64,000 nt of DNA from Halobaculum gomorrense (lineage in GTDB: Archaea; Halobacteriota; Halobacteria; Halobacteriales; Haloferacaceae). A program made the translations under genes and the position numbers. The notes under the pieces are model-generated. The model searched no databases. It was not told where the DNA came from and was given only the letters and a program-made list of their open reading frames with translations. Location of the stretch: the NCBI RefSeq assembly GCF_900129775.1, contig NZ_FQWV01000003.1:310001-374000 (forward strand), in the 5' to 3' direction. Every line of letters starts with the position of its first letter. Position 1 is the first letter of the stretch. This document shows, piece by piece, positions 1 through 64,000 of this stretch.

Positions 1-2710
1 TGCGCGAGTCCGACAGCCCGCTCACGACCTGGCCGAAGATGTCCGCCGGCGAGAGCTGGTCGGCGGACTTCGAGGGTCCGAACTCCGCGTCGACCGACAC
101 CGAGAACGATATCGGCCAGATCTTGAAGGAGGCCTTGCCGTGCAGGTTCCACGGTCCCGGCCCCTTCAGCGTCCCGTCGAGGTCGACGCTCATGAGCGTC
201 GACCCGCCACGCTTCAGGGCGAAGCCCGCGTAGAAGTCCGCGACTAACTCGAACGGCTGGAACCGGAACAGCGTGTCGAACCCGAGCTTGCCCTCGAAGG
301 AGAAGCCGGCCGCAGCGGCGTACGCGTCGACGCGTGCGCCGACCTGGACCGTGTTGGACGTGACCGCGAAGTAGCCCGAAAGCCGGACCTCCGGGTTACC
401 CGGCCCGATCGAGAGTGCGATCCGGTCGAGCGAGGGAAAGTTCGAGGGGGGCTCGAACCGGGGGTTGAAGCCGCCCACCGAGAGGACGAACGTCGCGTCG
501 TCACCCCAGCCGGTCTTGACGGCCATGTCGCCCGTGAGGACGTAGGCGACGATTCGGGAGTCGTAGAGGCTCGCCGCGCCGTTGGCCTGCTGGGCCTCGA
601 CGTCGACGGCACCGAGCAGGTCCATGTTGAAGACGACGATGCCGATCTCCTCGTGGGGCAGGCCGACGTGAATCCGGCCGAGGAGGACGATTCGAACCGG
701 GCTGGGGACGTCCAGCAGCACGCCGAGGCTCGCCGAGAGCATCGACGGCGTGCCCCAGCCGAGTTTGGCCATCGGGCCGACGATGTGGTTCCCCGCCGCG
801 ACCGGGAAACCGTTCCGGAGGTCGCTGATGATCTGCGGAGCGTTCCGGACGGGATCCTCCGGGAACATGATGGAGCGGACGGTCCCGTCGCTCAGCCCAG
901 CCGTCAGGTAGTCCACGTCGATCGAGCGGTTGGCGCCGACCAGCCCGCCTAGGCCGTCGAGCGTGAAGCCGAAGCCGAGCTGGAAGGCCGGGAACTGCCC
1001 GGAGATGATCAAGAGCAGCGAGAACCCGTCCCTGCCGTTGGGGAGCTCGGTGGTCAGCAGGCCGACGGCGGTGATTGTCAGCTCGCCGATCTTGAGCTGG
1101 AGGACGCCGCTGTAGCGTTTCTTCTCGTGGTCGAAGGTGAGGAAGCCACCGCCGGTGACGACGCCCGCGTCCAGTGACATACCCGCTCCCGTCGGCGGCT
1201 TGAAGCCGAGGTCGACGTGGACCGGTCCGAGGTTCCCCGAGTTGTCCTGGGGGAAAGAGAGTTTGGCCTCGAGGCCGATGCCCTTGACGACGGCGTCGAA
1301 CGGCCCGAGGGAGACCTGTGGGTTGGCGGCGATCTGGACCGGGACGGTGACGCTGCCACCGGAGGGGTTGGCCTCCATCGCGAGACGGAGGGTTTCGACC
1401 TTCACGACGCCGGCGATGTCGAGGTTGACCGGTATATCCGTCGTGATGCCGGCCCCGCCCATAAAGTAGAGCCCGCGCTCGGTGTGGTAACCGATCCCGG
1501 CGTCGAAGTCAATCGCGATACCTTCCTCGGGAAGGATCTTCTGAATGAACGAGTCGGCGTTGCCGGCGTCGACGACGAACGAGGAGTTCCCCGCGCCGCC
1601 TTGGAATCCGCCCTCCAGACCCGCGTCGGTAGCTGTCAAACCCCCCTCGACGCCGACTTCACCGAGTTCGAGGCGGGTCCCCTCCCCTGGGCCGAGGACG
1701 AAGGCATTGCCTGTCTGCGGGTCGGGCGGCTTGGTAAGCGAGAACTCGGCGGTGAGCTCAGACATCCCGGACGGATCCAGCGGCTCGATTCCCGATGGGG
1801 AAAGCAGCATCGGCTCCGTCTGCCCACTCATACCCACGACGAGGGTCCACTCGCCGAGCGACTCGTCGAGCGTGGTTTGCCCGGTGGGGAAAAAGAACAG
1901 CTTGACGCCATCGGGAGTGCCCGCTAACGCGATGGTGAGGCTGAAAGCCACCGAGTCGGAGACGGCGAGCGTGAGCTGTAGCTGTCGCGAGTAGTGAACG
2001 TCCGGCTGAGAGAGCTGTCCCTCCGGCGAGAAGGCGGCGTCGCTGATTGCCAGCCTGAAGCCAGCCGTGGCAGCGAGGGCTCGCAGCCACGGGAACAGGC
2101 GGGCCTCGATCTCGGCCAATTCCTCCTCGGTTACCTGTCCATCGGGGAGGTACTCGCTACGCAGTTCCTCGATCGGCGTCTCCAGCATCCCCCCGAGCTG
2201 GTCGAAGTCGAACTCGGCAGCCGCGGTCGACTTGTAAGGCAGCAGGTCCAGCTTCCGGCGGCCCGCTGCGTCCAGATCGCCAATATCTGGTTGCTCGACG
2301 TCGATCAGGGTCAGAAGGACGGCCACGTAGTAGATCGACATCTGCTCACGTTGGACGTACTGGAGAGCGAGGTATTCGATCAGATCGCCGACAACCTCGT
2401 CGGCCTGAGAGCCCTGGAGAGCGGTCGAGATGTCCTCGATCGCGACGGAGATGTCGGCAATGGCCCCGAGGAGTTCCAGGAGGGCACCCAGCGACTCGTC
2501 GTCGGCACTCTCCAGCGCATCGAGTGCAGTGACGAAGGCGCCGAGTGCCGACCGCACGTCGTCGATCTCCGATTCCGTAAGGTCAACGCCGATCACCTCA
2601 AACAGCGTGACTAGCTGTTGGGTGCCTTCAGGAGTGTCCTGTGCAGCACGCTCAAGCGGTTCGAACAGCTTCTCGGCCTCGCCGACGAGCGCTTCGGCGA
2701 TCGTCGCCAT
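1..2710 (-). CDS. DUF6603-family giant protein, C-terminus cut by window edge
   Basis: An open frame of about 903 codons runs off the left edge, so the C-terminus is missing. The first ~230 residues are largely helical and acidic. After that come repeated beta-rich segments with many Gly, Asp and aromatic residues. The block FGFTLDGLGGLVGANRSI followed by a D-D-Y-L-type stretch, then a run of Phe/Pro-rich text ending in GRIHVGLPHEEIGIVVFN, is what I know from the DUF6603 family. DUF6603 proteins are very large, of unknown biochemical role, and in my recollection occur with toxin- or injection-type accessory loci. The ATG at 2710 overlaps the stop of the upstream calpain-like gene by one base (TGATG), so the two are translationally coupled. 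No signal peptide is visible. Family assignment is by motif memory only. Confidence 0.75.
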   Translation of the reverse strand, partial: MATIAEALVGEAEKLFEPLERAAQDTPEGTQQLVTLFEVIGVDLTESEIDDVRSALGAFVTALDALESADDESLGALLELLGAIADISVAIEDISTALQGSQADEVVGDLIEYLALQYVQREQMSIYYVAVLLTLIDVEQPDIGDLDAAGRRKLDLLPYKSTAAAEFDFDQLGGMLETPIEELRSEYLPDGQVTEEELAEIEARLFPWLRALAATAGFRLAISDAAFSPEGQLSQPDVHYSRQLQLTLAVSDSVAFSLTIALAGTPDGVKLFFFPTGQTTLDESLGEWTLVVGMSGQTEPMLLSPSGIEPLDPSGMSELTAEFSLTKPPDPQTGNAFVLGPGEGTRLELGEVGVEGGLTATDAGLEGGFQGGAGNSSFVVDAGNADSFIQKILPEEGIAIDFDAGIGYHTERGLYFMGGAGITTDIPVNLDIAGVVKVETLRLAMEANPSGGSVTVPVQIAANPQVSLGPFDAVVKGIGLEAKLSFPQDNSGNLGPVHVDLGFKPPTGAGMSLDAGVVTGGGFLTFDHEKKRYSGVLQLKIGELTITAVGLLTTELPNGRDGFSLLLIISGQFPAFQLGFGFTLDGLGGLVGANRSIDVDYLTAGLSDGTVRSIMFPEDPVRNAPQIISDLRNGFPVAAGNHIVGPMAKLGWGTPSMLSASLGVLLDVPSPVRIVLLGRIHVGLPHEEIGIVVFNMDLLGAVDVEAQQANGAASLYDSRIVAYVLTGDMAVKTGWGDDATFVLSVGGFNPRFEPPSNFPSLDRIALSIGPGNPEVRLSGYFAVTSNTVQVGARVDAYAAAAGFSFEGKLGFDTLFRFQPFELVADFYAGFALKRGGSTLMSVDLDGTLKGPGPWNLHGKASFKIWPISFSVSVDAEFGPSKSADQLSPADIFGQVVSGLSDSR

Positions 2711-3969
2711 CAGTCCGACCCCGCGACAGTATCGTAGAGGTAGTTGTTGAGAATGTTCGTGGGGTGATTGATCTGGACCTGACTGCCCCAGGTGTGGATC
2801 GTGTACTGTGTGTTGGCGCCAGTAGTCTGGAAGTTTCCGGTGAGCGTCACGGCGTGGTTCAGGACCATTTGATTGGCCGACTTCCCACCCGGGCTGTTCC
2901 GAAAGCCGGCCGGCGGCGCCCGAACCATGTCGGCGTGAATTCCGAGGATTGCCGTGCCGCCGTTATTGAGGGCCGTGTTCGATTTGTTGCGGACCGTCGC
3001 TTCGCCAGCGTCGTCATCTGTAATCGAGGTATTGTCGTACCCGGCGAGTTCGTCCAGCCAGTACTGCTCGAACTCGTTGTAGGCTCCGGCCTGTTTGTCG
3101 TCCGCGGTGACGGAGTCGATCCAGTTGTCCGCGTCCTCCATCGTTGCGGAAACCAGCCACTCAAGCGAGTCGATGCCAGAGGGCACCGGGCTATCCAATA
3201 GCTCGGACGAAATCGATTGCTCGTCGGTACGCGAAAGGAACTCGCCGTCCTCGTAAATCGCCCGAACGAGTTCGATGAACCGCCTCGGCTGGCGCCAGAG
3301 CACTGAGAACGCAACGGCGATGTTCGAACAGTATCCCAGCGTCCCCTGATCGAGCTGGAAAGCGTCCGGGGTGCCGTCGCCGTCCTGGTCGGCGGGGGGC
3401 GTCGCGAAGAGGTCGAGATTCGTGGTGAGGTCGGTTTTTTTGATCTTCGACCAAACTCCCGGTCGATTCGAGTCGACGAAATCTTGGTGGGCGATCTCGG
3501 CTGCGGTCGTACTACCCTCGTCGGTGACCTCGTAGTCGATCTCGTACTCGGCATCGCCGTCGGTAATCGTAAGTGTGCTCGTCGTGGCCGACGTGTCTGT
3601 AATTTCCACGGTATCGATCTCGTTGTCGGAGTCGATGTCGTCCTCGTAAAGCGTGATCGCGACCTGCGTGTTGTAGGGATGCCCCCGACTGAGGTCCCAC
3701 GTGTCGCCGGTGGACGAAAATTCCAGACCGTCGATAAAGTAGGGATCGCGGTCGTCGCCGCCGTCGATGTGGAAGACAATGATGAGGTCGTCAGAGGAAA
3801 ACGTGCTACCGAGCGACTTCGCCTCGATCTTCGTCAACTCAGCCTTGAACATCCATTGCCCCCGTTCTCCGACCTGGTGGGGCGTCTCCAAAGCGGGCGC
3901 AATCGGGAATCGCTCCCACTCGACCGGGTAGCGATAGATTGCCTGCCGTCGAACATTGGGGCTGATCAC
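2710..3969 (-). CDS. Calpain-like (papain-fold) cysteine protease, putative effector
   Basis: This 419-aa protein starts with GTG at 3969. Residues 1-190 are an acidic beta-rich domain with many Asp/Thr, including a DGDGTPD calcium-loop-like segment near 196-202. Residues 205-225 contain DQGTLGYCSNIAVAF, which matches the calpain oxyanion and nucleophile motif (Gln208, Cys214). Around 371-378 is NHAVTLTG with a candidate catalytic His372, and IHTWGS near 391-396 sits where the Asn-x-Trp-Gly element normally lies; the Asn is replaced. The protein is therefore likely a papain-fold protease or a derived cysteine enzyme. No secretion signal is visible. It is coupled to the DUF6603 gene, which suggests an effector or processing partner. 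A TATA-like sequence lies at 3981-3988 on this strand, only 12-19 bases before the GTG, so a start further downstream is possible. Confidence 0.6.
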   Translation of the reverse strand: MISPNVRRQAIYRYPVEWERFPIAPALETPHQVGERGQWMFKAELTKIEAKSLGSTFSSDDLIIVFHIDGGDDRDPYFIDGLEFSSTGDTWDLSRGHPYNTQVAITLYEDDIDSDNEIDTVEITDTSATTSTLTITDGDAEYEIDYEVTDEGSTTAAEIAHQDFVDSNRPGVWSKIKKTDLTTNLDLFATPPADQDGDGTPDAFQLDQGTLGYCSNIAVAFSVLWRQPRRFIELVRAIYEDGEFLSRTDEQSISSELLDSPVPSGIDSLEWLVSATMEDADNWIDSVTADDKQAGAYNEFEQYWLDELAGYDNTSITDDDAGEATVRNKSNTALNNGGTAILGIHADMVRAPPAGFRNSPGGKSANQMVLNHAVTLTGNFQTTGANTQYTIHTWGSQVQINHPTNILNNYLYDTVAGSD

Positions 3970-4131
3970 TTAACCCGACATATTAATACCTTTGGTGGCG
4001 GCAACATTTTCGCAATTTGTCTGGGATAACGGGGCAGAATTAGGGACGGCGTTGCACCGCGTGGCGGCGGATGCCTGAACGGCCACAGTACCGATTCTAG
4101 ACGTGCGAGGGTTTGGACTCCCAAGATCACG
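3970..4131. other. Intergenic stretch ahead of the accessory locus
   Basis: No coding frame is supported here. The only visible element is the AT-rich TATTAATA-type sequence at 3981-3988, which can serve as the minus-strand promoter of the calpain-like gene. The remainder up to the SufB/SufD fragment at 4131 shows nothing I recognise. Confidence 0.4.
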
Positions 4132-4416
4132 CTAACCGCCGGCGTCAGGCCAGTGAGATCTCAGCAGGACATACTCGGCCGCGACCAACCCACGAAGCGG
4201 GAGCGGTCTCCTCCCCCCGCACCGCGCAGCGATCTCCGCCTCTAGGTCCTCCCGCAGCTCGTCCACTGCGACCTCCGCCAGCACCGTCACGAAGAAGCCC
4301 TCCACGAGCATGTTCCGGGCCTGGCGCGGCAGGACGCCCCGCGAGGTCATGTAGAACAGGTCCTCGGCGTCGACGGGCTTGCAGCACTGACGTGATTCCG
4401 GGTCGTGCTGGGGCAT
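4132..4416 (-). pseudogene. SufB/SufD-like C-terminal fragment
   Basis: A 94-codon frame contains VDAEDLFYMTSRGV, then RQARNMLVEGFF and VDELREDLEAEI. This resembles the C-terminal end of SufB/SufD scaffold proteins of Fe-S cluster assembly, where a (D/E)EDLFYL.TRG motif precedes a helix and a GF segment. The N-terminal beta-helix core, about 300 residues in the real family, is absent and the residues before the motif do not match. No sufC or intact sufB/D lies nearby. The fragment is next to a broken transposase, so I read it as a remnant left by rearrangement rather than a working gene. A genuine small gene of unknown function remains possible. Confidence 0.5.
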
Positions 4417-4604
4417 CTGGACGGCCCGTTGCAGTTGTGCGGGCGCTGTAGCCCGGGCGGACTCGGGGACAGATCGAGATCAGCCCGCTCGACTCCGTGA
4501 GAGATCGTATGAAGCGAGAGGCGACACCCGAGCCTGCGATGAAGCTCGGTATCCGATCTCATCCTGAAATATAACTTTAAAATACAATCTTGGTTATTTA
4601 TACT

Positions 4605-5087
4605 TCTGGTGTCAAGGGGAATCCATCGACCGTCCGCAACTGGATCCAACAGGCAGTTCTCCACCCGCGCGACGATGCAAACCGGAACACGTTGCGGTCG
4701 ACGCACCCGTGATCTAGCTCAACAATGAGCGGGTCTGGCTGTACGCTGGCGTCGCTCCCGATACGAATCGAGTACTGCACGCGAAGCGCTTTCAAACGAG
4801 AAATCAGGCGATCATCGAGATAGCTTTTTGTCGAACACCGCGAGAAACATCTCGTCGATGACGCGGTCTTTCTTCTCGATTCTGCACCGTGGCTACAAAC
4901 GGCATTCCGTCGCTGTGGCCTCGAGTACAGATACGAGAAACACGGTGCTCAGAACAGCGTCGAATATATATTTTGAGAAGTAACAACGCGTACTACTCAA
5001 TTCTCAAACTGGTTTAGCCCTGCCGAAGCAAACCCCGTCGACAACTGGTTGCAAGCGTTCGACTTCGCATGGAATCAGCATATCTGA
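4605..5087 (+). pseudogene. Broken IS6-type (haloarchaeal) transposase remnant
   Basis: The plus strand encodes consecutive pieces of a DDE transposase in more than one frame. The first is NPSTVRNWIQQAVLHP, a helix-turn-helix tail. Next is LNNERVWLYAGVAPDTN, the segment after the first catalytic Asp. Then DDAVFLLDSAPWLQTA carries the second Asp, and RYEKHGAQNSVE carries the region of the catalytic Glu. The last is NWLQAFDFAWNQHI ending in TGA at 5085-5087. The pieces are separated by at least one frameshift, and there is an in-frame stop after the NSVE segment (near 4972). The order and motifs are those of haloarchaeal IS6-family elements. The element is inactive. I could not define terminal inverted repeats. 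Confidence 0.75.
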
Positions 5088-5217
5088 ACACTAGCACATC
5101 GTCGAGCGACGCGACCTCCAGCGAGAGCCCGGTCGACGGGTGTGTTCGATCCTACTCGAAGGCGGGCAGTCGGATACCCGTATTCACCACCGAGAACTCG
5201 TGTTTCTCAGCGGGCAG

Positions 5218-5985
5218 CTATCGGCGAATAACCACGATCGACAGATCTGTGAACGCGCTGTCTTCCGGACTATCACCGCCCAGATCTGCGGCCAGTGACC
5301 CGAGATCGGTCCGTCTGATCGACTCGTCCGGATGCGTCAACCGCTCCAGCACAATCGCTTCGAGATCGGGGTCGGCTCCCGACTCAACGAGCCGGCCTGC
5401 GATGTCCTCCGGCATCCAATCGTAGGGCCGGGGGATGACGATCAGGTGACGGTCGCCGATGTCCCGCGCGAGCCGGTCGAGGTCGGCGGACACGTCGCCT
5501 CTGACGTGGAGCGTGACGAACGTCGACTCCTCAAGGGGCGTGCGCGCCCGGCTTGCCGCTATCTGAACCGACGAGATCCCAGGAACGACGCGAACCGGCG
5601 CGTCGACGGCCGCTTCAACCTTCCCGAGGAACTGGTACCCCGAGTGATTCGGGTCACCCATCAGCACGGCGACGCCGGCCTCGCCGTCAGCGACGCGACG
5701 GCCGAACCGAGCCAGCGCCTCCCGCTCGTCTCGATAGCCGCACGTGAGCAGATCCGCGTCGGTCTCGTCGGCGACGTAGTCGGCGACCGTCTCGAAGCCG
5801 ACGACCACGTCTGCCTCCGCGAGGAGGCCGCCGGCGCGCCGCGTCAAGAACGCTGGATTCCCCGGGCCGATGCCGACGGCATGGACTCGCGAGCCGGTGT
5901 CGTCGGCCGTGTCGGTTTCGACGCTCGCGGCGGCGGCGACGCCCGGCCGGTCGGGGAGCGTCAGTTCGTCGCCGAGGTCGCTCAC
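5218..5985 (-). CDS. cbiE: Cobalt-precorrin-7 C5-methyltransferase CbiE
   Basis: The 255-aa product belongs to the tetrapyrrole SAM methylase family. It has the N-terminal GIGPGNPAFLT loop, the VLMGDPNHSG loop and VVPGISSVQIAASR, which bind S-adenosylmethionine and substrate. CbiE methylates C5 of the corrin ring in the cytoplasm, next to the CbiT step (C15 methylation and decarboxylation). The start is GTG at 5985, which overlaps the cbiC stop as GTGA; a much longer open frame upstream is antisense-type noise inside cbiC. It is the last gene of cobN-cbiC-cbiE, while its usual partner cbiT is about 15 kb away at the head of the other operon. Confidence 0.9.
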   Translation of the reverse strand: MSDLGDELTLPDRPGVAAAASVETDTADDTGSRVHAVGIGPGNPAFLTRRAGGLLAEADVVVGFETVADYVADETDADLLTCGYRDEREALARFGRRVADGEAGVAVLMGDPNHSGYQFLGKVEAAVDAPVRVVPGISSVQIAASRARTPLEESTFVTLHVRGDVSADLDRLARDIGDRHLIVIPRPYDWMPEDIAGRLVESGADPDLEAIVLERLTHPDESIRRTDLGSLAADLGGDSPEDSAFTDLSIVVIRR

Positions 5986-6698
5986 AGTTCCACCGCTCCC
6001 TCGCGGACGTCGCTGGCGACGTGGACGAACTCGTTTGTTAACCCCGCCGCAAGGCCGCTCCCGCCTCGGCGACCCACGTTCGTGACTGCCGGGACGCCGT
6101 GCTCCGCGCACACCTCCCGGATCCGCTCGCGGGAGTCGGCGGCCTTCACGAAGCCGACCGGCGTCGCGACGACGGCGGCCGGGCGGGTGCCGTCCTCGAT
6201 ACAGTCTGCAAGCGCCAACGCCGCGGTCGGGGCGTTGCCGACGACCGCTATCGCATCGTCGTAGACGCGCTCGCGGTCGAGTTCGAGCACGGCCGCGGCA
6301 GTTCGGGTCATCCCCGTCTCGGCGGCCAGCTCCGCACCGTTGCCGATGGCCTTGCACACCTCGCAATCGTGCCCGCGCCCGGTGATTCCGGCTTTCACCA
6401 TCGTGATGTCGGTCACGATCGGTCGCTCGTCGAGAACCGCTCGCGCGCCCGCACGGACCGGGTCGGACTCGTCGTCACCGGTGAAGCGCACGAGGTGTTG
6501 AAACTCCGGATCGCCGGTCGCGTGGACCGACTTCGCGCGAAGGCGGTCGGCCAGCGTCTCCTGTGGCACCAACTCGTGGACGCGGCCCATGCTCGTCTGT
6601 GCGATGTCCATCGCCGCCTCGGTCGTCGCGCCGAGGTCGGCGTACGCTTCGTGGTCGGACTCGTCGTCCTGCGGTGTCGTGTCGGGTGTGTCGCTCAT
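5982..6698 (-). CDS. cbiC: Cobalt-precorrin-8 methylmutase CbiC (CobH family)
   Basis: The 238-aa protein moves the C11 methyl group to C12, giving cobyrinate (or hydrogenobyrinate). The family motif AKSVHATGDPEF near residue 55 carries the catalytic histidine. VVGNAPTAAL and ATPVGFVKAADS form the rest of the active-site pocket. Residues 1-20 are an acidic, Asp-rich haloarchaeal extension. The gene lies 33 bp after cobN and overlaps cbiE by four bases, so cobN, cbiC and cbiE probably share a transcript. Confidence 0.92.
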   Translation of the reverse strand: MSDTPDTTPQDDESDHEAYADLGATTEAAMDIAQTSMGRVHELVPQETLADRLRAKSVHATGDPEFQHLVRFTGDDESDPVRAGARAVLDERPIVTDITMVKAGITGRGHDCEVCKAIGNGAELAAETGMTRTAAAVLELDRERVYDDAIAVVGNAPTAALALADCIEDGTRPAAVVATPVGFVKAADSRERIREVCAEHGVPAVTNVGRRGGSGLAAGLTNEFVHVASDVREGAVEL

Positions 6699-6731
6699 GG
6701 TATCGAAGTGTCTTTGTTTGAATGTCGGGAC

Positions 6732-9700
6732 TCAGTCGTCGTCCGCGACCTCGGCGAGCGCGTTCGCGTCAGCCGTCTGTCGCTCCTCGATCGCGCCCTC
6801 GTTTCGCAGTTGCAGGTCCTGCAGTCGCGTCGCCGTCTCGGCGTCGGCGTCCCACAGACCACGGTCGATCGCTTCCAACAGCGTGTCCGTGATCGAATCG
6901 ACCGCCCACGGGTTCGCGTCCTGCATCCACTCGCGGCGGTCCTCGTCGAAGACGTACGCGTCGGCGACCTGTTCCCACAGGGTGTCGCTGACCACGCCGG
7001 TCGTCGCGTCCCAGCCGAGGACGACGTCGACCGTCGTCGAGAGGTCGCCGGCGCCTTTGTAGCCGTGCTCCTCCATGGAATCGAGCCAGCGCGGGTTGAG
7101 CACCCGCGAGCGCATCGTCTTGCGCACCTTCTCCTCGTTGGTGTACACCTGCACGTCGTCCGGGTCGGCTGAATCGCCGACGTAGGAAGCGGGTTCCTCG
7201 CCGGCGTGCTCCGTGACGGCGGTGATGAACCCACCGTGGAAGGCGTACCAGTCCGAGGAGTCGAACTCGTCCTGCTCGTCGGTGTCCTCGATCTTGACCG
7301 TCGCCTCCACCTCCGAGAGCCGCCGGGCGAAGGCGTCGTGGGCCTCGCTGACGCGCCCGCGCTTGCCGAGCGCGTACCCGCCCCACTGCGTGTACACTTC
7401 GGCCAGGTCCGAGCGGTCGTCCCAGTTGCCCTCGTCGACCGCCTTGTTTGTCCCCGCGCCGTAGCCGCCAGGCGTCGTCGTGAACACGCGGTGGCGCGCG
7501 GCCGACGCGGGGTCGTCGACACCCTCGGCGGCAAGTTCCTCTGTCTCCTCCTCGACGTGCTTCTTGACGTAGTTCATGTCGTGGGGCTCGTCGAGGTCGA
7601 CGACGGCGTCGACGGCGTCGTGGACCACTCCTGCGGCGGCGGGGAAGGCGTCCCGGAACAGCCCCGAGACGCGCGTCGTCACGTCGACGCGTGGGCGTCC
7701 CAGTTCCTCCAAGGGGATCGGATCCACGTCGTCGACGCGGTCGGCGTCGGTCCACACCGGTTCGACGCCCATGAGCGCGAGCACCTGCGCGATCGTCTCG
7801 CCGCGCGTCCGGACGGTCGGCGTGCCCCACACGACGACGCCGACCTCCTCTGGGTAGTCGCCCTCGTCGTCCAAGTGCCGGTCGAGGACACCGTCTGCCA
7901 CCTCTCGGCCGACATCCCAGGCGGAGCGAGCGGGCACCTTGCGGGGGTCCAGCGTATAGAAGTTTCGACCGGACGGGAGGAGGTCGACGCCCCCGCGGGT
8001 CGGCGCACCGCTCCCGCCCGGCGGGACATACTCCCCGGCCAGGGCGTCGGCGACGTTGCCGACCTCTGCCCGGGCGCCGCCGACGCGCGGGGCCGCCTCA
8101 TCGCAGATGTAGCCAAGCACCTCCCGGAGGTCGTCGTGTGCGCCCGAACGGGCCCGTGCGTCGCCGATGGTGTCGATGTCGACGACGAGGAGATTCATGT
8201 TCACCTCGTCGTCGGGTCCACCCGCTCGTTCGGAGGCGGGCACGTCGAAGCCATGTTCGGCGAGCGTCCGAACCAGTTCACAACTCACCTCGTGCACGCG
8301 GTCGGCGGCGGCCGCGTACGTCATCCCCAGATCCTCGTCGTACGTCCCGGGGTCGTCGCGCATCCGGTCGTAGTCGACGCCGAGCACCCCCGCGACCGAC
8401 TCCCGGAGACTGGGCGCGCCGGGGTTCTCCAGCCGCGTGAGCGCGACGAGATACTCCACGAGGCGGTCGTCTGCGGGAGGCTCCCCGAGTGTGTGGAGGC
8501 CCATCCGGATCTGCGTGGTCTTCACGTCGGTGAGGTAGGCGTGGATCCGCTCGACGAGGTCGTCGATGTCCAGGTCGTCACCCTCGACGTCACCCTCGGC
8601 GAGCGTCGTCCCGGCCTCCTCGGGGCCGCGCACGTCGACCTGCTCGCTGATCTCGCCGTCGATCCCCAACTCGACGGCCAGATCGAGGTCGTCGACCGTC
8701 TCACGGATGCGACGCTCGATTCGCGCGCCGTCGTCGCCCCGCGCGGCGGTCGTCCCGGCCTCACGGTACTGCTCGGCGAGTTCCTCCAGGCGTGCCAGGT
8801 CGTCGTAGGTGCCGGCGTTGGCCATCGGCGGCGTCAGGTGGTCGACTACGGCGGCGTACGACCGCCGCTTCGCCTGTGTCCCCTCTCCAGGGTTGTTGAT
8901 CACGTACGGGTACACGTTCGGGAGGTCGCCGACGAGTTGGTCGGGGGCGGAGTCGCCGTCGAGGCCGACCGTCTTGCCGGGGAGCCACTCCAGCGAACCG
9001 TGGGTGCCCATGTGGACGACGGCGTCGGCGTCGAACGCCTCGCGGAGCCATTTGTAGAAGGCGACGTAGTCGTGGGGGGGCTGGAGGTTCGAGTCGTGAT
9101 ACACCTTCTCCGGGTCCATGCCGAAGCCGCGGGGCGGCTGGACGGTGACGAGCACGTTGCCGAACTCGACGCCGGGGATCGCGAACGGCCGCTCCGGCGG
9201 TGCGCCCCACTCGTCGGTGACGTGCTCGCGGAAGCCGTCGCTCAGGTCGTCGAACCACTCGCGGTAGGTGTCGGGAGCGACCGTGTCGACGCTCAGTTCG
9301 CGGACGTCCTCGGGCGCGACCCACCGTTCGTCAAGCGTGAGTTGGGCGGTGAGCGCGTCGATGAGCGACGCGCCGTCCGTCGGCGGCCCGCCGCCCAGGT
9401 CGTAGCCGCGGGCGTCGAGTTCCGACAGGAGGTTCACCGTGCTCTCGGGGGTGTCGAGGCCGAACGCGGTGGCGATACCGTCGTCGCTGGGCGGATAGTT
9501 GTGGAGGACGACTGCGATGTCGGCCTCGTCGGTTGGCTGGTATCGCAGGCGCGCCCAGTTGACCGCGAGCGACGCGGCGTGCTCGACGCGTTCGTCGATG
9601 GGGAAGTGCTGTTTCGGTGCCGACCCGATCCCGGCGTCGTCGTCGGTGCGCTCCTTCCCGGAGATCGGATGGGTGATCACGTTGCCGTCGAACTCCGGGA

Positions 9701-10670
9701 GCGCGACCGACAGCGCGAGTTCGAACCCCATGACGCCCGTGTCGCTGCTGGCGTACCGCGACCGCGAGCGCATCGTCGTGATCGTTTGGATGACCGGCAC
9801 GCCGAGGCGGTCGAGGAATACCCCCTCCGCACCCGATCCCTCGTCGTCGCCGGACTGCGTCCGGCTGCCAGTGGGACTTCGTCCCACGCTGTCGGCATCG
9901 CGGCCGCGCTCGTCCATCGACAGCGCGAACATGAACGACGAGAGGACGGCGTCGACGATCGATTCGCCATCCTCATCGAGGAGCCACTCGTCGGTGACCC
10001 GCTCGGCGTTCCAGCCGTCCTCGTCGCCGGCGGGGTTACAGAAGATCGAAAGCGCGTCGACGCCGCGTGACTCCAGCGCTCGCACCTGCGCGTCGACGTA
10101 GCGCGTGTTCTCGTGGGTCCAGTGGGACTCGTAGAACCAGACGGCGACGGTGGGTCGGCCCGGGTCGAACGTCGCGATCAAGTCCTCGTAGCTGACGCCC
10201 GGCTGATCCGGGTGATACACTCCCTCCGAGGGCAGCGACACGGGGTCGTCGTACGCGTACGTCGCGTCCGGGTCGTACGCGTCCGCGAGATACCGCAGGA
10301 GGTTGGCGGCGTTCGCCGCCCCGCCGTGCTCCAAGTAGTCGCGGACTCGGTCGGCCACCGTCGCGTCGGCGGTCGTGTCCTCGGCGGCGAAGGCGTCGCC
10401 GGTGGAGTGGACCACCGTCGGGATCCCCAACTCGTCGAGCCGCTCGACCGTCCGCTCGTAGCCGGGCATGCTGTCGGTGCCGCCGTGGAGCCACAGGACC
10501 GCCGCCGCGGCATCCGCCTCTTCGAGCGCGTCACAGAACGCGTCGACCTCTGTCGGGTCGCTCAGGTCGCTCTTCGAGCGCGCCTCCAGCGAGACGGCCG
10601 TCTCTTCCACGGCCGTCGCCACCGCGCCGAGTTCGTTCTCCGTTGCCGTGTATAGTCCGATTGTCGTCAT
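6732..10670 (-). CDS. cobN: Cobaltochelatase large subunit CobN
   Basis: A 1312-aa protein of the CobN/BchH/ChlH family, the porphyrin-binding subunit of the ATP-dependent class I chelatase. Recognisable stretches are VVHMGTHGSLEWLPGK near residue 560, a strongly conserved metal/porphyrin-site segment, and GTPTVRTRGETIAQVL and GGYGAGTNKAVDEGNWDD in the C-terminal half. It inserts cobalt into a corrin at the a,c-diamide stage in the late (aerobic-type) pathway, with an AAA+ partner. That partner is the divergent ChlID gene, whose start lies 24 bp away. Length is normal for CobN. An internal acidic insertion (DEGSGAEG, near residue 275) is a halophile addition. Confidence 0.95.
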   Translation of the reverse strand: MTTIGLYTATENELGAVATAVEETAVSLEARSKSDLSDPTEVDAFCDALEEADAAAAVLWLHGGTDSMPGYERTVERLDELGIPTVVHSTGDAFAAEDTTADATVADRVRDYLEHGGAANAANLLRYLADAYDPDATYAYDDPVSLPSEGVYHPDQPGVSYEDLIATFDPGRPTVAVWFYESHWTHENTRYVDAQVRALESRGVDALSIFCNPAGDEDGWNAERVTDEWLLDEDGESIVDAVLSSFMFALSMDERGRDADSVGRSPTGSRTQSGDDEGSGAEGVFLDRLGVPVIQTITTMRSRSRYASSDTGVMGFELALSVALPEFDGNVITHPISGKERTDDDAGIGSAPKQHFPIDERVEHAASLAVNWARLRYQPTDEADIAVVLHNYPPSDDGIATAFGLDTPESTVNLLSELDARGYDLGGGPPTDGASLIDALTAQLTLDERWVAPEDVRELSVDTVAPDTYREWFDDLSDGFREHVTDEWGAPPERPFAIPGVEFGNVLVTVQPPRGFGMDPEKVYHDSNLQPPHDYVAFYKWLREAFDADAVVHMGTHGSLEWLPGKTVGLDGDSAPDQLVGDLPNVYPYVINNPGEGTQAKRRSYAAVVDHLTPPMANAGTYDDLARLEELAEQYREAGTTAARGDDGARIERRIRETVDDLDLAVELGIDGEISEQVDVRGPEEAGTTLAEGDVEGDDLDIDDLVERIHAYLTDVKTTQIRMGLHTLGEPPADDRLVEYLVALTRLENPGAPSLRESVAGVLGVDYDRMRDDPGTYDEDLGMTYAAAADRVHEVSCELVRTLAEHGFDVPASERAGGPDDEVNMNLLVVDIDTIGDARARSGAHDDLREVLGYICDEAAPRVGGARAEVGNVADALAGEYVPPGGSGAPTRGGVDLLPSGRNFYTLDPRKVPARSAWDVGREVADGVLDRHLDDEGDYPEEVGVVVWGTPTVRTRGETIAQVLALMGVEPVWTDADRVDDVDPIPLEELGRPRVDVTTRVSGLFRDAFPAAAGVVHDAVDAVVDLDEPHDMNYVKKHVEEETEELAAEGVDDPASAARHRVFTTTPGGYGAGTNKAVDEGNWDDRSDLAEVYTQWGGYALGKRGRVSEAHDAFARRLSEVEATVKIEDTDEQDEFDSSDWYAFHGGFITAVTEHAGEEPASYVGDSADPDDVQVYTNEEKVRKTMRSRVLNPRWLDSMEEHGYKGAGDLSTTVDVVLGWDATTGVVSDTLWEQVADAYVFDEDRREWMQDANPWAVDSITDTLLEAIDRGLWDADAETATRLQDLQLRNEGAIEERQTADANALAEVADDD

Positions 10671-10694
10671 AAGTTTTGTATAACTTCCGTATGA
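10671..10694. promoter_or_regulatory. Very short divergent cobN/chlID promoter region
   Basis: Only 24 bp separate the annotated starts. The AT-rich core TTTTGTATAAC at 10674-10684 reads as a TATA box on the plus strand, and its complement GTTATACAAAA on the minus. Spacing of about 25 bp from this box supports GTG at 10704 rather than 10695 as a leaderless chlID start. The minus-strand spacing to the cobN ATG (about 10 bp) is too short, so cobN may use a box inside the chlID coding region. Confidence 0.45.
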
Positions 10695-12944
10695 GTGTTC
10701 AGTGTGTTCGATTCCGATCCATCGACTGTCGACGAGCCCCCGTCACAGCGCCGCGACGCGTCGTTCGACGACGTTGTCGGCCAGCGAGAGCTGAAGCGGG
10801 CGCTGGTGACCGTCGGCGCGCACGACGACCTCTCGGGGCTGCTCGTACGCGGCGAGAAGGGCACCGGGAAGTCGACGCTGGCGAGGGCCCTCGCCGACGC
10901 CGTACCGCGGCGACGCGTCGTCGCCGACTGCCCGTTCGGCTGTCCGCCGGGGGACCGCACGCGCCAGTGTCCCGACTGTCGCCGGCGGGCCAGCGTCCCC
11001 GTCGCAGAGCGCCCGGCCCCGTTCGTCACGCTGCCGCTCGGTGCGACGCGCGAGGCGCTCGTGGGGTCGCTGTCGGTCGCCGACGCGCTCGACGGCGACG
11101 CCACGTTCGAACCGGGACTGCTCGCGCGGGCCAACCGCGGCGTGTTATACGTCGACGAGGTGAACCTCCTCGACGACCACCTCGTCGACGTACTCCTCGA
11201 TGCGGCCGCCAGCGGCGTCAACCGCGTCGAGCGCGACGGCGTCTCGCGGACGCATCCGGCGGAGTTCACCCTGATCGGGACGATGAACCCCGAGGAGGGC
11301 GACCTCCGACCGCAGCTTCGCGACCGGTTCGACCTCGCCGTCGAGGTGACCGGACTCGACGACCCCGACGACCGAGCGGCGGTGGTCCGCCGAGCTATTG
11401 GCGACGCCGACGAGCAAGCGGCTACGCGCCGTTCCACCGACGCTGACGGTGACGATCCGGTCTTCTCTGATCCGGCGGCCGCGGTCGGGGGGATTCGCGA
11501 CCGACTCGACTCCGTCAGGCTCCCCTCGCCGCTCGTGCGCGACATCGTGGCCGTGTGTGACGACGCCGACCTCGACGGCCACCGTGGGGACATCGCCGCC
11601 GCTCGTTGCGCCCGCGCGCTGGCCGCGGGCGCGGGTCGCGCTCGCGTCACCGACCACGATGTCCGGACGGCGCTGTCGTGGGCCATCCCGCACCGTCTCC
11701 GGAGCGACCCCTTCGACGATCCGCCGGACGCCGCCGACCTGATCGACGACGCACTGGACGACGACCAGCAGGATGGCGAGCGTGCCGGGGAGAGCGCCGA
11801 GGGCGACGACACGGACGGTGACGGGGAGACATCCACCGATACCGATGCCGGCGAGGGTGGCGACCCAGACGGCGGCGCCTCCGACACCGATCTCCCGTCC
11901 GGTGCCGAGTCGGCAGATGACGCCGAGACCGGTCGTGCGCCACAGCCCGCGAACGCCGACCAGGACGGCGACGGAGGCGGTGACGGAGACAGTGACCGGT
12001 CCGGGACGGGAAACGCGACCGGATCGACCAGCGCCGACGCCGGTACCGAGCCGCACGCAGACGGCGACGACGGCCGCGGCGACGGCGAGGGTGACGCCGG
12101 CGGCGACCGGACCGACAGCGACGACGACGCGTCGGGGGCGACGCCGCTCACGCTCGGGGGGAGCCGCGTGGATGTCGGCGAGGCGGGCGCCCCCGATGTC
12201 GAGGCGCCCGACGCGAGCGTCGGCGGTGAGCGCGCGAGCGGTCGCAGCGACGCAGTCGCCGGCGACAGCGGTCGGGGCCCCCGCGTCCGCACGGAACGTC
12301 TCGACTCCGCGGACGCGGAGGCGGTCGACGCCGGCGCGTCGGTCAGGGCGGCGGCCCGGCGCGGCAGCGACCGGGTCGAGTCGCGCGACCTCCGGCGGTC
12401 GGTGCGCGCCGGCAGCGCGGAGACGCTGGTGTGTTTCGTCGTCGACGCCTCGGCGTCGATGCGCGGCCCGATGCGGGCGGCGAAAGGCGTCGCCGTCGAA
12501 CTGCTGCGCGAGTCGTACGAGCACCGCGACGCCGTCTCGCTCGTGGCAGTGGCCGGCGAGGAGCCGGACGTCCTCTTGCCGCCTACGGACGACGTGGGGC
12601 GAGCGGCCCGCCACCTGAAGGAGCTCCCGGCGGGTGACCGGACGCCGCTGGCCGCCGGCCTCGACTCCGCCGCCGAGGTGTGTACGCGGGCGGCGCCCGA
12701 GGTGGCCCTCGCGGTCGTGGTCACCGACGGCGGCGCCAACGCTGCCGAGCGGCCGACTGCGGCGGTCTCGGCCGCGGCCGACCGACTCCGCGAGGCGGTC
12801 GACCGGACGCTCGTCGTCGACGCCGGCGACGAGGACGGCGTGGTGCCGACGCTGCTCGATCGCACCGGCGGCGACCGCGTGCCGCTGTCGCGGCTGTCCG
12901 CCGACCGGATTGACCATGCGGCGGGCAAAGCGCGCTCGGAGTGA
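10695..12944 (+). CDS. Magnesium/cobalt chelatase AAA+ subunit, ChlI-ChlD fusion
   Basis: This 749-aa protein joins two chelatase subunits. Residues ~20-370 are the AAA+ ChlI-type ATPase, with Walker A GEKGTGKST (53-61), Walker B VLYVDEVN (150-157) and a four-cysteine insertion CPFGC...CPDC (Cys79, 83, 92, 95) that probably binds zinc. Residues ~370-510 are an extremely acidic Asp/Gly/Thr linker. From ~585 a VWA domain begins with the MIDAS motif DASASM, as in ChlD. It would supply ATP hydrolysis for CobN, replacing the CobS/CobT pair. GTG at 10695 is the longest start; GTG at 10704 fits the TATA spacing better. The gene converges on the beta-propeller gene 27 bp downstream. Confidence 0.9.
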   Translation: MFSVFDSDPSTVDEPPSQRRDASFDDVVGQRELKRALVTVGAHDDLSGLLVRGEKGTGKSTLARALADAVPRRRVVADCPFGCPPGDRTRQCPDCRRRASVPVAERPAPFVTLPLGATREALVGSLSVADALDGDATFEPGLLARANRGVLYVDEVNLLDDHLVDVLLDAAASGVNRVERDGVSRTHPAEFTLIGTMNPEEGDLRPQLRDRFDLAVEVTGLDDPDDRAAVVRRAIGDADEQAATRRSTDADGDDPVFSDPAAAVGGIRDRLDSVRLPSPLVRDIVAVCDDADLDGHRGDIAAARCARALAAGAGRARVTDHDVRTALSWAIPHRLRSDPFDDPPDAADLIDDALDDDQQDGERAGESAEGDDTDGDGETSTDTDAGEGGDPDGGASDTDLPSGAESADDAETGRAPQPANADQDGDGGGDGDSDRSGTGNATGSTSADAGTEPHADGDDGRGDGEGDAGGDRTDSDDDASGATPLTLGGSRVDVGEAGAPDVEAPDASVGGERASGRSDAVAGDSGRGPRVRTERLDSADAEAVDAGASVRAAARRGSDRVESRDLRRSVRAGSAETLVCFVVDASASMRGPMRAAKGVAVELLRESYEHRDAVSLVAVAGEEPDVLLPPTDDVGRAARHLKELPAGDRTPLAAGLDSAAEVCTRAAPEVALAVVVTDGGANAAERPTAAVSAAADRLREAVDRTLVVDAGDEDGVVPTLLDRTGGDRVPLSRLSADRIDHAAGKARSE

Positions 12945-12971
12945 TTGAAGTGGGGGTGGTCGCGAACCACG

Positions 12972-14366
12972 TCACAGCCCCCACAGGTGGAGTCGATACG
13001 CGCCGTGGCCCGCCGCGGCACCGTCGTGATACGTCACTGGTTCTTCGACGGCTGCGACGGTCGATACGGTCGCATCGAGCGCAACAGCCGTCGACACTCC
13101 CGCTGTCGCCCGCTTCCTCACCGCTCCGTCATCGATGTCGACCACGCGGACGCCGTGGACATCGGGGTCGCGGTCGCGGAAGTGTTGTGCGACCGGGATC
13201 GCGAGTCGTCCCGCCCGTGCGTCGACGTGGTGGGCGAAGCCGCCGACGTCGGCCTGCCATCTCCGGGTGCCGTCGTGGGCGAGTCCGACTGCTGTGTGCT
13301 CTGCGGGGTGGCGTGCTGCGGTCTCGCGCCCCTCCTCCGGGAAGGTGTTCCCGTGGACGAACACGACGCGGTCCTCGGTCGCGACCACGTGGTTCGGGTA
13401 GGCGTACACACGGTCGGTGCCCCCCTCGGGCACGCCGCACTCGATGGTAGCGCCCGCATCGAGCATCGCCGTCACCTGTCCGTCCCGGTCAAGGAGGTAG
13501 CCGTGTCTGTCGGCGTGGCTCGCGACGGCGTACCCGTCCGGCGTGAGCGCGACATCGCCGACGGACCGGTCGGTATCGGTGGCGTCTTCGGCGGCACCGC
13601 CTGCGTCTCGTCGCGGGTCCCATCGGAGGTCGACGGCGCCGGTTGCCGCATCGAGAACGACCAGTCCGTCGTCGTGGGCGGGGGGCTCTGGACACCGGTT
13701 GTACGCGACGGCGAGCCGACTCCCGTCGGTCCCGAGGGCGACGGGCGACGCGCGGGCGTTGTGGCGCCACGCGACCGATCCGCTGGGGTCGACGGCGTAG
13801 ACGACGCTCTCGAATCGGCGATCCGAGCCGTCCGCGTCGCCGCCCTCGGTGCGGCGCTCGTACCGACGAGCGGCCGCGTACGCGCGGCCGTCGGCCGTCG
13901 CCAGCGCCGCGACGAACGGATACCGGAACCGCGTCTCCTCGACCGGACTCCCGATGTCGGCAGCGGCGTCGATGCGCCACCGCTCGGTCCCGTCGGCGTC
14001 GACGAGGCGGACGAGTCCGCGCGAGCCACGCGTCCCGACCAGAACGCCGCCGTCGAACGGCGTCGCCGTGACGACCGGTTCTGACCCCGTGAGTCGCCAG
14101 CGTGGCTCCGCCTGGGTGGAATCTGCTCCGTCGTCACCGGGGTCGCTCGCAGGAGTCGACGCCAAGGCGGACGGATCGACTCCGAGGAGGTCACCGCTCG
14201 CGGTCCCCACGACGACGAGGTCGTCCAGGACCGCCACTGCCGAGCGGCGGCCGCGCTGGCGGGACCCGCAGGGGTCGATCTCACCGAGGGAGGCGACGGC
14301 GTGGTCGTCTGCCGGGCGCGTGCCGCTCGGACGACCGGCCGCCTCACTCCTCGACGGGGAAGGCAT
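12972..14366 (-). CDS. PQQ/WD-like beta-propeller protein of the cobalamin locus
   Basis: A 464-aa acidic protein with repeated blades of the type ...VVVGTASGDLLGVD..., GVLVGTRGSRGLVRLVDADG and VVYAVDPSGSVAWRH, typical of PQQ-like (BamB-like) propellers. There are no quinoprotein-dehydrogenase residues that I can name and no signal peptide, so a cytoplasmic binding or scaffold role is likely. The start ATG at 14366 lies 23 bp inside the DUF3209 gene and is the first Met in frame; longer frames upstream are shadows. Its place at the end of the cbi operon suggests that it serves corrin or cobalt handling, but the biochemical role is unknown. Confidence 0.7.
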   Translation of the reverse strand: MPSPSRSEAAGRPSGTRPADDHAVASLGEIDPCGSRQRGRRSAVAVLDDLVVVGTASGDLLGVDPSALASTPASDPGDDGADSTQAEPRWRLTGSEPVVTATPFDGGVLVGTRGSRGLVRLVDADGTERWRIDAAADIGSPVEETRFRYPFVAALATADGRAYAAARRYERRTEGGDADGSDRRFESVVYAVDPSGSVAWRHNARASPVALGTDGSRLAVAYNRCPEPPAHDDGLVVLDAATGAVDLRWDPRRDAGGAAEDATDTDRSVGDVALTPDGYAVASHADRHGYLLDRDGQVTAMLDAGATIECGVPEGGTDRVYAYPNHVVATEDRVVFVHGNTFPEEGRETAARHPAEHTAVGLAHDGTRRWQADVGGFAHHVDARAGRLAIPVAQHFRDRDPDVHGVRVVDIDDGAVRKRATAGVSTAVALDATVSTVAAVEEPVTYHDGAAAGHGAYRLHLWGL

Positions 14367-14715
14367 CGTGCAGGTCGTGGTGTGTCTCGCCGAGGCCCTC
14401 CAGCAGCCCCTCGCCATGAGACGCGAGCCGGGCGAGGCTCCGCTCGGCGCCGCGAACGGCGACGAGTCGACCCCTGACGTAGTTGGCCTCGGGGTCGTCG
14501 TCGTCGAGCGTCGCGACCTCCTCCTCGAGGTCGACGAGCGCGGCGTCGAGGTGTCGCCGGAGTTGATCGAGCGTCTGTGCGGTCGCGAGCCCTTCGATGG
14601 GGCCCTGAAGCTCGCCCTCAAGCTCCGCTTCCGCGTGCTCGCGGGCGGCGCGGTCGTCGGTTCCGAGGACGTTCAGCAGGCCGAGTCGTAGGGCTTCGAG
14701 TTCGAGGCAGCTCAT
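14344..14715 (-). CDS. DUF3209 family protein
   Basis: A 123-aa helical acidic protein beginning MSCLELEALRLGLLNVLGTD, with LRRHLDAALVDLEEEVATLD further on. I recognise this as DUF3209, a small family found beside cobalamin genes in haloarchaea. It has one cysteine (Cys3) near the N-terminus and no membrane segment. It starts one base after the cbiX stop codon and overlaps the propeller gene by 23 bp, so it is part of the same transcript. Function is unknown; a chaperone or accessory factor for the CbiX step is an inference from position only. Confidence 0.8.
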   Translation of the reverse strand: MSCLELEALRLGLLNVLGTDDRAAREHAEAELEGELQGPIEGLATAQTLDQLRRHLDAALVDLEEEVATLDDDDPEANYVRGRLVAVRGAERSLARLASHGEGLLEGLGETHHDLHDAFPVEE

Positions 14716-14716
14716 G

Positions 14717-15946
14717 TCACTGGAGTGTATCGTGGACGAGGTCGGAGACGATTCGCTCGCGGTCGAGATGCGAGGAGACGATGCGGTCGGCGTCGTCGTC
14801 GTCGACGTCGCCGTACCAGACGCCGTCCGGATAGACGGCGACGATGGGGCCGTCGCCGCACTGGTCGAGACAGGAGGTCCGGGTGACGCGCGCGTCGCAG
14901 GCGTCGGAGTCGCGGACGGCTTGTCGGAGCCGTTCGAGCACGGCGGGCGATCCGCCGGCGGCGCACGTCTGGTTCGTGCAGACGGCGACGTGGTGGGCGG
15001 GCGCGTCGTGGCTGTGCGGGTCGTCGTCGACGGCCTCGCGGTCGGCGTGAGTCGCTTGGTGGGTCAGCGCGCGCAGCATCGCCCGCGCGCCACCCTCGTC
15101 GGCCTCGTAGCCGTCGAGGTCCACCTTGTACTTGCAGGTGTCACACGACATCTCGACGCTGCCCGTGCGGGCCTCTTGCCACCGGTCGGAGAGCACGTCG
15201 AGCAGGCGCGGGTCGGTGCCGAGCGGGTCGCCGCAGGCGGCGTCGACGTAGGGATACTCCTCGTCGAAGTCGGCGGCACCCTCGCGGATGCGACCCGTGA
15301 GCACGCCGTCGCCGAGCATGTACGGGAGCACGACCACCGCGTCGGGGCGGGTGCGAGCGACGTCGTGGAGCGCCTCGTCGAGCAGCGGTTCGGTCACGCC
15401 GATGAACGCCGTCTCGACGCGGTCGAACGCGCGGCCTTCGTACAGGAGCCGCGACAGTTTGTGCACGTCCGCATTGGAGTCCGGGTCCGAAGAGCCGCGC
15501 GCACACAGGACGACGCTCACCTCGTCGGTCTCCCGGTCGACGCCGAGGTCGGCCTCGACCGCCCGCGCCCGGGCGTCGAGCAGGTCGAGGATCGCGGGGT
15601 GGACGCCGAGATGTGCGCCGTTGTCGATCCGCAGGTCGGGGTGGGCCGCGCGCGCCTGCTCGATCGCCAGCGGCACGTCGTTTTTCACGTGGCTGGCGGC
15701 GAACAGCGACAGGTGGACGACCGAGACGCGCGAGACGGCGGTCGCCAGCCCCGCGATGGCCTCGTCGATCGCCGGCTGGGCCAGTTCGATGAACGCCGCG
15801 TCCACCGGGACGCCGAGGCGCCGTTCGAGGTCGGCCGCCAACTCTCGGACCTGTTCGTTGGACTTCTCGCGACGCGAGCCGTGACCCACCAGCAGGACGG
15901 CCTCGTCGTCGAACGCCGCGGCACCGCCGGCCGTCTCGCTACTCAT
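14717..15946 (-). CDS. cbiX: CbiX sirohydrochlorin cobaltochelatase fused to [2Fe-2S] ferredoxin domain
   Basis: A 409-aa protein with two CbiX-type halves. The first is LLVGHGSRREKSNEQ at residue ~18; the second is VVLCARGSSDPDSNAD with VVLPYMLGDG. These insert Co2+ into sirohydrochlorin at the entry of the early-cobalt pathway. After a CDTCKYK segment and a His/Asp linker, the C-terminal ~90 residues form a thioredoxin-like [2Fe-2S] domain: VCTNQTC followed by TSCLDQCGDGP. ATG at 15946 overlaps the upstream gene by 8 bp; the longer upstream frame is not coding in this frame. The Fe-S domain may bind or sense the corrin redox state, but no mechanism is shown by the sequence. Confidence 0.88.
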   Translation of the reverse strand: MSSETAGGAAAFDDEAVLLVGHGSRREKSNEQVRELAADLERRLGVPVDAAFIELAQPAIDEAIAGLATAVSRVSVVHLSLFAASHVKNDVPLAIEQARAAHPDLRIDNGAHLGVHPAILDLLDARARAVEADLGVDRETDEVSVVLCARGSSDPDSNADVHKLSRLLYEGRAFDRVETAFIGVTEPLLDEALHDVARTRPDAVVVLPYMLGDGVLTGRIREGAADFDEEYPYVDAACGDPLGTDPRLLDVLSDRWQEARTGSVEMSCDTCKYKVDLDGYEADEGGARAMLRALTHQATHADREAVDDDPHSHDAPAHHVAVCTNQTCAAGGSPAVLERLRQAVRDSDACDARVTRTSCLDQCGDGPIVAVYPDGVWYGDVDDDDADRIVSSHLDRERIVSDLVHDTLQ

Positions 15947-16631
15947 CGCCACCTCCGCGGACCCGGCGGATGCTCGACTCGATCTTCTGGCGTCGCTGGG
16001 GCGCGAACAGGCCGCTGTCGTCGACGCCGTCGTACAGCCACTCCCCGAGCGCCGGGCCGGCGTCGTCGGCGACGCCGAACCAGTAGCCGCCGGAGGAGGT
16101 CTGGTTGACGCCGCCGTACGGCGCGTCGACGACCACCGCGTCGAGATGATTTTGAACGGCTTCCAACAGCGCCCGGTCGTCGTGGACGACCGAGATGCCG
16201 ACCGCGTTGGCATCCGACTTGTAGCAGACGGTTCCACACCCCTCGACGATCCCCCGAAGGAGTTCACGCCGGTGCGCGGTGAGCGCGTCGAAGCGGTAGC
16301 CGCCCGTCTCGCCGGCCGCCGGCAGGCCGAACGCGGCGGCGGCCTGCCGGGCGACCGGCGTCGTCGCGCGGACGGTGAACTCGTCGCTGGTTCGCATCAC
16401 TGCCGTGTTGTGGGCGTACTCGCGTTCGGTGACGCGCCGGTCGCGGTCGATATCGGTAGCGCCGAACAGCGCCGCGAGCCGGTCGGCGGCCGTCGCCTCG
16501 CCGGCCCGAACGACGACCGTGTCGCCGTCAACGTGACCGTCGCCGGCGACCCGGCCCCACAGATACGCCGCCTCGGGTGACGCCTCGACCAGTGAGTCGG
16601 GGGCATCGAGACCCGAGATAGCGTCGCTCAC
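15939..16631 (-). CDS. Domesticated LAGLIDADG-like protein in cobalamin operon
   Basis: A 230-aa protein with two copies of a LAGLIDADG-type helix: AYLWGRVAGDGHV near residue 22 and RRELLRGIVEGCGTV near 127. Homing endonucleases carry an acidic residue before the last Gly. The first copy keeps it (GDG) but the second has Cys (GCG), so DNA cleavage is doubtful. Spacing between the copies suits a single-chain two-repeat fold. Unlike homing genes it is not in an intein or intron; it overlaps the ferredoxin gene (GTGA, start GTG 16631) and cbiX by 8 bp. The likely role is in cobalamin synthesis or regulation; annotation pipelines usually label it a cobalamin protein. The function is unproven. Confidence 0.65.
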   Translation of the reverse strand: MSDAISGLDAPDSLVEASPEAAYLWGRVAGDGHVDGDTVVVRAGEATAADRLAALFGATDIDRDRRVTEREYAHNTAVMRTSDEFTVRATTPVARQAAAAFGLPAAGETGGYRFDALTAHRRELLRGIVEGCGTVCYKSDANAVGISVVHDDRALLEAVQNHLDAVVVDAPYGGVNQTSSGGYWFGVADDAGPALGEWLYDGVDDSGLFAPQRRQKIESSIRRVRGGGDE

Positions 16632-16888
16632 GGCTCCCCCTCCGCGTCGACGGTGATGGCGTCGAGCGGACACGCCGCGGCCGCCTGTCGGGCGTCGGCC
16701 TCGCCGCCGTCTCCCCGCTCGAACGTCGCCGAGACCCGTGTCTCCGACCGGCTGGTCGCCACCGCCGTCGTCGGGTCGAGCGCGGCGAGTCCGTCTTCGG
16801 CCTCGACGAACCGATCGTCGCGGACCAGGCACGCGAACACGCCGTCGCAGGCCTCGCGGTCGACCGTGACTGTGTAGCGGTCGCTCAT
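16628..16888 (-). CDS. Small ferredoxin (3Fe-4S type)
   Basis: An 86-aa acidic protein. The N-terminal cysteines sit in CDGVFAC (Cys14, Cys20), and a third cysteine lies in AACPLDAI near the C-terminus. The CX5C plus CP layout with only three ligands fits a single [3Fe-4S] cluster ferredoxin rather than a bacterial 2[4Fe-4S] one. It would hand electrons to a reductive or ring-contracting step of cobalamin synthesis. ATG at 16888 shares one base with the cbiH1 stop (TGATG), and its own stop overlaps the next gene. Confidence 0.8.
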   Translation of the reverse strand: MSDRYTVTVDREACDGVFACLVRDDRFVEAEDGLAALDPTTAVATSRSETRVSATFERGDGGEADARQAAAACPLDAITVDAEGEP

Positions 16889-17913
16889 CAGTAGTCGTAC
16901 TTGCTCTCGTAGCCGCGCGGGGTGACCATCCGGCCGTCCCACACGTACGTGTCTTCGTTGCCGACGACGACGGTCGTGGTCATGTCCACCAGGTCCGTCT
17001 CGCCGTACGACTCCAACTCGCCGAGGGTGGTGGTCTCGACGGCCTCGTCGTCGCGCCCGGCGCCGTGGACGATCCCGACTGGCGTGTCGTCGTCGCGGTG
17101 CTCGCGGAGGATCGCACACGCCGTCTCCCAGTTCTCCCTGCGCTTGCGGCTCCACGGGTTGTAGATCGCGATCGTGAACCCCTCGCCGGCGACGGCGTGC
17201 AGACGGGACTCGATCTCGTCCATGGGCGTGAGGTGATCGGAGAGGGACACTGACACCGAGTCGTTCACCAGCGGCGCGCCCAAACGGGCGCCGCACGACT
17301 GGGCCGCGGGGACGCCGGGGACGACCTCGAAGTCGACCATCGACGCGGTCGCGCCCTTCGACTCGAGGATCTCCAGCGTGAGGCCCGCCAGCGCGTACAC
17401 GTTCGGGTCGCCCGAGCCGACGATCGCCACGTCGTTGCCGGCAAGCGCGCGGTCGATCGCCTCCTCCGTGCGCGACACCTCGCCGCACATCGGGGTGTCG
17501 TACAGTTCCTCCGCCTGCTCGGTGATCTCGTCGGGGATGAGGTCGATGTAGGTGGTGTAGCCGACGATGTGTCCGGCCTCCGCCAGCGTCGATTTCGCTC
17601 GCGCGGTCATGCCGTCGGCGTGGCCAGGGCCGAGACCAACGGCGACTAAGCGCCCGGGGTCGGCGTCGAAGTCGTCAACGGCGGCCCCGACCTTCTCGTC
17701 GGTCGTCGACGAGGAGCCGCCGCAAGCCGACGATCCCGAGGAATCCGACGCGTCCGCGTCGGTCGAGCCGGCCGTGCACCCGCCGGAACTCGATTCCGTG
17801 GCGGTGCCGCCGTCGGTCTTCGCACCGCAGGTTGTCGTCTCGGTGTCCGCGCTGTTCGTCTCGTCCGTCGACCCGCCGCAGGTCGTGTCTGTGGTATCGG
17901 TGGTGTCGCTCAT
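16888..17913 (-). CDS. cbiH: Precorrin-3B C17-methyltransferase CbiH, Cys-rich N-terminal extension
   Basis: The catalytic part (~residues 85-341) has the SAM-methylase loops VGLGPGHADGMT, VGSGDPNVYALAG and VVPGVPAAQSCGARLG, as in CbiH/CobJ, which methylates C17 and promotes ring contraction. Residues 1-75 are unusual: a Ser/Thr/Asp-rich tail with four cysteines (12, 29, 46, 64), each in a CG or CT context, at intervals of 17-18 residues. That looks like a metal-binding or redox tail. The gene precedes the ferredoxin and follows the second cbiH by 11 bp. Start ATG at 17913. Confidence 0.88.
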   Translation of the reverse strand: MSDTTDTTDTTCGGSTDETNSADTETTTCGAKTDGGTATESSSGGCTAGSTDADASDSSGSSACGGSSSTTDEKVGAAVDDFDADPGRLVAVGLGPGHADGMTARAKSTLAEAGHIVGYTTYIDLIPDEITEQAEELYDTPMCGEVSRTEEAIDRALAGNDVAIVGSGDPNVYALAGLTLEILESKGATASMVDFEVVPGVPAAQSCGARLGAPLVNDSVSVSLSDHLTPMDEIESRLHAVAGEGFTIAIYNPWSRKRRENWETACAILREHRDDDTPVGIVHGAGRDDEAVETTTLGELESYGETDLVDMTTTVVVGNEDTYVWDGRMVTPRGYESKYDY

Positions 17914-17924
17914 GGTGATGGTAT

Positions 17925-18821
17925 TCAGAAGTCCTCCACGTCACGCCCGCCGCGGGGCGTGACGAGGTACGGTCGGTAGTCGTTGCGCCAGACCTCGGTC
18001 TCGTGGGTGCCGACGAGGATGGAGGTACCCATTCCGCCGACCTTGTCGTCGTGCTCGGTCGCCTCCCCAAGGGTCGTGATCGTGTACGTCTCGCCGTCGA
18101 GGTTGCGGCCGGCGTCTCCCCGGCCGGCGTCGTTGACGATCGCCACCGGTAAGTCGTCGTGACGCTCCTCGCGAAGCACCTCGATCGCCCGCTCGTAGTC
18201 GCGCCAGCAGTTGTAGAGAACGACGACGAAGTCGGCGACGGCGGCCGCTCGGAGTTTCTCCTCGATCTCCTCCCAGCCGCGCCACTTGTCCGACAGCGAG
18301 ACGGAACACCAGTCGTTCGACAGCGGCGCGCCCAGCGTCGCCGCCAGACTCAGTCCGGCGGTGACGCCGGGGACGATCTCGATGGGGACGTCCGTCGCCG
18401 CTTCCGCCTCGGCCATCGTGAACAGGAGGTCGGACTTCCCGTACACGTTCGGGTCGCCGCCGGAGACGTGGACCACGTCCTGTCCGTCGCGGACCCGCTC
18501 GAACGCCTCGCGGGCGAGTTCGACCTGCTTGCCCATCGACGAGCGAACGAGTTCCTGGTCGCTGGCCTCCTGTTCGGATTCAGAGGGAAGCGTGCCGTCG
18601 TCGCGCAGGAAGGCCTGATACAGGTTCGAGGCGATCACGCAGTCGGCCGACTCGACGACGCGTCGCGCGCGGTCGGTCAGTTCGTCGGGCAGTCCCGGGC
18701 CGATGCCGACCACGTACAGCGTGCCGTACTCCGCGGGCGCGTCGCCGTCGGGGTCGCCGCCGGCGGCCGCGCGGGCCGAACGAAGCGACGGCGTCGCGTC
18801 GGCGCTGGCGTCGCCGCTCAT
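17925..18821 (-). CDS. Second CbiH/CobJ-type methyltransferase
   Basis: A 298-aa tetrapyrrole methylase with VGIGPGLPDELTDRA, HVSGGDPNVYGKS and IVPGVTAGLSLAATLGAP, closest in type to CbiH/CobJ. It is about 35-40% similar by eye to the neighbouring cbiH product but lacks the Cys-rich tail. Two CbiH-type enzymes side by side are common in haloarchaea; one probably does the C17 methylation and ring contraction, the other has an unassigned role. ATG at 18821 overlaps the cbiG stop by four bases (ATGA), so the two are translated together. Confidence 0.8.
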   Translation of the reverse strand: MSGDASADATPSLRSARAAAGGDPDGDAPAEYGTLYVVGIGPGLPDELTDRARRVVESADCVIASNLYQAFLRDDGTLPSESEQEASDQELVRSSMGKQVELAREAFERVRDGQDVVHVSGGDPNVYGKSDLLFTMAEAEAATDVPIEIVPGVTAGLSLAATLGAPLSNDWCSVSLSDKWRGWEEIEEKLRAAAVADFVVVLYNCWRDYERAIEVLREERHDDLPVAIVNDAGRGDAGRNLDGETYTITTLGEATEHDDKVGGMGTSILVGTHETEVWRNDYRPYLVTPRGGRDVEDF

Positions 18822-19828
18822 CGACCCACCGCCACCGTGACGCTGTTTTCGTGGCTGATCTTCTCGACGACGAGTTCGTGCTCGCGGCCGCCGGCGATGG
18901 CCGACGACTCGGAGATGCCCGGCCAGCCGATCAGCTCCTTCGAGCGCGACGGGGTCGGCCCCTCGAACTCGGTGAGCGTCTCCTTCTCGAAGCTGACGAC
19001 GCCGAGACCGCGATCCTCGGCCGCCTCCAGCAGTCCGGGTTCGTCGGCCTTGCGCGTGCCGGTGGCGACGAACTCCACGTCGGCCCACGTCGCGTCGGCG
19101 GTCTCGAGTGCCCGCTCCCACGCGTCATCGAACTGCTCGGCGGTCGCGCCCGAGACCGACCCGGTGCCGAGGACGATCCCCTCCTCGGCGTCGCTGTTGC
19201 GCTTCAGCACGGTCACGTCGTCGCCGACGAGCACCGCACGCGGCCCGTCCAGCCTGGCGACGGGTCCGAGGTCCTCGTCGAGGACAGCGAGGTTCGTCGC
19301 GACCGTCGAGTCGCCGTTGACGACATGGGCGTCCAGCGCCTTCGCGCGCTCCTCGACCCCTTGTTTGCCAGCCGCCTCGCTGGCGGTCGTCATCGCCGGG
19401 ATCGCACCCATCGACGCCAGGTCGTCTGCGACCTGGTTCGCACCGTGGTGGCCGCCCGTGAGGGGGATGGCCCACGTCAACTCCTCGTCGACGACGACCA
19501 CCGCGGGATCGTCCCACTTGTCGTCGAGCAGGGGAGCGGTCTTGCGCATGGCGATGCCGCTGGCCATCAGCCCGCAGAACACGTCGTACTCGCCCCAGTG
19601 CTCGGCGAACACGTCGCCGTGGTACTCCAGCAGGTCGATGCGTTCGTAGCGGTCGGCCAGCTCCGCCTTGATCTCCTCGGCGGTCTCGCGTTTCCGCTCG
19701 AAGGTGACGATCCCGAGCGTCTCGGCGACCTCGCCGTCCGAGTCGGGGGTCGAGCAGTGGCCGCCACCCCCGTCGGACGACGCCGCGTCGCCGGTCGATG
19801 CGTCCGTCGTGTCTTCGTCTGTACTCAT
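18818..19828 (-). CDS. cbiG: Cobalt-precorrin-5A hydrolase CbiG
   Basis: The 336-aa protein opens the delta-lactone of cobalt-precorrin-5A, releasing acetaldehyde in the anaerobic pathway. Visible family features are GLMASGIAMRKTAPLL, LTGGHHGANQVAD in the middle domain, and a C-terminal domain with FVATGTRKADEPGLLEAA and SESSAIAGG. The N-terminal 35 residues form an acidic tail with GGHC. Presence of CbiG supports an early-cobalt route beside CobN. ATG at 19828 overlaps cbiF by four bases. Confidence 0.92.
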   Translation of the reverse strand: MSTDEDTTDASTGDAASSDGGGGHCSTPDSDGEVAETLGIVTFERKRETAEEIKAELADRYERIDLLEYHGDVFAEHWGEYDVFCGLMASGIAMRKTAPLLDDKWDDPAVVVVDEELTWAIPLTGGHHGANQVADDLASMGAIPAMTTASEAAGKQGVEERAKALDAHVVNGDSTVATNLAVLDEDLGPVARLDGPRAVLVGDDVTVLKRNSDAEEGIVLGTGSVSGATAEQFDDAWERALETADATWADVEFVATGTRKADEPGLLEAAEDRGLGVVSFEKETLTEFEGPTPSRSKELIGWPGISESSAIAGGREHELVVEKISHENSVTVAVGR

Positions 19829-20655
19829 GTGGATTCCTCCGTCGTCACTGTCGTCTCGTCGTCGCCGCGGTTCGCCCAGTCGCCGTACAGGTACGAGCGC
19901 TCGTAGCCGCCACCGGTGACGGCCTCGCCGATCACCACGAGCGCCGAGGCCCGGTAGCCCGCCTCCTCGACGGCGTCGGCGATGTCGCCTACGGTCCCCG
20001 TGATCCGGTCTTCGTCGGGCCACGACGCGTGGTAGACGACCGCGACGGGGAGGTCGGGGTCGACGCCCGCGTCGAGCAGGCGCTCCATCGTCTCTCGGAC
20101 CGCGTGGGTGCCCAGGTAGATGCAGGTGGTCACGTCGCCCATCTGCACGAAGTCGGCGATGTGGTCCTCCTCGGGGTCGAGCGTCTTCCCTTGCGGACGG
20201 GTGAAGGCGACGTGGTTGGCCACCTCGTTGAGGGTGAGCTGAGTGCCGAGCGACGCGCTGGCCGCGAACGCGGCGGTCACGCCCGAGACGAAGTACGTCG
20301 GCACCCCCTCCGCCTCCAGCGCATCCATCTGTTCGAGCGCGGCGCCGTAGATGGCGGGGTCGCCGGAGTGAAGCCTGACGACAGTTCGACCGGCTTCGTG
20401 GGCGTCGCGCATCAACGGCACAAGTTCCTCGAGATCCTTCCCGATCGAGTTCACCTGCTCGGCGTGATCGCAGAACTCGTCGAGGAGTTCGCTGTTGACG
20501 AGCGACCCGGCGTGGACGACGAGGTCGGCCTCGGCCAACAGCGCCCGGCCGCGAACCGTCAACAGCCCCGGGTCACCCGGTCCGGCGCCCACGAACGGGA
20601 TACCCTCCCGGTCATCCAGCACGTCCGTCGCCGGGTCGGGGAGCGCGTCGCTCAT
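19825..20655 (-). CDS. cbiF: Precorrin-4 C11-methyltransferase CbiF (CobM)
   Basis: A 276-aa SAM methylase with GAGPGDPGLLTVRG, LHSGDPAIYGAALEQ and FVSGVTAAFAASASLG, plus VAFTRPQGKT, which is typical of CbiF. It methylates C11 of (cobalt-)precorrin-4. Start ATG 20655 overlaps the upstream cbiL by four bases. Acidic tails at both ends are the halophile additions; otherwise length is normal. Confidence 0.93.
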   Translation of the reverse strand: MSDALPDPATDVLDDREGIPFVGAGPGDPGLLTVRGRALLAEADLVVHAGSLVNSELLDEFCDHAEQVNSIGKDLEELVPLMRDAHEAGRTVVRLHSGDPAIYGAALEQMDALEAEGVPTYFVSGVTAAFAASASLGTQLTLNEVANHVAFTRPQGKTLDPEEDHIADFVQMGDVTTCIYLGTHAVRETMERLLDAGVDPDLPVAVVYHASWPDEDRITGTVGDIADAVEEAGYRASALVVIGEAVTGGGYERSYLYGDWANRGDDETTVTTEEST

Positions 20656-21383
20656 CCGTCGGCCACCTCTGCGGCCTCCCCGTCGCCGCCGGCCTCGGAC
20701 TCGGTGAAGACGGCCGTCGCGGGGTCGGTGCCGGCGTCGGGTCGGCGGGCGTACGCGAGCGTGTAGTAGTCGCGGTCCTCGATCGCGGTCGGGTCGTCGG
20801 TGACGACCGTCTCTCCCTGCTCCATGAACAGCCGTCGGCCGTACGTCACCTCGTACCCGGCGTCGACCAGGCCGTCGTGGGTCGCCGGCGCGTCGGTCAC
20901 TTTGAACAGCACCATCCGGTCGGGACCGGTGGGCGACGCGCCGCCGGCCGCTTCCCGCAGGGCGAGGCCGCTTCCGGCATCGATCTCGACGCCCAATGCC
21001 GTCGCGAACGCGGTCATCGCGGACACGCCGGGGACGGTCTCGACGTCGACGCCGGGGTGGAAGGCGTCGAGCGTCCGGCGCAGGTGGCCGAACGTCGAGT
21101 AGACGTTCGGGTCGCCCAGCGTGACGAACGCGGCGTCGCCGTCGCGAGCGACCGGTGCCACCTCTTCGGCCGCTGCCCGCCACGCACGACGGAGTTCGTC
21201 CTCGTTGCGCGTCATTGGGAAGTCCAGATCCCCGAGCGCGGACTCGTCGACGTGCTCGACGGCGACCGACCGCGAGAGTCGCCCCGGCGTGTAGACGGTG
21301 TCGACCGACTGGAGGACCCGCTGTCCTCGGACCGTGACGAGGTCCGGATCGCCGGGACCCAGCCCGATGCCATACAGCGTCAC
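20652..21383 (-). CDS. cbiL: Precorrin-2 C20-methyltransferase CbiL (CobI)
   Basis: A 243-aa SAM methylase that adds the C20 methyl to cobalt-precorrin-2. The N-terminus GIGLGPGDPDLVTVRG, the TLGDPNVYSTFGHL loop and TVPGVSAMTAFATALG place it in the CbiL group. The start is GTG at 21383, overlapping the cbiT stop by four bases; no alternative ATG lies closer to the motif. Confidence 0.92.
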   Translation of the reverse strand: MTLYGIGLGPGDPDLVTVRGQRVLQSVDTVYTPGRLSRSVAVEHVDESALGDLDFPMTRNEDELRRAWRAAAEEVAPVARDGDAAFVTLGDPNVYSTFGHLRRTLDAFHPGVDVETVPGVSAMTAFATALGVEIDAGSGLALREAAGGASPTGPDRMVLFKVTDAPATHDGLVDAGYEVTYGRRLFMEQGETVVTDDPTAIEDRDYYTLAYARRPDAGTDPATAVFTESEAGGDGEAAEVADG

Positions 21384-21967
21384 GATGCCACCTCCTCGTC
21401 GTCGCTCGCCTCGTCTTCGACGCCGCCGGTGATCACGTACACCGGGTTGTCCGACTCGAAACTCGTCGCGCCGGCGAGCTCGTAGCCGTGACTCGCCTGG
21501 AGTTGCAACACCTCGTCTAACAGCTCCCGGTCGCGGAACGCCTGAACCGCCTGTCCGGCCGTCTCCAGCCGGGAGACGTTCATCACGACTCGTTGGACGC
21601 CCGTCTCGACTGCGTGGTCGAGCACCGCCTCGAAGTTGCGCGACCCGCCGATGAATAGCGCGTCCGCGTCTGCCGGCAGCTCGTCTGGGGCTTCCGCCTC
21701 AACGAGGTCGACGGACGACAGCGGGACGTCGTTGGCGGCGAGGTTCTTGCGGGTCACGTCGAGCTTCGACCCCGACCGCTCCAACGCGGTCACCCGGCCG
21801 GCGCGGCGGGCCGCCGAGACGGTCACCGCGCCGGTGCACGACCCGACCTCCACGAAGTGATCCGTCTCGGTGAGGCCGAGCTTCGAAACTGTCACCGCTC
21901 GTACCGCGGGCTTGGTCGGCCCCGCCTTCGCGTCGTGCGGGAGCCGTATCGCCGGTGTCCGAGGCAT
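21380..21967 (-). CDS. cbiT: Cobalt-precorrin-6B C15-methyltransferase (decarboxylating) CbiT
   Basis: About 195 aa, first gene of the large cbi operon. It has a Rossmann methylase core with VEVGSCTGAVTVSAAR (SAM-binding glycine loop) and ADALFIGGSRNFEAVLDH, and PHDAKAGPTKPAVRAV at the N-terminus as in other CbiT enzymes. It methylates C15 and decarboxylates the acetate at C12 in the cytoplasm. I choose ATG 21967 because the TATA-like sequence at 21991-21998 lies about 27 bp upstream, as expected for a leaderless message. ATG 21976 and TTG 22000 are possible but too close to the box. Confidence 0.9.
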   Translation of the reverse strand: MPRTPAIRLPHDAKAGPTKPAVRAVTVSKLGLTETDHFVEVGSCTGAVTVSAARRAGRVTALERSGSKLDVTRKNLAANDVPLSSVDLVEAEAPDELPADADALFIGGSRNFEAVLDHAVETGVQRVVMNVSRLETAGQAVQAFRDRELLDEVLQLQASHGYELAGATSFESDNPVYVITGGVEDEASDDEEVAS

Positions 21968-21990
21968 CAGGTTCATAAGACGAACGGCGG

Positions 21991-22031
21991 CATATAACAA
22001 TTTGGATTGTTCTAATTCAAGTGTGATTGTT
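21991..22031 (-). promoter_or_regulatory. Promoter and candidate operator of the cbiT operon
   Basis: A TATA-like GTTATATG (minus strand) lies at 21991-21998. It overlaps a 16-bp inverted repeat, AACAATTTGGATTGTT on the plus strand at 21996-22011, with 6-bp arms. A third half-site ATTGTT follows at 22026-22031, exactly 20 bp (two helical turns) from the second arm. This layout fits a dimeric repressor binding over the promoter, for example one responding to cobalt or cobalamin; the regulator is not in the window. Confidence 0.5.
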
Positions 22032-22090
22032 TAACGTGCGGACAGCGCCGCCGCTGCTCGATGTGGCGACTCCCCGAGCTCGGGGTGTTC

Positions 22091-22450
22091 CTATCGTGGC
22101 TCCACCTCACTTGTCGTCGATTCGATGCCGAGTCGTGACGCGTCGGTGCCGAACTCCTCCGCCAAGAGCGGTGGGACGTCTTCTGGAGTAACGTCAGAGT
22201 ACCAGCGTCCGCGCGGGTGGATCGCCACCGCGGTGCCGTCTGCGCTACACAGCCCCAGACAGCTCGTCTCCGCGACGTGCACCCGCGACCAGAACACACC
22301 GCGGTCGCGGAGCCACGACGTGACGGTTTCCAGAACCGCGTCGCCGTGTGCCTCCGCGCAGGCGGCGTACTCGGAGTCGCGGGCGTTCGTGCAGACGAGC
22401 ACGTGGTCGGTGAACCCGTTCTCGTACACGTCTGAGGTGCGCTCGCGCAT
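22091..22450 (-). CDS. Thioredoxin-like [2Fe-2S] ferredoxin
   Basis: A 119-aa protein with cysteines 20, 31, 64 and 68 (VCTN, CAEAHG, TSCLGLCSADG). This is the CX10CX32CX3C spacing of the thioredoxin-like [2Fe-2S] ferredoxins, the same domain type that is fused to CbiX at 14717. It also has AIHPRGRWYSDVTPEDV, a close parallel of the CbiX fusion tail. ATG at 22450 shares one base with the cbtA stop, so it belongs to cbtB-cbtA-fdx. It probably acts in cobalt or corrin redox chemistry in the cytoplasm. Confidence 0.82.
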   Translation of the reverse strand: MRERTSDVYENGFTDHVLVCTNARDSEYAACAEAHGDAVLETVTSWLRDRGVFWSRVHVAETSCLGLCSADGTAVAIHPRGRWYSDVTPEDVPPLLAEEFGTDASRLGIESTTSEVEPR

Positions 22451-23208
22451 CAGTCGCCTCCAGCGCCGTGGCTGACCTGTCCGACGCCTCCAGTCGCGTG
22501 ATCACGTGCGCGTTCACCAGTGAGTCGAGCGTGACCCACGGCCAGTGTCAGCCACAACAGCACCTGTCCGAAGATCGTCAGTCCGACCACGCCATCCGCG
22601 AGCGTCGCCGGTACTGTGACTGTCGTTCGGTCAGTCGGCAGCACGGCCGCCACCACCGGAAGCGCCGCTACTGGTACCAGTCCGCCGACGACGGCGAACG
22701 GGGTCGGGAAGTCTGGACGCGCCTGAAGCCGCCCGTACAGCAGCATACTCGCGACCACCGCGACTGCTCCGGCGATCATCATCCCGCCGTACACGAGGAG
22801 TCGCAGTTGGACACCCAGCGAGTGGGTAGTTCCCGGCGGTGCGGGGGGGACGGCGAGCCACGGTGCGGCGGATGTCGTGAGGAATCCAGCCGTTGCGAAC
22901 ACGTAGCTCTTGACCGGTCCGGAACCGGGAACGATGGGTTCGAGAAAAAAGAACGCGACCCCGAACCCGACAGCGCCGAGCAGTATCCCCCACAGCACTC
23001 CCGAGACGACACTGATCCCGTTGAAAATGGACACCAGCGAGTCGTGCTGAATCCCCGTCGACTGCTCGTGGTCGTGGGTTCCGCTCTCGTGTCCGATCCC
23101 CTCAGCGTACCCGAGAACCGGGTTCGCCACGAGCGCGAGGAGGAGGCCGAAGATGAGACCCGCGACGACTCCCGCCTTGACACCCCGGACCAGGTACTCG
23201 ACGATCAT
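22450..23208 (-). CDS. cbtA: Cobalt transporter CbtA
   Basis: A 252-aa membrane protein with about six hydrophobic spans: GVVAGLIFGLLLALVANPV, LLGAVGFGVAFFFL, a long middle span and a C-terminal VVGLTIFGQVLLWLTLAVG. A His-rich loop (ESGTHDHEQSTG) near residue 42 is the likely metal-handling site. CbtA is the large subunit of the predicted CbtAB cobalt importer, usually found with B12 genes. It follows cbtB by one base and precedes the ferredoxin gene with a one-base overlap. Confidence 0.9.
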   Translation of the reverse strand: MIVEYLVRGVKAGVVAGLIFGLLLALVANPVLGYAEGIGHESGTHDHEQSTGIQHDSLVSIFNGISVVSGVLWGILLGAVGFGVAFFFLEPIVPGSGPVKSYVFATAGFLTTSAAPWLAVPPAPPGTTHSLGVQLRLLVYGGMMIAGAVAVVASMLLYGRLQARPDFPTPFAVVGGLVPVAALPVVAAVLPTDRTTVTVPATLADGVVGLTIFGQVLLWLTLAVGHARLTGERARDHATGGVGQVSHGAGGD

Positions 23209-23209
23209 C

Positions 23210-23395
23210 TCAGTGGCAGACGATTCCCGCTGCGTGGCGGAAGGAGTGCATCGCCTCGTGGGCGGTCGGCTCCTGAATCAACAGCAGCGCGAATCCCAGC
23301 GCTCCTGCCGTCAGTATCACCGCAGCAGCCTGTGCGGCCGTGAGTTCGTCTTTGGCGAGGCTCCACCGCTCGTGTACCGCGTTTGTTGCTGGCAT
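23210..23395 (-). CDS. cbtB: Cobalt transporter small subunit CbtB
   Basis: A 61-aa protein with one membrane span (AAAVILTAGALGFALLLIQ) and the C-terminal His motif HEAMHSFRHAAGIVCH characteristic of CbtB. It is the small partner of CbtA in cobalt import. ATG at 23395 follows an AT-rich box at 23428-23438. A Gly/Cys-type inverted repeat GCCCA-N8-TGGGC occupies the space between box and start, so expression is likely controlled. Confidence 0.9.
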   Translation of the reverse strand: MPATNAVHERWSLAKDELTAAQAAAVILTAGALGFALLLIQEPTAHEAMHSFRHAAGIVCH

Positions 23396-23409
23396 ACTCA
23401 ATCCAACTT

Positions 23410-23438
23410 GCCCAAGAACAAGTGGGCTTGTAAAATTT
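23410..23438 (-). promoter_or_regulatory. cbtB promoter with inverted repeat
   Basis: The minus strand carries AATTTTACAAG at 23428-23438 as a TATA-type box. Directly downstream is GCCCA-N8-TGGGC at 23410-23427, which lies between box and start codon, where a repressor would block transcription. The arms differ from the cbiT operator (AACAAT), so uptake and synthesis appear to answer to different regulators. Confidence 0.4.
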
Positions 23439-23514
23439 CCGTGCCGAGCGCGCGGCGGGTGATATGCGACTTCGACCGTCTGACCGCGGCTCTGCGGGTA
23501 TCCGGTCGCGCTGT

Positions 23515-24342
23515 TCACTCCCGGGGCTCACTCCACGCGAGGTGGTTGACGCTCCCGTGTTCACCGACACGTGCGGGTTCACGGAGGCCCGCTCGGACGA
23601 ACTCGATCCCTCGCTCCACGGCCGCCGACAGCGACGCTCCCCTCGCGAGTTCGGCGGCGACCGCGCTCGAGAGCGTACACCCGGAGCCGTGCGTCGCGTC
23701 GGTGGCGATGCGTTCGGCGTCGACGGCGGTCGGACCGCCCTCACCGTCGGAGATGAGCACGTCCGTGACAGTGGCGGAGTCGTCGTTGACATGGCCGCCC
23801 TTGAACAGCACCGCATCAGCGCCCCAGTCGAAAAAGCGGTCGGCGGCGCGTTCGCGTGCGGCGCTCGAGCTCGGACGCTCGCCGACGAGCTCGGCCGTCT
23901 CGTCAGCGTTCGGAGTCACGAGCGTCGCCTCTGCGAACAGGTCGCGGTAGGCGTCGACCGCCTCGGCCTCGAGCAGGCGATCACCGCTGGTCGCCACCAT
24001 CACCGGGTCGACGACGACCGGGCCGTCGAACGAGCGAAGGCAGTCGTGCACCGTCCGAACGCCCTCGACCGTCGCGAGCATCCCAGTTTTGACCGCGCCG
24101 ACGGCCACGTCGTCAACGACTGCATCGTACTGTGCCCGCACCTCGTCGGTCGGGAGGAGGTGCGTCGAGCGGACGCCCGTCGTGTTCTGTGCCGTCGTCG
24201 CGACGACGACGGAGCCGCCGTACACGCCGAGTCGGGCCATCGTCTTGAGATCGGCTTGGACACCGGCTCCCCCACTGGAGTCGCTGGAGGCGATCGCCAG
24301 CGCGTACGGAACCTCACGCGAGACTGGGTCGACCCCCGTCAT
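23515..24342 (-). CDS. thiD: Hydroxymethylpyrimidine (phosphate) kinase ThiD
   Basis: A 275-aa ribokinase-fold enzyme. It has ALAIASSDSSGGAGVQADLK at the N-terminus, VVDPVMVATSGDRLL in the middle, and ATDATHGSGCTLSSAVAAE with the anion-hole/base Gly-Ser-Gly-Cys at the end. It phosphorylates HMP and HMP-P for thiamine synthesis. Many haloarchaeal ThiD proteins carry a C-terminal ThiN domain; this one stops right after the kinase fold, and the transfer step is covered by the separate ThiE. It overlaps the SDR gene by four bases. Confidence 0.93.
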   Translation of the reverse strand: MTGVDPVSREVPYALAIASSDSSGGAGVQADLKTMARLGVYGGSVVVATTAQNTTGVRSTHLLPTDEVRAQYDAVVDDVAVGAVKTGMLATVEGVRTVHDCLRSFDGPVVVDPVMVATSGDRLLEAEAVDAYRDLFAEATLVTPNADETAELVGERPSSSAARERAADRFFDWGADAVLFKGGHVNDDSATVTDVLISDGEGGPTAVDAERIATDATHGSGCTLSSAVAAELARGASLSAAVERGIEFVRAGLREPARVGEHGSVNHLAWSEPRE

Positions 24343-25073
24343 CGGAAGTGCATCCCTCCGTTCACGCTGTGGACCTCACCGTGGGTGAACTCGCTGTCGA
24401 CGAGATACGCGACCGAGCGGGCCACCTCCTCCGGCGAACAGCTGTACTCCGGCAGGTGGGTATCGACGTTCTCGTGTCCCAGGAAGCCCGTGGCTTCGAG
24501 GTGCTCGACGATGGCGTCGTTCATCGACGTGTCGACCGGGCCGGGCGCGAGCGCGTTCACGCGGACGCCGTCCGGACCGACCTCGCGTGCGAGGGCTCGA
24601 ACGAAGCCGTGCAACCCTGCCTTGCTCGCCGCGTAGCTGGTGTCGACCGTGCCGGCGGTCCCGCCAACGCTCGACAGCACGACCAGCGATCCGGCCGACT
24701 CGCGAAGTGCCGGGAGGAACGCGCGGGCGACGCGGGCAGTGCCGGTGAGGTTCGTCTCGAGGACGCGGCCGAACTGGTCGTCGGTCGACTCCTCGAGCAG
24801 CGCGGGCTCGACGATGCCGACCGTGTGAACTACGACATCGACGCTGTCTAGCGCCGCCTCGGCCTCCTCGGCGAACCGCTCGATCGAGTCTGGATCGGTC
24901 ACGTCCAACTCCACGGCGACGGTCCGTCCCGCCTCGGAGTCTGTCGCGTCGACGAGCGCTTGAGCGCCCTCATTATCTTTGTGGTACGAACACACCACGT
25001 CGACACCGTCGTACCGTTCGACGACTGCCCGGCCGATGCCGCCCGTACCACCGGTGACGACGACGCCCGTCAC
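24339..25073 (-). CDS. Short-chain dehydrogenase/reductase in the thiamine operon
   Basis: A 244-aa SDR with the NAD(P)-binding TGGTGGIGRAVVE motif, a VVLSSVGG strand carrying the catalytic Ser, and SYAASKAGLHGFV carrying the Tyr-x3-Lys pair. Substrate is unknown; FabG-like annotation would be a default. It overlaps thiM (upstream) and thiD (downstream) by four bases each, so it is fully embedded in the operon and may act on a thiazole or pyrimidine precursor. That role is an inference from position only. Confidence 0.85.
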   Translation of the reverse strand: MTGVVVTGGTGGIGRAVVERYDGVDVVCSYHKDNEGAQALVDATDSEAGRTVAVELDVTDPDSIERFAEEAEAALDSVDVVVHTVGIVEPALLEESTDDQFGRVLETNLTGTARVARAFLPALRESAGSLVVLSSVGGTAGTVDTSYAASKAGLHGFVRALAREVGPDGVRVNALAPGPVDTSMNDAIVEHLEATGFLGHENVDTHLPEYSCSPEEVARSVAYLVDSEFTHGEVHSVNGGMHFR

Positions 25074-25933
25074 GCCACCACCTCACGGATGCGTTCGGCA
25101 GGATCGGTCGTCGGTTCGTGCCCCGCGACGGCGTCGTGGAACGCCGTCAGGTAACTCGCGGGGCCGTGGTACTCGCCAAACTCCCCGGCGGCTGCCGCCT
25201 CGCCCGCGAGCCCGTACGCCAGCGTGCCGGCGAGCGACGCCTCCAGCGGATCGTCGATGGCGGCCGCGAACGTCGCGAGTGTGGCGCCCAACATACAGCC
25301 TGTGCCGACGACTCGTCCCATCAGTTGGTCACCCGACCGAACCTCGAACGCCCGTTCCCCAGTCGCGACCACGTCCGTCTCGCCGCTGGCGACGACGACC
25401 GCGTCGGTCTCGCGGGCGCAGGCGACCGCCGTCTCGGCGATGTCGGTGTGTTCACCGACCGATTCGACGCCCCGAACCTCGGCGTCGTCGCCGACGAGCG
25501 CGGCGACCTCGCCGTAGTTGCCACTCACGATCGCCGGGTTCAGTTCCGTCACGAGGCGCTCGGCGACGCGCGAACGCGTCGGGGTCGCTCCGGCACCGAC
25601 GGGGTCGACAACGGCGGGGACGCCGTGGTCGGCGGCGGCCGCTCCGGCGGTCAGCATCGTCGCCTCTCCCATCTCGCTCACCGTGCCCATGTTGAGCAAC
25701 AGCCCCTGTGCGCTTGCGACCATGTCGGCGACCTCTCGGTCGTCGTCTGACATTACCGGCAGTCCTCCCCAGTGGAGCGTGACGTTCGCCACGTCGTTCA
25801 CCGTCACCTCGTTCGTCACCGCGTTCACCAGCGGCGTCGTCTCCCGCACCGCAGCGCGTGCCTTGCTGAGGGTGACTATCCCAGGGGCAACTGAGCCCGA
25901 ATCGGGTGCCGATAGAGATCCGTCGTCGGTCAT
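25070..25933 (-). CDS. thiM: Hydroxyethylthiazole kinase ThiM
   Basis: A 287-aa kinase with PLVNAVTNEVTVNDVANV at the start, VDPVGAGATPTRSRVAERL (thiazole-binding), a GNYGEVAALVG segment, and VVGTGCMLGATLATF with the catalytic Cys region. It salvages 5-(2-hydroxyethyl)-4-methylthiazole to its phosphate for ThiE. The N-terminal 25 residues are acidic and not part of the fold. It overlaps thiE by four bases. Confidence 0.93.
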   Translation of the reverse strand: MTDDGSLSAPDSGSVAPGIVTLSKARAAVRETTPLVNAVTNEVTVNDVANVTLHWGGLPVMSDDDREVADMVASAQGLLLNMGTVSEMGEATMLTAGAAAADHGVPAVVDPVGAGATPTRSRVAERLVTELNPAIVSGNYGEVAALVGDDAEVRGVESVGEHTDIAETAVACARETDAVVVASGETDVVATGERAFEVRSGDQLMGRVVGTGCMLGATLATFAAAIDDPLEASLAGTLAYGLAGEAAAAGEFGEYHGPASYLTAFHDAVAGHEPTTDPAERIREVVA

Positions 25934-26580
25934 TGTGTGGCACCCTCGTGACCCGCTTCGACAGCTTCGTGCAACTCTCGGGTCGCCGCTGCGGGGTCGT
26001 CGGCCTCGGTGATCGTCGTCACGACTGCGACGCCGTCGGCACCGGCTGCGGCGACGCGCCCGGCGTTTTCGCTCGTGATCCCACCGATGGCGACGACCGG
26101 GATCGACACTACGTCTGCGACGGCCGCCACGGTGTCGACGCCGATCGCTGATTCCGACGGACGCGTGTCCTTGGTTCCAGTGGCGAACACAGCGCCGACG
26201 CCGAGGTAGTCGGCGCCGGCCGCCTCTGCCATCCGGGCGGCTTCCGGGGTCGCCACGGATCGACCGACGATCGTGTCCTCTCCGAGCTGCTCACGAGCGA
26301 CCTGGATCGGGAGGTCGCCGTCGCCGAGATGGATGCCGTCGGCGTCGAGTGCGACAGCAAGATCGACGCGGTCGTTGACGATCAGCGGGATATCGGCCTC
26401 GTTCGTCAGCTCGTAGAGGTTTTGCCCCAACTCGTACCGGTCGATCGCACTCGCGTGTTTCTCACGCAGTTGGACGGCGTCGATCCCGCCCGCGATCGCC
26501 TCACGGACGACAGTGGCCGTCCCTCGTCCGTTACTTCGGTCCGCCTGAGAGACCAGATACGTCGACAGTGTTCGGTCCAC
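25930..26580 (-). CDS. thiE: Thiamine-phosphate synthase ThiE
   Basis: A 216-aa TIM-barrel enzyme that couples HMP-PP to thiazole phosphate. Visible motifs are VQLREKHAS, VNDRVDLAVALDADGIHLG with the diphosphate site, YLGVGAVFATGTK and VAIGGITSENAGRV. First gene of thiE-thiM-SDR-thiD; ATG 26580 lies 28-35 bp from the TAATATTA promoter box. No TPP riboswitch-like structure is evident in the 5' region. Confidence 0.93.
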   Translation of the reverse strand: MDRTLSTYLVSQADRSNGRGTATVVREAIAGGIDAVQLREKHASAIDRYELGQNLYELTNEADIPLIVNDRVDLAVALDADGIHLGDGDLPIQVAREQLGEDTIVGRSVATPEAARMAEAAGADYLGVGAVFATGTKDTRPSESAIGVDTVAAVADVVSIPVVAIGGITSENAGRVAAAGADGVAVVTTITEADDPAAATRELHEAVEAGHEGATQ

Positions 26581-26607
26581 GTGTACCCGACCGGATGCAC
26601 CACTAAG

Positions 26608-26615
26608 TAATATTA
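26608..26615 (-). promoter_or_regulatory. TATA box of the thiE operon
   Basis: The palindromic TAATATTA lies at 26608-26615, about 28-35 bp before the thiE ATG on the minus strand. Flanking AGTAA/TTACT arms make a wider imperfect palindrome that could double as an operator. Spacing predicts a leaderless or nearly leaderless transcript. Confidence 0.55.
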
Positions 26616-26972
26616 GTAACGAATACTCAGATTCAGAGCGCCCAATAAATTACTGCCAGAGCGCTCAGGATGATACTGAGTCGACACTCCCCAGGAATGG
26701 ATACGGGATTGCCGTCGCATCCAGTAGTGGCTGGCTTCGGACTCGGTTCAGCGTTTGGTGGCCCTCTTCGAGGTGGTTCGCTCCCGAAGTGGATCACGGA
26801 GGGGAGATCAAGTCGGAGTGATATTCGTTCGACTAACCGATCGGCCGTCGTCCCCCTCGCCTCCCGCGTCACCCTCCGTGTGTTCCCTCGTTCGCGAATC
26901 TCGAATCGGACCCTCATCGAGCGATGCGAGAACGGGACGCTCGATGAGGCGCTCTCGACTACCGTCGAGCGC
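26616..26972. other. Gap between thiE promoter and merA, no gene supported
   Basis: About 357 bp without a convincing gene. Short open frames on both strands (for example 26633-26917 on the minus strand, ending in a hydrophobic run LSIILSALAVIYWAL) have Arg/Ser-rich composition unlike the acidic proteins around them. I see no remnant or RNA gene that I can name. Confidence 0.4.
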
Positions 26973-28430
26973 TCACTCGATACAGCAGCTCATGGTGGAG
27001 GTATCTCGACGGAACGCCTGACACGCCTGTTTGAACGCCTCGCTGAACGTGGGAAACGGGTGGACGGTGTCGATAATATCGTCGACTGTCAGCCCGAACT
27101 TCACTGCCAGCGTCGCTTCCATGATCATATCGGCGGCACGGGGCCCGACCATGTGGACACCGACAATCTCATCGGTCTCGTGGTGTTTGACGACCTGAAC
27201 CAGCCCATCCGTGTTCTTGACGGCCTTCGCCCGCGGGACGTCCTCCATCTGGACAGTCCGGCACGAACAGGTGCCGTGCTCGTCCATGTATTCGAGTTCG
27301 GTCGTGCCGACAGCAGCGACCTCGGGACTGGTGAAGACGACTGCGGGAACTGTGTCGTAGTTGATGCTGACGCCCTCGTCGCCGAAAGCGTTCTTGATGG
27401 CGTGGTTACCCTCCTTAGCGGCGACCGTCTCGAGTTCGGGCTCGCCGATCACGTCACCCGCCGCGTAGATGGTCGGGTTCGTCGTCTGGAAGTGCTCGTC
27501 GACGTGAATCGTGCCGTCTGGGTTCGTCTCAATCCCGACTGATTCGAGACCGATACCCTCGCTATTCGGCTGGACGCCGGTCGCGACGAACAGCGCGTCC
27601 CCGGAGACTGTCCGCTCGGTGCCGTCGACGACTGTCTCGACGGCGACGCCCGACTGGACTGTTTCGGCCCCACCGTCGGCTGCTGGCGTGCGGACGCGCT
27701 GGAAGTCGTTGCCGGTGATCACCTCGATGCCTTCCGCCTCGAACGCGCGCTGCATCTCACGCCCGAGCTGGCCGTCCATCCCGGAGAGGACACGCTCGGA
27801 GCGCTGGAGGATGGTCACGTCGACGCCGACGCAGTGGAGGATCTGGCCCCACTCCAGCGCGATGTAGCCGCCGCCGAGCATCACGATGCTCTCGGGGAGG
27901 TCGCGCTCCTCCAAGATCGTCTCACTCGTGTAGTAGTCGACCCCGTCGAGACCGCCGATGGCGGGTGCCCAAGGCGAACTCCCGGTCGCGACGAGCGCTT
28001 TCCCCCCACTGATGCGTGCGCCCTCGTCGGCGCCGTCGACGACCTCGATGGTCGAGTCCTCGATCAGCCGGCCGTAGCCCTCGTAGATGTCGGTCTCGAA
28101 GTGCTCGGCGACGTCGACGTAGTTCTCCTGGCGGAATCCTTCCACGAGGTCGTCGGTGCCGTCGAGTGCGGCCGCCCAGTCGACGGTCGGTTCGCCGTCG
28201 CTGTACTGGACCGCTTCGAACGGATTCTCCTGCGGCGTGGCTGCCTGGTCGCCCACCGCGAGCAGATGCTTACTTGGGACACAGCCCACGTTCACGCAGG
28301 TTCCGCCAAGTGGCAGGCCGGTGTTCACCATCGCCGTCGAGAGATCCTGACGACTCGCTTCAGTGATCGCGGCGAAGGCAGCGGCCCCGCCGCCGAGAAT
28401 CACGAGATCGTAGTCTGCCGTGCTGGTCAT
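26973..28430 (-). CDS. merA: Mercuric reductase MerA
   Basis: A 485-aa flavoprotein disulfide reductase. The redox-active pair lies in GGTCVNVGCVPSKH (Cys45, Cys50), FAD and NADPH loops are GGGAAAFAAITEA and MLGGGYIALEWG, and the C-terminal vicinal pair SCCIE (Cys482, Cys483) is diagnostic for MerA, which hands Hg2+ to the active site. It reduces Hg2+ to volatile Hg0 in the cytoplasm. There is no N-terminal HMA domain, as is usual in archaea. ATG 28430 stands opposite a divergent HxlR regulator with shared promoter sequence. Confidence 0.93.
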   Translation of the reverse strand: MTSTADYDLVILGGGAAAFAAITEASRQDLSTAMVNTGLPLGGTCVNVGCVPSKHLLAVGDQAATPQENPFEAVQYSDGEPTVDWAAALDGTDDLVEGFRQENYVDVAEHFETDIYEGYGRLIEDSTIEVVDGADEGARISGGKALVATGSSPWAPAIGGLDGVDYYTSETILEERDLPESIVMLGGGYIALEWGQILHCVGVDVTILQRSERVLSGMDGQLGREMQRAFEAEGIEVITGNDFQRVRTPAADGGAETVQSGVAVETVVDGTERTVSGDALFVATGVQPNSEGIGLESVGIETNPDGTIHVDEHFQTTNPTIYAAGDVIGEPELETVAAKEGNHAIKNAFGDEGVSINYDTVPAVVFTSPEVAAVGTTELEYMDEHGTCSCRTVQMEDVPRAKAVKNTDGLVQVVKHHETDEIVGVHMVGPRAADMIMEATLAVKFGLTVDDIIDTVHPFPTFSEAFKQACQAFRRDTSTMSCCIE

Positions 28431-28512
28431 TCGTGGCTATTCGTTCTGACGGGAAGGTCTTATACTTCAGAGTCCAAAGCTATGGAGTACGTTCGAGGCC
28501 ACAAAGCTATGG
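28431..28512. promoter_or_regulatory. Divergent merA/hxlR promoter with direct repeats
   Basis: The near-symmetric CTTATACTTC around 28458-28467 reads as a TATA box in both directions: about 30 bp from merA ATG 28430, and about 45 bp from the regulator ATG 28509. An 11-bp direct repeat CAAAGCTATGG occurs at 28475-28485 and 28502-28512, spaced 27 bp. The second copy includes the regulator's start codon. The repeats are good candidates for an autoregulatory operator. Confidence 0.55.
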
Positions 28513-28853
28513 CAGATACTACCGCAGACGCGCCTGTGTGCGATATCGACGGAATGTGCTACTGTCCGCTCACGGGTGTCATCGACACACTGAGCCGGAA
28601 ATACGCGATGCAGCTCGTCAGCATCATCGGGGCGCACGACTCGCTTCGGTTCGCGGAGATCGAAGCGCACCTCTCGACAGCGAGCACCTCGACCATCTCC
28701 AAACGGCTCGACGAGTTCGAGGACGCCGGACTGATCGATCGAACCCAGTATAATGAAATTCCGCCCCGGGTGGAGTACTCACTGACCGACGACGGGGACG
28801 AGGTTCGAACTCGCCTCGAACCGCTGTTGGAGTGGGCCTCAGCGGCCGAGTGA
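28509..28853 (+). CDS. HxlR-family winged-helix regulator, probable Hg sensor
   Basis: A 114-aa HxlR protein with the family core VIDTLSRKYAMQLV, a recognition region TSTISKRLDEFEDAGLIDR and the wing PRVEYSLTDDG. Three cysteines (11, 17, 19) cluster in CDIDGMCYC just before the helix-turn-helix. Most HxlR proteins have one there, so a thiol metal site is plausible. Being divergent from merA with repeated operator-like sites, it is the likely mercury regulator. An upstream ATG at 28482 would add nine residues; I prefer 28509 by the TATA spacing and by analogy to family starts. Confidence 0.82.
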   Translation: MADTTADAPVCDIDGMCYCPLTGVIDTLSRKYAMQLVSIIGAHDSLRFAEIEAHLSTASTSTISKRLDEFEDAGLIDRTQYNEIPPRVEYSLTDDGDEVRTRLEPLLEWASAAE

Positions 28854-28962
28854 CCCCTCGGGTGGCCGGTTGGTGACCGCACGTTCGATCGTCCGATGAA
28901 CTGGTTCCGTGTCCTTCTGCCATTCGCTGGAATCACTGGCGGCTACCGTACCGATATCTCGG

Positions 28963-29748
28963 CTAGACCAGCCCCAACCCACCACCGACCAGGCGGAACC
29001 CAACGGCCGTGAGGAGGCCGAAGACGACGAGTCTGCGAGACCGCTCGCTGGCAGTCGCTCTGAGGCGTTTCCCGACAGCGACTCCGATCGCGGCTGGGAC
29101 GGCGGCGACGACGGACGCGAGCAGGAGTGTCCGACTCGGATACAGTCCGAACATCCCCGCCACTCCGACGCGTATCCCGTTGAGTCCTAGAAAAACGAGC
29201 GCGACGACCCCGACGAACAGTCCGTGGGAGAGGTCGAAGCTCCGAAGATACGCGATGAGCTGGACGCCGACGTTCGTCCCGCCGAACAGCAGTCCAGAGA
29301 CGGCTCCGACACCGAGCATCCCGACCCGGCTTCGCGCGAATGCGCCGATCCTACCTTCTGACCACTCCGGGAGCGGGATCCATCGCTGGGCGGTCGCGAC
29401 GAAGCCGAGGGTGAGTAGCCCGAGGCCGACACGCAGTGGGGCGGTCGGAATACTACTGAGGACGGCCATTCCGACAACCGTGCCGACCAGCGCTGCACCG
29501 ATGAGTGGGGCAAACCGTCGACTACAGGTTCGAAGCTCGTCCCGAGAGAGATCGCGGACCAGCGAGAGGTTCACCGCGAGAATGGGGATGATCATGAAGA
29601 CGACCGCTGTTGCCGGATCGATTACCGTTGCGAGCGCCATCGTCCCAACGAGCGCGAACCCGAAGCCGGCGAGTCCGTTCGTCGTCCCGGCGACCAGAAT
29701 GACAATCGCCATCAGTGCGACTGTCGATTCTCCGATGGCTGCGATCAT
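28963..29748 (-). CDS. TauE/SafE (TSUP) family permease
   Basis: A 261-aa membrane protein with about eight hydrophobic spans and a TSUP-type N-terminus ending in NGLAGFGFALVGTMAL; the second repeat is VGAVSGLLFGGTNVGVQ. TSUP proteins export sulfite, sulfoacetate or other organic anions, or take them up. Substrate cannot be read from the sequence. ATG 29748 overlaps the M20 hydrolase stop by four bases, placing it as the last gene of the five-gene run 28963-35367. Confidence 0.82.
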   Translation of the reverse strand: MIAAIGESTVALMAIVILVAGTTNGLAGFGFALVGTMALATVIDPATAVVFMIIPILAVNLSLVRDLSRDELRTCSRRFAPLIGAALVGTVVGMAVLSSIPTAPLRVGLGLLTLGFVATAQRWIPLPEWSEGRIGAFARSRVGMLGVGAVSGLLFGGTNVGVQLIAYLRSFDLSHGLFVGVVALVFLGLNGIRVGVAGMFGLYPSRTLLLASVVAAVPAAIGVAVGKRLRATASERSRRLVVFGLLTAVGFRLVGGGLGLV

Positions 29749-31013
29749 TCGTCACCGCCCGTGAGCTGCTCGTAGAGGACTGGGAGTGTCCCGTAGCTGA
29801 TGGCGTTTCGAACCAGCGCCTCGGTCGTCGTGTACTCGTCGGTGCCGTGTGCCGTCTGCGTTCCGAAGCCGAACTCGGCGGTCGGAATCCCCTCGTGTCG
29901 AAGCACCTTGGCGTCGCCGCCACCGGTCGCGCTCCGCCGGTAGACCTGGTCGTCGACGACGTGATCGGCCGCCCGCGCGCTCGCTTCGACGAGTGCGCTC
30001 CCGAGCGGCTCGTACGACCCACGGGTCCACGAGATATCGGTGATCTCGATGCCGTCCATCCCGGTCAAGCAGTTCCGGATCCCGCCGAGCGCGTCTCTGG
30101 TGTCGACGCCAGCGGTCAGACGGATGTCGACTCTCGCACACGCCGAGGCCGGCACCGTGTTTATTGCCGTTCCGCCCTCGATGACGCCGAGGTTGATCGT
30201 CGGGTACCGGTACAGGGTGCGGGTGGCCTCGGCTCCGGCCTCCGGTTCGTAGAAGTCGACGGACTCCTCGATGATCTCGTCCATCGCTGAATCGACCGAG
30301 AGCTCTCGCTGCCCGAACTCGCTCCGCAACTGCTCGACTGCCGCGGTCAGGCGATCGATCGCGTTCTCCCCGATCATCGGCCGCGAGCCGTGGGCAGCCG
30401 TCCCGGACGCTTCGAGCGTCAGCCAGATGTTCCCGCGATCGGCCACCGAGACGGAGTATCGTCCGTTCCGGGAGGTAGTTTCGCCCACGACACAGGCGTC
30501 GGGATCGAACTCCGTCGTCTCCAGGAGTGTCGTGAGCCCGGCATCCCCACCTGTCTCTTCGTCGCTCACGAACGCAAACTGGAGCGTCACCGGCGGCTCG
30601 GTTTCGGTGTGAGCGTACGCGAGTGCGACCTGTACCATCGCGGCGACGGCCCCCTTCATGTCGGTCGTCCCGCGTCCGTAGATGCGCTCGCCGTCCCGCT
30701 CCCCCAGGGGATCGTACGACCAATCGCCCTCGTCGAACGGAACGGTGTCCAAGTGACCGTTGAAACACAGCGTGTGGTCGGTCCGGCCGGGGAGCGTGGC
30801 GACGAGGTTCGGTTTGTCCGGATCGACCTCGCAGCGTTCGACTGCCAGCGATGGCTCGTCGAGCACCGCTTCGAGCCACTCGACGATTTCGGAGGTCTGT
30901 CCCGGTGGGTTCTGGGTATCGTGCCCGACGAGCGTCTCGGTGAACTCGAACAGGTCACTCCGGTTGTCGGTGAAGTACTCGGCAACGGTCGTCGGCAAGT
31001 CAGACGTGTTCAT
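29745..31013 (-). CDS. M20-family amidohydrolase (ArgE/DapE/ACY1-like)
   Basis: A 422-aa metallohydrolase with NGHLDTVPFDEGDW (first metal His and Asp), YGRGTTDMKGAVA (bridging Asp), DEETGGDAGL (general-base Glu) and a C-terminal TGGGDAKVLR metal-His-type region. M20 enzymes remove N-acyl groups or split small amides. Neighbours (membrane protein, TauE/SafE carrier, Rieske fusions) hint at use of a small N-acylated compound. The chosen ATG 31013 precedes the acidic N-terminal helix; a longer upstream frame has no family similarity. Confidence 0.85.
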   Translation of the reverse strand: MNTSDLPTTVAEYFTDNRSDLFEFTETLVGHDTQNPPGQTSEIVEWLEAVLDEPSLAVERCEVDPDKPNLVATLPGRTDHTLCFNGHLDTVPFDEGDWSYDPLGERDGERIYGRGTTDMKGAVAAMVQVALAYAHTETEPPVTLQFAFVSDEETGGDAGLTTLLETTEFDPDACVVGETTSRNGRYSVSVADRGNIWLTLEASGTAAHGSRPMIGENAIDRLTAAVEQLRSEFGQRELSVDSAMDEIIEESVDFYEPEAGAEATRTLYRYPTINLGVIEGGTAINTVPASACARVDIRLTAGVDTRDALGGIRNCLTGMDGIEITDISWTRGSYEPLGSALVEASARAADHVVDDQVYRRSATGGGDAKVLRHEGIPTAEFGFGTQTAHGTDEYTTTEALVRNAISYGTLPVLYEQLTGGDE

Positions 31014-31098
31014 ATTGGGGGGAGTAGTTGGCTGGTTCAGTTCTCGTCCCGCATTCCACCGGTACTGACTTCGTCCACTTTCGGCGGGATTTCGTCTC

Positions 31099-31524
31099 TC
31101 ACGACCGCTTGGTGTCCGGCATGTTGTGGCGGACTGCTGGGTGCACGGCAAGCACTGCGATCGCTGCGGCGGTGGCGAGGTTCAGAGACAGCGTCGGCCG
31201 ATCGAAGCCGATGGTCTCCTCCACGAGTACCCACACCAGCATCGCGGCGGCGACGCCGACGCTCGCGGTCCATCCCCACCGGCGTCGCGTATAGAGCGCG
31301 TAGCCCACGACTGCCGGGACGAGTCCGAACACGACGAAGAGGATGAAGCCCGGAACGAGAACGTTCTCGAACGGCGTCCCGTCGAATGGAGCCGACGAGA
31401 GGCCGACAGTCTCTCCGGAGGGTGCCATCAGCAAGGCCACTCCGCCGAATAGGGCCCGACCCGATAGTTGGTCGAGCGCCGCCAGCGGCACCCGCAGGAT
31501 CGCTGGACGGCCATGGACTCGCAT
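31099..31524 (-). CDS. Small four-helix membrane protein, unknown
   Basis: A 141-aa protein with about four hydrophobic spans, including LVPGFILFVVFGLVPAVVGYAL and WTASVGVAAAMLVWVLVEE. I do not recognise a family. It stands 85 bp upstream of the M20 gene and 48 bp downstream of the Rieske-glutamate-synthase gene on the same strand, so it may share their transcript. ATG 31524 is chosen over 31545 because the first seven residues in the longer version are poorly hydrophobic and contain no extra motif; either is possible. Confidence 0.55.
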   Translation of the reverse strand: MRVHGRPAILRVPLAALDQLSGRALFGGVALLMAPSGETVGLSSAPFDGTPFENVLVPGFILFVVFGLVPAVVGYALYTRRRWGWTASVGVAAAMLVWVLVEETIGFDRPTLSLNLATAAAIAVLAVHPAVRHNMPDTKRS

Positions 31525-31572
31525 TATGTTGTCTCTGTATCCCACGGGAATTCAACTGTTGGGGTGTCATCC

Positions 31573-33270
31573 TCACGGTTCCGTGACTCCCGCATAGTCG
31601 ACGCCGGTCAGGTCGGCGATGTCCTTTTTCCAGGTCGTCAGGTCACGGCGATCGAACCCGGAGAGGCCGTCGTGTCCACAAGCGCGGGCCATCACCTTCA
31701 TCAGTTCGACTGTCGCCTCGAAGAAGTTCTGGAGTCCGTCGGCCGCCGAATCGATGACGAGTCGGTTCCTGAGATCCTCTCGCTGGGTGGCGATCCCGAC
31801 GGGACAGTTGTTCGAGTCACAGGCTCGCATCCCGAGACAGCCGATCGCTTGCATCGCGGAGTTCGCGACTGCGACGCCGTCGGCGCCGAGCGCCATCGCC
31901 TTGATGAAATTCGACTCCGTCCGGAGGCCGCCCGTCGCGATGAGCGTCACGTCCGAGCGGTCACGCGAATCCAGGTGGCGGCGAGCACGTGCGAGCGCCG
32001 CCATCGTCGGCACTGAGATGTTGTCCTTGAACACCTCCGGGGCGGCGCCGGTGCCCCCGCCCCGACCGTCGAGGATGAGATAGTCCGCACCGGCCTCCAG
32101 CGCGAAGTCGATGTCCTCCTCGACGTGCTGGGCGGAGAGTTTGAATCCGACCGGGATGCCGCCCCCCACGTCGCGGACATGGTCGGCCATCTCGGCGAAG
32201 TCCTCAGGAGTGCGCAGGTCGTCGAACCTCGCGGGGCTCACGGCGTCCGTTCCCGGTTCGAGGTCACGAACCTCGGCGATTCGCCCCTGTACCTTCTCGC
32301 CCGGGAGGTGGCCACCGGTCCCCGTCTTCGCACCCTGGCCGGCCTTGAAGTGGAACGCCTGGACCCGCTCGACAAGGTCGATGTCCCAGCCGAACTTCCC
32401 CGTCGCATACTCGTAGAAGTACCGGGAGTTGACCTCCTGTTCTTCGGGGAGCATCCCGCCCTCGCCGGAGCAGATGCCCGTACCGGCCTGATCTGCTCCT
32501 TTCGAGATCGCGATCTTCGCCTCCTCGCTGAGCGCGCCGAAGCTCATGTCGCTCACGAATATCGGGATGTCCAGTTGGAGCGGATTCTCCGCGTTCGGAC
32601 CGATCACCAGTTCCGTATCGACGGCCGCCTCGTCGTCGAGCGGTGTTCGCGCGAGCTGGGCCGTCAGGATCTGCAGGTCGTCCCACGACGGCAGCTCCGT
32701 GCGTGGAACGCCCATCGCGGAGATGTTACCGTGCTCGCCGATTCCCTCGGGCCCCTTTTGAGCTAGGGACTGGATGTAATGGGAGTACGGTTCTTTCTCG
32801 TGGTCGGGCTCGCCGTAGAATTCGGGATCGACCGAGCCGCCATCGATGTCGTCGGCGGATCCTTGCATCGGCCTGTCGCTGCTATCCCCGGGCTCGGGGT
32901 TGTCATAGGGCTGGGGATTGTCTGCCGCCCAGGCAGCTACTTCGGCTGCGTCGACGTAGACGGCATCTTCGTCTTTGTCGACCCACGCAGGGAACGTTTC
33001 TAACACCTCCGAGTTGTCGTACTCGCTGATGCCGGTGTCGACTCGATAGTCCCAGCCGTGGACGCCACAGATGAGGTTGTCACCCTCGACGTGGCCGTCT
33101 CCGAGGAGCACACCGCGGTGGAGACATCGTCCATACAGTACCGATACCTCGTCGTCGTATCGGATGACAACAAGATCGATGCCATCAACCCGGGCGTGTA
33201 TGGGCTCACGATCAGGGAGATCGCTCCAGACGGCGACCTGTTCGGCCATCTCCTCATCAGAGCGACTCAT
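31573..33270 (-). CDS. Rieske domain fused to ferredoxin-type glutamate synthase (FMN/Fe-S) domain
   Basis: A 565-aa fusion. Residues ~12-105 are a Rieske [2Fe-2S] domain (GRCLHRGV with Cys49/His51; CGVHGWDY with Cys68/His71). From ~165 comes the FMN barrel of the glutamate synthase large subunit: FVSDMSFGALSEEAKIA, FHFKAGQGAKTGTGGHLPG, and CLGMRACDSNNCPVGIAT with the [3Fe-4S] cysteines. There is no glutaminase domain and no NAD(P)H subunit nearby. The Rieske part may pass electrons to the FMN. Possible relatives include archaeal-type GltS and N-methylglutamate synthase subunits. The next gene upstream also carries a Rieske domain. Confidence 0.85.
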   Translation of the reverse strand: MSRSDEEMAEQVAVWSDLPDREPIHARVDGIDLVVIRYDDEVSVLYGRCLHRGVLLGDGHVEGDNLICGVHGWDYRVDTGISEYDNSEVLETFPAWVDKDEDAVYVDAAEVAAWAADNPQPYDNPEPGDSSDRPMQGSADDIDGGSVDPEFYGEPDHEKEPYSHYIQSLAQKGPEGIGEHGNISAMGVPRTELPSWDDLQILTAQLARTPLDDEAAVDTELVIGPNAENPLQLDIPIFVSDMSFGALSEEAKIAISKGADQAGTGICSGEGGMLPEEQEVNSRYFYEYATGKFGWDIDLVERVQAFHFKAGQGAKTGTGGHLPGEKVQGRIAEVRDLEPGTDAVSPARFDDLRTPEDFAEMADHVRDVGGGIPVGFKLSAQHVEEDIDFALEAGADYLILDGRGGGTGAAPEVFKDNISVPTMAALARARRHLDSRDRSDVTLIATGGLRTESNFIKAMALGADGVAVANSAMQAIGCLGMRACDSNNCPVGIATQREDLRNRLVIDSAADGLQNFFEATVELMKVMARACGHDGLSGFDRRDLTTWKKDIADLTGVDYAGVTEP

Positions 33271-33381
33271 GTCGAGTACCTCCCTGCCTGGGTAGTAGAC
33301 CGACGCTCGATACGACTCGCCGACTGCTGACTGGAAATCGATGTAGTGAGTGTCATTGTTGGACTGTCGTCTCGGGGATGT

Positions 33382-35367
33382 TCACACCGGGTCGGAGTCG
33401 GTGCTGATTTCGACGAGGGCGGGGCCGTCGTACGCGATTGCAGCTTCGAGAGCGTCGTCGAGTGCGTCGGCGTCGTCGACGAAGACACCGTGACCGCCAC
33501 AGTTCTCGGCGAATGTAGCGAACTCAGGATTGACAAGATCGGTCTGCCAGACGTCCCAGCCGCCCGTTCGCTGCTCCTTGCTGATCTTCCCGAGTTCGTC
33601 GTCGTTCAAGAGGACGTGCGTGATGTCCATGTCGTATTTGACGGCGGTCGTGAACTCGCTCATATACTGGCCGAAGCCCCCGTCGCTGGAGACCGAGACT
33701 ACCTTCCGACCGGCGAACGGCGATTCGGGTTCCTGCGTGGCCGCCCACGCACCGAGTGCGGCCGGGAACGCGAATCCGATCGAGCCGAGATAGCCGGACA
33801 TGAGTACCGACTGGTGTTCCGGTTCGAAGTACCGTCCGAACGCGTAGGTGTTGTTCCCCACGTCGACGGGGATGATGGCGTCGTCGGGGACGAGCCGCGT
33901 CATCGCGTCGAAGGCGGTGGCGTAGTTGACGCCACGCTCGGGCGTCTGATCGCGTCTCGTCGCCTTCTCCTCGCGCCAGATCTCCCACCGGTCGGCGAGT
34001 TCTTCGCGCTGACTCTCCGCCTCAACGTCACCGATGCGATCGTGCAGTTCGCTGACGGTGACGCCGATCTCGCCCCAGACAGGCACGTCGATACTGTGAA
34101 ACTTCCCGAGGGTCATCGCGTCGTAGTCGACGTGAATCGTCGGCTTGTACTCCGCAATTCCCGTGTGATTTGAGAAGCTCGCCCCGAAGACGGCCAGCAG
34201 ATCCGCCTCGTTCATAAAGTGGCTCGCGATTGGCGTCCCGCTCCGGCCAAGGACGCCCCCCGCGAGCGGATGCGAGTCGGGAATCTGTCCCTTTCCTTTG
34301 AATGTCGTCAGCACAGGACAGTCGAATCGTTCGGCGAGGTCGACGATCCCATCCATCTCGAAGCGAGCCCCGTGGCCGGCGATGATTACTGGCCGCCCGG
34401 CGGTTTCGAGTAGGTCCACTGCGTCTTGGAGCGCGTCCTCCGGCGGGCTGATGTCGCGCTCGGTGATACGCCCCTCGGGATCTCCGGGCTCGACTCCCTC
34501 CGCGGACTGGGTCTGGATCTCGTCGGGGAAGATCAGGTGTGAAACGCCCCGTTCGAGTATCGCGGTCTTGGCGGCTCGGGTCGCGAGTTCGGCGTGCTGG
34601 CTGTCGGGGAGGACGGTCGCTTCAAACTCTGCTACGTCACCGTAGGCTGCTTCGAGGTCGACCTCCTGAAAGTTGCCCGTACCGAGCACCTGCGACTCGA
34701 CTTGCCCCGTGAGCGCGATGGTCGGCGAACCGTCGACGTTGGCGTCCCACAGCCCCGTGAGCATGTTCGTCGCGCCGGGGCCGGCGATGGAGAAACACGC
34801 CGCCGGCCGACCGGTGAGCTTCCCGTACGCGGAGGCGGCGAATGCGCCGGCGCCCTCGTGGCGAACGCCGTAGTACGAGAGGTTACCCTGGTCGGCCTCG
34901 CGGCGGAGCGCGTCGGCGAGGCCGAGATTCGAGTGACCGACGATCCCCCAGACCTGCCGGACCCCCCAGTTGACCAGTGTCTCGGCGATGACATTCGACA
35001 CCGTCTGCTCATGGGGTTCCTCTTCGGGAAAGCCGACGTAGATGCCGTCGTCGCGTTCCTCGACCGGGAACGTCTGGACGCAGTCGTCGTGTGGACCGGG
35101 CGTTTCGCCCGTCAATGGGTCGAAGTCCCACCCGTGCCACGGACATCGGAGGTATCCTGTCTCGATGGATCCCTCGCCGAGCGGGCCACCCTGGTGGGGA
35201 CAGTTGTTGTCGAGCGCGGCGTACTCCCCATCGTAATGAGTGACAGCGACGGTTGTCTCGCCACAGGTTACGGCCTTGACTCGATCCGCTGGGAGTTCAT
35301 CTGGAGAAAGTGCCTTGTACCACGTCATGTCCCCGTGTGGCGTGTTCGGGGACGAGTTTGCGCCCAT
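33382..35367 (-). CDS. Rieske domain fused to TPP-dependent enzyme (pyruvate oxidase/acetolactate synthase type)
   Basis: A 661-aa fusion. Residues ~14-115 are Rieske (NNCPHQGGPL with Cys56/His58; CPWHGWDFDPLTG with Cys75/His78). From ~120 is a full three-domain TPP enzyme: YGVRHEGAGAFAA with catalytic Glu (~171), a central FAD/nucleotide-type domain (AGRPVIIAGHGA), and the TPP-Mg site SSDGGFGQYMSE...LLNDDELG. The product is most like pyruvate-oxidase or acetolactate-synthase-type decarboxylases. The Rieske domain offers an electron path not found in ordinary ALS. First gene of the 5-gene run. Confidence 0.85.
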   Translation of the reverse strand: MGANSSPNTPHGDMTWYKALSPDELPADRVKAVTCGETTVAVTHYDGEYAALDNNCPHQGGPLGEGSIETGYLRCPWHGWDFDPLTGETPGPHDDCVQTFPVEERDDGIYVGFPEEEPHEQTVSNVIAETLVNWGVRQVWGIVGHSNLGLADALRREADQGNLSYYGVRHEGAGAFAASAYGKLTGRPAACFSIAGPGATNMLTGLWDANVDGSPTIALTGQVESQVLGTGNFQEVDLEAAYGDVAEFEATVLPDSQHAELATRAAKTAILERGVSHLIFPDEIQTQSAEGVEPGDPEGRITERDISPPEDALQDAVDLLETAGRPVIIAGHGARFEMDGIVDLAERFDCPVLTTFKGKGQIPDSHPLAGGVLGRSGTPIASHFMNEADLLAVFGASFSNHTGIAEYKPTIHVDYDAMTLGKFHSIDVPVWGEIGVTVSELHDRIGDVEAESQREELADRWEIWREEKATRRDQTPERGVNYATAFDAMTRLVPDDAIIPVDVGNNTYAFGRYFEPEHQSVLMSGYLGSIGFAFPAALGAWAATQEPESPFAGRKVVSVSSDGGFGQYMSEFTTAVKYDMDITHVLLNDDELGKISKEQRTGGWDVWQTDLVNPEFATFAENCGGHGVFVDDADALDDALEAAIAYDGPALVEISTDSDPV

Positions 35368-35447
35368 GTACTTGCGACCCGTGGAGAACAGGCTTAATCA
35401 CGCCGCGGGCGTTACGTTCTGTTCCACCCCTCCACAGTATTTATATA

Positions 35448-36566
35448 TTAAATCCTGAGAGACGCCCCGTTCCCCCTCGATCGGTCTGATGAGAGTTCGA
35501 TCTCGAAGCGAGTTCCCCCTGCTTTGGCATCACAGACAGTAATCTCCCAGCCGTGCGCCTCAGCGATCTCGGCGACGATAGCGAGTCCGAAGCCGGTTCC
35601 GTCACTGGTCGTCGTATGTCCCCACTCGAATACCGTATCTTGCTCGTCCGCTGGGATCCCTTTGCCATCATCTTCGACGTAGAACCCATCACTATCGTCT
35701 CTGTCGAGCGTTCCGACACGGACGGTGACGGACTTCCCCCCGTGCGTGTATGCGTTCTCGAAGAGGTTTGCAAGGAGTTCGTGGAGGCGGTCTCGATCCG
35801 CGTGAATTGTCCTCGATGACTCGATTTCGAGCGTCGTTGGGTCGAGTTCACAGTCGATCCAGACCTTTCGCGCCAGGGGCTCCAACTCGATTTCCGTTTG
35901 CTCACCGACGAGGTGTCCTTCCCGGGTAAGCTGCAAGAGTTCAGACAACATCTCGTCCATCCGATCGGCCGCGTCCTCGATGGCGTCGAAGTGTTCGGGA
36001 TTGCCATTCTCCCGAGCAAGGGTCACATGGCCTTTGATGATCGAGAGCGGGTTCTTCAGGTCGTGTGAAACGATACTGGCGAATCGATCTAGCCGTTCGA
36101 TCTTCTCCTCGAGCTCTCGACGGTGTTCGACGCGGTCGGAGATGTCACGGAGCATCGCGATCATCTGTGTCGGGTCGGTTCCATCTCCGTCTGCGTCGAG
36201 TGCGGCTCCGGAGATCTCGGTCGGAAGCTCCTCCCCGTCTCTGGTGAGACAGATCAGATCGTCGGTGAACCCAGATCCTTCCCGGGAGACCTGAGAAATG
36301 AACTCCTCTCGGATGCGCTCGATGTCAGTTGGGTGGATGTCCTCTGGATGCATCGAGAGAAGTTCCTCGCGGGAGTAGCCGAGCAGGTCACAGGCTGCGG
36401 GATTGACATCGACGAAGGATTCGGTTTCCAGGTCGACGACCATCACCGCGTCGTTGTTGTATCTAAAGATCTTGCGATACCGCTCTTTTGCGGACGAAGC
36501 AGCGGCGGCGGACGGATTCACCGAACGATCACTCAGGGGGGTATCGCTATCCCGGTCCTCGGTCAT
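35448..36566 (-). CDS. PAS-domain sensor histidine kinase
   Basis: A 372-aa cytoplasmic kinase. The PAS domain (~25-150) begins IFRYNNDAVMVVDLETE; the HisKA box is ASIVSHDLKNPLSIIKGH (phospho-His); the ATPase has LLANLFENAYTHGG (N box), DDGKGIPADEQ (G1) and GTGFGLAIVAEI (G2). It is thus intact. It has no transmembrane span, so it probably senses an internal signal. No response regulator is next to it. The start is taken at ATG 36566, with a TATATATT-type box near 36592-36604 at the correct distance; the listed longer version from 36626 would place the box inside the gene. Confidence 0.88.
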   Translation of the reverse strand: MTEDRDSDTPLSDRSVNPSAAAASSAKERYRKIFRYNNDAVMVVDLETESFVDVNPAACDLLGYSREELLSMHPEDIHPTDIERIREEFISQVSREGSGFTDDLICLTRDGEELPTEISGAALDADGDGTDPTQMIAMLRDISDRVEHRRELEEKIERLDRFASIVSHDLKNPLSIIKGHVTLARENGNPEHFDAIEDAADRMDEMLSELLQLTREGHLVGEQTEIELEPLARKVWIDCELDPTTLEIESSRTIHADRDRLHELLANLFENAYTHGGKSVTVRVGTLDRDDSDGFYVEDDGKGIPADEQDTVFEWGHTTTSDGTGFGLAIVAEIAEAHGWEITVCDAKAGGTRFEIELSSDRSRGNGASLRI

Positions 36567-36591
36567 TCTTCTCTCGTGGAGACAGACGTCT

Positions 36592-36651
36592 CCAATATAT
36601 AATACTCGCTGCGGTGTGCAATACACCCGAACCAGCTCATGAGTTTTTATT
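36592..36651. promoter_or_regulatory. Divergent promoters of the histidine kinase and MFS genes
   Basis: On the minus strand TATTATATATTGG at 36592-36604 lies about 26-38 bp before the kinase ATG. On the plus strand TTTTTATT at 36644-36651 lies about 25-32 bp before the MFS ATG 36676. Both fit leaderless archaeal transcripts. No inverted repeats stand out. Confidence 0.5.
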
Positions 36652-36675
36652 CACGTTGAGTAGTACACCACCGTG

Positions 36676-37911
36676 ATGAATACGGAGTCACGGAAACAGG
36701 ACCCGACGAAACCGAGTCGCTACCGTGTCCTCCTCATTCTTGCTGTTGCCGAACTGCTGGCGATGACGCTCTGGTTCAGTGCATCAGCGGTCGGGCCGGA
36801 ACTCGCGTCGCTCTGGAATCTTTCGAGCGCTGAGACGGCATGGTTGACGAACGCGGTGCAACTGGGGTTCGTCGTCGGCGCCGTGCTTTCTGCGACGCTC
36901 ACCCTCTCGGATACGATTCCGCCGCGGTACCTGTTTGCTGTCTCAGCCGCCATCGGCGTGGGAGCGACTGCACTTATTGCCCTCGTCGTGTCGTCTTTTC
37001 TCCCGGCTGTTCTGTTACGGTTTCTCACCGGTGTCGCACTGGCCGGTGTGTACCCGACCGGTATGAAAATCATGGCTGGCTGGTTCCGGGAAGGACGCGG
37101 GTTCGCTATCGGCACGCTCGTCGGTGCACTCACGATCGGGTCGGCGATGCCGCATCTGCTTCGGGCGATCGGTGGCGTCGGCCGTCCGCGGCTCGTCTTA
37201 CTGGGTGCGGCTGGGCTCGCAGCAGTCAGTGGTGTGCTCGTTCTCTTTGTGCGTCCAGGTCCGTATCAGGCTCCGGCAGCACCGTTCGATCCCGGAGCCG
37301 TTCGGCGGATGCTCGGTGACCGCGGGACGATGCTCGCCAACCTCGGATATTTCGGTCACATGTGGGAATTATACGCCGTCTGGGCGTGGATACCCGTCTA
37401 TCTGGCTGCGAGTTTCGCTGCCGGCGGAGACCCGGCACCGACACTCGCTGCGCTGCTCGCGTTCGGAACCATCGCAGTGGGGGGTATCGGCGCCGTTGTC
37501 GCCGGTGTGTTCGCAGACCGAATCGGGCGAACGACCGTCACGAGCGGGAGCATGATAGTCAGCGGGACAGCCTGTATCGGTGCCGGGTTCGTGTTTGGCG
37601 GTCCACTGCTCGTCCTCGTCCCATTTCTGTTGATCTGGGGGTTCGTCATCGTCGCCGATTCCGCGCAGTTCTCTGCGGCCGTCTCCGAACTCGCTGAGGA
37701 CAGGTACGTCGGGTCAGCCCTGACGCTACAGACTGCTGTCGGCTTTCTCCTCACGGTGGGGTCGATCCAGGTCACACCGATCGTTGCCGATATCGTCGGA
37801 TGGCGGTGGGCGTTTGCACCACTGGCCGTTGGACCGTTCGTCGGGACAGTCGCGATGCTCTGGCTCCGACGCCTTCCCGAGGCCACCGCACTCGCTGGTG
37901 GTCGCGGGTGA
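36676..37911 (+). CDS. Major facilitator superfamily transporter
   Basis: A 411-aa transporter with 12 predicted spans. The first is LLILAVAELLAMTLWFSASA, and the loop between helices 2 and 3 contains the MFS element; GMKIMAGWFREGRGFAIG in the middle is a GWFREGRG motif usual in this group. The large hydrophobic core and short acidic ends are typical of halophilic carriers. Substrate unknown; similar proteins are annotated as nitrate/nitrite or drug transporters by default. ATG 36676 and GTG 36673 are both possible. It is divergent from the PAS kinase. Confidence 0.85.
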   Translation: MNTESRKQDPTKPSRYRVLLILAVAELLAMTLWFSASAVGPELASLWNLSSAETAWLTNAVQLGFVVGAVLSATLTLSDTIPPRYLFAVSAAIGVGATALIALVVSSFLPAVLLRFLTGVALAGVYPTGMKIMAGWFREGRGFAIGTLVGALTIGSAMPHLLRAIGGVGRPRLVLLGAAGLAAVSGVLVLFVRPGPYQAPAAPFDPGAVRRMLGDRGTMLANLGYFGHMWELYAVWAWIPVYLAASFAAGGDPAPTLAALLAFGTIAVGGIGAVVAGVFADRIGRTTVTSGSMIVSGTACIGAGFVFGGPLLVLVPFLLIWGFVIVADSAQFSAAVSELAEDRYVGSALTLQTAVGFLLTVGSIQVTPIVADIVGWRWAFAPLAVGPFVGTVAMLWLRRLPEATALAGGRG

Positions 37912-37975
37912 GGCAGTCCGCGTTCGTGCGGACCGATGATGCTAGTTACTGAAGCGGAATCAGTTGTCTCGACGG

Positions 37976-38080
37976 TCAGGGCGTGCTGATCTCGTAGTCG
38001 TCGACCAGCAAACGGATACTCCGGTGACCGTCGGGGTCGTCGAGCACCGACCCGGCGTCGGCGCTGACTGTCTGGGCGCA
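37976..38080 (-). pseudogene. DsrE-like C-terminal fragment
   Basis: The minus strand ends VLDDPDGHRSIRLLVDDYEI and a TGA at 37976-37978. This parallels the last ~25 residues of the DsrE protein at 46533 (LDDHDGHPSVRTLVDDGYEV). The upstream part of that protein is missing or shuffled; only CAQTVSADAG remains and looks like its cysteine region. I therefore read it as a truncated duplicate. It lies in a 268-bp gap between the MFS and AspA-type genes that holds nothing else I can support. Confidence 0.6.
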
Positions 38081-38179
38081 CCGAGATTCCTGAGAGGAGC
38101 ACGTAGCGTCACGAGGTTCCGTAAAGAAAGGATGATTCATCTTGTGAAGCACATCGTCGATAGAGCGCTGTCTTGCGGT

Positions 38180-39202
38180 TTATTTGTGCGGAATATCACG
38201 TTGGTTCTCGATAATCTGTTCATGTCTCTCTTCGAGCTTGATGAAGTGACAGAGTGGGTTCCCGGGATAGACGACCGGATTTTCGAGTACCCCGACAAGC
38301 AATCCGGTGAACGGGGCCTCAACGGTCGTTTCATCGGATTTGAACGGATTCGCAATCCGGCAGATCGTCTCCCCTTCGTGAACTAACTCCCCCCGGTTGT
38401 AGTTCATTTCGACGATCCCGCCGGCGTCGGCCCGGAGCCACGTCTTGTCACTCCACCCCTCGATCACAGTCCGCCATCCCGGCCATCGAACCATTTCCTG
38501 TCGATAAATTCCGTATTCAGCGAAGACGCTTCGAACGCCGTCGAGGGCGTGGTCGATCAGTTCCCGCTCGAACCGATGTGCCTCCCCCATCTCCAGTGTA
38601 ATCGTCGGGATGCCGTCGTCGGTCGCCTCGCGACGCAGCATCCCAGAGGAGCCTTCGCCGGCCATGATGAGATTCGTTCCGAAGGCGCGAGCGAGTCGCG
38701 CGGCCCCCTCGTCGTCCATGTCAGCACGGACGTGGAACATATTCGTCCGCCCACGCGTCGAGGTGTGAAAATCGAGACCGAAGTCGCAGGGCTCGATGAA
38801 GTTATGATAGATCTGGGAGGCGATCCGGTTCGAACTCGTGCTGCCCTGTTTACCGGGGAAAGCCCGGTTCAGATCTCGTTCGTAGATCGGGAGATACCGT
38901 TCTTGCGCGACGAACCCCTGGACGTTCAGAACGGGGAGACAGACGAGCGTCCCACAGATGTCTGAATGGTCCCACTCCTGAGCGACCTCTCGGACGACTT
39001 CGATGCCGTTGAGTTCGTCACCGTGGATCGCGGCCGAGAGGAACGCCGTCGGCCCGGGGCGTGGGCCGTTGATGATCGTCACTGGAATTCGAACCGGATC
39101 GCCCAGATACGTCTCGCTCACTGGGTACCGGAGTTCATCCGTTTCACCGGGTTCCACACGGCCGCCATCGAATGTGAACGCTTCCGCCTGTTGTTTACTC
39201 AT
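38180..39202 (-). CDS. Succinylglutamate desuccinylase/aspartoacylase family hydrolase
   Basis: A 340-aa zinc hydrolase. Metal residues are visible in AAIHGDELNG (His60, Glu63) and GLDFHTSTRG (His146), and the substrate-binding Arg in ERDLNRAFPG. From ~262 a C-terminal lipoyl-like beta barrel follows, as in the AstE/AspA subgroup. It removes an acyl group from an amino acid or peptide. It is divergent (114 bp) from a RimK-type ligase fused to a Zn-protease domain; ATP-grasp ligase plus deacylase pairs occur in several bacteria and suggest joint processing of a peptide tag. Confidence 0.85.
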   Translation of the reverse strand: MSKQQAEAFTFDGGRVEPGETDELRYPVSETYLGDPVRIPVTIINGPRPGPTAFLSAAIHGDELNGIEVVREVAQEWDHSDICGTLVCLPVLNVQGFVAQERYLPIYERDLNRAFPGKQGSTSSNRIASQIYHNFIEPCDFGLDFHTSTRGRTNMFHVRADMDDEGAARLARAFGTNLIMAGEGSSGMLRREATDDGIPTITLEMGEAHRFERELIDHALDGVRSVFAEYGIYRQEMVRWPGWRTVIEGWSDKTWLRADAGGIVEMNYNRGELVHEGETICRIANPFKSDETTVEAPFTGLLVGVLENPVVYPGNPLCHFIKLEERHEQIIENQRDIPHK

Positions 39203-39316
39203 CAGTCCCTACAAGTTGATCCTGTCGGCTTAAATCGAGAGAGCGGTTGTAACTGTGTTACACATTCGCAGAACCCGTAATGATGGGTACCTCCAATATG
39301 GACCAGAGCAACGCTA

Positions 39317-40702
39317 ATGACCGCCTCTTCGAATCCCCCCGAACCAGAGGGTGCGACTGACTCCGCACGATCTGCGAGCATCGATCGTGTGCAGACTGAC
39401 GCTGGGACACAGCGAGTGGGCGTGTTGAGCACCCACAACAGCAAGGAGACCAAAGCGATCCTGAACGCGGTTCGGGTCTTGGGGCACGAACCCGTGTGGA
39501 TCCGCGACGAGAACGTCACCTCGTGGATCGAGGACGGCACCGTCCAGCTCTCGCCACGGGTCGATATCCTCGTCAACCGGATGCTCCTGACCAAAACCGA
39601 CCATCTGCTCGAAGACCTCCAGCTCGCTGCGCTCTACGAGGAAACGACGCCCGTCGTGAACGCATCGCAGGCCGTCGAGAAAACGCTCCACAAGTATCGC
39701 GCTGGCGCGAAGCTCGCCGCAGCCGACCTGCCAGTGCCGGACGCCTTCTTCGGTCGCTCCCCGCGGACCTTCGAGGAGTGGCCGGAGTACCTCCCGGACG
39801 CCGCCGCCCACAAGCACACCATTGGAACGAACGGACAAAATATGTCGGTCGTCTCGCCGACCGAGCCCGTCGGTCCGATGGTCAACGACGAACATGCGTT
39901 TGTCCAGGAGTTCCTCGAAGACTCCGAGGCCCGTCCTTCGGACGTTCGGGTGTACGTCGTCGGTAGAGAGATCGTCGGGGCGATGCGACGCCACGCACCG
40001 GACGGCGATTGGCGGACGAACGTCGCACTTGGTGGTGAAGTGGAGGGCGTAACTAACGAACTCGGTCAGGAGCCTCGGCGACTCGCAAAAGAGGCAACGG
40101 GTGTCCTCGGATTGGATCTTGCCGGGGTTGACTTGATGCCGATCGACGGCGAGTGGTACATCCTCGAGGTCAACGCCACCGCGGGATTCAAAGGGCTGTT
40201 TTCAGCGACGGGAGTCTCGGCCGCTCCGCACATCGCTCGCCTCGCTATCGAGCGGGCGGGCGGCAGCGTCGACACATCACAAGTCGTTGAACTGGAAGCG
40301 ACACTAGACGACTCTGTCCCCGATTGCAAGCCGCCGCTCGTCCGAGAACAGGGTGACGACGGCGTCCTCGGCTACACCTCACGGATACGGATCAACGGTC
40401 GTGATGGTGCGGAACGAGCGGTAGCGAAGTCGGACACGGGGGCCAAGCGAACGAGCATCGACACCGATCTCGCCGGTCGGATCGGCGCCGGCCCGCTCGT
40501 CGGGACGACTGACGTGCGGTCGGGAACGGGCAGTGACACGGAGACGCGCCCCCTCGTCGACGTCGACCTTTGTCTGAACGGGCGCTGGCGGACAGTCACA
40601 GCCAGCATCACCGACCGGTCAGAGATGGCGTATCCAGTCCTCTTGGGCAGAGACGTGCTCGAAGTATACACCCTAGACATCAGCCGAACTGTCGAAGAGT
40701 AA
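39317..40702 (+). CDS. RimK-type ATP-grasp ligase fused to RimB-like zinc-protease domain
   Basis: A 461-aa protein. Residues ~30-330 form a RimK-like ATP-grasp: VGVLSTHNSKETKAILNAV, an ATP-binding stretch around VEKTLHKYRAGAKL, and GLDLAGVDLMPIDGEWYILEVNATAGF with the Mg ligands. From ~365 the tail KSDTGAKRTSIDTDLA and YPVLLGRDVL is the retropepsin-like DTGA motif of the ATP-dependent zinc-protease (RimB-type) family. Fused ligase and protease point to adding and trimming glutamate-type tails on a target protein. The divergent AspA-type gene may complete the pathway. The start at 39317 is supported by the frame; two nearby ATGs upstream are in other frames. Confidence 0.8.
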   Translation: MTASSNPPEPEGATDSARSASIDRVQTDAGTQRVGVLSTHNSKETKAILNAVRVLGHEPVWIRDENVTSWIEDGTVQLSPRVDILVNRMLLTKTDHLLEDLQLAALYEETTPVVNASQAVEKTLHKYRAGAKLAAADLPVPDAFFGRSPRTFEEWPEYLPDAAAHKHTIGTNGQNMSVVSPTEPVGPMVNDEHAFVQEFLEDSEARPSDVRVYVVGREIVGAMRRHAPDGDWRTNVALGGEVEGVTNELGQEPRRLAKEATGVLGLDLAGVDLMPIDGEWYILEVNATAGFKGLFSATGVSAAPHIARLAIERAGGSVDTSQVVELEATLDDSVPDCKPPLVREQGDDGVLGYTSRIRINGRDGAERAVAKSDTGAKRTSIDTDLAGRIGAGPLVGTTDVRSGTGSDTETRPLVDVDLCLNGRWRTVTASITDRSEMAYPVLLGRDVLEVYTLDISRTVEE

Positions 40703-40839
40703 TCCGCAGAAGTACGATGCTATCCACACCCCGCCACCGAGAGATTGAACCGCGGTCACCAATGAACGGCACCCGGAGAGAATAACATGGGACTGACGCA
40801 GGTGGCTCTCCCTACAGAACAGCACGCCCCTCACACCCC

Positions 40840-41112
40840 ATGTCCGTGACGAGACGCTCAGTCTTACGACAGCTCGCTGCCGCGAGTGACGCGACACGAC
40901 AGGAGACGACCACCATCGAAGCGCTCGCCGCGATGCTCGACGCCGACGAACGCGCAGTCGAATCGCATTTATACGGGCTACAGGCCTGTGACCTGGCCCG
41001 AGCCCGGCCCGATGGGACCGCACGAGTGACGATTACTGGTGAAGAACTCCTTGAACTCGATACTGACAAGCTAGTCATCGTCGACGCTGCTACACCGAAC
41101 GCAGAATCATGA
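40840..41112 (+). CDS. Small winged-helix-like protein
   Basis: A 90-aa protein with helices VTRRSVLRQLAAASD, IEALAAMLDADERAVESHLY and a C-terminal beta/acidic tail. The pattern (helix, helix, LYGLQACDLARARPDG wing) resembles small haloarchaeal winged-helix regulators, but I cannot name a family. It lies 60 bp before the next regulator, same strand, and 137 bp after the RimK fusion. Confidence 0.5.
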   Translation: MSVTRRSVLRQLAAASDATRQETTTIEALAAMLDADERAVESHLYGLQACDLARARPDGTARVTITGEELLELDTDKLVIVDAATPNAES

Positions 41113-41171
41113 GAGAACCGGTATTTATCAGGAGTCCAGAGTATCGTGTATTAAATGGAGCTGAATAACTA

Positions 41172-41768
41172 ATGACAGGGAACGAACCGGACGAGCCGAC
41201 GGCGGAGTCCAGAGCGGTACAGTACGATCCCGAATCCAGTCGGTACGACCTGTACGAATGCCCCGACTGTGATAACATCGTTCTCGCACTCGGCCGCGAC
41301 GAACCCCCAATGTCCTGTCACGACAACCCGATGGAGCGCGTGACGGACATGGAAATGAGCGTCCAGCCTCCGGATGTCAAACAGGTACTCCTCCAGGCGT
41401 TCGGTCTTCCGAAAGCCGGGCTCGATATCTGCCTGTGTGTCATCGGGGAGGGGCCGCTGTCAGCGAACGAGGTGGCCGAGTCGCTTGGCTACGACCGGAG
41501 TACTATCACACGGTATCTGAGCAAACTCGTCGAACTGGGGTTACTCGAACGGTCAGAATTGAACCGCGAAGCGGGTGGCGTGGTCAATGTGTATCACTCG
41601 GTCGATCTCGAACGGATGCGCCGCGAGACGCTGATCGGGTTCTACGTCTGGGCCGGCGAAGCCGCCGCGCTCATCGAGGACGCGAACCTGACGAAACAAG
41701 ACTACCTCGAGGGGAACCCCGACCAGGACCTGCCGGACATCTTCTGGGAGTCGTTCCCCGACCGGTAG
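41172..41768 (+). CDS. Zinc-ribbon plus winged-helix transcription regulator
   Basis: A 198-aa regulator. The N-terminal knuckle YECPDCDNIVL...PMSCHDNPM (Cys30, Cys33, Cys49, His50) looks like a small zinc or desulforedoxin-like ribbon. The helix-turn-helix is LSANEVAESLGYDRSTITRYLSKLVELGLLER (seen as two shorter helices with the Thr-rich recognition turn). The C-terminus ends LIEDANLTKQDYLEGNPD. The frameshifted remnant at 52989 is a copy of this last part. A TATTAAAT box at 41148-41155 precedes it. Target unknown. Confidence 0.7.
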   Translation: MTGNEPDEPTAESRAVQYDPESSRYDLYECPDCDNIVLALGRDEPPMSCHDNPMERVTDMEMSVQPPDVKQVLLQAFGLPKAGLDICLCVIGEGPLSANEVAESLGYDRSTITRYLSKLVELGLLERSELNREAGGVVNVYHSVDLERMRRETLIGFYVWAGEAAALIEDANLTKQDYLEGNPDQDLPDIFWESFPDR

Positions 41769-41858
41769 CGTGCGCGTTCACTCACGGGAGAGCTGCGCCC
41801 GTCGCCGCAACTCCGGCGGCGTGACGAGCGCGCCCGGGAGCCGCAGTTGCGCTCTGCA

Positions 41859-41880
41859 CCGGCCGTCCGCCGACGGCCGG
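41859..41880. terminator. Strong hairpin between convergent genes
   Basis: CCGGCCGTC and GACGGCCGG form a perfect 9-bp inverted repeat with a 4-base loop, at 41859-41880. It lies between the plus-strand regulator (ends 41768) and the minus-strand DUF2254 gene (ends 41930). Position and symmetry suit a bidirectional terminator or a transcript stabiliser; archaeal terminators more often rely on T-runs, which are absent here. Confidence 0.45.
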
Positions 41881-41929
41881 TCCGGCCGTTCCGGTTCCGA
41901 TCCGACTCGCGGAGAGCCGGTCTGCGGGA

Positions 41930-43555
41930 TCACTCTCTCCCCGTCGGTTCCGAGACGGCGTCGTCGATCTCGTCGAGCAACCGGTCGAACTCGTCTGACA
42001 GGCTCCCCGCACGAACGGGTCGGCCGTGCCCAGAGCGGTTCGGTCCGTCGCCCCCGGCGAGTCGGTCGGCGAGCGGGTCGGGGACGTGCCACGACTGGTC
42101 CGTGTCCGGCGAGTCTGCCCCCGCCTCGCGGCGCGCTCGGAGGCGCCGGATCGCGTCGCGGACGCCGTCACAACCTCCGGCCTCGACGATGCGTTCGGCG
42201 TCCCTGACGGACGCCTCCCGAGGTCGCTCGGCGAGCACCGCGAGTTCCAGGAGCTGTTCGGTCGTTCGACTCACCACCCACTGTACGTCGGCGCCGGCGG
42301 CCGCGACGCCGAGGTCACGGAAGCCCGGACCGGCGGCACGAGTGAGGGTGTCGACGCGGTCGTCCGGGATCGGCTCCTCACGGATGCTTCGGTACTCGTT
42401 CTCGAAGTGCGCGTAGAGCGACCGACACTGGTCCGTCTCCAGTCGTTCGTGATGGACCCGCAGGAAGTGCGCCCAGTTGTCGAAGAACTCCTCGTGAGGT
42501 GCGATGCGGTCGTCGTCCGCGACCAGCAGGTCGTCCTCGCGGCGGTCCACGAGCTTCGAGAGCCGCGCGAGGTCGGTCACAGCTCCCTCCGCGACGGCGA
42601 GGGCCCCCGCCTCCAGGCTCGCCGAGAGCAGCTCTCCGAGCGTTGCGTGATATCGGGCCTCGAGCCGGTTGGTCGCGAGCGTGACGGCGCAGAAGTGAAA
42701 CACCGCGTCGACGGAGCCGGTCGCCGCCGCCGAGAGATCGAGATCGATCGCCTCCCGTCCGATCGCCTCCTCAGCGTCGACTATCGCGTGGAGGACATCG
42801 TCGGCGCCGCGTTCGACGGCCAAGTCCGCAACCTGGTTCCAGTAATCGAACAGCTTGTGGATGTCCGGAGCGGTCTCCCGCCGGCGGTCCGGAGAGAGGG
42901 CGGCGTACCCGGTCAGGAGCCGTTCGGTCGCCTCGTCCAGTGCGTCGACCGCCCGGAGAGCGCTGTAGTTGTCTCGCTGTTCGAGGGAGGTCTGGGCCAT
43001 CTGAACGATCTCGAGGATCGGGTTTCGGGCGATCCGCCCCTCCTCGCGGCGCTCGACGGAGAAGTCGTGATAGCGTTCGAACGACACTGAGTCGACGAGC
43101 GACGAGAGCACCGGGTCGGGGTTCAGAAACACGAGCAGGCGGTCCTCGATGTCGAGCAACGCGACGAACGCCCACGACGCGACGCCGACGACGAGGCCGA
43201 CGACGATCGCCCGGACCGGCGTCCGGCCCACCCAGGGCGTCGGGAGCGCGAACAGCATCAAGTCGAGGAGTATCGAGAACCCAAACCGTGCGGTGATCGC
43301 GTCGAACCCGCTCTCCCGATACAGCCGTGAGAGCTGCGGCGCGAACCGGTTCGTCGACACCTGCATGCTCATCATCGACACCGAGACGACGATCGCGAGG
43401 AGCGAGGCCTGTGCGATGACGAGCGTCTCGAACAGCCCCTGCGCCGGGAACGACGCCGGGACGGTACTCAGGACGCCGACCAGAAGGGCAGCGAACGGCG
43501 GCACGGCCCGCCGTCGCGTTCGCGACTCGGACGGGCGGGCGGTGGGCGATGTCAC
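41930..43555 (-). CDS. DUF2254-like membrane protein
   Basis: A 541-aa protein with two pairs of N-terminal membrane helices (residues ~20-60 and ~88-140). The stretch AIVVSVSMMSMQVSTNRFAPQ is the family signature. The C-terminal ~350 residues are a large soluble acidic helical domain. The function of DUF2254 is unknown. The gene stands alone, with a hairpin beyond its end; the start ATG is at 43555, 28 bp after the TauE gene. Confidence 0.75.
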   Translation of the reverse strand: MTSPTARPSESRTRRRAVPPFAALLVGVLSTVPASFPAQGLFETLVIAQASLLAIVVSVSMMSMQVSTNRFAPQLSRLYRESGFDAITARFGFSILLDLMLFALPTPWVGRTPVRAIVVGLVVGVASWAFVALLDIEDRLLVFLNPDPVLSSLVDSVSFERYHDFSVERREEGRIARNPILEIVQMAQTSLEQRDNYSALRAVDALDEATERLLTGYAALSPDRRRETAPDIHKLFDYWNQVADLAVERGADDVLHAIVDAEEAIGREAIDLDLSAAATGSVDAVFHFCAVTLATNRLEARYHATLGELLSASLEAGALAVAEGAVTDLARLSKLVDRREDDLLVADDDRIAPHEEFFDNWAHFLRVHHERLETDQCRSLYAHFENEYRSIREEPIPDDRVDTLTRAAGPGFRDLGVAAAGADVQWVVSRTTEQLLELAVLAERPREASVRDAERIVEAGGCDGVRDAIRRLRARREAGADSPDTDQSWHVPDPLADRLAGGDGPNRSGHGRPVRAGSLSDEFDRLLDEIDDAVSEPTGRE

Positions 43556-43583
43556 GCGTCCCAGGCCTCCGACTCGGGTGCGG

Positions 43584-44573
43584 TCACGCGACCAGTTCGC
43601 TCGCGAGGACGACGACGCCGACGACCGCGAAGACGACGCCGAGTGCCGGTTCCATGATCTCGCTCGGAACGTACTTTCCGACGCGTGTGCCGATAGTGCC
43701 GCCGATCAGCACGCCGGGAACGGACCAGGCGATAATATACCAGACGGGCGTCGCGGCCAACGCGTGAACGACGGCCCCCGCGACCGCCGCGATCGCGAGG
43801 ACGAACACGCTCGTCGCAACTGCGACTCGCGGTGGTAGTCGGCACCGGACGATGAGTTGGGTGGTCGTAACCTCCGGGAGGCCGGCGCTGATCAGTCCGG
43901 TAATGAACCCTCCGGCGGTCGCCAGGCCGACACCAGGTGGTCTCCAGCAGGTGTCGTAGCTGTACGTCTCCCCGTCCGTCGTCTCGATGGTCGTCTCCCC
44001 ACGGCCGGTGTTTTTCCGCTTGAGGTACTCGCCTTCACGCTCGCCGGGAACGCACTCCTCCGGCGGATCATAGTAGACCAGAAAGCCACCCAACCCGAGG
44101 AGCCCGACCCCAAAGGCGAGTTTGAGCAGCGTCGTCGGCACGTAATGGGCGGCGAACGCACCGACGATGACCGCCGGCACCGCACCGAGGAGGAGCCACT
44201 TGGCGGTCGCGTAGTCGACGACCCGCTGGCGGACGTAGTTCACCAGTCCGTTCCCCATCCCGAACACCTCAGTCAAGAGACCAGCACCGATCGCCTGCGA
44301 GGGGGAGAGGCCGACGATCAACATGAAGAACGGGCTGAAAAAGAGTGCCCCTGAGACGCCCGACGCGAGCGCGATCAGTGAGAACAGAATTGAGGCGGGA
44401 AACACCCACCAGTGCGCGAGGAACTGGTCGACCGGAAATCCAGCTGGGATCGGCAGCAATTGCAGCACGGAAGACTGGATCGACAGTGTCGCTGCCTCGT
44501 GTGGGACTGAGACCGTCAGCAAGCTACCTACGAAAGCGATGCCACCGAAGACGACCGAACGGTTCCATATCAT
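43584..44573 (-). CDS. TauE/SafE (TSUP) permease, left copy
   Basis: A 329-aa transporter with a large membrane core. The first signature is LFSLIALASGVSGALFFSPFFM and the second ASVFVLAIAAVAGAVVHA in the C-terminal repeat. Between them is a hydrophilic loop VYYDPPEECVPGEREGEYL followed by YDTCWRPPGVGLAT, with two cysteines, unusual for TSUP proteins and kept in both copies here. It probably moves sulfite, thiosulfate or a related sulfur anion. ATG 44573 is chosen (the 11 extra residues upstream are not membrane-like). Paired with the 141-aa gene upstream. Confidence 0.85.
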   Translation of the reverse strand: MIWNRSVVFGGIAFVGSLLTVSVPHEAATLSIQSSVLQLLPIPAGFPVDQFLAHWWVFPASILFSLIALASGVSGALFFSPFFMLIVGLSPSQAIGAGLLTEVFGMGNGLVNYVRQRVVDYATAKWLLLGAVPAVIVGAFAAHYVPTTLLKLAFGVGLLGLGGFLVYYDPPEECVPGEREGEYLKRKNTGRGETTIETTDGETYSYDTCWRPPGVGLATAGGFITGLISAGLPEVTTTQLIVRCRLPPRVAVATSVFVLAIAAVAGAVVHALAATPVWYIIAWSVPGVLIGGTIGTRVGKYVPSEIMEPALGVVFAVVGVVVLASELVA

Positions 44574-44633
44574 GCGAGTGTGTCGTACTGGAAGGTCTGT
44601 ATACAACAGGCGAAAGTGACGGTGACGATCCGC

Positions 44634-45059
44634 TCAGGCGAGGATGCCAGTCCCGAGGAAGGCACCGAGGATGACACCGTACACGACGTGAACCGTGCCG
44701 AACATCACCATCATGTCGCGGTCGGGTTCCATCCCGATGACCATCCGCATCCAGAATAGCATCCCGCCGATCATGAGAATAACACCGTAGACGAGTCCCA
44801 GACCGACTGCCACAGCTACCGACCCGAGGCTCAGTCTGAGCAACGGCACACCGACGGCGAAAACCGCACCTGCGAGGATGCCGTAGATCAGGTGCAATAT
44901 CATTCCGGGCATCGCATACTCCTCGGGCTCGCCGCCCGCGAACTTCGCGACCAGTGCCGCCGTCGGCGGCGGTCCACCATCACCCATCACCATCATCACC
45001 ATCGTCATCACGATCGTCGCGACGACGCCACCAGCTAGACCGGCGATAATTGATGCCAT
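44634..45059 (-). CDS. 141-aa membrane protein, left copy
   Basis: A 141-aa protein with four predicted spans; the first includes GGVVATIVMTMVMMVMGDGG. The first span is Met-rich and GG-rich, and VHVVYGVILGAFLGTG ends the protein. It is about 80% identical by eye to the 47739 gene. It lies 60 bp upstream of the TauE gene on the same strand, as in the right copy, so the two form a fixed module. I do not know the family's function; a role as transporter helper is inferred from co-conservation only. Confidence 0.6.
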   Translation of the reverse strand: MASIIAGLAGGVVATIVMTMVMMVMGDGGPPPTAALVAKFAGGEPEEYAMPGMILHLIYGILAGAVFAVGVPLLRLSLGSVAVAVGLGLVYGVILMIGGMLFWMRMVIGMEPDRDMMVMFGTVHVVYGVILGAFLGTGILA

Positions 45060-45240
45060 GTGTTCAGTTCTTCAGACGCAAGAGGAGTATTAAATCGCGA
45101 TGCGGTCGTTGAACAGAGTCGCACACCCGCACAAACGGCGGCGAGGAGGACAGTTATCCTGGGAGATCTACGACCTGAGAAACTGAACGCGGGTCGCCTG
45201 AGCATAGCTATTTGCGGGATGGGCTATGTTTCTGAGGTGG

Positions 45241-46263
45241 ATGAGCGAATCATCGGAGAGTCACGAGTACGAAGTCGTCGTTGTTGGCGGTGGCCCCGCT
45301 GGAATGACCGCAGCGCTGTACAGTACGCGCCTCGGTCACGATACGGCCGTGGTCACCCGAGGCGGCGGACGGGCGGCGATGATGCAGGAGGTTCACAACC
45401 TCCTCGGCGTGAAAGAGAAGACGAGCGGGGGAGAGTTCCTCGGCATCGGCCAAGAACAGCTCGAGGCGTACGGGTGTGACATCCACCGTGATATGGTTAC
45501 GACCTGCTCACGCCCCGATTCGGACGGAATCCGGGTAGCTGGCAACAGCGCCGAATACGAAGCCAACCGCGTCGTGCTCGCGACCGGGTTCAACGATGTC
45601 CGGCCGGATCCGCCCCTCCCGCGGACGGGTCGCGGGCTCCACTACTGTCTGCACTGTGACGCCCACATGTTCGTCGACGAATCGGTGTACGTGATGGGTC
45701 ACGCCGAGAGCGCTGCTCACGTCGCGGGCATCATGCTGAACTTCACCGACGAGGTCGATATCCTCACGCGTGGGCACGAGCCCGAGTGGAGCTCGGAGAC
45801 CACAGAGATGCTCGAAACGCATCCGATCGACGTCGTCCACGAGGATATCTCGGGCGTCCAGAACAGCGATGACGGCTGGCTGAACGCGCTCGAGTTCGAG
45901 GATGGGAGCGTCCGAGAGTACAAGGGCGGGTTCGCGATGTACGGCGCCGAGTACAACAACGGGCTCGCCAGGGAACTCGGCTGTGACATCAACGACGACG
46001 GCACCATCGAGGTCGACGACCACGGTCGAACGTCCGTCGACGATGTCTACGCCGTCGGCGACTGTACGCCGGGGCACAACCAGATACCCGTCGCGCTCGG
46101 TCAAGGTGCGAAGGCCGGCATCGACATTCACTTCGAGCTCCGGGACTTCCCGCGTGACCCCGATCTCCTCGACGAGCAGGGGCCAGTGCGTTCCGAGGAG
46201 GTCCCCGGGATCCCCGACGAACTGCTCGAACAAGCTGTTGATTTCCACACATACGGAGAGTAA
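45241..46263 (+). CDS. Thioredoxin-reductase-like flavoprotein
   Basis: A 340-aa FAD/NAD(P)-binding protein. The FAD loop is VVVVGGGPAGMTAALYS and the redox pair is GLHYCLHCDAHMF (Cys136, Cys139), corresponding to the CxxC of thioredoxin reductases. The C-terminal FAD strand is VYAVGDCTPGHNQIPVALGQG. The NADPH-loop is altered (VYVMGHAESAAHVAG), so the electron donor is uncertain. It could reduce a persulfide carrier or thioredoxin. ATG 45241 is chosen over 45226 because of acidic haloarchaeal context and TATA-like sequence near 45207. It stands between the two copies of the TauE module. Confidence 0.82.
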   Translation: MSESSESHEYEVVVVGGGPAGMTAALYSTRLGHDTAVVTRGGGRAAMMQEVHNLLGVKEKTSGGEFLGIGQEQLEAYGCDIHRDMVTTCSRPDSDGIRVAGNSAEYEANRVVLATGFNDVRPDPPLPRTGRGLHYCLHCDAHMFVDESVYVMGHAESAAHVAGIMLNFTDEVDILTRGHEPEWSSETTEMLETHPIDVVHEDISGVQNSDDGWLNALEFEDGSVREYKGGFAMYGAEYNNGLARELGCDINDDGTIEVDDHGRTSVDDVYAVGDCTPGHNQIPVALGQGAKAGIDIHFELRDFPRDPDLLDEQGPVRSEEVPGIPDELLEQAVDFHTYGE

Positions 46264-46532
46264 TCCGTCCGTCTCGGCGTCAGTAATGAGTTTGACGAAT
46301 CACTCAGTTTCGCCGAGCGCCGTCGGCTTGCATTGGTCGGCGAAGTCTCGGCGGCCGATCCCCGCCTCGTACTAGTGTTGGGCCGATTCGGCGTCGGACA
46401 ACCCGGCCTCAGTTGGGCTATCGGATAGTCCATCGGTCGGTGATTCGTCGTTCATGAATCGAGTTGTACGCAAACCGTGCGAATCCGGTAGCGACCGAGC
46501 GATGACTGCAGGTGACGCGTCGATCTCGACAG
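46264..46532. other. Gap with possible 27-aa remnant peptide
   Basis: No full gene. The minus strand holds a 28-codon frame at 46372-46455 whose peptide, beginning MNDESPTDGLSDSPTEAG, has the acidic look of a haloarchaeal N-terminus but stops at once. It may be the start of a lost gene or a chance frame. Nothing else is recognised. Confidence 0.3.
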
Positions 46533-46889
46533 TTAAAACGTGATGACCTCGTAGCCGTCATCGACGAGGGTCCGAACACTCGGGTGACCGTCGTGGTCGT
46601 CGAGCGTAACCAGTCCGGAGTCGTCGACGACATCTCCGACACCGAAGGCACCCGAGCAGTACTCGCAGACCGCTGCGTTCTCACGAACAGACTGATACAG
46701 CTCGTGGAGGTCGTGGTCCTCGTCTTCGAGTTCGGGTACCCACGTCGTCCCCGCGCCGTCGAATATCAGTTCGAGTTCGTCCCCGTCGGCTTCGGCGAAC
46801 TCCTTCGCGGCTTCGAGCGCGTTCACGACGCGACCGAGACTGTCGTGTCCGTCTGTCCCTGCCAAGAGTATGATCGCTGCGTTCGTCAT
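46533..46889 (-). CDS. DsrE-family protein
   Basis: A 118-aa protein with the DsrE fold: AAIILLAGTDGHDSLGRVVNAL at the N-terminus, ELELIFDGAGTTWVPEL in the middle, and NAAVCEYCSGAFG with two cysteines (a CX2C pair) as candidate sulfur-relay residues. DsrE-type proteins carry persulfide sulfur in sulfur oxidation and tRNA thiolation. Between the duplicated TauE modules and next to a TrxR-like protein, it supports a sulfur-transfer role. ATG 46889 is chosen; GTG at 46943 would fit the palindromic promoter spacing but adds a poorly conserved stretch. Confidence 0.75.
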   Translation of the reverse strand: MTNAAIILLAGTDGHDSLGRVVNALEAAKEFAEADGDELELIFDGAGTTWVPELEDEDHDLHELYQSVRENAAVCEYCSGAFGVGDVVDDSGLVTLDDHDGHPSVRTLVDDGYEVITF

Positions 46890-46955
46890 TACGAGCGATA
46901 CTACGACGGTTGGAGCTAGATGGATGCGCGGGCGTGCATCCACGCCACGACGACG

Positions 46956-46975
46956 ACGCGTATTTATATACGCGT
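46956..46975. promoter_or_regulatory. Perfect palindromic promoter/operator
   Basis: ACGCGTAT-TTAT-ATACGCGT: two exact 8-bp arms around a 4-bp centre at 46956-46975. The centre is TATA-like on both strands, so it can serve a divergent or repressor-blocked promoter. On the minus strand it lies upstream of the DsrE gene. Such a perfect palindrome over a TATA box suggests that a dimeric regulator covers the promoter. Confidence 0.6.
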
Positions 46976-47014
46976 GTCAGGTCCGCTCGCTGGTCCTGGT
47001 GATCACATCCCGAT

Positions 47015-47320
47015 CTACAGTTCGACATCGGTAGCCGATTCGACATCGAATCGGGTCACGTCGGGCTCGCCTGCGAGGAGGTCGGGGAGCCGCTCGGCCA
47101 GTTTGCCGAAGTGGGGCGTCTCTGTGTGCGAGTCGAACGCCGACTCATCCTCGTACTCCTCGACGAACCGGAAGACGGTGTCGTCGTCTACGTCGACACC
47201 GACCCGGTAGTCGATCACACCGTCTTCCCGTCGAGACTGTTCGGCCACCTCAGCGAACAGGTCGGCGGCTTCGGTTCGGCTATCGGTGTCGACCGGGAAC
47301 GTAGCGTGTACGACGATCAT
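47015..47320 (-). CDS. Antibiotic biosynthesis monooxygenase-like (ABM) protein
   Basis: A 101-aa ferredoxin-like-fold protein with MIVVHATFPVDTDSRTEAA, EDGVIDYRVGVDVDDDTVFRFVEEYEDESAF (long strand), and a TPHFGKLAERLPDLL helix, the layout of ABM/YgiN domains. These are small heme or quinol-type monooxygenases or stress proteins. ATG 47320 follows a TTATGC-type box at 47346-47353. Upstream frames reaching 47527 have no conserved features. Confidence 0.8.
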   Translation of the reverse strand: MIVVHATFPVDTDSRTEAADLFAEVAEQSRREDGVIDYRVGVDVDDDTVFRFVEEYEDESAFDSHTETPHFGKLAERLPDLLAGEPDVTRFDVESATDVEL

Positions 47321-47738
47321 CGCGACTCGTCCGAGTGTCGGGACATGCATAACCGTACGCCGTTTTTGTGCGATCAGCACCCAAACGGACGGTGTGTCCG
47401 GGCGCCGGGTCCGCCGATTCGCCTGACCCACTGCGACCGGAACGGGCTCTGTGTGAGCGTCGGCAAACTGACTCTCCCACTCGTCCGGGTCGTGGTTCGG
47501 AGACAATCGGAGTCCCTTGTGGAACACGTCCGTATCGGTTTCTCTTTCTCGTCGTTATCGTCGACGAACTCCGAGACGTCCGCGGCGACACCGAGGACCG
47601 CCTTGAGGTGGTCGACTCAGCGTATTTATCGTGTGTACGTGCGATATCAACAGAGATTAGAACTTCCGCGTGTACGTGTCTGAATTCCACAACCCCGGCG
47701 AGGTTAGGTAGCCATCTCGTCTCAAGGACGGTGGATTC
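47321..47738. other. Gap between the ABM gene and the right-hand module
   Basis: About 418 bp. The minus strand has acidic-looking pieces in different frames (AVLGVAADVSEFVDDND near 47550-47600 and NHDPDEWESQFADAHTEPV near 47440-47500) that could be a frameshifted remnant, but I cannot name a family. The TATA-like sequence CGATAAATACGC near 47620-47631 precedes it on that strand. No RNA gene is evident. Confidence 0.35.
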
Positions 47739-48164
47739 ATGATAGGTATCACTGCCGGTTTGGCTGGTGGCGTCGTCGCGACGATCGTGATGACGATGGT
47801 GATGATGGTGATGGGCGACGGCGGACCGCCGCCGACGGCGGCACTGGTCGCGAAGTTCGCAGATGGAGACCCCGAAGACTACGCGATGCCCGGGATGGCG
47901 TTACACATGGTCTATGGGACCGTCGCGGGCGCGGTCTTCGCCGTCGGTGTACCGCTTGTGGGACTGAGTCTCGGAGCGATAGCGAGCGCGGTCGGCCTCG
48001 GGATCGCGTACGGCATCGTCCTCATGATCGGCGGGATGCTGTTCTGGATGCGGACAGTCATCGGAATGGAGCCCGACAAGGGCATGATGATGATGTTCGG
48101 CACGGTCCACGTCGTGTACGGTGTCGTCCTCGGTGCCTTCCTCGGCGCCGGTATCATCGCGTAA
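47739..48164 (+). CDS. 141-aa membrane protein, right copy
   Basis: A 141-aa protein nearly the same as the 44634 product, with identical core GGVVATIVMTMVMMVMGDGG and the same C-terminal VHVVYGV. It lies upstream of the right TauE/SafE copy, as the left member lies upstream of the left copy. Four spans predicted. Because this copy is intact while its partner transporter is frameshifted, it may serve with the left transporter or be on the way to decay. Confidence 0.6.
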   Translation: MIGITAGLAGGVVATIVMTMVMMVMGDGGPPPTAALVAKFADGDPEDYAMPGMALHMVYGTVAGAVFAVGVPLVGLSLGAIASAVGLGIAYGIVLMIGGMLFWMRTVIGMEPDKGMMMMFGTVHVVYGVVLGAFLGAGIIA

Positions 48165-48331
48165 GCGGTGACGCTGATGACTCACGGACTTACCCGGAAC
48201 GCGTCCCGCGCTCTCTAGTGCGGTCGGTCTGATCGGAACAGAACGGGAACTGCCGACCGAGCAGTCGGAGCGTCGCTCACGCATCCCCACGGCGTATCGA
48301 AACCGATGATCCCTCACCGGACGAGCGGGAG

Positions 48332-49320
48332 ATGACTCGGGTCTGGTCGGGAGTGTTCACCGCTGCGGCCGGGATGGTCGCGATAGCGATGATCGTGGTA
48401 TTCGGCGGTGAACCGGTCAATGTATCCGCCGTCGTCTTCCTCCAGTCACTGCCGTTGCCCGCGGGGTTCCCGGTCGATCAGTTCGTCGCCCACTGGTGGG
48501 TGTTCCCCGCGTCCGTGCTCTTCTCGCTGATCGCGTTGTCCTCGGGCGTCTCCGGGGCGCTGTTCTTCAGTCCGTTCTTCATGCTCGTCGTCGGGCTCTC
48601 CCCGTCACAGGCCATCGGCGCTGGCCTCCTGACCGAGGTGTTCGGGATGGGCAACGGTCTATTGAACTACGTTCGCCAGCGCGTGGTCGATTACAGCACG
48701 GCGAAGTGGCTCCTGTTGGGGGCGGTGCCCGCGGTCGTCGCTGGCGCGTTCGCGACTCACCTCATTCCGACCACGCTGTTGACGCTCGGCTTCGGCGTCG
48801 GCCTCCTGGTCCTCGGTGGCTTCCTCGTCTACTACGACCCGCCCGAGGAATGCGTCCCCGGCGAGCGCGAAGGCGAGTATCTCAAACAAAAGAACAGCGG
48901 TCGCGGACGGACGACCGTCGAGACGACGAACGGGGAGACGTTTTCGTACGACACCTGCTGGCGACCGCCCGGTGTCGGGTTGGCTACCGTCGGCAGATTC
49001 ATCACGGGACAGATCAGGCCGGGCTACCCGAGATCTCGACCACGCAACTCATCGTCAGGTGTCGGCTGCCGCCGCGAGTCGCGGTCGCGACGAGCGTGTT
49101 CGTGCTCGGGATCTCCGCGCTTGCGGGCGCGGCGGTACACGCGCTCTCCGCCGCGCCCGTTTGGTACGTCGTCGCCTGGTCGATCCCTGGTGTGCTGATC
49201 GGTGGAACCGTCGGAACACGGGTCGGCAAGTACGTCCCGAGCGAGGTGATGGAGCCGGTGCTCGGCGTCGTCTTCGCGATCGTCGGCGTGATTGTGCTCG
49301 CAAGCGATCTGTTGGCCTGA
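48332..49320 (+). pseudogene. Frameshifted TauE/SafE (TSUP) permease, right copy
   Basis: Two frames encode one protein. From ATG 48332 the frame matches the left copy through LATVGRFITG and then diverges into a nonsense tail; from about 49016 another frame continues AGLPEISTTQLIVRCRLPP to the TGA at 49318-49320 and matches the left copy to its end. The left copy reads AGCGCCGG at the junction; here it reads AGGCCGG, one C short (49015-49017). A natural loss or a sequencing error would give this. The protein would be truncated at the C-terminal half of the membrane core. Confidence 0.8.
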
Positions 49321-49493
49321 GAGGTCGCTGAGAAACCGGACAAACGCCGATCGGCTTCTCCCCTCGTTGCGATCGGGGCAACCGCTAAGACGGACACCCA
49401 CCGGTCGGCGCTCAACTCGGGGAACGATCTGTTTGTGTGATCACCTCACACACTCGCCGCTGCTTGAAATCCGAGCGTCGCGTACCGGGGACT

Positions 49494-49967
49494 ATGCTCC
49501 AAGTCGGACAGGAGGCACCGGACTTCACACTCACGGGCGCAGCCGCGGGGACAATCGAGACGCACGGGCTCTCCGAGTACACCGACAGGAGGTGGTCGGT
49601 CATCCTCGTGTTCTATCCGTTCGACTTCCACCCAGCGTGTACCGACCAGTGGTGTTCGCTCCGAGACGCAGACTGGCTCACCCTGCTGGAGGACGTGGTA
49701 GTCCTGGGCATCGGGAGCGACGGCGCCTACGCGCACCGCGAGTACGCGGACGCGCACAACATCCAGTTCCCGATCCTGTCGGACAGCGGCGGGCAGGTGA
49801 GTCGATCATACGGCGTGTTGACCGAGGAGTTCGACGGACACCGCGACGTTCCGAGCCGCGCGACGTTCGCCGTCGGACCCGACCGCGTCGTCCGGTTCGC
49901 GTGGCAGGCGCGAGGGCCACAGGAGCAACCTGATCTCGATGCGCTCAAAGGAGCGGTGGATCAGTGA
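49494..49967 (+). CDS. Peroxiredoxin (Bcp-type AhpC/TSA)
   Basis: A 157-aa peroxiredoxin with GQEAPDFTLTGA and FDFHPACTDQWCSLRD, giving the peroxidatic Cys49 and a resolving Cys54 five residues on, as in BCP-type enzymes. The usual Thr three before the catalytic cysteine is replaced by His-Pro-Ala (DFHPAC), a small departure from the common PxxxT/SxxC pattern. It detoxifies peroxides with a thioredoxin-type partner. It overlaps nnrE by four bases (start ATG 49964 within its end). The start ATG 49494 follows an acidic-free upstream frame that was rejected. Confidence 0.88.
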   Translation: MLQVGQEAPDFTLTGAAAGTIETHGLSEYTDRRWSVILVFYPFDFHPACTDQWCSLRDADWLTLLEDVVVLGIGSDGAYAHREYADAHNIQFPILSDSGGQVSRSYGVLTEEFDGHRDVPSRATFAVGPDRVVRFAWQARGPQEQPDLDALKGAVDQ

Positions 49968-50689
49968 CCGGGAACACGTTTCGAACGACCACCGGCCGTG
50001 AGATATCGGCGGTGACGGCAGATGAGATGCGTGATGTGGACCGAATCGCGGTCACAGAGGTCGGGCTGCGACTGCTCCAGATGATGGAGAACGCGGGTCG
50101 GATCCTCGCGTGGCACGTTCGCGACGTTCGAACTGAGGGGACGGCAGTTGTCGTCGTTGCTGGCACCGGGGGAAACGGTGGGGGAGGGATGGCTTGCGCG
50201 AGACACCTCGCGAACCGAGCGATCCCCGTGGAAGTCGTCGTCGACAGGTCGCCTGAAGACCTGACCGGCGCGGCGGCCACACAGCACCGGATCCTCGACC
50301 GAATGGGAGTACCCGTGATCACCGAACGCGAATGGGTCCCACAGTCGGACGACGAGCGAGTCGTGGTCGATTCACTCGTCGGCTATGGGCTCGACGGTGA
50401 GGTCCGATCACCCGTGAGCCAGCTGATAGAGCGCACGAACGAGCGCTCCGGCCCCGTCGTGTCACTGGACGTTCCGTCGGGGCGAGACGCGACGACGGGG
50501 GACGTTTTGGGTACCGCCGTCACGCCCGACCGCACGGTCACCCTCGCGCTCCCGAAGACCGGTCTCGAGTCAGTACCCGGGACGCTGTACCTCGCGGATA
50601 TCAGCATCCCACAGATGGTGTACGAGCGACTCGGTATCGAGTACGATCGGCCATTCGGACACAGCGATTGGGTCGAGCTCGAACGATAG
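49964..50689 (+). CDS. nnrE: NAD(P)H-hydrate epimerase (YjeF N-terminal domain)
   Basis: A 241-aa epimerase that repairs hydrated NAD(P)H. It has the family stretches MMENAGRILAWHV, VAGTGGNGGGGMACARHLA (nucleotide loop), VVDSLVGYGLDGEVR and SLDVPSGRDATTG. There is no dehydratase (NnrD) half, so the other half would be elsewhere. Coupling with a peroxiredoxin by a four-base overlap suggests an oxidative or heat-stress repair pair. Confidence 0.9.
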   Translation: MTGNTFRTTTGREISAVTADEMRDVDRIAVTEVGLRLLQMMENAGRILAWHVRDVRTEGTAVVVVAGTGGNGGGGMACARHLANRAIPVEVVVDRSPEDLTGAAATQHRILDRMGVPVITEREWVPQSDDERVVVDSLVGYGLDGEVRSPVSQLIERTNERSGPVVSLDVPSGRDATTGDVLGTAVTPDRTVTLALPKTGLESVPGTLYLADISIPQMVYERLGIEYDRPFGHSDWVELER

Positions 50690-50789
50690 CTTGGAGCTCG
50701 CCCTCAGGTGGGCAACCGACGGTCGCTCGATCGCACCGCTGGGGAGCAAGCCAGGCCCGATACCGCCCCGATCGATCCGGCGAGCGTGG

Positions 50790-52865
50790 TCACTCGGTGG
50801 GTGCCATCCCGTACGGTTCCCCGCGAACGTGGCTCTCGACGAGGAGGACGTACATCGCCTGACTCCACTGGAGGTTCGAGTTCCAGCTCACCGTTCCGTC
50901 ACCGTCGACGCGTTCGGGAAGCAGCCCGGCCGACGTGGTCCACTCGCCGACGTGTTCGGTCACGTACTCCTCGACGGCGGTCGGATCGACGCCGGAGCGC
51001 CAGCGAACCACGTCGGCGTACGCCTCACACAGCGGCCACCCGCCGTCCTCGGCGGTTCCGCTGGGTGTGTAGACGTCACCCGGATATCGCCCCACACACG
51101 GCGTGTCGCTGGCCGACCAGACCGGATCGTCGGCGAGTTCGACCGTCGAGACGAGTCCATCGTCGTCCGCGTCGAGCACGTTCCACGGCCAGTACGCCAT
51201 GAACGCGGCCGCGTCGGGTCTCCCGTCCGGCGCGGGCGTTCCGTGTTCCGGCTCGCCGGCGGTAACGTAGTGGTCGCCGTACTCAGTGCCCTCTCGGAAG
51301 CAGTATTGCCGGACGTTGTCCGCCCACACGTCCGCCTGCTCGCGACACTCCACGGCGAACTCACGTTCACCCACGGAGTCCGCGAGTTCCGCCATACAGC
51401 GAAGCCCGGCGATGGCCGCCGCGCTCCCCTCTGTCGAGTAGCCCCAGACCTCCTCCCACGGGTCCTGATGTCTCTTCGGGAACCCGTAGCCGTTGTCCCA
51501 ATCGAGCAGGAACTCCGCGGCGCGCTTGCTCATCTCGTAGTGGGCGTCACGGAGGCTGTCGTCACCCGTTTCACGCCACAGGAGCCAGTGCGCGTAGATC
51601 GGACCGCCGACTTGGTCGAGTTGGAGCGCGCGCCAGTGGGGCTCACCGGTCGTGTAGTAGTTCTGCCACCAACTTCCCCGACGGTCTATCCCTCGATCGT
51701 CGTGCGTCGCTTCATCCTCGTCGGTTATCTGGACGCGGTGTAGCCAGTCCAACGCCTGACGGGCTTCGTTCGTCGCGCCCGCGGCAGCGAGCGCCTGGAC
51801 GATGATCACCTGGTCACGCGGCCAGATGAATTTGTACGTCATATCAGCGGGTTTGAACGCTCCCGCGATCATCGCCTGGCAGTGATCCTCGGCGCATTTG
51901 AGGCTCGTCAACGAACGCTCGTACAGGTCGTCGACGAACTCCTCGCCGGTCGGCGCGGTCGTGACGGTACTGTTCCAGTCGTCCCACGCCTCGGCGAAGG
52001 CGGTCCGCTCGTCCTCGTACCCGGCGTCGAGCGCGTCCAGTGCGTGTTCGATCGCGCGCTCCTCGCTGTCGGTCGCGAATCCGACCGCGGTGAGCCACGC
52101 TGCGGACTCCACGTCGGAGACGTGCAGCCCGAACCCGGCGTCGAGGTTCCCGGCCCCCGAGGTCGTCGAGTCGATCCACCCGTCGTTCTCCTCGTATATG
52201 TCCGCCCACGCGCTCCGTTCGGAGCCGGACGACCGCCCCACGGTCCCGATACGGTGCCCGTCGAACCGCCTGCGGTCATCATGTGACTGGACGAACGCGA
52301 GATACCGTGTGCCGTCGGTCGCCGTCAGCGCTTGATACTCGTCGCCGTCGACGACGTGGGCCGACTGGACGGCGTTCGAGTCCTCGTGACTGTGCCCCCT
52401 GATACCGAGATTGAACACGGTGAACAGCGTTCGCTCGTGCGGTGCATCGAAGGACGCCGTGTTACGAACGAGAACCGAACACTGGTTCGAGCTGGCGATA
52501 ACCTCCTGTCGTACGGTTCCTTCGGTGTCGTCACCGAACCGGAATTCGTTCGTCAACTGCAGTTCCGGGACGGCCGCCGACGCCCAATCGAGGTCGCTCG
52601 CGACGGCGTCATTGCGTCCGTCGTGGGTCTCGCCGAGATCGGCGTCCCAGACGAGCGTGTGGAGGTCGTAAAACAGCTCGACGTCGGACCGGAACGCCGA
52701 TGTCTCCTCGATGATCGCCCCGTCGTACTCGTATCTCGGGTTATCCGCGTAGCGGTTCGCGGTCACCAGCACGTGTTGGCTTTGTCCGGCCGGAGTGCTC
52801 GTGATCGCGTCCTTGTCGCTGGGGACTGGAAACTCGGGTGCCGGCTCTGTCATCGACGAAGCCAT
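50790..52865 (-). CDS. GH15 glucan 1,4-alpha-glucosidase/glucodextranase-type glycosidase
   Basis: A 691-aa enzyme. An N-terminal beta-sandwich (~1-290) precedes the (alpha/alpha)6 barrel with FIWPRDQ (~347-352), LQLDQVGGPIYAHWL (~414-428) and DPWEEVWGYSTEG (~468-480), where the second Glu pair is the GH15 general-acid region. The C-terminal SNLQWSQAMYVLL region holds the base-side motif. There is no signal peptide, so it acts inside the cell on stored or imported glucan. It converges with nnrE; the 100-bp gap between them holds no gene. Confidence 0.88.
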   Translation of the reverse strand: MASSMTEPAPEFPVPSDKDAITSTPAGQSQHVLVTANRYADNPRYEYDGAIIEETSAFRSDVELFYDLHTLVWDADLGETHDGRNDAVASDLDWASAAVPELQLTNEFRFGDDTEGTVRQEVIASSNQCSVLVRNTASFDAPHERTLFTVFNLGIRGHSHEDSNAVQSAHVVDGDEYQALTATDGTRYLAFVQSHDDRRRFDGHRIGTVGRSSGSERSAWADIYEENDGWIDSTTSGAGNLDAGFGLHVSDVESAAWLTAVGFATDSEERAIEHALDALDAGYEDERTAFAEAWDDWNSTVTTAPTGEEFVDDLYERSLTSLKCAEDHCQAMIAGAFKPADMTYKFIWPRDQVIIVQALAAAGATNEARQALDWLHRVQITDEDEATHDDRGIDRRGSWWQNYYTTGEPHWRALQLDQVGGPIYAHWLLWRETGDDSLRDAHYEMSKRAAEFLLDWDNGYGFPKRHQDPWEEVWGYSTEGSAAAIAGLRCMAELADSVGEREFAVECREQADVWADNVRQYCFREGTEYGDHYVTAGEPEHGTPAPDGRPDAAAFMAYWPWNVLDADDDGLVSTVELADDPVWSASDTPCVGRYPGDVYTPSGTAEDGGWPLCEAYADVVRWRSGVDPTAVEEYVTEHVGEWTTSAGLLPERVDGDGTVSWNSNLQWSQAMYVLLVESHVRGEPYGMAPTE

Positions 52866-52988
52866 CGACGCATCGAGTAATGAGTACGGTGCGCGTGTGC
52901 AGCTGTGTCACACGATAGAAGAGCTGGCACCGTCGTCCAACATCAGCCGACTCCGGTGGGGGTGCCAGCGCGATCCGCTAGTGGTGTG

Positions 52989-53105
52989 TCAACGCTCCTC
53001 GAACGCGTCCCAGAAGCGCCCGGAAGCTCTCGGTCTGGATTCGCTTCGAGGAAGTCCCGTTTGTCAAGTTCGCGTCCTCGATGAGTCCGGCGGCCCCACT
53101 GGCCC
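52989..53105 (-). pseudogene. Frameshifted C-terminal remnant of a zinc-ribbon/HTH regulator
   Basis: The minus strand encodes WASGAAGLIEDANLT, then in another frame KRDFLEANPDRELPG, then in a third FWDAFEER and TGA at 52989-52991. The order and spacing parallel the end of the regulator at 41172 (VWAGEAAALIEDANLTKQDYLEGNPDQDLPDIFWESF). Two frameshifts and no N-terminal part mean a dead fragment. It is therefore a decayed paralog, not a new gene. Confidence 0.7.
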
Positions 53106-53166
53106 AGTGTTGTCGTTCCCGCCTGTGATCGGGCTGCGACCCACTCGTCCACTGTGTGAGCAGACG

Positions 53167-53424
53167 CTACAAGCTCGCAGTCAACCAATAGATCCGTTTG
53201 CGGGCGTCCATGAACGAGACCTTCGAGTCGGCGATGTGAGCCCGTTCTAGTCGGTCGAGCGCGTCCCGGACCGTTCGCCTCGAAAGCATCGTCGACTCGG
53301 CGAGTTGGCTCTGTGTCTGTTTACCTTCGTAATCGAGCGTCTTTGCGACGAGCTTCGCACTCGGTGGGAGGTCTCGAAGGCGCTGTCGCGGAGTCGTCGA
53401 CGAGTGCGATTCAGCATCTGCCAT
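53167..53424 (-). CDS. MarR/TrmB-like winged-helix protein
   Basis: An 85-aa DNA-binding protein. A short Asp/Glu/Ser-rich start is followed by LPPSAKLVAKTLDYEGKQT, QSQLAESTMLSRRTVRDALD (recognition helix) and the wing-like VSFMDARKRIYWL. It belongs to the small haloarchaeal winged-helix group. It stands between the regulator fragment at 52989 and the DUF3179 gene, on the same strand as both. Target unknown. Confidence 0.75.
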   Translation of the reverse strand: MADAESHSSTTPRQRLRDLPPSAKLVAKTLDYEGKQTQSQLAESTMLSRRTVRDALDRLERAHIADSKVSFMDARKRIYWLTASL

Positions 53425-53501
53425 GTGGCACCGTAACTCATGCAACGGTTTGAGTTCACTCCGGGTCTGCAGGCTGACCGCACCACCGATCGGGGCCGGT
53501 G

Positions 53502-54494
53502 TCAGCGTTGGTCAGTCTCCGACTCCGGAGCGTGCATCGAATCGCTCCCGTGGATGTCCTGCCACGCGAACGCGAACATCCGTCTGCTGTCTACCGGGGC
53601 TAACGCGCGACCGTCGTCAGCGACGCCCGTTCGGATCGACCACGACGCACCGTCGGCGTACACCCCGTCGTCAGTTCGCTCGAACTCGAACCCGGGGTCT
53701 TCGAAGACGGAGAGACGATCGCCGTCCGCGAACACGACGACCGAGACCCCGCCGACCGAGTCGACGAGGACGCCGCCGGCCCGCTCGACGACCGGCCGGG
53801 GGTACGCGCTCGCGTCGCCGTCGATCTCCACACCGATGACGACAGTCTTCGCGTCGATGTCGGATCGGTCCCACGCTCGGGGAGCTCCTTCGCCGCGCAT
53901 CCCGTGGAGTCCGAACGCGTCGCGCGACCGATAGCCCTCGTACGGGGCCATATCGTACACGCGTTCCGGCGGCTCCCCCGGACCGCCTCGCACCGGTTGC
54001 AACACGAGGCCGTCGGGATGGTCATCGCGGAAGTCGCCGACCGTCGTGAGACGGCTCGACCGGAGCGACAGCGTCGATCCCTCCAGCGGCCCACGGAGAC
54101 AGCGACCGCTCGTCTGTTGCCACTCCGACTCCGTCTCGCGGTCGTAGAGGACGAGGCTGTCGTCCGCGAGGTTCCCCGAGACCCCGAACGTGAGAACGTC
54201 GTCACCGACGCGACGATCGTACACCAACGCGCTCCAACAGATCGGACACCACGTCACCGCGATCGGGTCGGACTCACCGGCCGACCCGTTCGGCTCGTCG
54301 GTCGGGTCGCTCGATCGCGGAATCGCGTCGTTCACCACTTCGTGGTAACTCAAGATTCGAAGCGGATACGCCCGCGGCGGGTCGCTGTCGACGACGATCG
54401 CCTCGTCGCCGGGGGCACCGAAATAAGACGCCTCGAACGTCGGGTCATCGATACTCGGTATCGCGTCTCGGGGCAGTACCTCCCTGATCTCCAT
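53502..54494 (-). CDS. DUF3179 family protein
   Basis: A 330-aa protein with the DUF3179 signature VTWCPICWSALVYDR, then FGVSGNLADDSLVLYDRE and a C-terminal SVVVFADGDRLSVF strand. The CPIC pair may bind a metal or form a disulfide. The family's role is unknown. ATG 54494 is preferred because it begins the first recognisable helix (MEIREVLPRDAIPS). It lies 71 bp downstream of the degenerate kinase. Confidence 0.8.
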   Translation of the reverse strand: MEIREVLPRDAIPSIDDPTFEASYFGAPGDEAIVVDSDPPRAYPLRILSYHEVVNDAIPRSSDPTDEPNGSAGESDPIAVTWCPICWSALVYDRRVGDDVLTFGVSGNLADDSLVLYDRETESEWQQTSGRCLRGPLEGSTLSLRSSRLTTVGDFRDDHPDGLVLQPVRGGPGEPPERVYDMAPYEGYRSRDAFGLHGMRGEGAPRAWDRSDIDAKTVVIGVEIDGDASAYPRPVVERAGGVLVDSVGGVSVVVFADGDRLSVFEDPGFEFERTDDGVYADGASWSIRTGVADDGRALAPVDSRRMFAFAWQDIHGSDSMHAPESETDQR

Positions 54495-54565
54495 ACGGAC
54501 AGAAACGGGACAGTCCCGCATACCGGTTCGGGTGGCGGAACCCGCTCGAAGGCGCCGAAACAGGA

Positions 54566-56122
54566 CTACTCGGGCTCTGGAGCCGCACTCGACCTCCGTG
54601 AGCGGAGTTCCTCCAGCGGTCGAGCCGGTGTGCCGCTTCCAGCCGTTGCTCCGACGGTCGCCCCCCAGAGGAGGTGTCCAAGGAGCGATTCCACATCGAG
54701 GTTCGGGACTGGAACCGCATATCCCGACGCGTTCAACCACAGAGCCATGATCACGCCGGCCGCGAGGAACCACAGCAGGAACCCGTAGCCGAGCCCCAGC
54801 GCAACTGAATATCTCAGTTGCCCGCTCCGAGCCGGCAACGGCGAGTACGACTGAACGACCGCGAAGACGACGGCGAAGACGGCGCTGTGAAACAAGTGCG
54901 CGATCCAGCCGACCGACGAGACCGGCGATCCGTATAACGCACCGATGATCGGTAATGAACCGGTCGTAAACTGGAGAAAGAGGCCCATTGCGGTTCCGGC
55001 TCCGATCCCGACGGCGAGCGTCTGCCAGAGGGTACCGCTCGAGAACCCGTGCTCGGTCACACGGGCGGCCGACGTGCCGGACCGCGGGAGACGAACAGTC
55101 ACGGCCGTCTCGTCGCCAGACGATTCGATAGAGACCACGCCCGCGTATCTGGCGGTGAGCAAGCGGACGATCGGGACCCCGTAATCCACGTCGTTGCGTT
55201 CGTACTCCGGAACACCGTCGAGCAGCACCTCCCGTTCGCGCAGCCACATCCCCGGTGCGGTCACAGTGATGGAGACAGCCCGATCCGCAGCGGAGATATC
55301 GAATCCGGCTTCATCGGCGTCGGCGCTTCGAGTCGGGAGTGCGGCCAGTTCCGTGAGGAGCCGCTCGAGATTCGAATCGGCTCGGACCGCCACGTCCGTG
55401 GATCGTTCGATGGCTGTAGACGGAAGAGCGTTGAATCGGGAGCCACCCTCGATGACATCGCCGAGACGGATCGGCCTGAGCGGCTCGGCGTCTCCCGCAG
55501 TCACCGACGTCAGAAATCCCGTTTCGTCGGTCGCACGTTCGATCCGATCGAGCGCCGAGGAGATCGCCGACTCGCTCTCGAGGGGGCCGTCAGTCGGGTT
55601 CTCGAGGACGAATGCTGTGTGGCCACGGAGGATCGTAAGCGAGTTTCTGATCTCGTGTCTGAGCAGCCGGTTGAGGAGTCTCCCCTGCTCGATCTGCCGG
55701 TCCACGACCGACCGATACCGTTCGGCTTCGGCATGTTTGATCCCGAAGAATACTCCCATACCCCCGCCGAGGATGCCCGAGTTTGCGATCACGCCGCTGT
55801 CGATCCCAGTCAGCGAACCCGGAGCCGAGGAAACGAAGATCGCAGCTACTCCGAGAACACCCAGCCCCGCCCCCACGAGAGACCAGCTTCCGACGGTCCG
55901 AGCGTACCGGTTGGTTCGGGTGCTGACTGCGAGGTTGACGCCGTACAGTACGATTCCGAACCCGGCGGTGAGAAACACCAACGAACCCGCTCTCGGAACG
56001 AGCGCGGCGTCACCGAGAACGAGTCCGGTGAGCACTCCGCGCGTCAACACGAACCCCAGCACGGCAGTGATCACTCCGCCGGGGTTGACAGCCAACTGCC
56101 CTCGGGCGGACGGTTCGCTCAT
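54566..56122 (-). CDS. Membrane histidine kinase-like protein with degenerate ATPase
   Basis: A 518-aa protein. Four or so N-terminal spans (residues ~15-125) are followed by a HisKA-like helix LLNRLLRHEIRNSLTILRGH with a candidate phospho-His, then an ATPase-like domain in which the N box Asn, the G1 DxGxG and the G2 box are not found (LERLLTELAALPTRSADAD, APGMWLRERE). Residues ~360-500 form a second membrane region of about four spans. The kinase is therefore probably inactive or a sensor scaffold. ATG 56122 has a TTGTATATAC box about 25 bp upstream. Confidence 0.65.
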   Translation of the reverse strand: MSEPSARGQLAVNPGGVITAVLGFVLTRGVLTGLVLGDAALVPRAGSLVFLTAGFGIVLYGVNLAVSTRTNRYARTVGSWSLVGAGLGVLGVAAIFVSSAPGSLTGIDSGVIANSGILGGGMGVFFGIKHAEAERYRSVVDRQIEQGRLLNRLLRHEIRNSLTILRGHTAFVLENPTDGPLESESAISSALDRIERATDETGFLTSVTAGDAEPLRPIRLGDVIEGGSRFNALPSTAIERSTDVAVRADSNLERLLTELAALPTRSADADEAGFDISAADRAVSITVTAPGMWLREREVLLDGVPEYERNDVDYGVPIVRLLTARYAGVVSIESSGDETAVTVRLPRSGTSAARVTEHGFSSGTLWQTLAVGIGAGTAMGLFLQFTTGSLPIIGALYGSPVSSVGWIAHLFHSAVFAVVFAVVQSYSPLPARSGQLRYSVALGLGYGFLLWFLAAGVIMALWLNASGYAVPVPNLDVESLLGHLLWGATVGATAGSGTPARPLEELRSRRSSAAPEPE

Positions 56123-56174
56123 GACCCCTCGTTCGTAGCTGCGTATATACAACTGAAGCGCACGTGCAGCACGC
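56123..56174. promoter_or_regulatory. Divergent promoter of the degenerate kinase and membrane gene
   Basis: The 52-bp gap has a TATA-type GTATATAC at 56134-56141, symmetrical and so usable in both directions, about 12-19 bp from the kinase ATG 56122 and about 34-41 bp from ATG 56175. The plus-strand spacing fits well; the minus-strand one is short and may need a later start or an upstream box. No inverted repeat of note. Confidence 0.4.
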
Positions 56175-57113
56175 ATGCCAACCCCCGAAACCGAAACACA
56201 CCTCCGAGGCGACGTATCGATCGTGTCGTCTCAGTCGGTGCAGACTGACTCCGAGGACGCCGATGGGGTTCGGGTACACCACGCCTTCTCCGAGTTGGTC
56301 TCCCAAGAGTTCTCCCCGTCGGTCGGTCACGTCACGACGATCCTGAGCGGCTGCGTGTTCGCACCGTCGCTGTTCGTCTTCTGGTTCGTCAACGGAGTCA
56401 TCGACTTCTCGACGGCGCTCGCGATCGGTGCCGTATCGTCGGCCGCGGGACTGCAGGTCAGACTGCTCGCGTACGTCCTGTTGATCCCGGTCTTCCTCGC
56501 CGCGCGAGTCGTCCTTCACCTGCTGGATCCCGAAGACCGACGGGCAGTGCTGTCGGGGTCGTGTCCGCAGTCCCGATACCTCAGTTTGGACTGGGTCAGC
56601 GTCGGCATTCTGGCGACCGGGCTCCCGTTCGCGTTGCGTGATATCGGCCCGTGGCTTGGCGGGAATCTCGTCGTCGTTCTCGGTGTGTTCGTACTGCCGC
56701 GGGTCGCACCCGAGCGGTGGGTCGTGCCGACGAAGGTCGCCGCGTTCGTCGTCGGCCCGGCCGTGTTCCTGTACGCGAAATATGGTGCGTTCCTCCCCAT
56801 CGGGCCCGCCCCTGCCACGGTCTTGGGCCCGGTCGCGACGCTTCAGTTGACACCGGCGACCGTCGAACTGCTCGCGACGAGCGTGAACAGTCTCGCACTC
56901 GGCCCAGTGATCGTGGCCGGCTTCGCCGTGCTCTCAAATCGGGTGCTCACTCGTCCTGAAATCCGATCACTTCCGGTGGTTCACCACGCACTCCCCCACC
57001 GCGACCCGGACAGCGTCGTCGTTGTGAGTGCGGTGTTCGGAACGGTGTTCTATCTGGTGTTCGTGTTCGCGATGACCGGAGCAATCGTGGGAGTTCCACC
57101 GTCGATCGGATAA
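56175..57113 (+). CDS. Membrane protein divergent from the degenerate kinase
   Basis: A 312-aa protein with a 50-residue acidic N-terminus and about seven hydrophobic spans: LFVFWFVNGVIDF, LLAYVLLIPVFLAARVVLH, LVVVLGVFVLPRVA, FVVGPAVFLYAKYGAF, and two at the end (VVVSAVFGTVFYLVFVFAM). No family is recognised. It may be the output or input partner of the neighbouring kinase-like protein; divergent placement is the only support. Confidence 0.6.
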   Translation: MPTPETETHLRGDVSIVSSQSVQTDSEDADGVRVHHAFSELVSQEFSPSVGHVTTILSGCVFAPSLFVFWFVNGVIDFSTALAIGAVSSAAGLQVRLLAYVLLIPVFLAARVVLHLLDPEDRRAVLSGSCPQSRYLSLDWVSVGILATGLPFALRDIGPWLGGNLVVVLGVFVLPRVAPERWVVPTKVAAFVVGPAVFLYAKYGAFLPIGPAPATVLGPVATLQLTPATVELLATSVNSLALGPVIVAGFAVLSNRVLTRPEIRSLPVVHHALPHRDPDSVVVVSAVFGTVFYLVFVFAMTGAIVGVPPSIG

Positions 57114-57279
57114 CTGACTCCCGATTGCCGCACCGGAGTTGCAACCAGATTGCCACACCGGGGGGAGTATTTATCCCTCGTCGGCGTTCGACACGGTGCC
57201 GAGGCTTGTGAAGTCGCCTCGGGCGTTCCATCGCTGGGCACCCTCCGTGCGTGGTGTCCAGCCATTCCCCCTGACTCGA
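57114..57279. repeat. Direct repeat and TATA-like box between convergent genes
   Basis: GATTGCCGCACCGG at 57123-57136 recurs as GATTGCCACACCGG at 57148-57161 (13 of 14 bases, 25-bp period). A GTATTTAT box follows at 57167-57174. No gene starts there on the plus strand; a non-coding transcript or a decayed gene start is possible. Nothing else is seen in this 166-bp gap. Confidence 0.35.
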
Positions 57280-57423
57280 TCACGCGCCTTCTTGGAGGAA
57301 CCGACCCTCCTGCTCGTAGATCGAGACCAGCTCTTCGAGGAACTCCTCGACGGTCTCATCATCCTCGAGGTGCCCCTCGATCCGCTCTGTGAGATCGTCG
57401 CTGAGTTCGACAGTTGTTGTCAT
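57280..57423 (-). CDS. DUF7557-type small protein
   Basis: A 47-aa acidic protein, too short for most gene finders: it begins MTTTVELSDDLTERIEGHLE and continues with a long helix FLEELVSIYEQEG. The beta strand plus two helices resemble ribbon-helix-helix antitoxin-like proteins, and haloarchaeal annotation calls this type DUF7557. ATG 57423 has a AATTAAC box about 30 bp upstream. No toxin gene is next to it. Confidence 0.7.
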   Translation of the reverse strand: MTTTVELSDDLTERIEGHLEDDETVEEFLEELVSIYEQEGRFLQEGA

Positions 57424-57637
57424 CACTCATATGTTGGCTCGGCTGGGTGTTAATTCCTCGCCACGGACCCGGGCCGTCGGGACCGGCGTCTCCCGTCGCG
57501 TCACGGTTCCGACGGTTCGTCGAACGAGACGGAACCGACCTGCGAACAGGCGCCGACCGACGGGGAGTGGAACGAACTGCTCGACGTGATCGATCGACAC
57601 GCCTGGGTCAGCGCGCCCGAGTCAGCGGTCGTCGAAC

Positions 57638-58294
57638 TCACGCGCGCTCGCTCACCGGCTCGGCGAGTGCGTCCGCGAGGAGGTTCTGCATGCCCCGTCG
57701 CAGGCGCTGTGAGGCGGCCGTATCGGAGACGCCGAGCCGGTCGGCGAGTTCCGCGAGCGTCACCGCTCGCGGCACCGCGAAGTAGCCTACGTCGTACGCC
57801 GTCGTGAGCGCTTCACGCTGGGGTCCGGTGAGCGCGCGATCGACCGACGACCCGGGAGATTCGGACTCGCGAACGCGCTCGACGGTCAGTCGAACGTCTC
57901 GGTCGAGGCATCGGTGGTAGCAGTCGGCGAGCTGCTCGTGACTATCGAACCGGAGCGTGAGATGCCACGTGCCGCCTGCCGCCACCGCCTCAACGCAGGC
58001 GGCGTCGGCGTCGCACAGCGCCGCCAAAAGCGGCGGTCGGGCCGCCCACCGGACGTGGACGAGCCACTCGTCGTCGCCGCGGCGGACCGGTTCGATGCCA
58101 TCGACGGACGACTCCGCGGCGACGAGGTCACACACCGTCTTCGGGTCGTCGGCCGCGACCCTGAGATACGGCGCGAACCGGTCCCCGAGCGGGACGGCGC
58201 GCTCGAGCTCGATCCGCGCGTCGCCGGCGACGACGAGCGCGTTCCTGAGGAGGAACTCCCTCGGCGCCACCGCGACCGTCGCGTGAACGGCCAT
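57638..58294 (-). CDS. Bat-type HTH_10 regulator
   Basis: A 218-aa protein. The N-terminal ~140 residues form an acidic sensor-like domain found in haloarchaeal bacterio-opsin activator relatives. From ~155 follows LTGPQREALTTAYDVGYFAVPRAVTLAELADRLGVS, the HTH_10 helix-turn-helix with its conserved GPQ-type start and VS-type recognition turn. ATG 58294 is preferred over GTG 58315 since the motif alignment needs no more residues. Targets are unknown; these proteins activate light- or redox-linked genes in model haloarchaea. Confidence 0.8.
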   Translation of the reverse strand: MAVHATVAVAPREFLLRNALVVAGDARIELERAVPLGDRFAPYLRVAADDPKTVCDLVAAESSVDGIEPVRRGDDEWLVHVRWAARPPLLAALCDADAACVEAVAAGGTWHLTLRFDSHEQLADCYHRCLDRDVRLTVERVRESESPGSSVDRALTGPQREALTTAYDVGYFAVPRAVTLAELADRLGVSDTAASQRLRRGMQNLLADALAEPVSERA

Positions 58295-58570
58295 GAGCCG
58301 AGAGAGATCCGCCACGGACGTGAATCACGCCAGTCGTTACCGCGACGTGGAAGCGTGGACTCGACCGCCCGGCATCGACCCGGGGTCGATTCCCGCCCCG
58401 ACTTGAACCCGTTGGCGACCGATACTCAGCGTTCATACGGTGGCACGGCGAGGATCCGACCGGGGAACTGGTCGAGCGCCGACACGTCGACCGCCCCGAA
58501 CGGGATCGACGCGACTGCGGGCGGGACCGGCCGCAGTACGCGCGACCGAATGCAGAGCGCAACAGCACTC

Positions 58571-58813
58571 ATGGTACGAAACTTCAGGGCCGAAGACGAG
58601 GGGAAACGTGTGATGACCGCCGACGGCGACGAGATCGGCACGATCGAACAGACAGCGGGATCGACGGCGCACGTCAAACCGGCGATGAACCTTTCACAGA
58701 GCGTGCGACGACGCCTGGGCTGGGCCGAAGAGGGCGAGGAGACCTACGAACTGCGGACCTCAAAGGTCGACGATATCGGAGCCGACGAGATCAGACTGAA
58801 GCAGAATCTCTGA
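58571..58813 (+). CDS. Small PRC-barrel-like haloarchaeal protein
   Basis: An 80-aa protein: VRNFRAEDEGKRVMTADGDE, then IGTIEQTAGSTAHVKP and a C-terminal KVDDIGADEIRLKQNL. The strands and the final hydrophobic-charged pattern are like PRC-barrel domains common in haloarchaea. No catalytic residues are visible. ATG 58571 is used. It stands alone between two minus-strand genes. Confidence 0.65.
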   Translation: MVRNFRAEDEGKRVMTADGDEIGTIEQTAGSTAHVKPAMNLSQSVRRRLGWAEEGEETYELRTSKVDDIGADEIRLKQNL

Positions 58814-59406
58814 TCGTCGGCGCGATCGTGACCGCCTCGACGGCGGTCGACCGAGGGTGGACCTTTTTTGTACGGTTCGGGAACCCCAGCCACCGCCGGG
58901 CCACCGGATCAGGCGGCGGTGTCCGACCGGGTGCCACCGAGAGACGGCGTCACCGACGCGCTCCGGGTTGTCTGTTGCGGGTCGACTCCGACCGATCGGC
59001 GGCGTCCGACCGGGGATCGCCCGGCCGGTCGCCGTCGGAGTCGATCGCGAGCACGACGGTCGCGTCTCCTTCGCCGACCACCGCGTCCGAATCGAGTGTG
59101 AATCGCCCGGCCTCGCGCCACGAGGGCGCGATCCACGAGTCGCACCCGCGCAACAGTCCCGGGTTGGGCTTGGCGCGCCACCCGTCGTCGCCGCGGCGCG
59201 CCCAGCCTATCGGCCGTCCGTCCGTCCGTCCGTCGTCACGAGTCGTTTCCATCCCGTCGTGTCGGCCTGTGTCTGTGACATTGGTGACCTCCGTGGGTGT
59301 CGCGTCGACCCCGCTCCCCGCCGTCGGTGTCTGCGCCTATAACGTACGTGCGCACGGCGCATAGTCGACAACCATGAGTACTGCTACCGTTTATTCCGGT
59401 CTCCGC
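58814..59406. other. 593-bp gap with only weak frames
   Basis: No gene is convincing. The minus-strand frame 58950-59252 (100 aa, with an acidic segment RFTLDSDAVVGEGDATVVL) is the best of several, but shows no family and no promoter I can point to. A five-copy CCGT tetranucleotide run lies at 59214-59233. The rest is unremarkable. Confidence 0.35.
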
Positions 59407-60180
59407 TCAATCGTCGTCCTCGGAGCCGAGCGCCGCGAGCCACCGCTCCAGTTCGTCGAGGTGGTGCATCCCGACGACAACCGCGATATCGCCGTCGTCC
59501 CTGAGCGCCGCGATCCGCGCCGCCATCACGTCCTCGCGGATCCGGTCGACGATCGCGGTCTCGGGCGGCGGGTCGACGACGCCCACGAACGCGCGGTGCT
59601 GTGCGAGGTGGCGTCGCTCGTGGTCGGCCTGCGTCTCCGGGTCGTCGAGCAGCGTCACGTCGTACCGGATGTGAGCGTACACCCGAGGCACGTACGGGGT
59701 GAGGGCGGCGACAACCGCGCCGAGTCGACACGCGGCGGCCTGTGCGAGTCCCCGTACGAAATCCGTGAGCATCGCGCGCGCGAGCGTCCGTGCCTCGCCA
59801 TCGGTTCGGAGCCGGTCGATCAGCGCGCGCAGGTAAGACGAGTTCGGCGCGTCGATGCCGACGACGCGGGCCGCGTCGGCCGCGTCGATTGCCGCGCTCA
59901 TCTCGCCGCCCAGACGCGGCGGCACGTGCGAGTCGCGCGCGTACCGACAGAACAGCGGCACCGAGAGCGGTGGGAGTTCGACGGCGAGCACGTCCGGCGG
60001 GAACGATTCGAGCAGTGACGAGACCCGGAACACGCTCGCCGGATGGTCGTGTACCACGCCGATGAGGAGCACCGAGCCCGTCCCGTCAGTACCGCGCAGA
60101 CACCGCACGAGCGACGGGTCGATCCTCGGGTCGGCGTCCTCCGAACGTAGCTCGGCTACCACCGCGTCACAGTCGAACAT
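59407..60180 (-). CDS. TraB/PrgY-like family protein
   Basis: A 257-aa protein with LLIGVVHDHPASVFRVSSLL (His-Asp-His-type element), PPDVLAVELP, and the C-terminal DIAVVVGMHHLDELERWL. This is the GTxH...ELP...GxxH layout of the TraB/TIKI protease-like family. Histidines and acidic residues in the motif may bind metal. There is no membrane span. ATG 60180 is chosen by the motif start; upstream frames in the same strand do not resemble the family. Confidence 0.7.
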   Translation of the reverse strand: MFDCDAVVAELRSEDADPRIDPSLVRCLRGTDGTGSVLLIGVVHDHPASVFRVSSLLESFPPDVLAVELPPLSVPLFCRYARDSHVPPRLGGEMSAAIDAADAARVVGIDAPNSSYLRALIDRLRTDGEARTLARAMLTDFVRGLAQAAACRLGAVVAALTPYVPRVYAHIRYDVTLLDDPETQADHERRHLAQHRAFVGVVDPPPETAIVDRIREDVMAARIAALRDDGDIAVVVGMHHLDELERWLAALGSEDDD

Positions 60181-60365
60181 GGCGCCTCGGGAACATGGCG
60201 TTCGGTCCCGCGCTGGAGGTACCCCGCCGGGGAACGATACGACAACATACGGGCGGTACGTACCTCTAGCTGTCGGCCGGAAGGACCCGGCGACGGTTCC
60301 CACCAAGGGCCGATCGACGGAGCGTACTTTGCGTCGCTCGACGAACGCACGGTCAGGTGCTCACG

Positions 60366-60806
60366 ATGACGACACGGAGAGATCCCTTCACAGACGTGGA
60401 ACGGCTCATCGAGCAGATAACCCGGCAACTCGAGACCGCCACCGGGTCGGTGTCCGGCGAGGAGTTCGGGGATGAATCGGAGTACGCCCCCGTCGATCTG
60501 GTGGAGTACGACGACGAGTTCGTCGCGACCGTCGACCTGCCGGGCTTCGAGCGGTCGGACATCTCCGTCAGCGTCACCGACCACATGCTCCGGATCGCCG
60601 CCGAGCGCGAGGAGGCGACCGAGGAACACGGAGAAGACGAGCGCGTCCTGCGGCGCGAGCGACGCCACGAATCGGTGCACCGCTCGCTCAGCCTGCCCGA
60701 CGAAGTCGACAAGGACGGCGTCACCGCCCGGATGAACAACGGCGTGTTGACGGTGACGCTCCCGCGTCTGGAGGCCGAATCGTCTCGTGAGATCGAAGTT
60801 GAGTAA
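60366..60806 (+). CDS. Hsp20 small heat-shock protein
   Basis: A 146-aa alpha-crystallin-type chaperone. The beta sandwich has EYDDEFVATVDLPGFERSDI, then VTDHMLRIAAEREEA, and ends NNGVLTVTLPRLEA, the GVLxxxxP-type C-terminal motif. It holds unfolding proteins under heat or salt stress in the cytoplasm. ATG 60366 is three codons after an upstream GTG. Confidence 0.93.
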   Translation: MTTRRDPFTDVERLIEQITRQLETATGSVSGEEFGDESEYAPVDLVEYDDEFVATVDLPGFERSDISVSVTDHMLRIAAEREEATEEHGEDERVLRRERRHESVHRSLSLPDEVDKDGVTARMNNGVLTVTLPRLEAESSREIEVE

Positions 60807-60901
60807 CTCCGACTACCGGTGGGACTCCTGCCCCGTAGTCGTCCCCGTATTTCAGGGAGGCAGACGTGAATCCGACGTTCTCTCAGACGACGGCACCCCG
60901 T

Positions 60902-61300
60902 TCAGGACTCGTGGGGCAGCGACAGGATCGTCGCCGTCCCCTCGATCACCGTCTCGTCGCCGACCGACGCGACCGTCTCGACGCGAAGCCGGTCGCCGCC
61001 GAGCGACTCCGTGACGGTCGCGCGCGCCTCGACGGTGTCCCCCGGACAGACGGGCGCCTCGAACGAGCAGTCCTGATCGAGGTAGACGATGTCGCCGGGG
61101 AGCGCGGCGAGCGCGGCGCTGACGACGCCGGCGCCGAGCATCCCGTGCGCGATCCGCCCGCCGAACATCGTCTCGCTGGCGTACGTCTCGTCGAGGTGGA
61201 TCGGATTCTCGTCGCCCGTGAGGGCGGCGTACTGGTCGATCGTCTCGGTCGTCACGTCGATGCTGGCGGTCGCGTCGTCGCCGACGGCTGCGACTGACAT
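60902..61300 (-). CDS. MaoC-like (R)-enoyl-CoA hydratase
   Basis: A 132-aa hot-dog-fold protein with YAALTGDENPIHLDETYA (catalytic Asp/His: D..N.IH), then GGRIAHGMLGAGVVSAAL, then VYLDQDCSFEAPVCPGD. It hydrates enoyl-CoA in beta-oxidation or polyester metabolism. It converges on the Hsp20 gene and is divergent to the alpha/beta hydrolase and acyl-CoA synthetase genes, with which it may form a fatty-acid or polyhydroxyalkanoate set. The very long frame extending upstream is antisense to those genes and not part of this protein. Confidence 0.9.
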   Translation of the reverse strand: MSVAAVGDDATASIDVTTETIDQYAALTGDENPIHLDETYASETMFGGRIAHGMLGAGVVSAALAALPGDIVYLDQDCSFEAPVCPGDTVEARATVTESLGGDRLRVETVASVGDETVIEGTATILSLPHES

Positions 61301-61363
61301 GTCGGTGCTCGGACGAGCCGCCGGAAAGTCTCGGGGGTTAACATGTGAAGCGGCCCGTTGAAG

Positions 61364-62197
61364 GTGACGCGTCGACAGGTTCCCCTCGTGCAAACCGCGG
61401 ATCACGACGGCGTCGCGATCGCCTACGAGGAACGCGGCCGCGACCCGGCAGGGGCCGAAACGGTCGTCCTGTGCGAGGGGCTCGGCTACGGCCGCTGGAT
61501 GTGGAACTGGCAGGCCGACGCGCTCGCGGACTCGTACCACGTGGTGCTGTGGGACAACCGAGGGACCGGCGAGTCGGACGTGCCCGAGGGACCGTACACG
61601 ATCGACCAGCTCGCCGGCGGCCTGGAGGCGGTGCTGGCCGACGCGGGCGTCGAGGCGGCGCACGTCGTCGGCGCGTCCATGGGCGGGATGGTCGCCCAGC
61701 GGTACGCCCTGTCGTACGACCGGGCCGGGTCGCTGGCGCTGTTGTGCACCTCCCCCGGCGGCCCCGACGCGGTGTCGACGCCGGAATCGACGCTCGAACA
61801 CATGTTCTCGGTCCCTGACGGGGCAGACGAACGCGAGGCGATCCGCTACAAGATGGCGCCGGCGGTCACCGACGGGTTCATCGAGGCAAACCCCGACCTC
61901 ATCGAGCGGATCGTCGACTGGCGACTCGAGTCGGATGCGCCACCGAGCGCGAGAGAGGCGCAGGCCGCCGCCGTACGGGCGTTCGACGCGAGCGACGAAC
62001 TCGACGCGCTCGACGTTCCGGTGCTCGTCGCGCACGGGACCGACGACCGCGTGCTCCCCGTCGGGAACGGCGAGCTGCTCGCCGAGGCGATCCCGGACGC
62101 CGAGTCCGCGTTCGTCGAGGGCGGCTCGCACCTGTTCTTCATCGAGGAGTCCGAGCGCGTGAACGACCTGCTCGTCGGGTTCCTCGCCGATGGCTGA
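61364..62197 (+). CDS. Alpha/beta hydrolase
   Basis: About 277 aa. The catalytic elbow is VVGASMGGMVAQRYAL (Ser in GxSxG), the acid is VAHGTDDRVLP and the base is EGGSHLFFIEE. It resembles 3-oxoadipate enol-lactonase-like hydrolases. Start: GTG 61364 is chosen; TTG 61358 and GTG 61388 are possible. Its end overlaps the acyl-CoA synthetase start by 8 bp, so they are one transcript. A role in ester or lactone opening before CoA activation is inferred. Confidence 0.82.
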   Translation: MTRRQVPLVQTADHDGVAIAYEERGRDPAGAETVVLCEGLGYGRWMWNWQADALADSYHVVLWDNRGTGESDVPEGPYTIDQLAGGLEAVLADAGVEAAHVVGASMGGMVAQRYALSYDRAGSLALLCTSPGGPDAVSTPESTLEHMFSVPDGADEREAIRYKMAPAVTDGFIEANPDLIERIVDWRLESDAPPSAREAQAAAVRAFDASDELDALDVPVLVAHGTDDRVLPVGNGELLAEAIPDAESAFVEGGSHLFFIEESERVNDLLVGFLADG

Positions 62198-63830
62198 GGG
62201 GGGCGAACGCGTCCCGAACGAGCCGGACTCGGGGGAGTCCGGGGCGGCGGGCCCCGACTGGGTCGGCGACTGGGTCGGCCGCCGCGCGATGCTCTCGCCC
62301 GACCGCGTCGGGCTCGTGGACGGGACGACCGGCCGGGAGTACACGTACGCCGAGTTGGACGACCGCGCGGTCCGGACGGCGCGTCTCCTCCGGTCGGCCG
62401 GCGTCGGGACGGGCGACCGGGTCGTGACGCTCTCGCGCAACCGGCCGGCGCTGGTCGACCTGTTCTTCGCGACCGGGAAGCTCGGCGCCGTGCTGGCGCC
62501 GCTGTCGCACCGGCTCGCGCCGCCGGAGCTCGCCGAGCTCGTCGGCGACACCGACCCCGCCGCGGTCGTCGTCGAGGCGTCGTTCGCGGACCTGGCCGGC
62601 GACGCGCTCGACACCGCCGGCGTCGACCGCGACGACGTTCGGGTGTTCGTCGCCGGGGACGACGGGGACGCCGCCGCGACCGCCGCCGGCGACCTCGGGG
62701 GCGAGTCGTTCGAGGCCGCCCGGCCGACGGACGACGGTCCCGTCGGACCCTCGACGGCCGCGCTCGACCGCCCGGCCGTGTCGCTGTCGGACCCGCACCT
62801 GTTCCTCCACACCGGCGGGTCGACCGGGACGCCCAAGCAGACGGTGATCTCCCACCGGGCGGTGTACTGGAACTCGATGACGACGATCGCGGCGTGGAAC
62901 CTCCGCGGCGACGACGTGACGCCGATGCCGTTCCCCCTGTTCCACACCGGCGGCTGGAACGTCCTGACGGTGCCGCTGTTCCACGTCGGCGGGACCGTCG
63001 TGATCGCCCGCGAGTTCGACCCCGGGGAGGTGTTGGGCGTCGTCGACGACCGCGACGCGACGGTGCTCGTCGCGGTGCCGGCGGTACTGCGGATGATGCG
63101 CGACCACGACGGCTGGACCGACACGGATCTGTCGTCGCTGCGGTTCGCGAAATCCGGCGGCGGGCCGTGCCGGCGATCGGTGCTGGAGGCGTGGTGGGAC
63201 CGCGGCGTCGACCTCTCGCAGGGGTACGGCCTCACCGAATGCGGCCCGAACAACTTCGCGATGCCCGACGACTGGCCCCGCGAGAAGGCCGACGCCGTCG
63301 GCGTGCCAGCGCCACACGTGACCGCCCGGGTCGTCGACGGCGAGGGATCCCCGGTGGCGGACGGCGAGGTCGGCGAACTCGAACTGTCGAGTCCCGCGGC
63401 CGCCGACCGGTACTGGAACGCCCCCGAGGAGACCGCCGAGACGTTCGGCGACGGGTGGGTGTCGACCGGCGACCTCGCGCGCGTCGACGCCGACGGCTAC
63501 TACCACATCGAGGGCCGCAAGAAGAACATGTACGTCAGCGGCGGCGAGAACGTCTTCCCACCCGAGGTCGAGGACGCGCTCACCGACCACCCGGGCGTCC
63601 GGGAAGCGGTCGTCATCGGCGTCCCCGACGACACGTGGGGAACCGTCGGAAAGGCCGTCATCGACGGCGACGAATCGCTGACGCTGGCGGACGTGACGGC
63701 GTTCCTCGACGGGCGCCTCGCGCGGTTCAAACACCCGAAACACCTCGCGTTCGTCGACGAATTCCCGTACTCCGGCCCCTCGAAGATCGACCGCGAGGCG
63801 GTGCGCGAGCGGTTCGGCGGCGAGGAGTGA
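62190..63830 (+). CDS. Acyl-CoA synthetase (AMP-forming)
   Basis: A 546-aa ANL-family enzyme. The AMP-binding P-loop is LHTGGSTGTPKQTV; YGLTECGPNN and TGDLARVDADGY follow, and GRKKNMYVSGGENVFPPEVE is the A10-type C-terminal motif. It activates a carboxylic acid via acyl-AMP to acyl-CoA. Substrate unknown. The start ATG 62190 is inside the preceding hydrolase gene; the first ~25 residues are acidic and non-conserved. Confidence 0.9.
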   Translation: MAEGGERVPNEPDSGESGAAGPDWVGDWVGRRAMLSPDRVGLVDGTTGREYTYAELDDRAVRTARLLRSAGVGTGDRVVTLSRNRPALVDLFFATGKLGAVLAPLSHRLAPPELAELVGDTDPAAVVVEASFADLAGDALDTAGVDRDDVRVFVAGDDGDAAATAAGDLGGESFEAARPTDDGPVGPSTAALDRPAVSLSDPHLFLHTGGSTGTPKQTVISHRAVYWNSMTTIAAWNLRGDDVTPMPFPLFHTGGWNVLTVPLFHVGGTVVIAREFDPGEVLGVVDDRDATVLVAVPAVLRMMRDHDGWTDTDLSSLRFAKSGGGPCRRSVLEAWWDRGVDLSQGYGLTECGPNNFAMPDDWPREKADAVGVPAPHVTARVVDGEGSPVADGEVGELELSSPAAADRYWNAPEETAETFGDGWVSTGDLARVDADGYYHIEGRKKNMYVSGGENVFPPEVEDALTDHPGVREAVVIGVPDDTWGTVGKAVIDGDESLTLADVTAFLDGRLARFKHPKHLAFVDEFPYSGPSKIDREAVRERFGGEE

Positions 63831-63908
63831 CCGCCGGGAACCGCCTCCGCACCAGCATAAACAATTATGTAGGTCTCCGCGAATGTTCCACTGATCGGAG
63901 GGAGCACC

Positions 63909-64000
63909 ATGATCGACGTCACCCTGGACATGGAGCAGTACGACTGCCCGTTCATCCACGCCACCGAGGAGCACGATCTGGCGTTCTCGGCGGTGCACTG
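63909..64000 (+). CDS. HTH_10/Bat-type regulator, N-terminus only
   Basis: The window ends in a frame beginning MIDVTLDMEQYDCPFIHAT. Haloarchaeal HTH_10 (bacterio-opsin activator-like) proteins often start with this MIDxTxDMEQYDCPFI motif. Only ~30 residues are visible, so the helix-turn-helix itself is not shown. An AT-rich stretch CATAAACAATTATG at 63855-63868 lies about 41-54 bp upstream. Confidence 0.65.
   Translation, partial: MIDVTLDMEQYDCPFIHATEEHDLAFSAVH

Follow-up and report, generated by a model that had tools for sequence, protein, structure and literature searches.

The window, a 64,000-nucleotide stretch of the Halobaculum gomorrense genome, carries a haloarchaeal cobalt-early cobalamin operon with the gene order cbiT-cbiL-cbiF-cbiG-cbiH1-cbiH2-ferredoxin-LAG-cbiX-DUF3209, where LAG denotes the protein that is the focus of this analysis. 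The cobalt transport genes cbtB/cbtA are located upstream of the cbi operon, and a beta-propeller gene, chlID, cobN, and cbiC are located beyond it. The features that bear on LAG are as follows:

14344-14715, minus strand: DUF3209 gene
14717-15946, minus strand: cbiX, the downstream partner of LAG, encoding two CbiX domains, an MSCDTC motif, and a C-terminal 2Fe-2S thioredoxin-like domain
15939-16631, minus strand: domesticated LAGLIDADG-fold protein (LAG), an HVO_B0055-type cobalamin cluster protein of 230 aa with a GTG start
16224-16238, minus strand: Cys132-Gly-Thr-Val-Cys136 of LAG, with Cys132 at the catalytic Asp position
16239-16289, minus strand: second LAGLIDADG-type helix of LAG, residues 115-131 (...LLRGIVEG)
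16539-16577, minus strand: first LAGLIDADG-type helix of LAG, residues 19-31 (...AYLWGRVAGD), ending at the first catalytic acid position, Asp31
16628-16888, minus strand: small ferredoxin (Fer4_15 by Pfam), the upstream partner of LAG
16888-17913, minus strand: cbiH2 (cobJ/cbiH family) with a Cys-rich N-terminal extension
21993-22018, minus strand: conserved palindromic promoter motif upstream of cbiT, found with or without a LAG gene

The first ~80 residues of CbiH2 in LAG-bearing genomes are of low complexity and Cys-rich, with repeated CGGS/CGAS units, and a metal or Fe-S role for this extension is possible. A 119-aa protein encoded between cbtA and cbiT (22091-22450, minus strand) resembles, by eye, the C-terminal 2Fe-2S domain of CbiX (CTN...ETSCLGLCSADG); a Pfam scan of this protein gave no match.

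The LAG gene starts with a GTG at 16629-16631 and ends with a TAG stop at 15939-15941. The GTGA at its start overlaps the ferredoxin stop by 4 nt, while the cbiX ATG lies within its final codons (ATGAGTAG), an overlap of 8 nt, and a GGAGG-like ribosome-binding site precedes both the LAG start and the cbiX start. A preliminary description of this DNA had reported an open reading frame with two LAGLIDADG-like motifs (GRVAGDGHV and GIVEGCGTV), translationally coupled to ferredoxin and cbiX. The reading frame and both motifs are present in the sequence, and the overlapping starts and stops at both ends of the gene, together with the ribosome-binding sites, indicate that the coupling claim was correct.

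By synteny, LAG is the same gene as HVO_B0055 of Haloferax (Table 3 of PMC8305020), which is located between the ferredoxin HVO_B0056 and cbiX1 HVO_B0054 (Pfeiffer and Dyall-Smith, 2021; PMC8305020). HVO_B0055 is one of four cobalamin cluster genes given in that article as ‘function unassigned’, and the word LAGLIDADG does not occur in its main text. Our literature searches likewise found no link between LAGLIDADG and cobalamin clusters.

The Pfam LAGLIDADG_3 model (PF14528) matched LAG at E = 0.0011 with 19.6 bits, which is under the curated cut-off of 22.5, and it matched 20 of 24 family members at E ≤ 1 (best E = 2.7e-5). Four intein-borne LAGLIDADG_3 matches above the cut-off were identified in the same genome, and hhalign aligned the LAG family with these four endonuclease domains over 145 columns (E = 6e-4, although with a probability of only 28.6%) and in register across both motifs, pairing AYLWGRVAGDG with AWLLGMFVAEG and RGIVEGCGTV with RGFIAGDGSE. 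Sequence searches of the PDB, conducted with the single protein and with the family profile, returned chance matches only, and no family for LAG was recovered from NCBIfam.

Structure prediction was conducted with AlphaFold on two different orthologs as target, yielding a pLDDT of 83.9 and pTM of 0.85 from a 15-ortholog alignment, and a pLDDT of 88.7 and pTM of 0.88 in a second job with the Haloferax ortholog placed first. Both models show two alpha-beta-beta-alpha-beta-beta-alpha repeats with the LAGLIDADG-type helices at the interface. All Foldseek matches of the two models against the PDB at E ≤ 0.001 were LAGLIDADG proteins (33 of 33 and 49 of 49), including I-Tsp061I, I-DmoI, I-SceI, VMA inteins, the bI3 maturase, and WhiA; many of the top viral matches were likewise named homing endonucleases, LAGLIDADG-like proteins, or intein proteins. 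Pfam, hhalign, and AlphaFold combined with Foldseek thus agree with the LAGLIDADG-type assignment made initially, and neither model lacks the helices on which it was based. These predictions make it nearly certain that LAG has a single-chain, two-repeat LAGLIDADG fold, descended from a homing-endonuclease-type ancestor.

The residues that equip this fold for DNA cleavage are not maintained in LAG. In an alignment of 64 homologs, which leaves out the most divergent ortholog (from genome G011), the second catalytic position is Cys132 in 62 sequences, as the preliminary description had noticed for the single protein, and Cys136 is invariant (64 of 64). The first catalytic position is likewise not conserved, comprising D in 36 of 62 sequences, G in 11, S in 9, A in 3, and N in 3. 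Other positions are invariant (Arg126, Glu130, Ser147, Asp152, Ser180, Arg213, and Lys216) or nearly so (Arg70 and His74). The loss of the nuclease residues is near certain and, because Cys132 occupies the second position in 62 of 64 homologs and Asp31 is retained in only 36 of 62, cleavage of DNA by LAG is very unlikely.

The taxonomic distribution of LAG closely follows that of CbiG. A LAG gene was identified in 82 of 195 genomes of the order, a number that reflects 84 raw matches less two taken as spurious (G156 and G171; E about 5e-4); the G156 match lies in a threonyl-tRNA synthetase frame and was rejected as an ortholog, and G171 was assumed to be likewise. A family profile search of 393 genomes of the phylum revealed no ortholog outside the order. 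CbiG was detected in 87 of the 195 genomes and DUF3209 in 83; LAG and CbiG occur together in 81 genomes (Fisher p about 2e-46, uncorrected for shared ancestry), and LAG co-occurs with DUF3209 in 82 of the 83 genomes that encode the latter.

LAG is located between ferredoxin and cbiX in nearly all clusters examined, with the exception of those in G011 and G060. In G011, the LAG ortholog is the most divergent (29% identical) and is positioned away from the cbi cluster, where it is accompanied by a rhodanese gene and flanked by a pair of cation-efflux genes of the CDF type (L093 8444-11453). In G060, the cbi cluster is divided between two places (L095 and L096), with the ferredoxin in the part away from LAG. 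Side observations in these genomes include an apparent second, weaker cbiG copy in G060 and, in G011, a long ORF (L093 13361-15442) that by eye resembles a dCTP deaminase split by an intein. Close pairs of LAG genes have dN/dS values of about 0.13-0.4, indicating purifying selection.

A dead LAGLIDADG protein has, in short, become a permanent member of the cobalt-early cobalamin operon of haloarchaea. The initial proposal of a LAGLIDADG-type fold domesticated inside a cobalamin operon is borne out by the fold, the dead site, the fixed locus, the co-inheritance with CbiG, and the purifying selection. The same observations bear on whether LAG could be a homing endonuclease, active now or until recently, that sits in the operon by chance. 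Such an enzyme would share the fold, and motif 1 is intact in LAG itself; however, active homing endonucleases have two catalytic acids and an intron, intein, or scattered mobile location, neither of which applies to LAG. The second acid is replaced by Cys in 62 of 64 homologs and the first is lost in 26 of 62, the gene is stand-alone and outside any intein, and it occupies a fixed locus, is coupled in frame to its neighbors, is almost always found together with CbiG, and evolves under purifying selection. We regard this explanation as extremely improbable.

Five genomes that encode CbiG (G010, G012, G039, G185, and G112) gave no LAG match with the family profile; a sixth, G121, is incomplete, so that absence there says little. 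G010, G012, G039, and G185 retain cbiT-L-F-G-H1-H2-X, and the cluster in G010 and in the three genomes of genus g23 is compact, with neither ferredoxin nor DUF3209. The Cys-rich CbiH2 extension is missing or reduced in the compact clusters that lack LAG. In G012, G039, G185, and G010, CbiX has no 2Fe-2S domain and contains 12-40 His after MSCxxC, whereas in those LAG-bearing loci where CbiX could be read the 2Fe-2S domain is present and only 5-9 His follow MSCDTC. G112 differs in that it retains the ferredoxin, the 2Fe-2S CbiX, DUF3209, and the Cys-rich CbiH2, such that LAG is the only part of the module that is missing. Exactly in the LAG slot, and overlapping the ferredoxin stop, this genome encodes a second, His-tailed CbiX, after which comes the usual 2Fe-2S copy (L091 12202-14387). 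CbiX from genus g46 (G583 and G631) is similar to that of the His-tailed lineages.

The anticorrelation between the His tail and LAG comes from only three lineages, one of which is a single genome, so that the pattern could stem from common ancestry or from loss of the module. Moreover, the minimal clusters also lack ferredoxin, DUF3209, and the Cys-rich CbiH2 tail, and the effect is therefore not specific to LAG, except in G112. The His-tailed cobaltochelatase CbiX-L (Bacillus megaterium type) is a possible functional counterpart of LAG, as a His-tailed CbiX stands in the place of LAG in haloarchaea; in CbiX-L, the tail is on the chelatase itself and the fold is unrelated to that of LAG. According to a review (PMC7689651), cobalt insertion does not require the tail of bacterial CbiX-L, which bears an Fe-S center together with a His-rich segment and for which a function in metal storage and delivery was proposed.

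LAGLIDADG proteins that have been put to use by their hosts are known for work on DNA or RNA, as exemplified by WhiA, HO, and maturases. The main rival of a cobalt-handling function is that LAG is a WhiA-like regulator of the cobalamin operon, acting at the transcription or RNA level and sensing cobalt or a corrinoid via its cysteines. LAGLIDADG folds bind nucleic acids and WhiA is among the nearest solved structures; the C-terminal helix of LAG is basic, with invariant Arg213 and Lys216, which is unusual for an acidic haloarchaeal proteome; and a conserved palindromic motif is present at the operon promoter. This last feature, AACAAT-N4-ATTGTT (21996-22011), belongs to a longer motif, TA-N3-CAA-N-C-N3-ATTGTT, that precedes cbiT and has a single mismatch-free occurrence in the genome. 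The motif was detected in 24 of 24 upstream regions, and none of the 300 shuffles made of each region scored as high as the region itself. However, the motif is kept in all five LAG-less genomes checked (G010, G012, G039, G185, and G112), whose upstream regions score lower than those used to build the motif matrix, and also in G011 and G060, where LAG is outside the cbiT cluster. The motif is read by some factor or is part of the core promoter, and LAG is not needed for its conservation.

The overall charge of LAG is also about as acidic as that of the neighboring enzymes (family mean of -0.08 per residue), and neither a Pfam scan nor the models revealed an HTH domain in LAG, in which the second repeat is followed by little more than one long C-terminal helix. 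In WhiA, it is the HTH and not the LAGLIDADG domain that provides site-specific DNA binding, and the degenerate LAGLIDADG domain alone gave no DNA footprint (PMC3781837). Because the domain that binds DNA in WhiA is absent from LAG, the case for a regulator is weaker than it first appears. The preliminary description had suggested a DNA-binding regulator acting at the AACAAT operator; with the motif recognizable in five genomes that lack LAG, and with no HTH in LAG, we rejected this operator as a LAG binding site. Regulation by LAG in the broader sense is a serious contender but unlikely.

The alternative offered alongside it, a new enzyme, has been weakened. In its most specific form, LAG would fill a gap in the haloarchaeal pathway by conducting a CbiD-type C1 methylation or a CbiJ-type reduction. 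A search of the 195 genomes of the order revealed neither CbiD nor CbiJ, the neighboring ferredoxin could act as an electron source, and unassigned cluster genes have been proposed as gap fillers (PMC8305020). Yet G010, G012, G039, and G185 keep the ring-synthesis cluster without LAG, ferredoxin, or DUF3209, and these genomes as well as G112, all CbiG-positive, also lack CbiD and CbiJ. It is because LAG-less lineages do without CbiD and CbiJ, too, that LAG is unlikely to be the missing enzyme, and no methyltransferase or reductase was found among the significant structural matches. We consider such a role improbable.

The explanation that we favor, on the basis of genomic context and at slightly less than an even chance, is that LAG is a domesticated accessory protein that handles cobalt together with CbiX and the ferredoxin. 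LAG would no longer cut DNA and would act as an accessory to the early cobalt step. Cobalt or a cobalt-tetrapyrrole would most likely bind at the former catalytic-metal site, now lined by Cys132 and Cys136, and LAG may hold the metal or pass it to CbiX, the cobaltochelatase, in its Fe-S form, and the ferredoxin may keep the metal or the cysteines reduced. In this role, LAG would do the job of the His-rich CbiX tail found in lineages that lack it. The His-poor CbiX that accompanies LAG, the exchange in the LAG slot of G112, and the CDF neighbors in G011 are consistent with a metal role. Counting against it, all characterized LAGLIDADG proteins, to our knowledge, act on nucleic acids or, as in the case of the WhiA domain, are not known to do anything else. 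His150, a candidate further ligand, is missing in some LAG members. The bolder proposal that LAG acts on no nucleic acid at all, and that cysteines at the old metal center now bind cobalt or a cobalt-tetrapyrrole in the service of haloarchaeal cobalamin synthesis, interchangeably with the His-rich CbiX tail, is plausible but decidedly tentative.

Among known systems, the transcription factor WhiA/DUF199 is among the top structural matches and has, like LAG, a degenerate, catalytically dead LAGLIDADG domain retained by its host; however, WhiA/DUF199 is bacterial and has a C-terminal HTH, whereas LAG is archaeal, lacks an HTH, is fixed in a metabolic operon, and carries two conserved Cys where the active site used to be. 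The archaeal monomeric homing endonucleases I-Tsp061I and I-DmoI, which provided the best and frequent fold matches (E = 1.1e-6 for I-Tsp061I), are also single chains with two pseudo-symmetric LAGLIDADG repeats, but LAG differs from them in being outside introns, in having lost the catalytic acids, and in being fixed in an operon. The intein-borne LAGLIDADG_3 endonucleases of this genome retain the acid at the second position (..AGDG..), whereas LAG has lost it and is not part of an intein.

A dead LAGLIDADG protein locked into an archaeal vitamin operon would represent a new kind of co-option, and the fold provides an initial structural clue to one of the four haloarchaeal B12 cluster genes that have no assigned function. 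The trade between LAG and a His-tailed CbiX provides a testable link to the delivery of cobalt to the chelatase in aerobic, high-salt cells. Collectively, the conservation of LAG beside the cobalt-inserting enzyme in most B12-making relatives suggests that an old gene parasite has been put to a new use, one that is probably related to cobalt.
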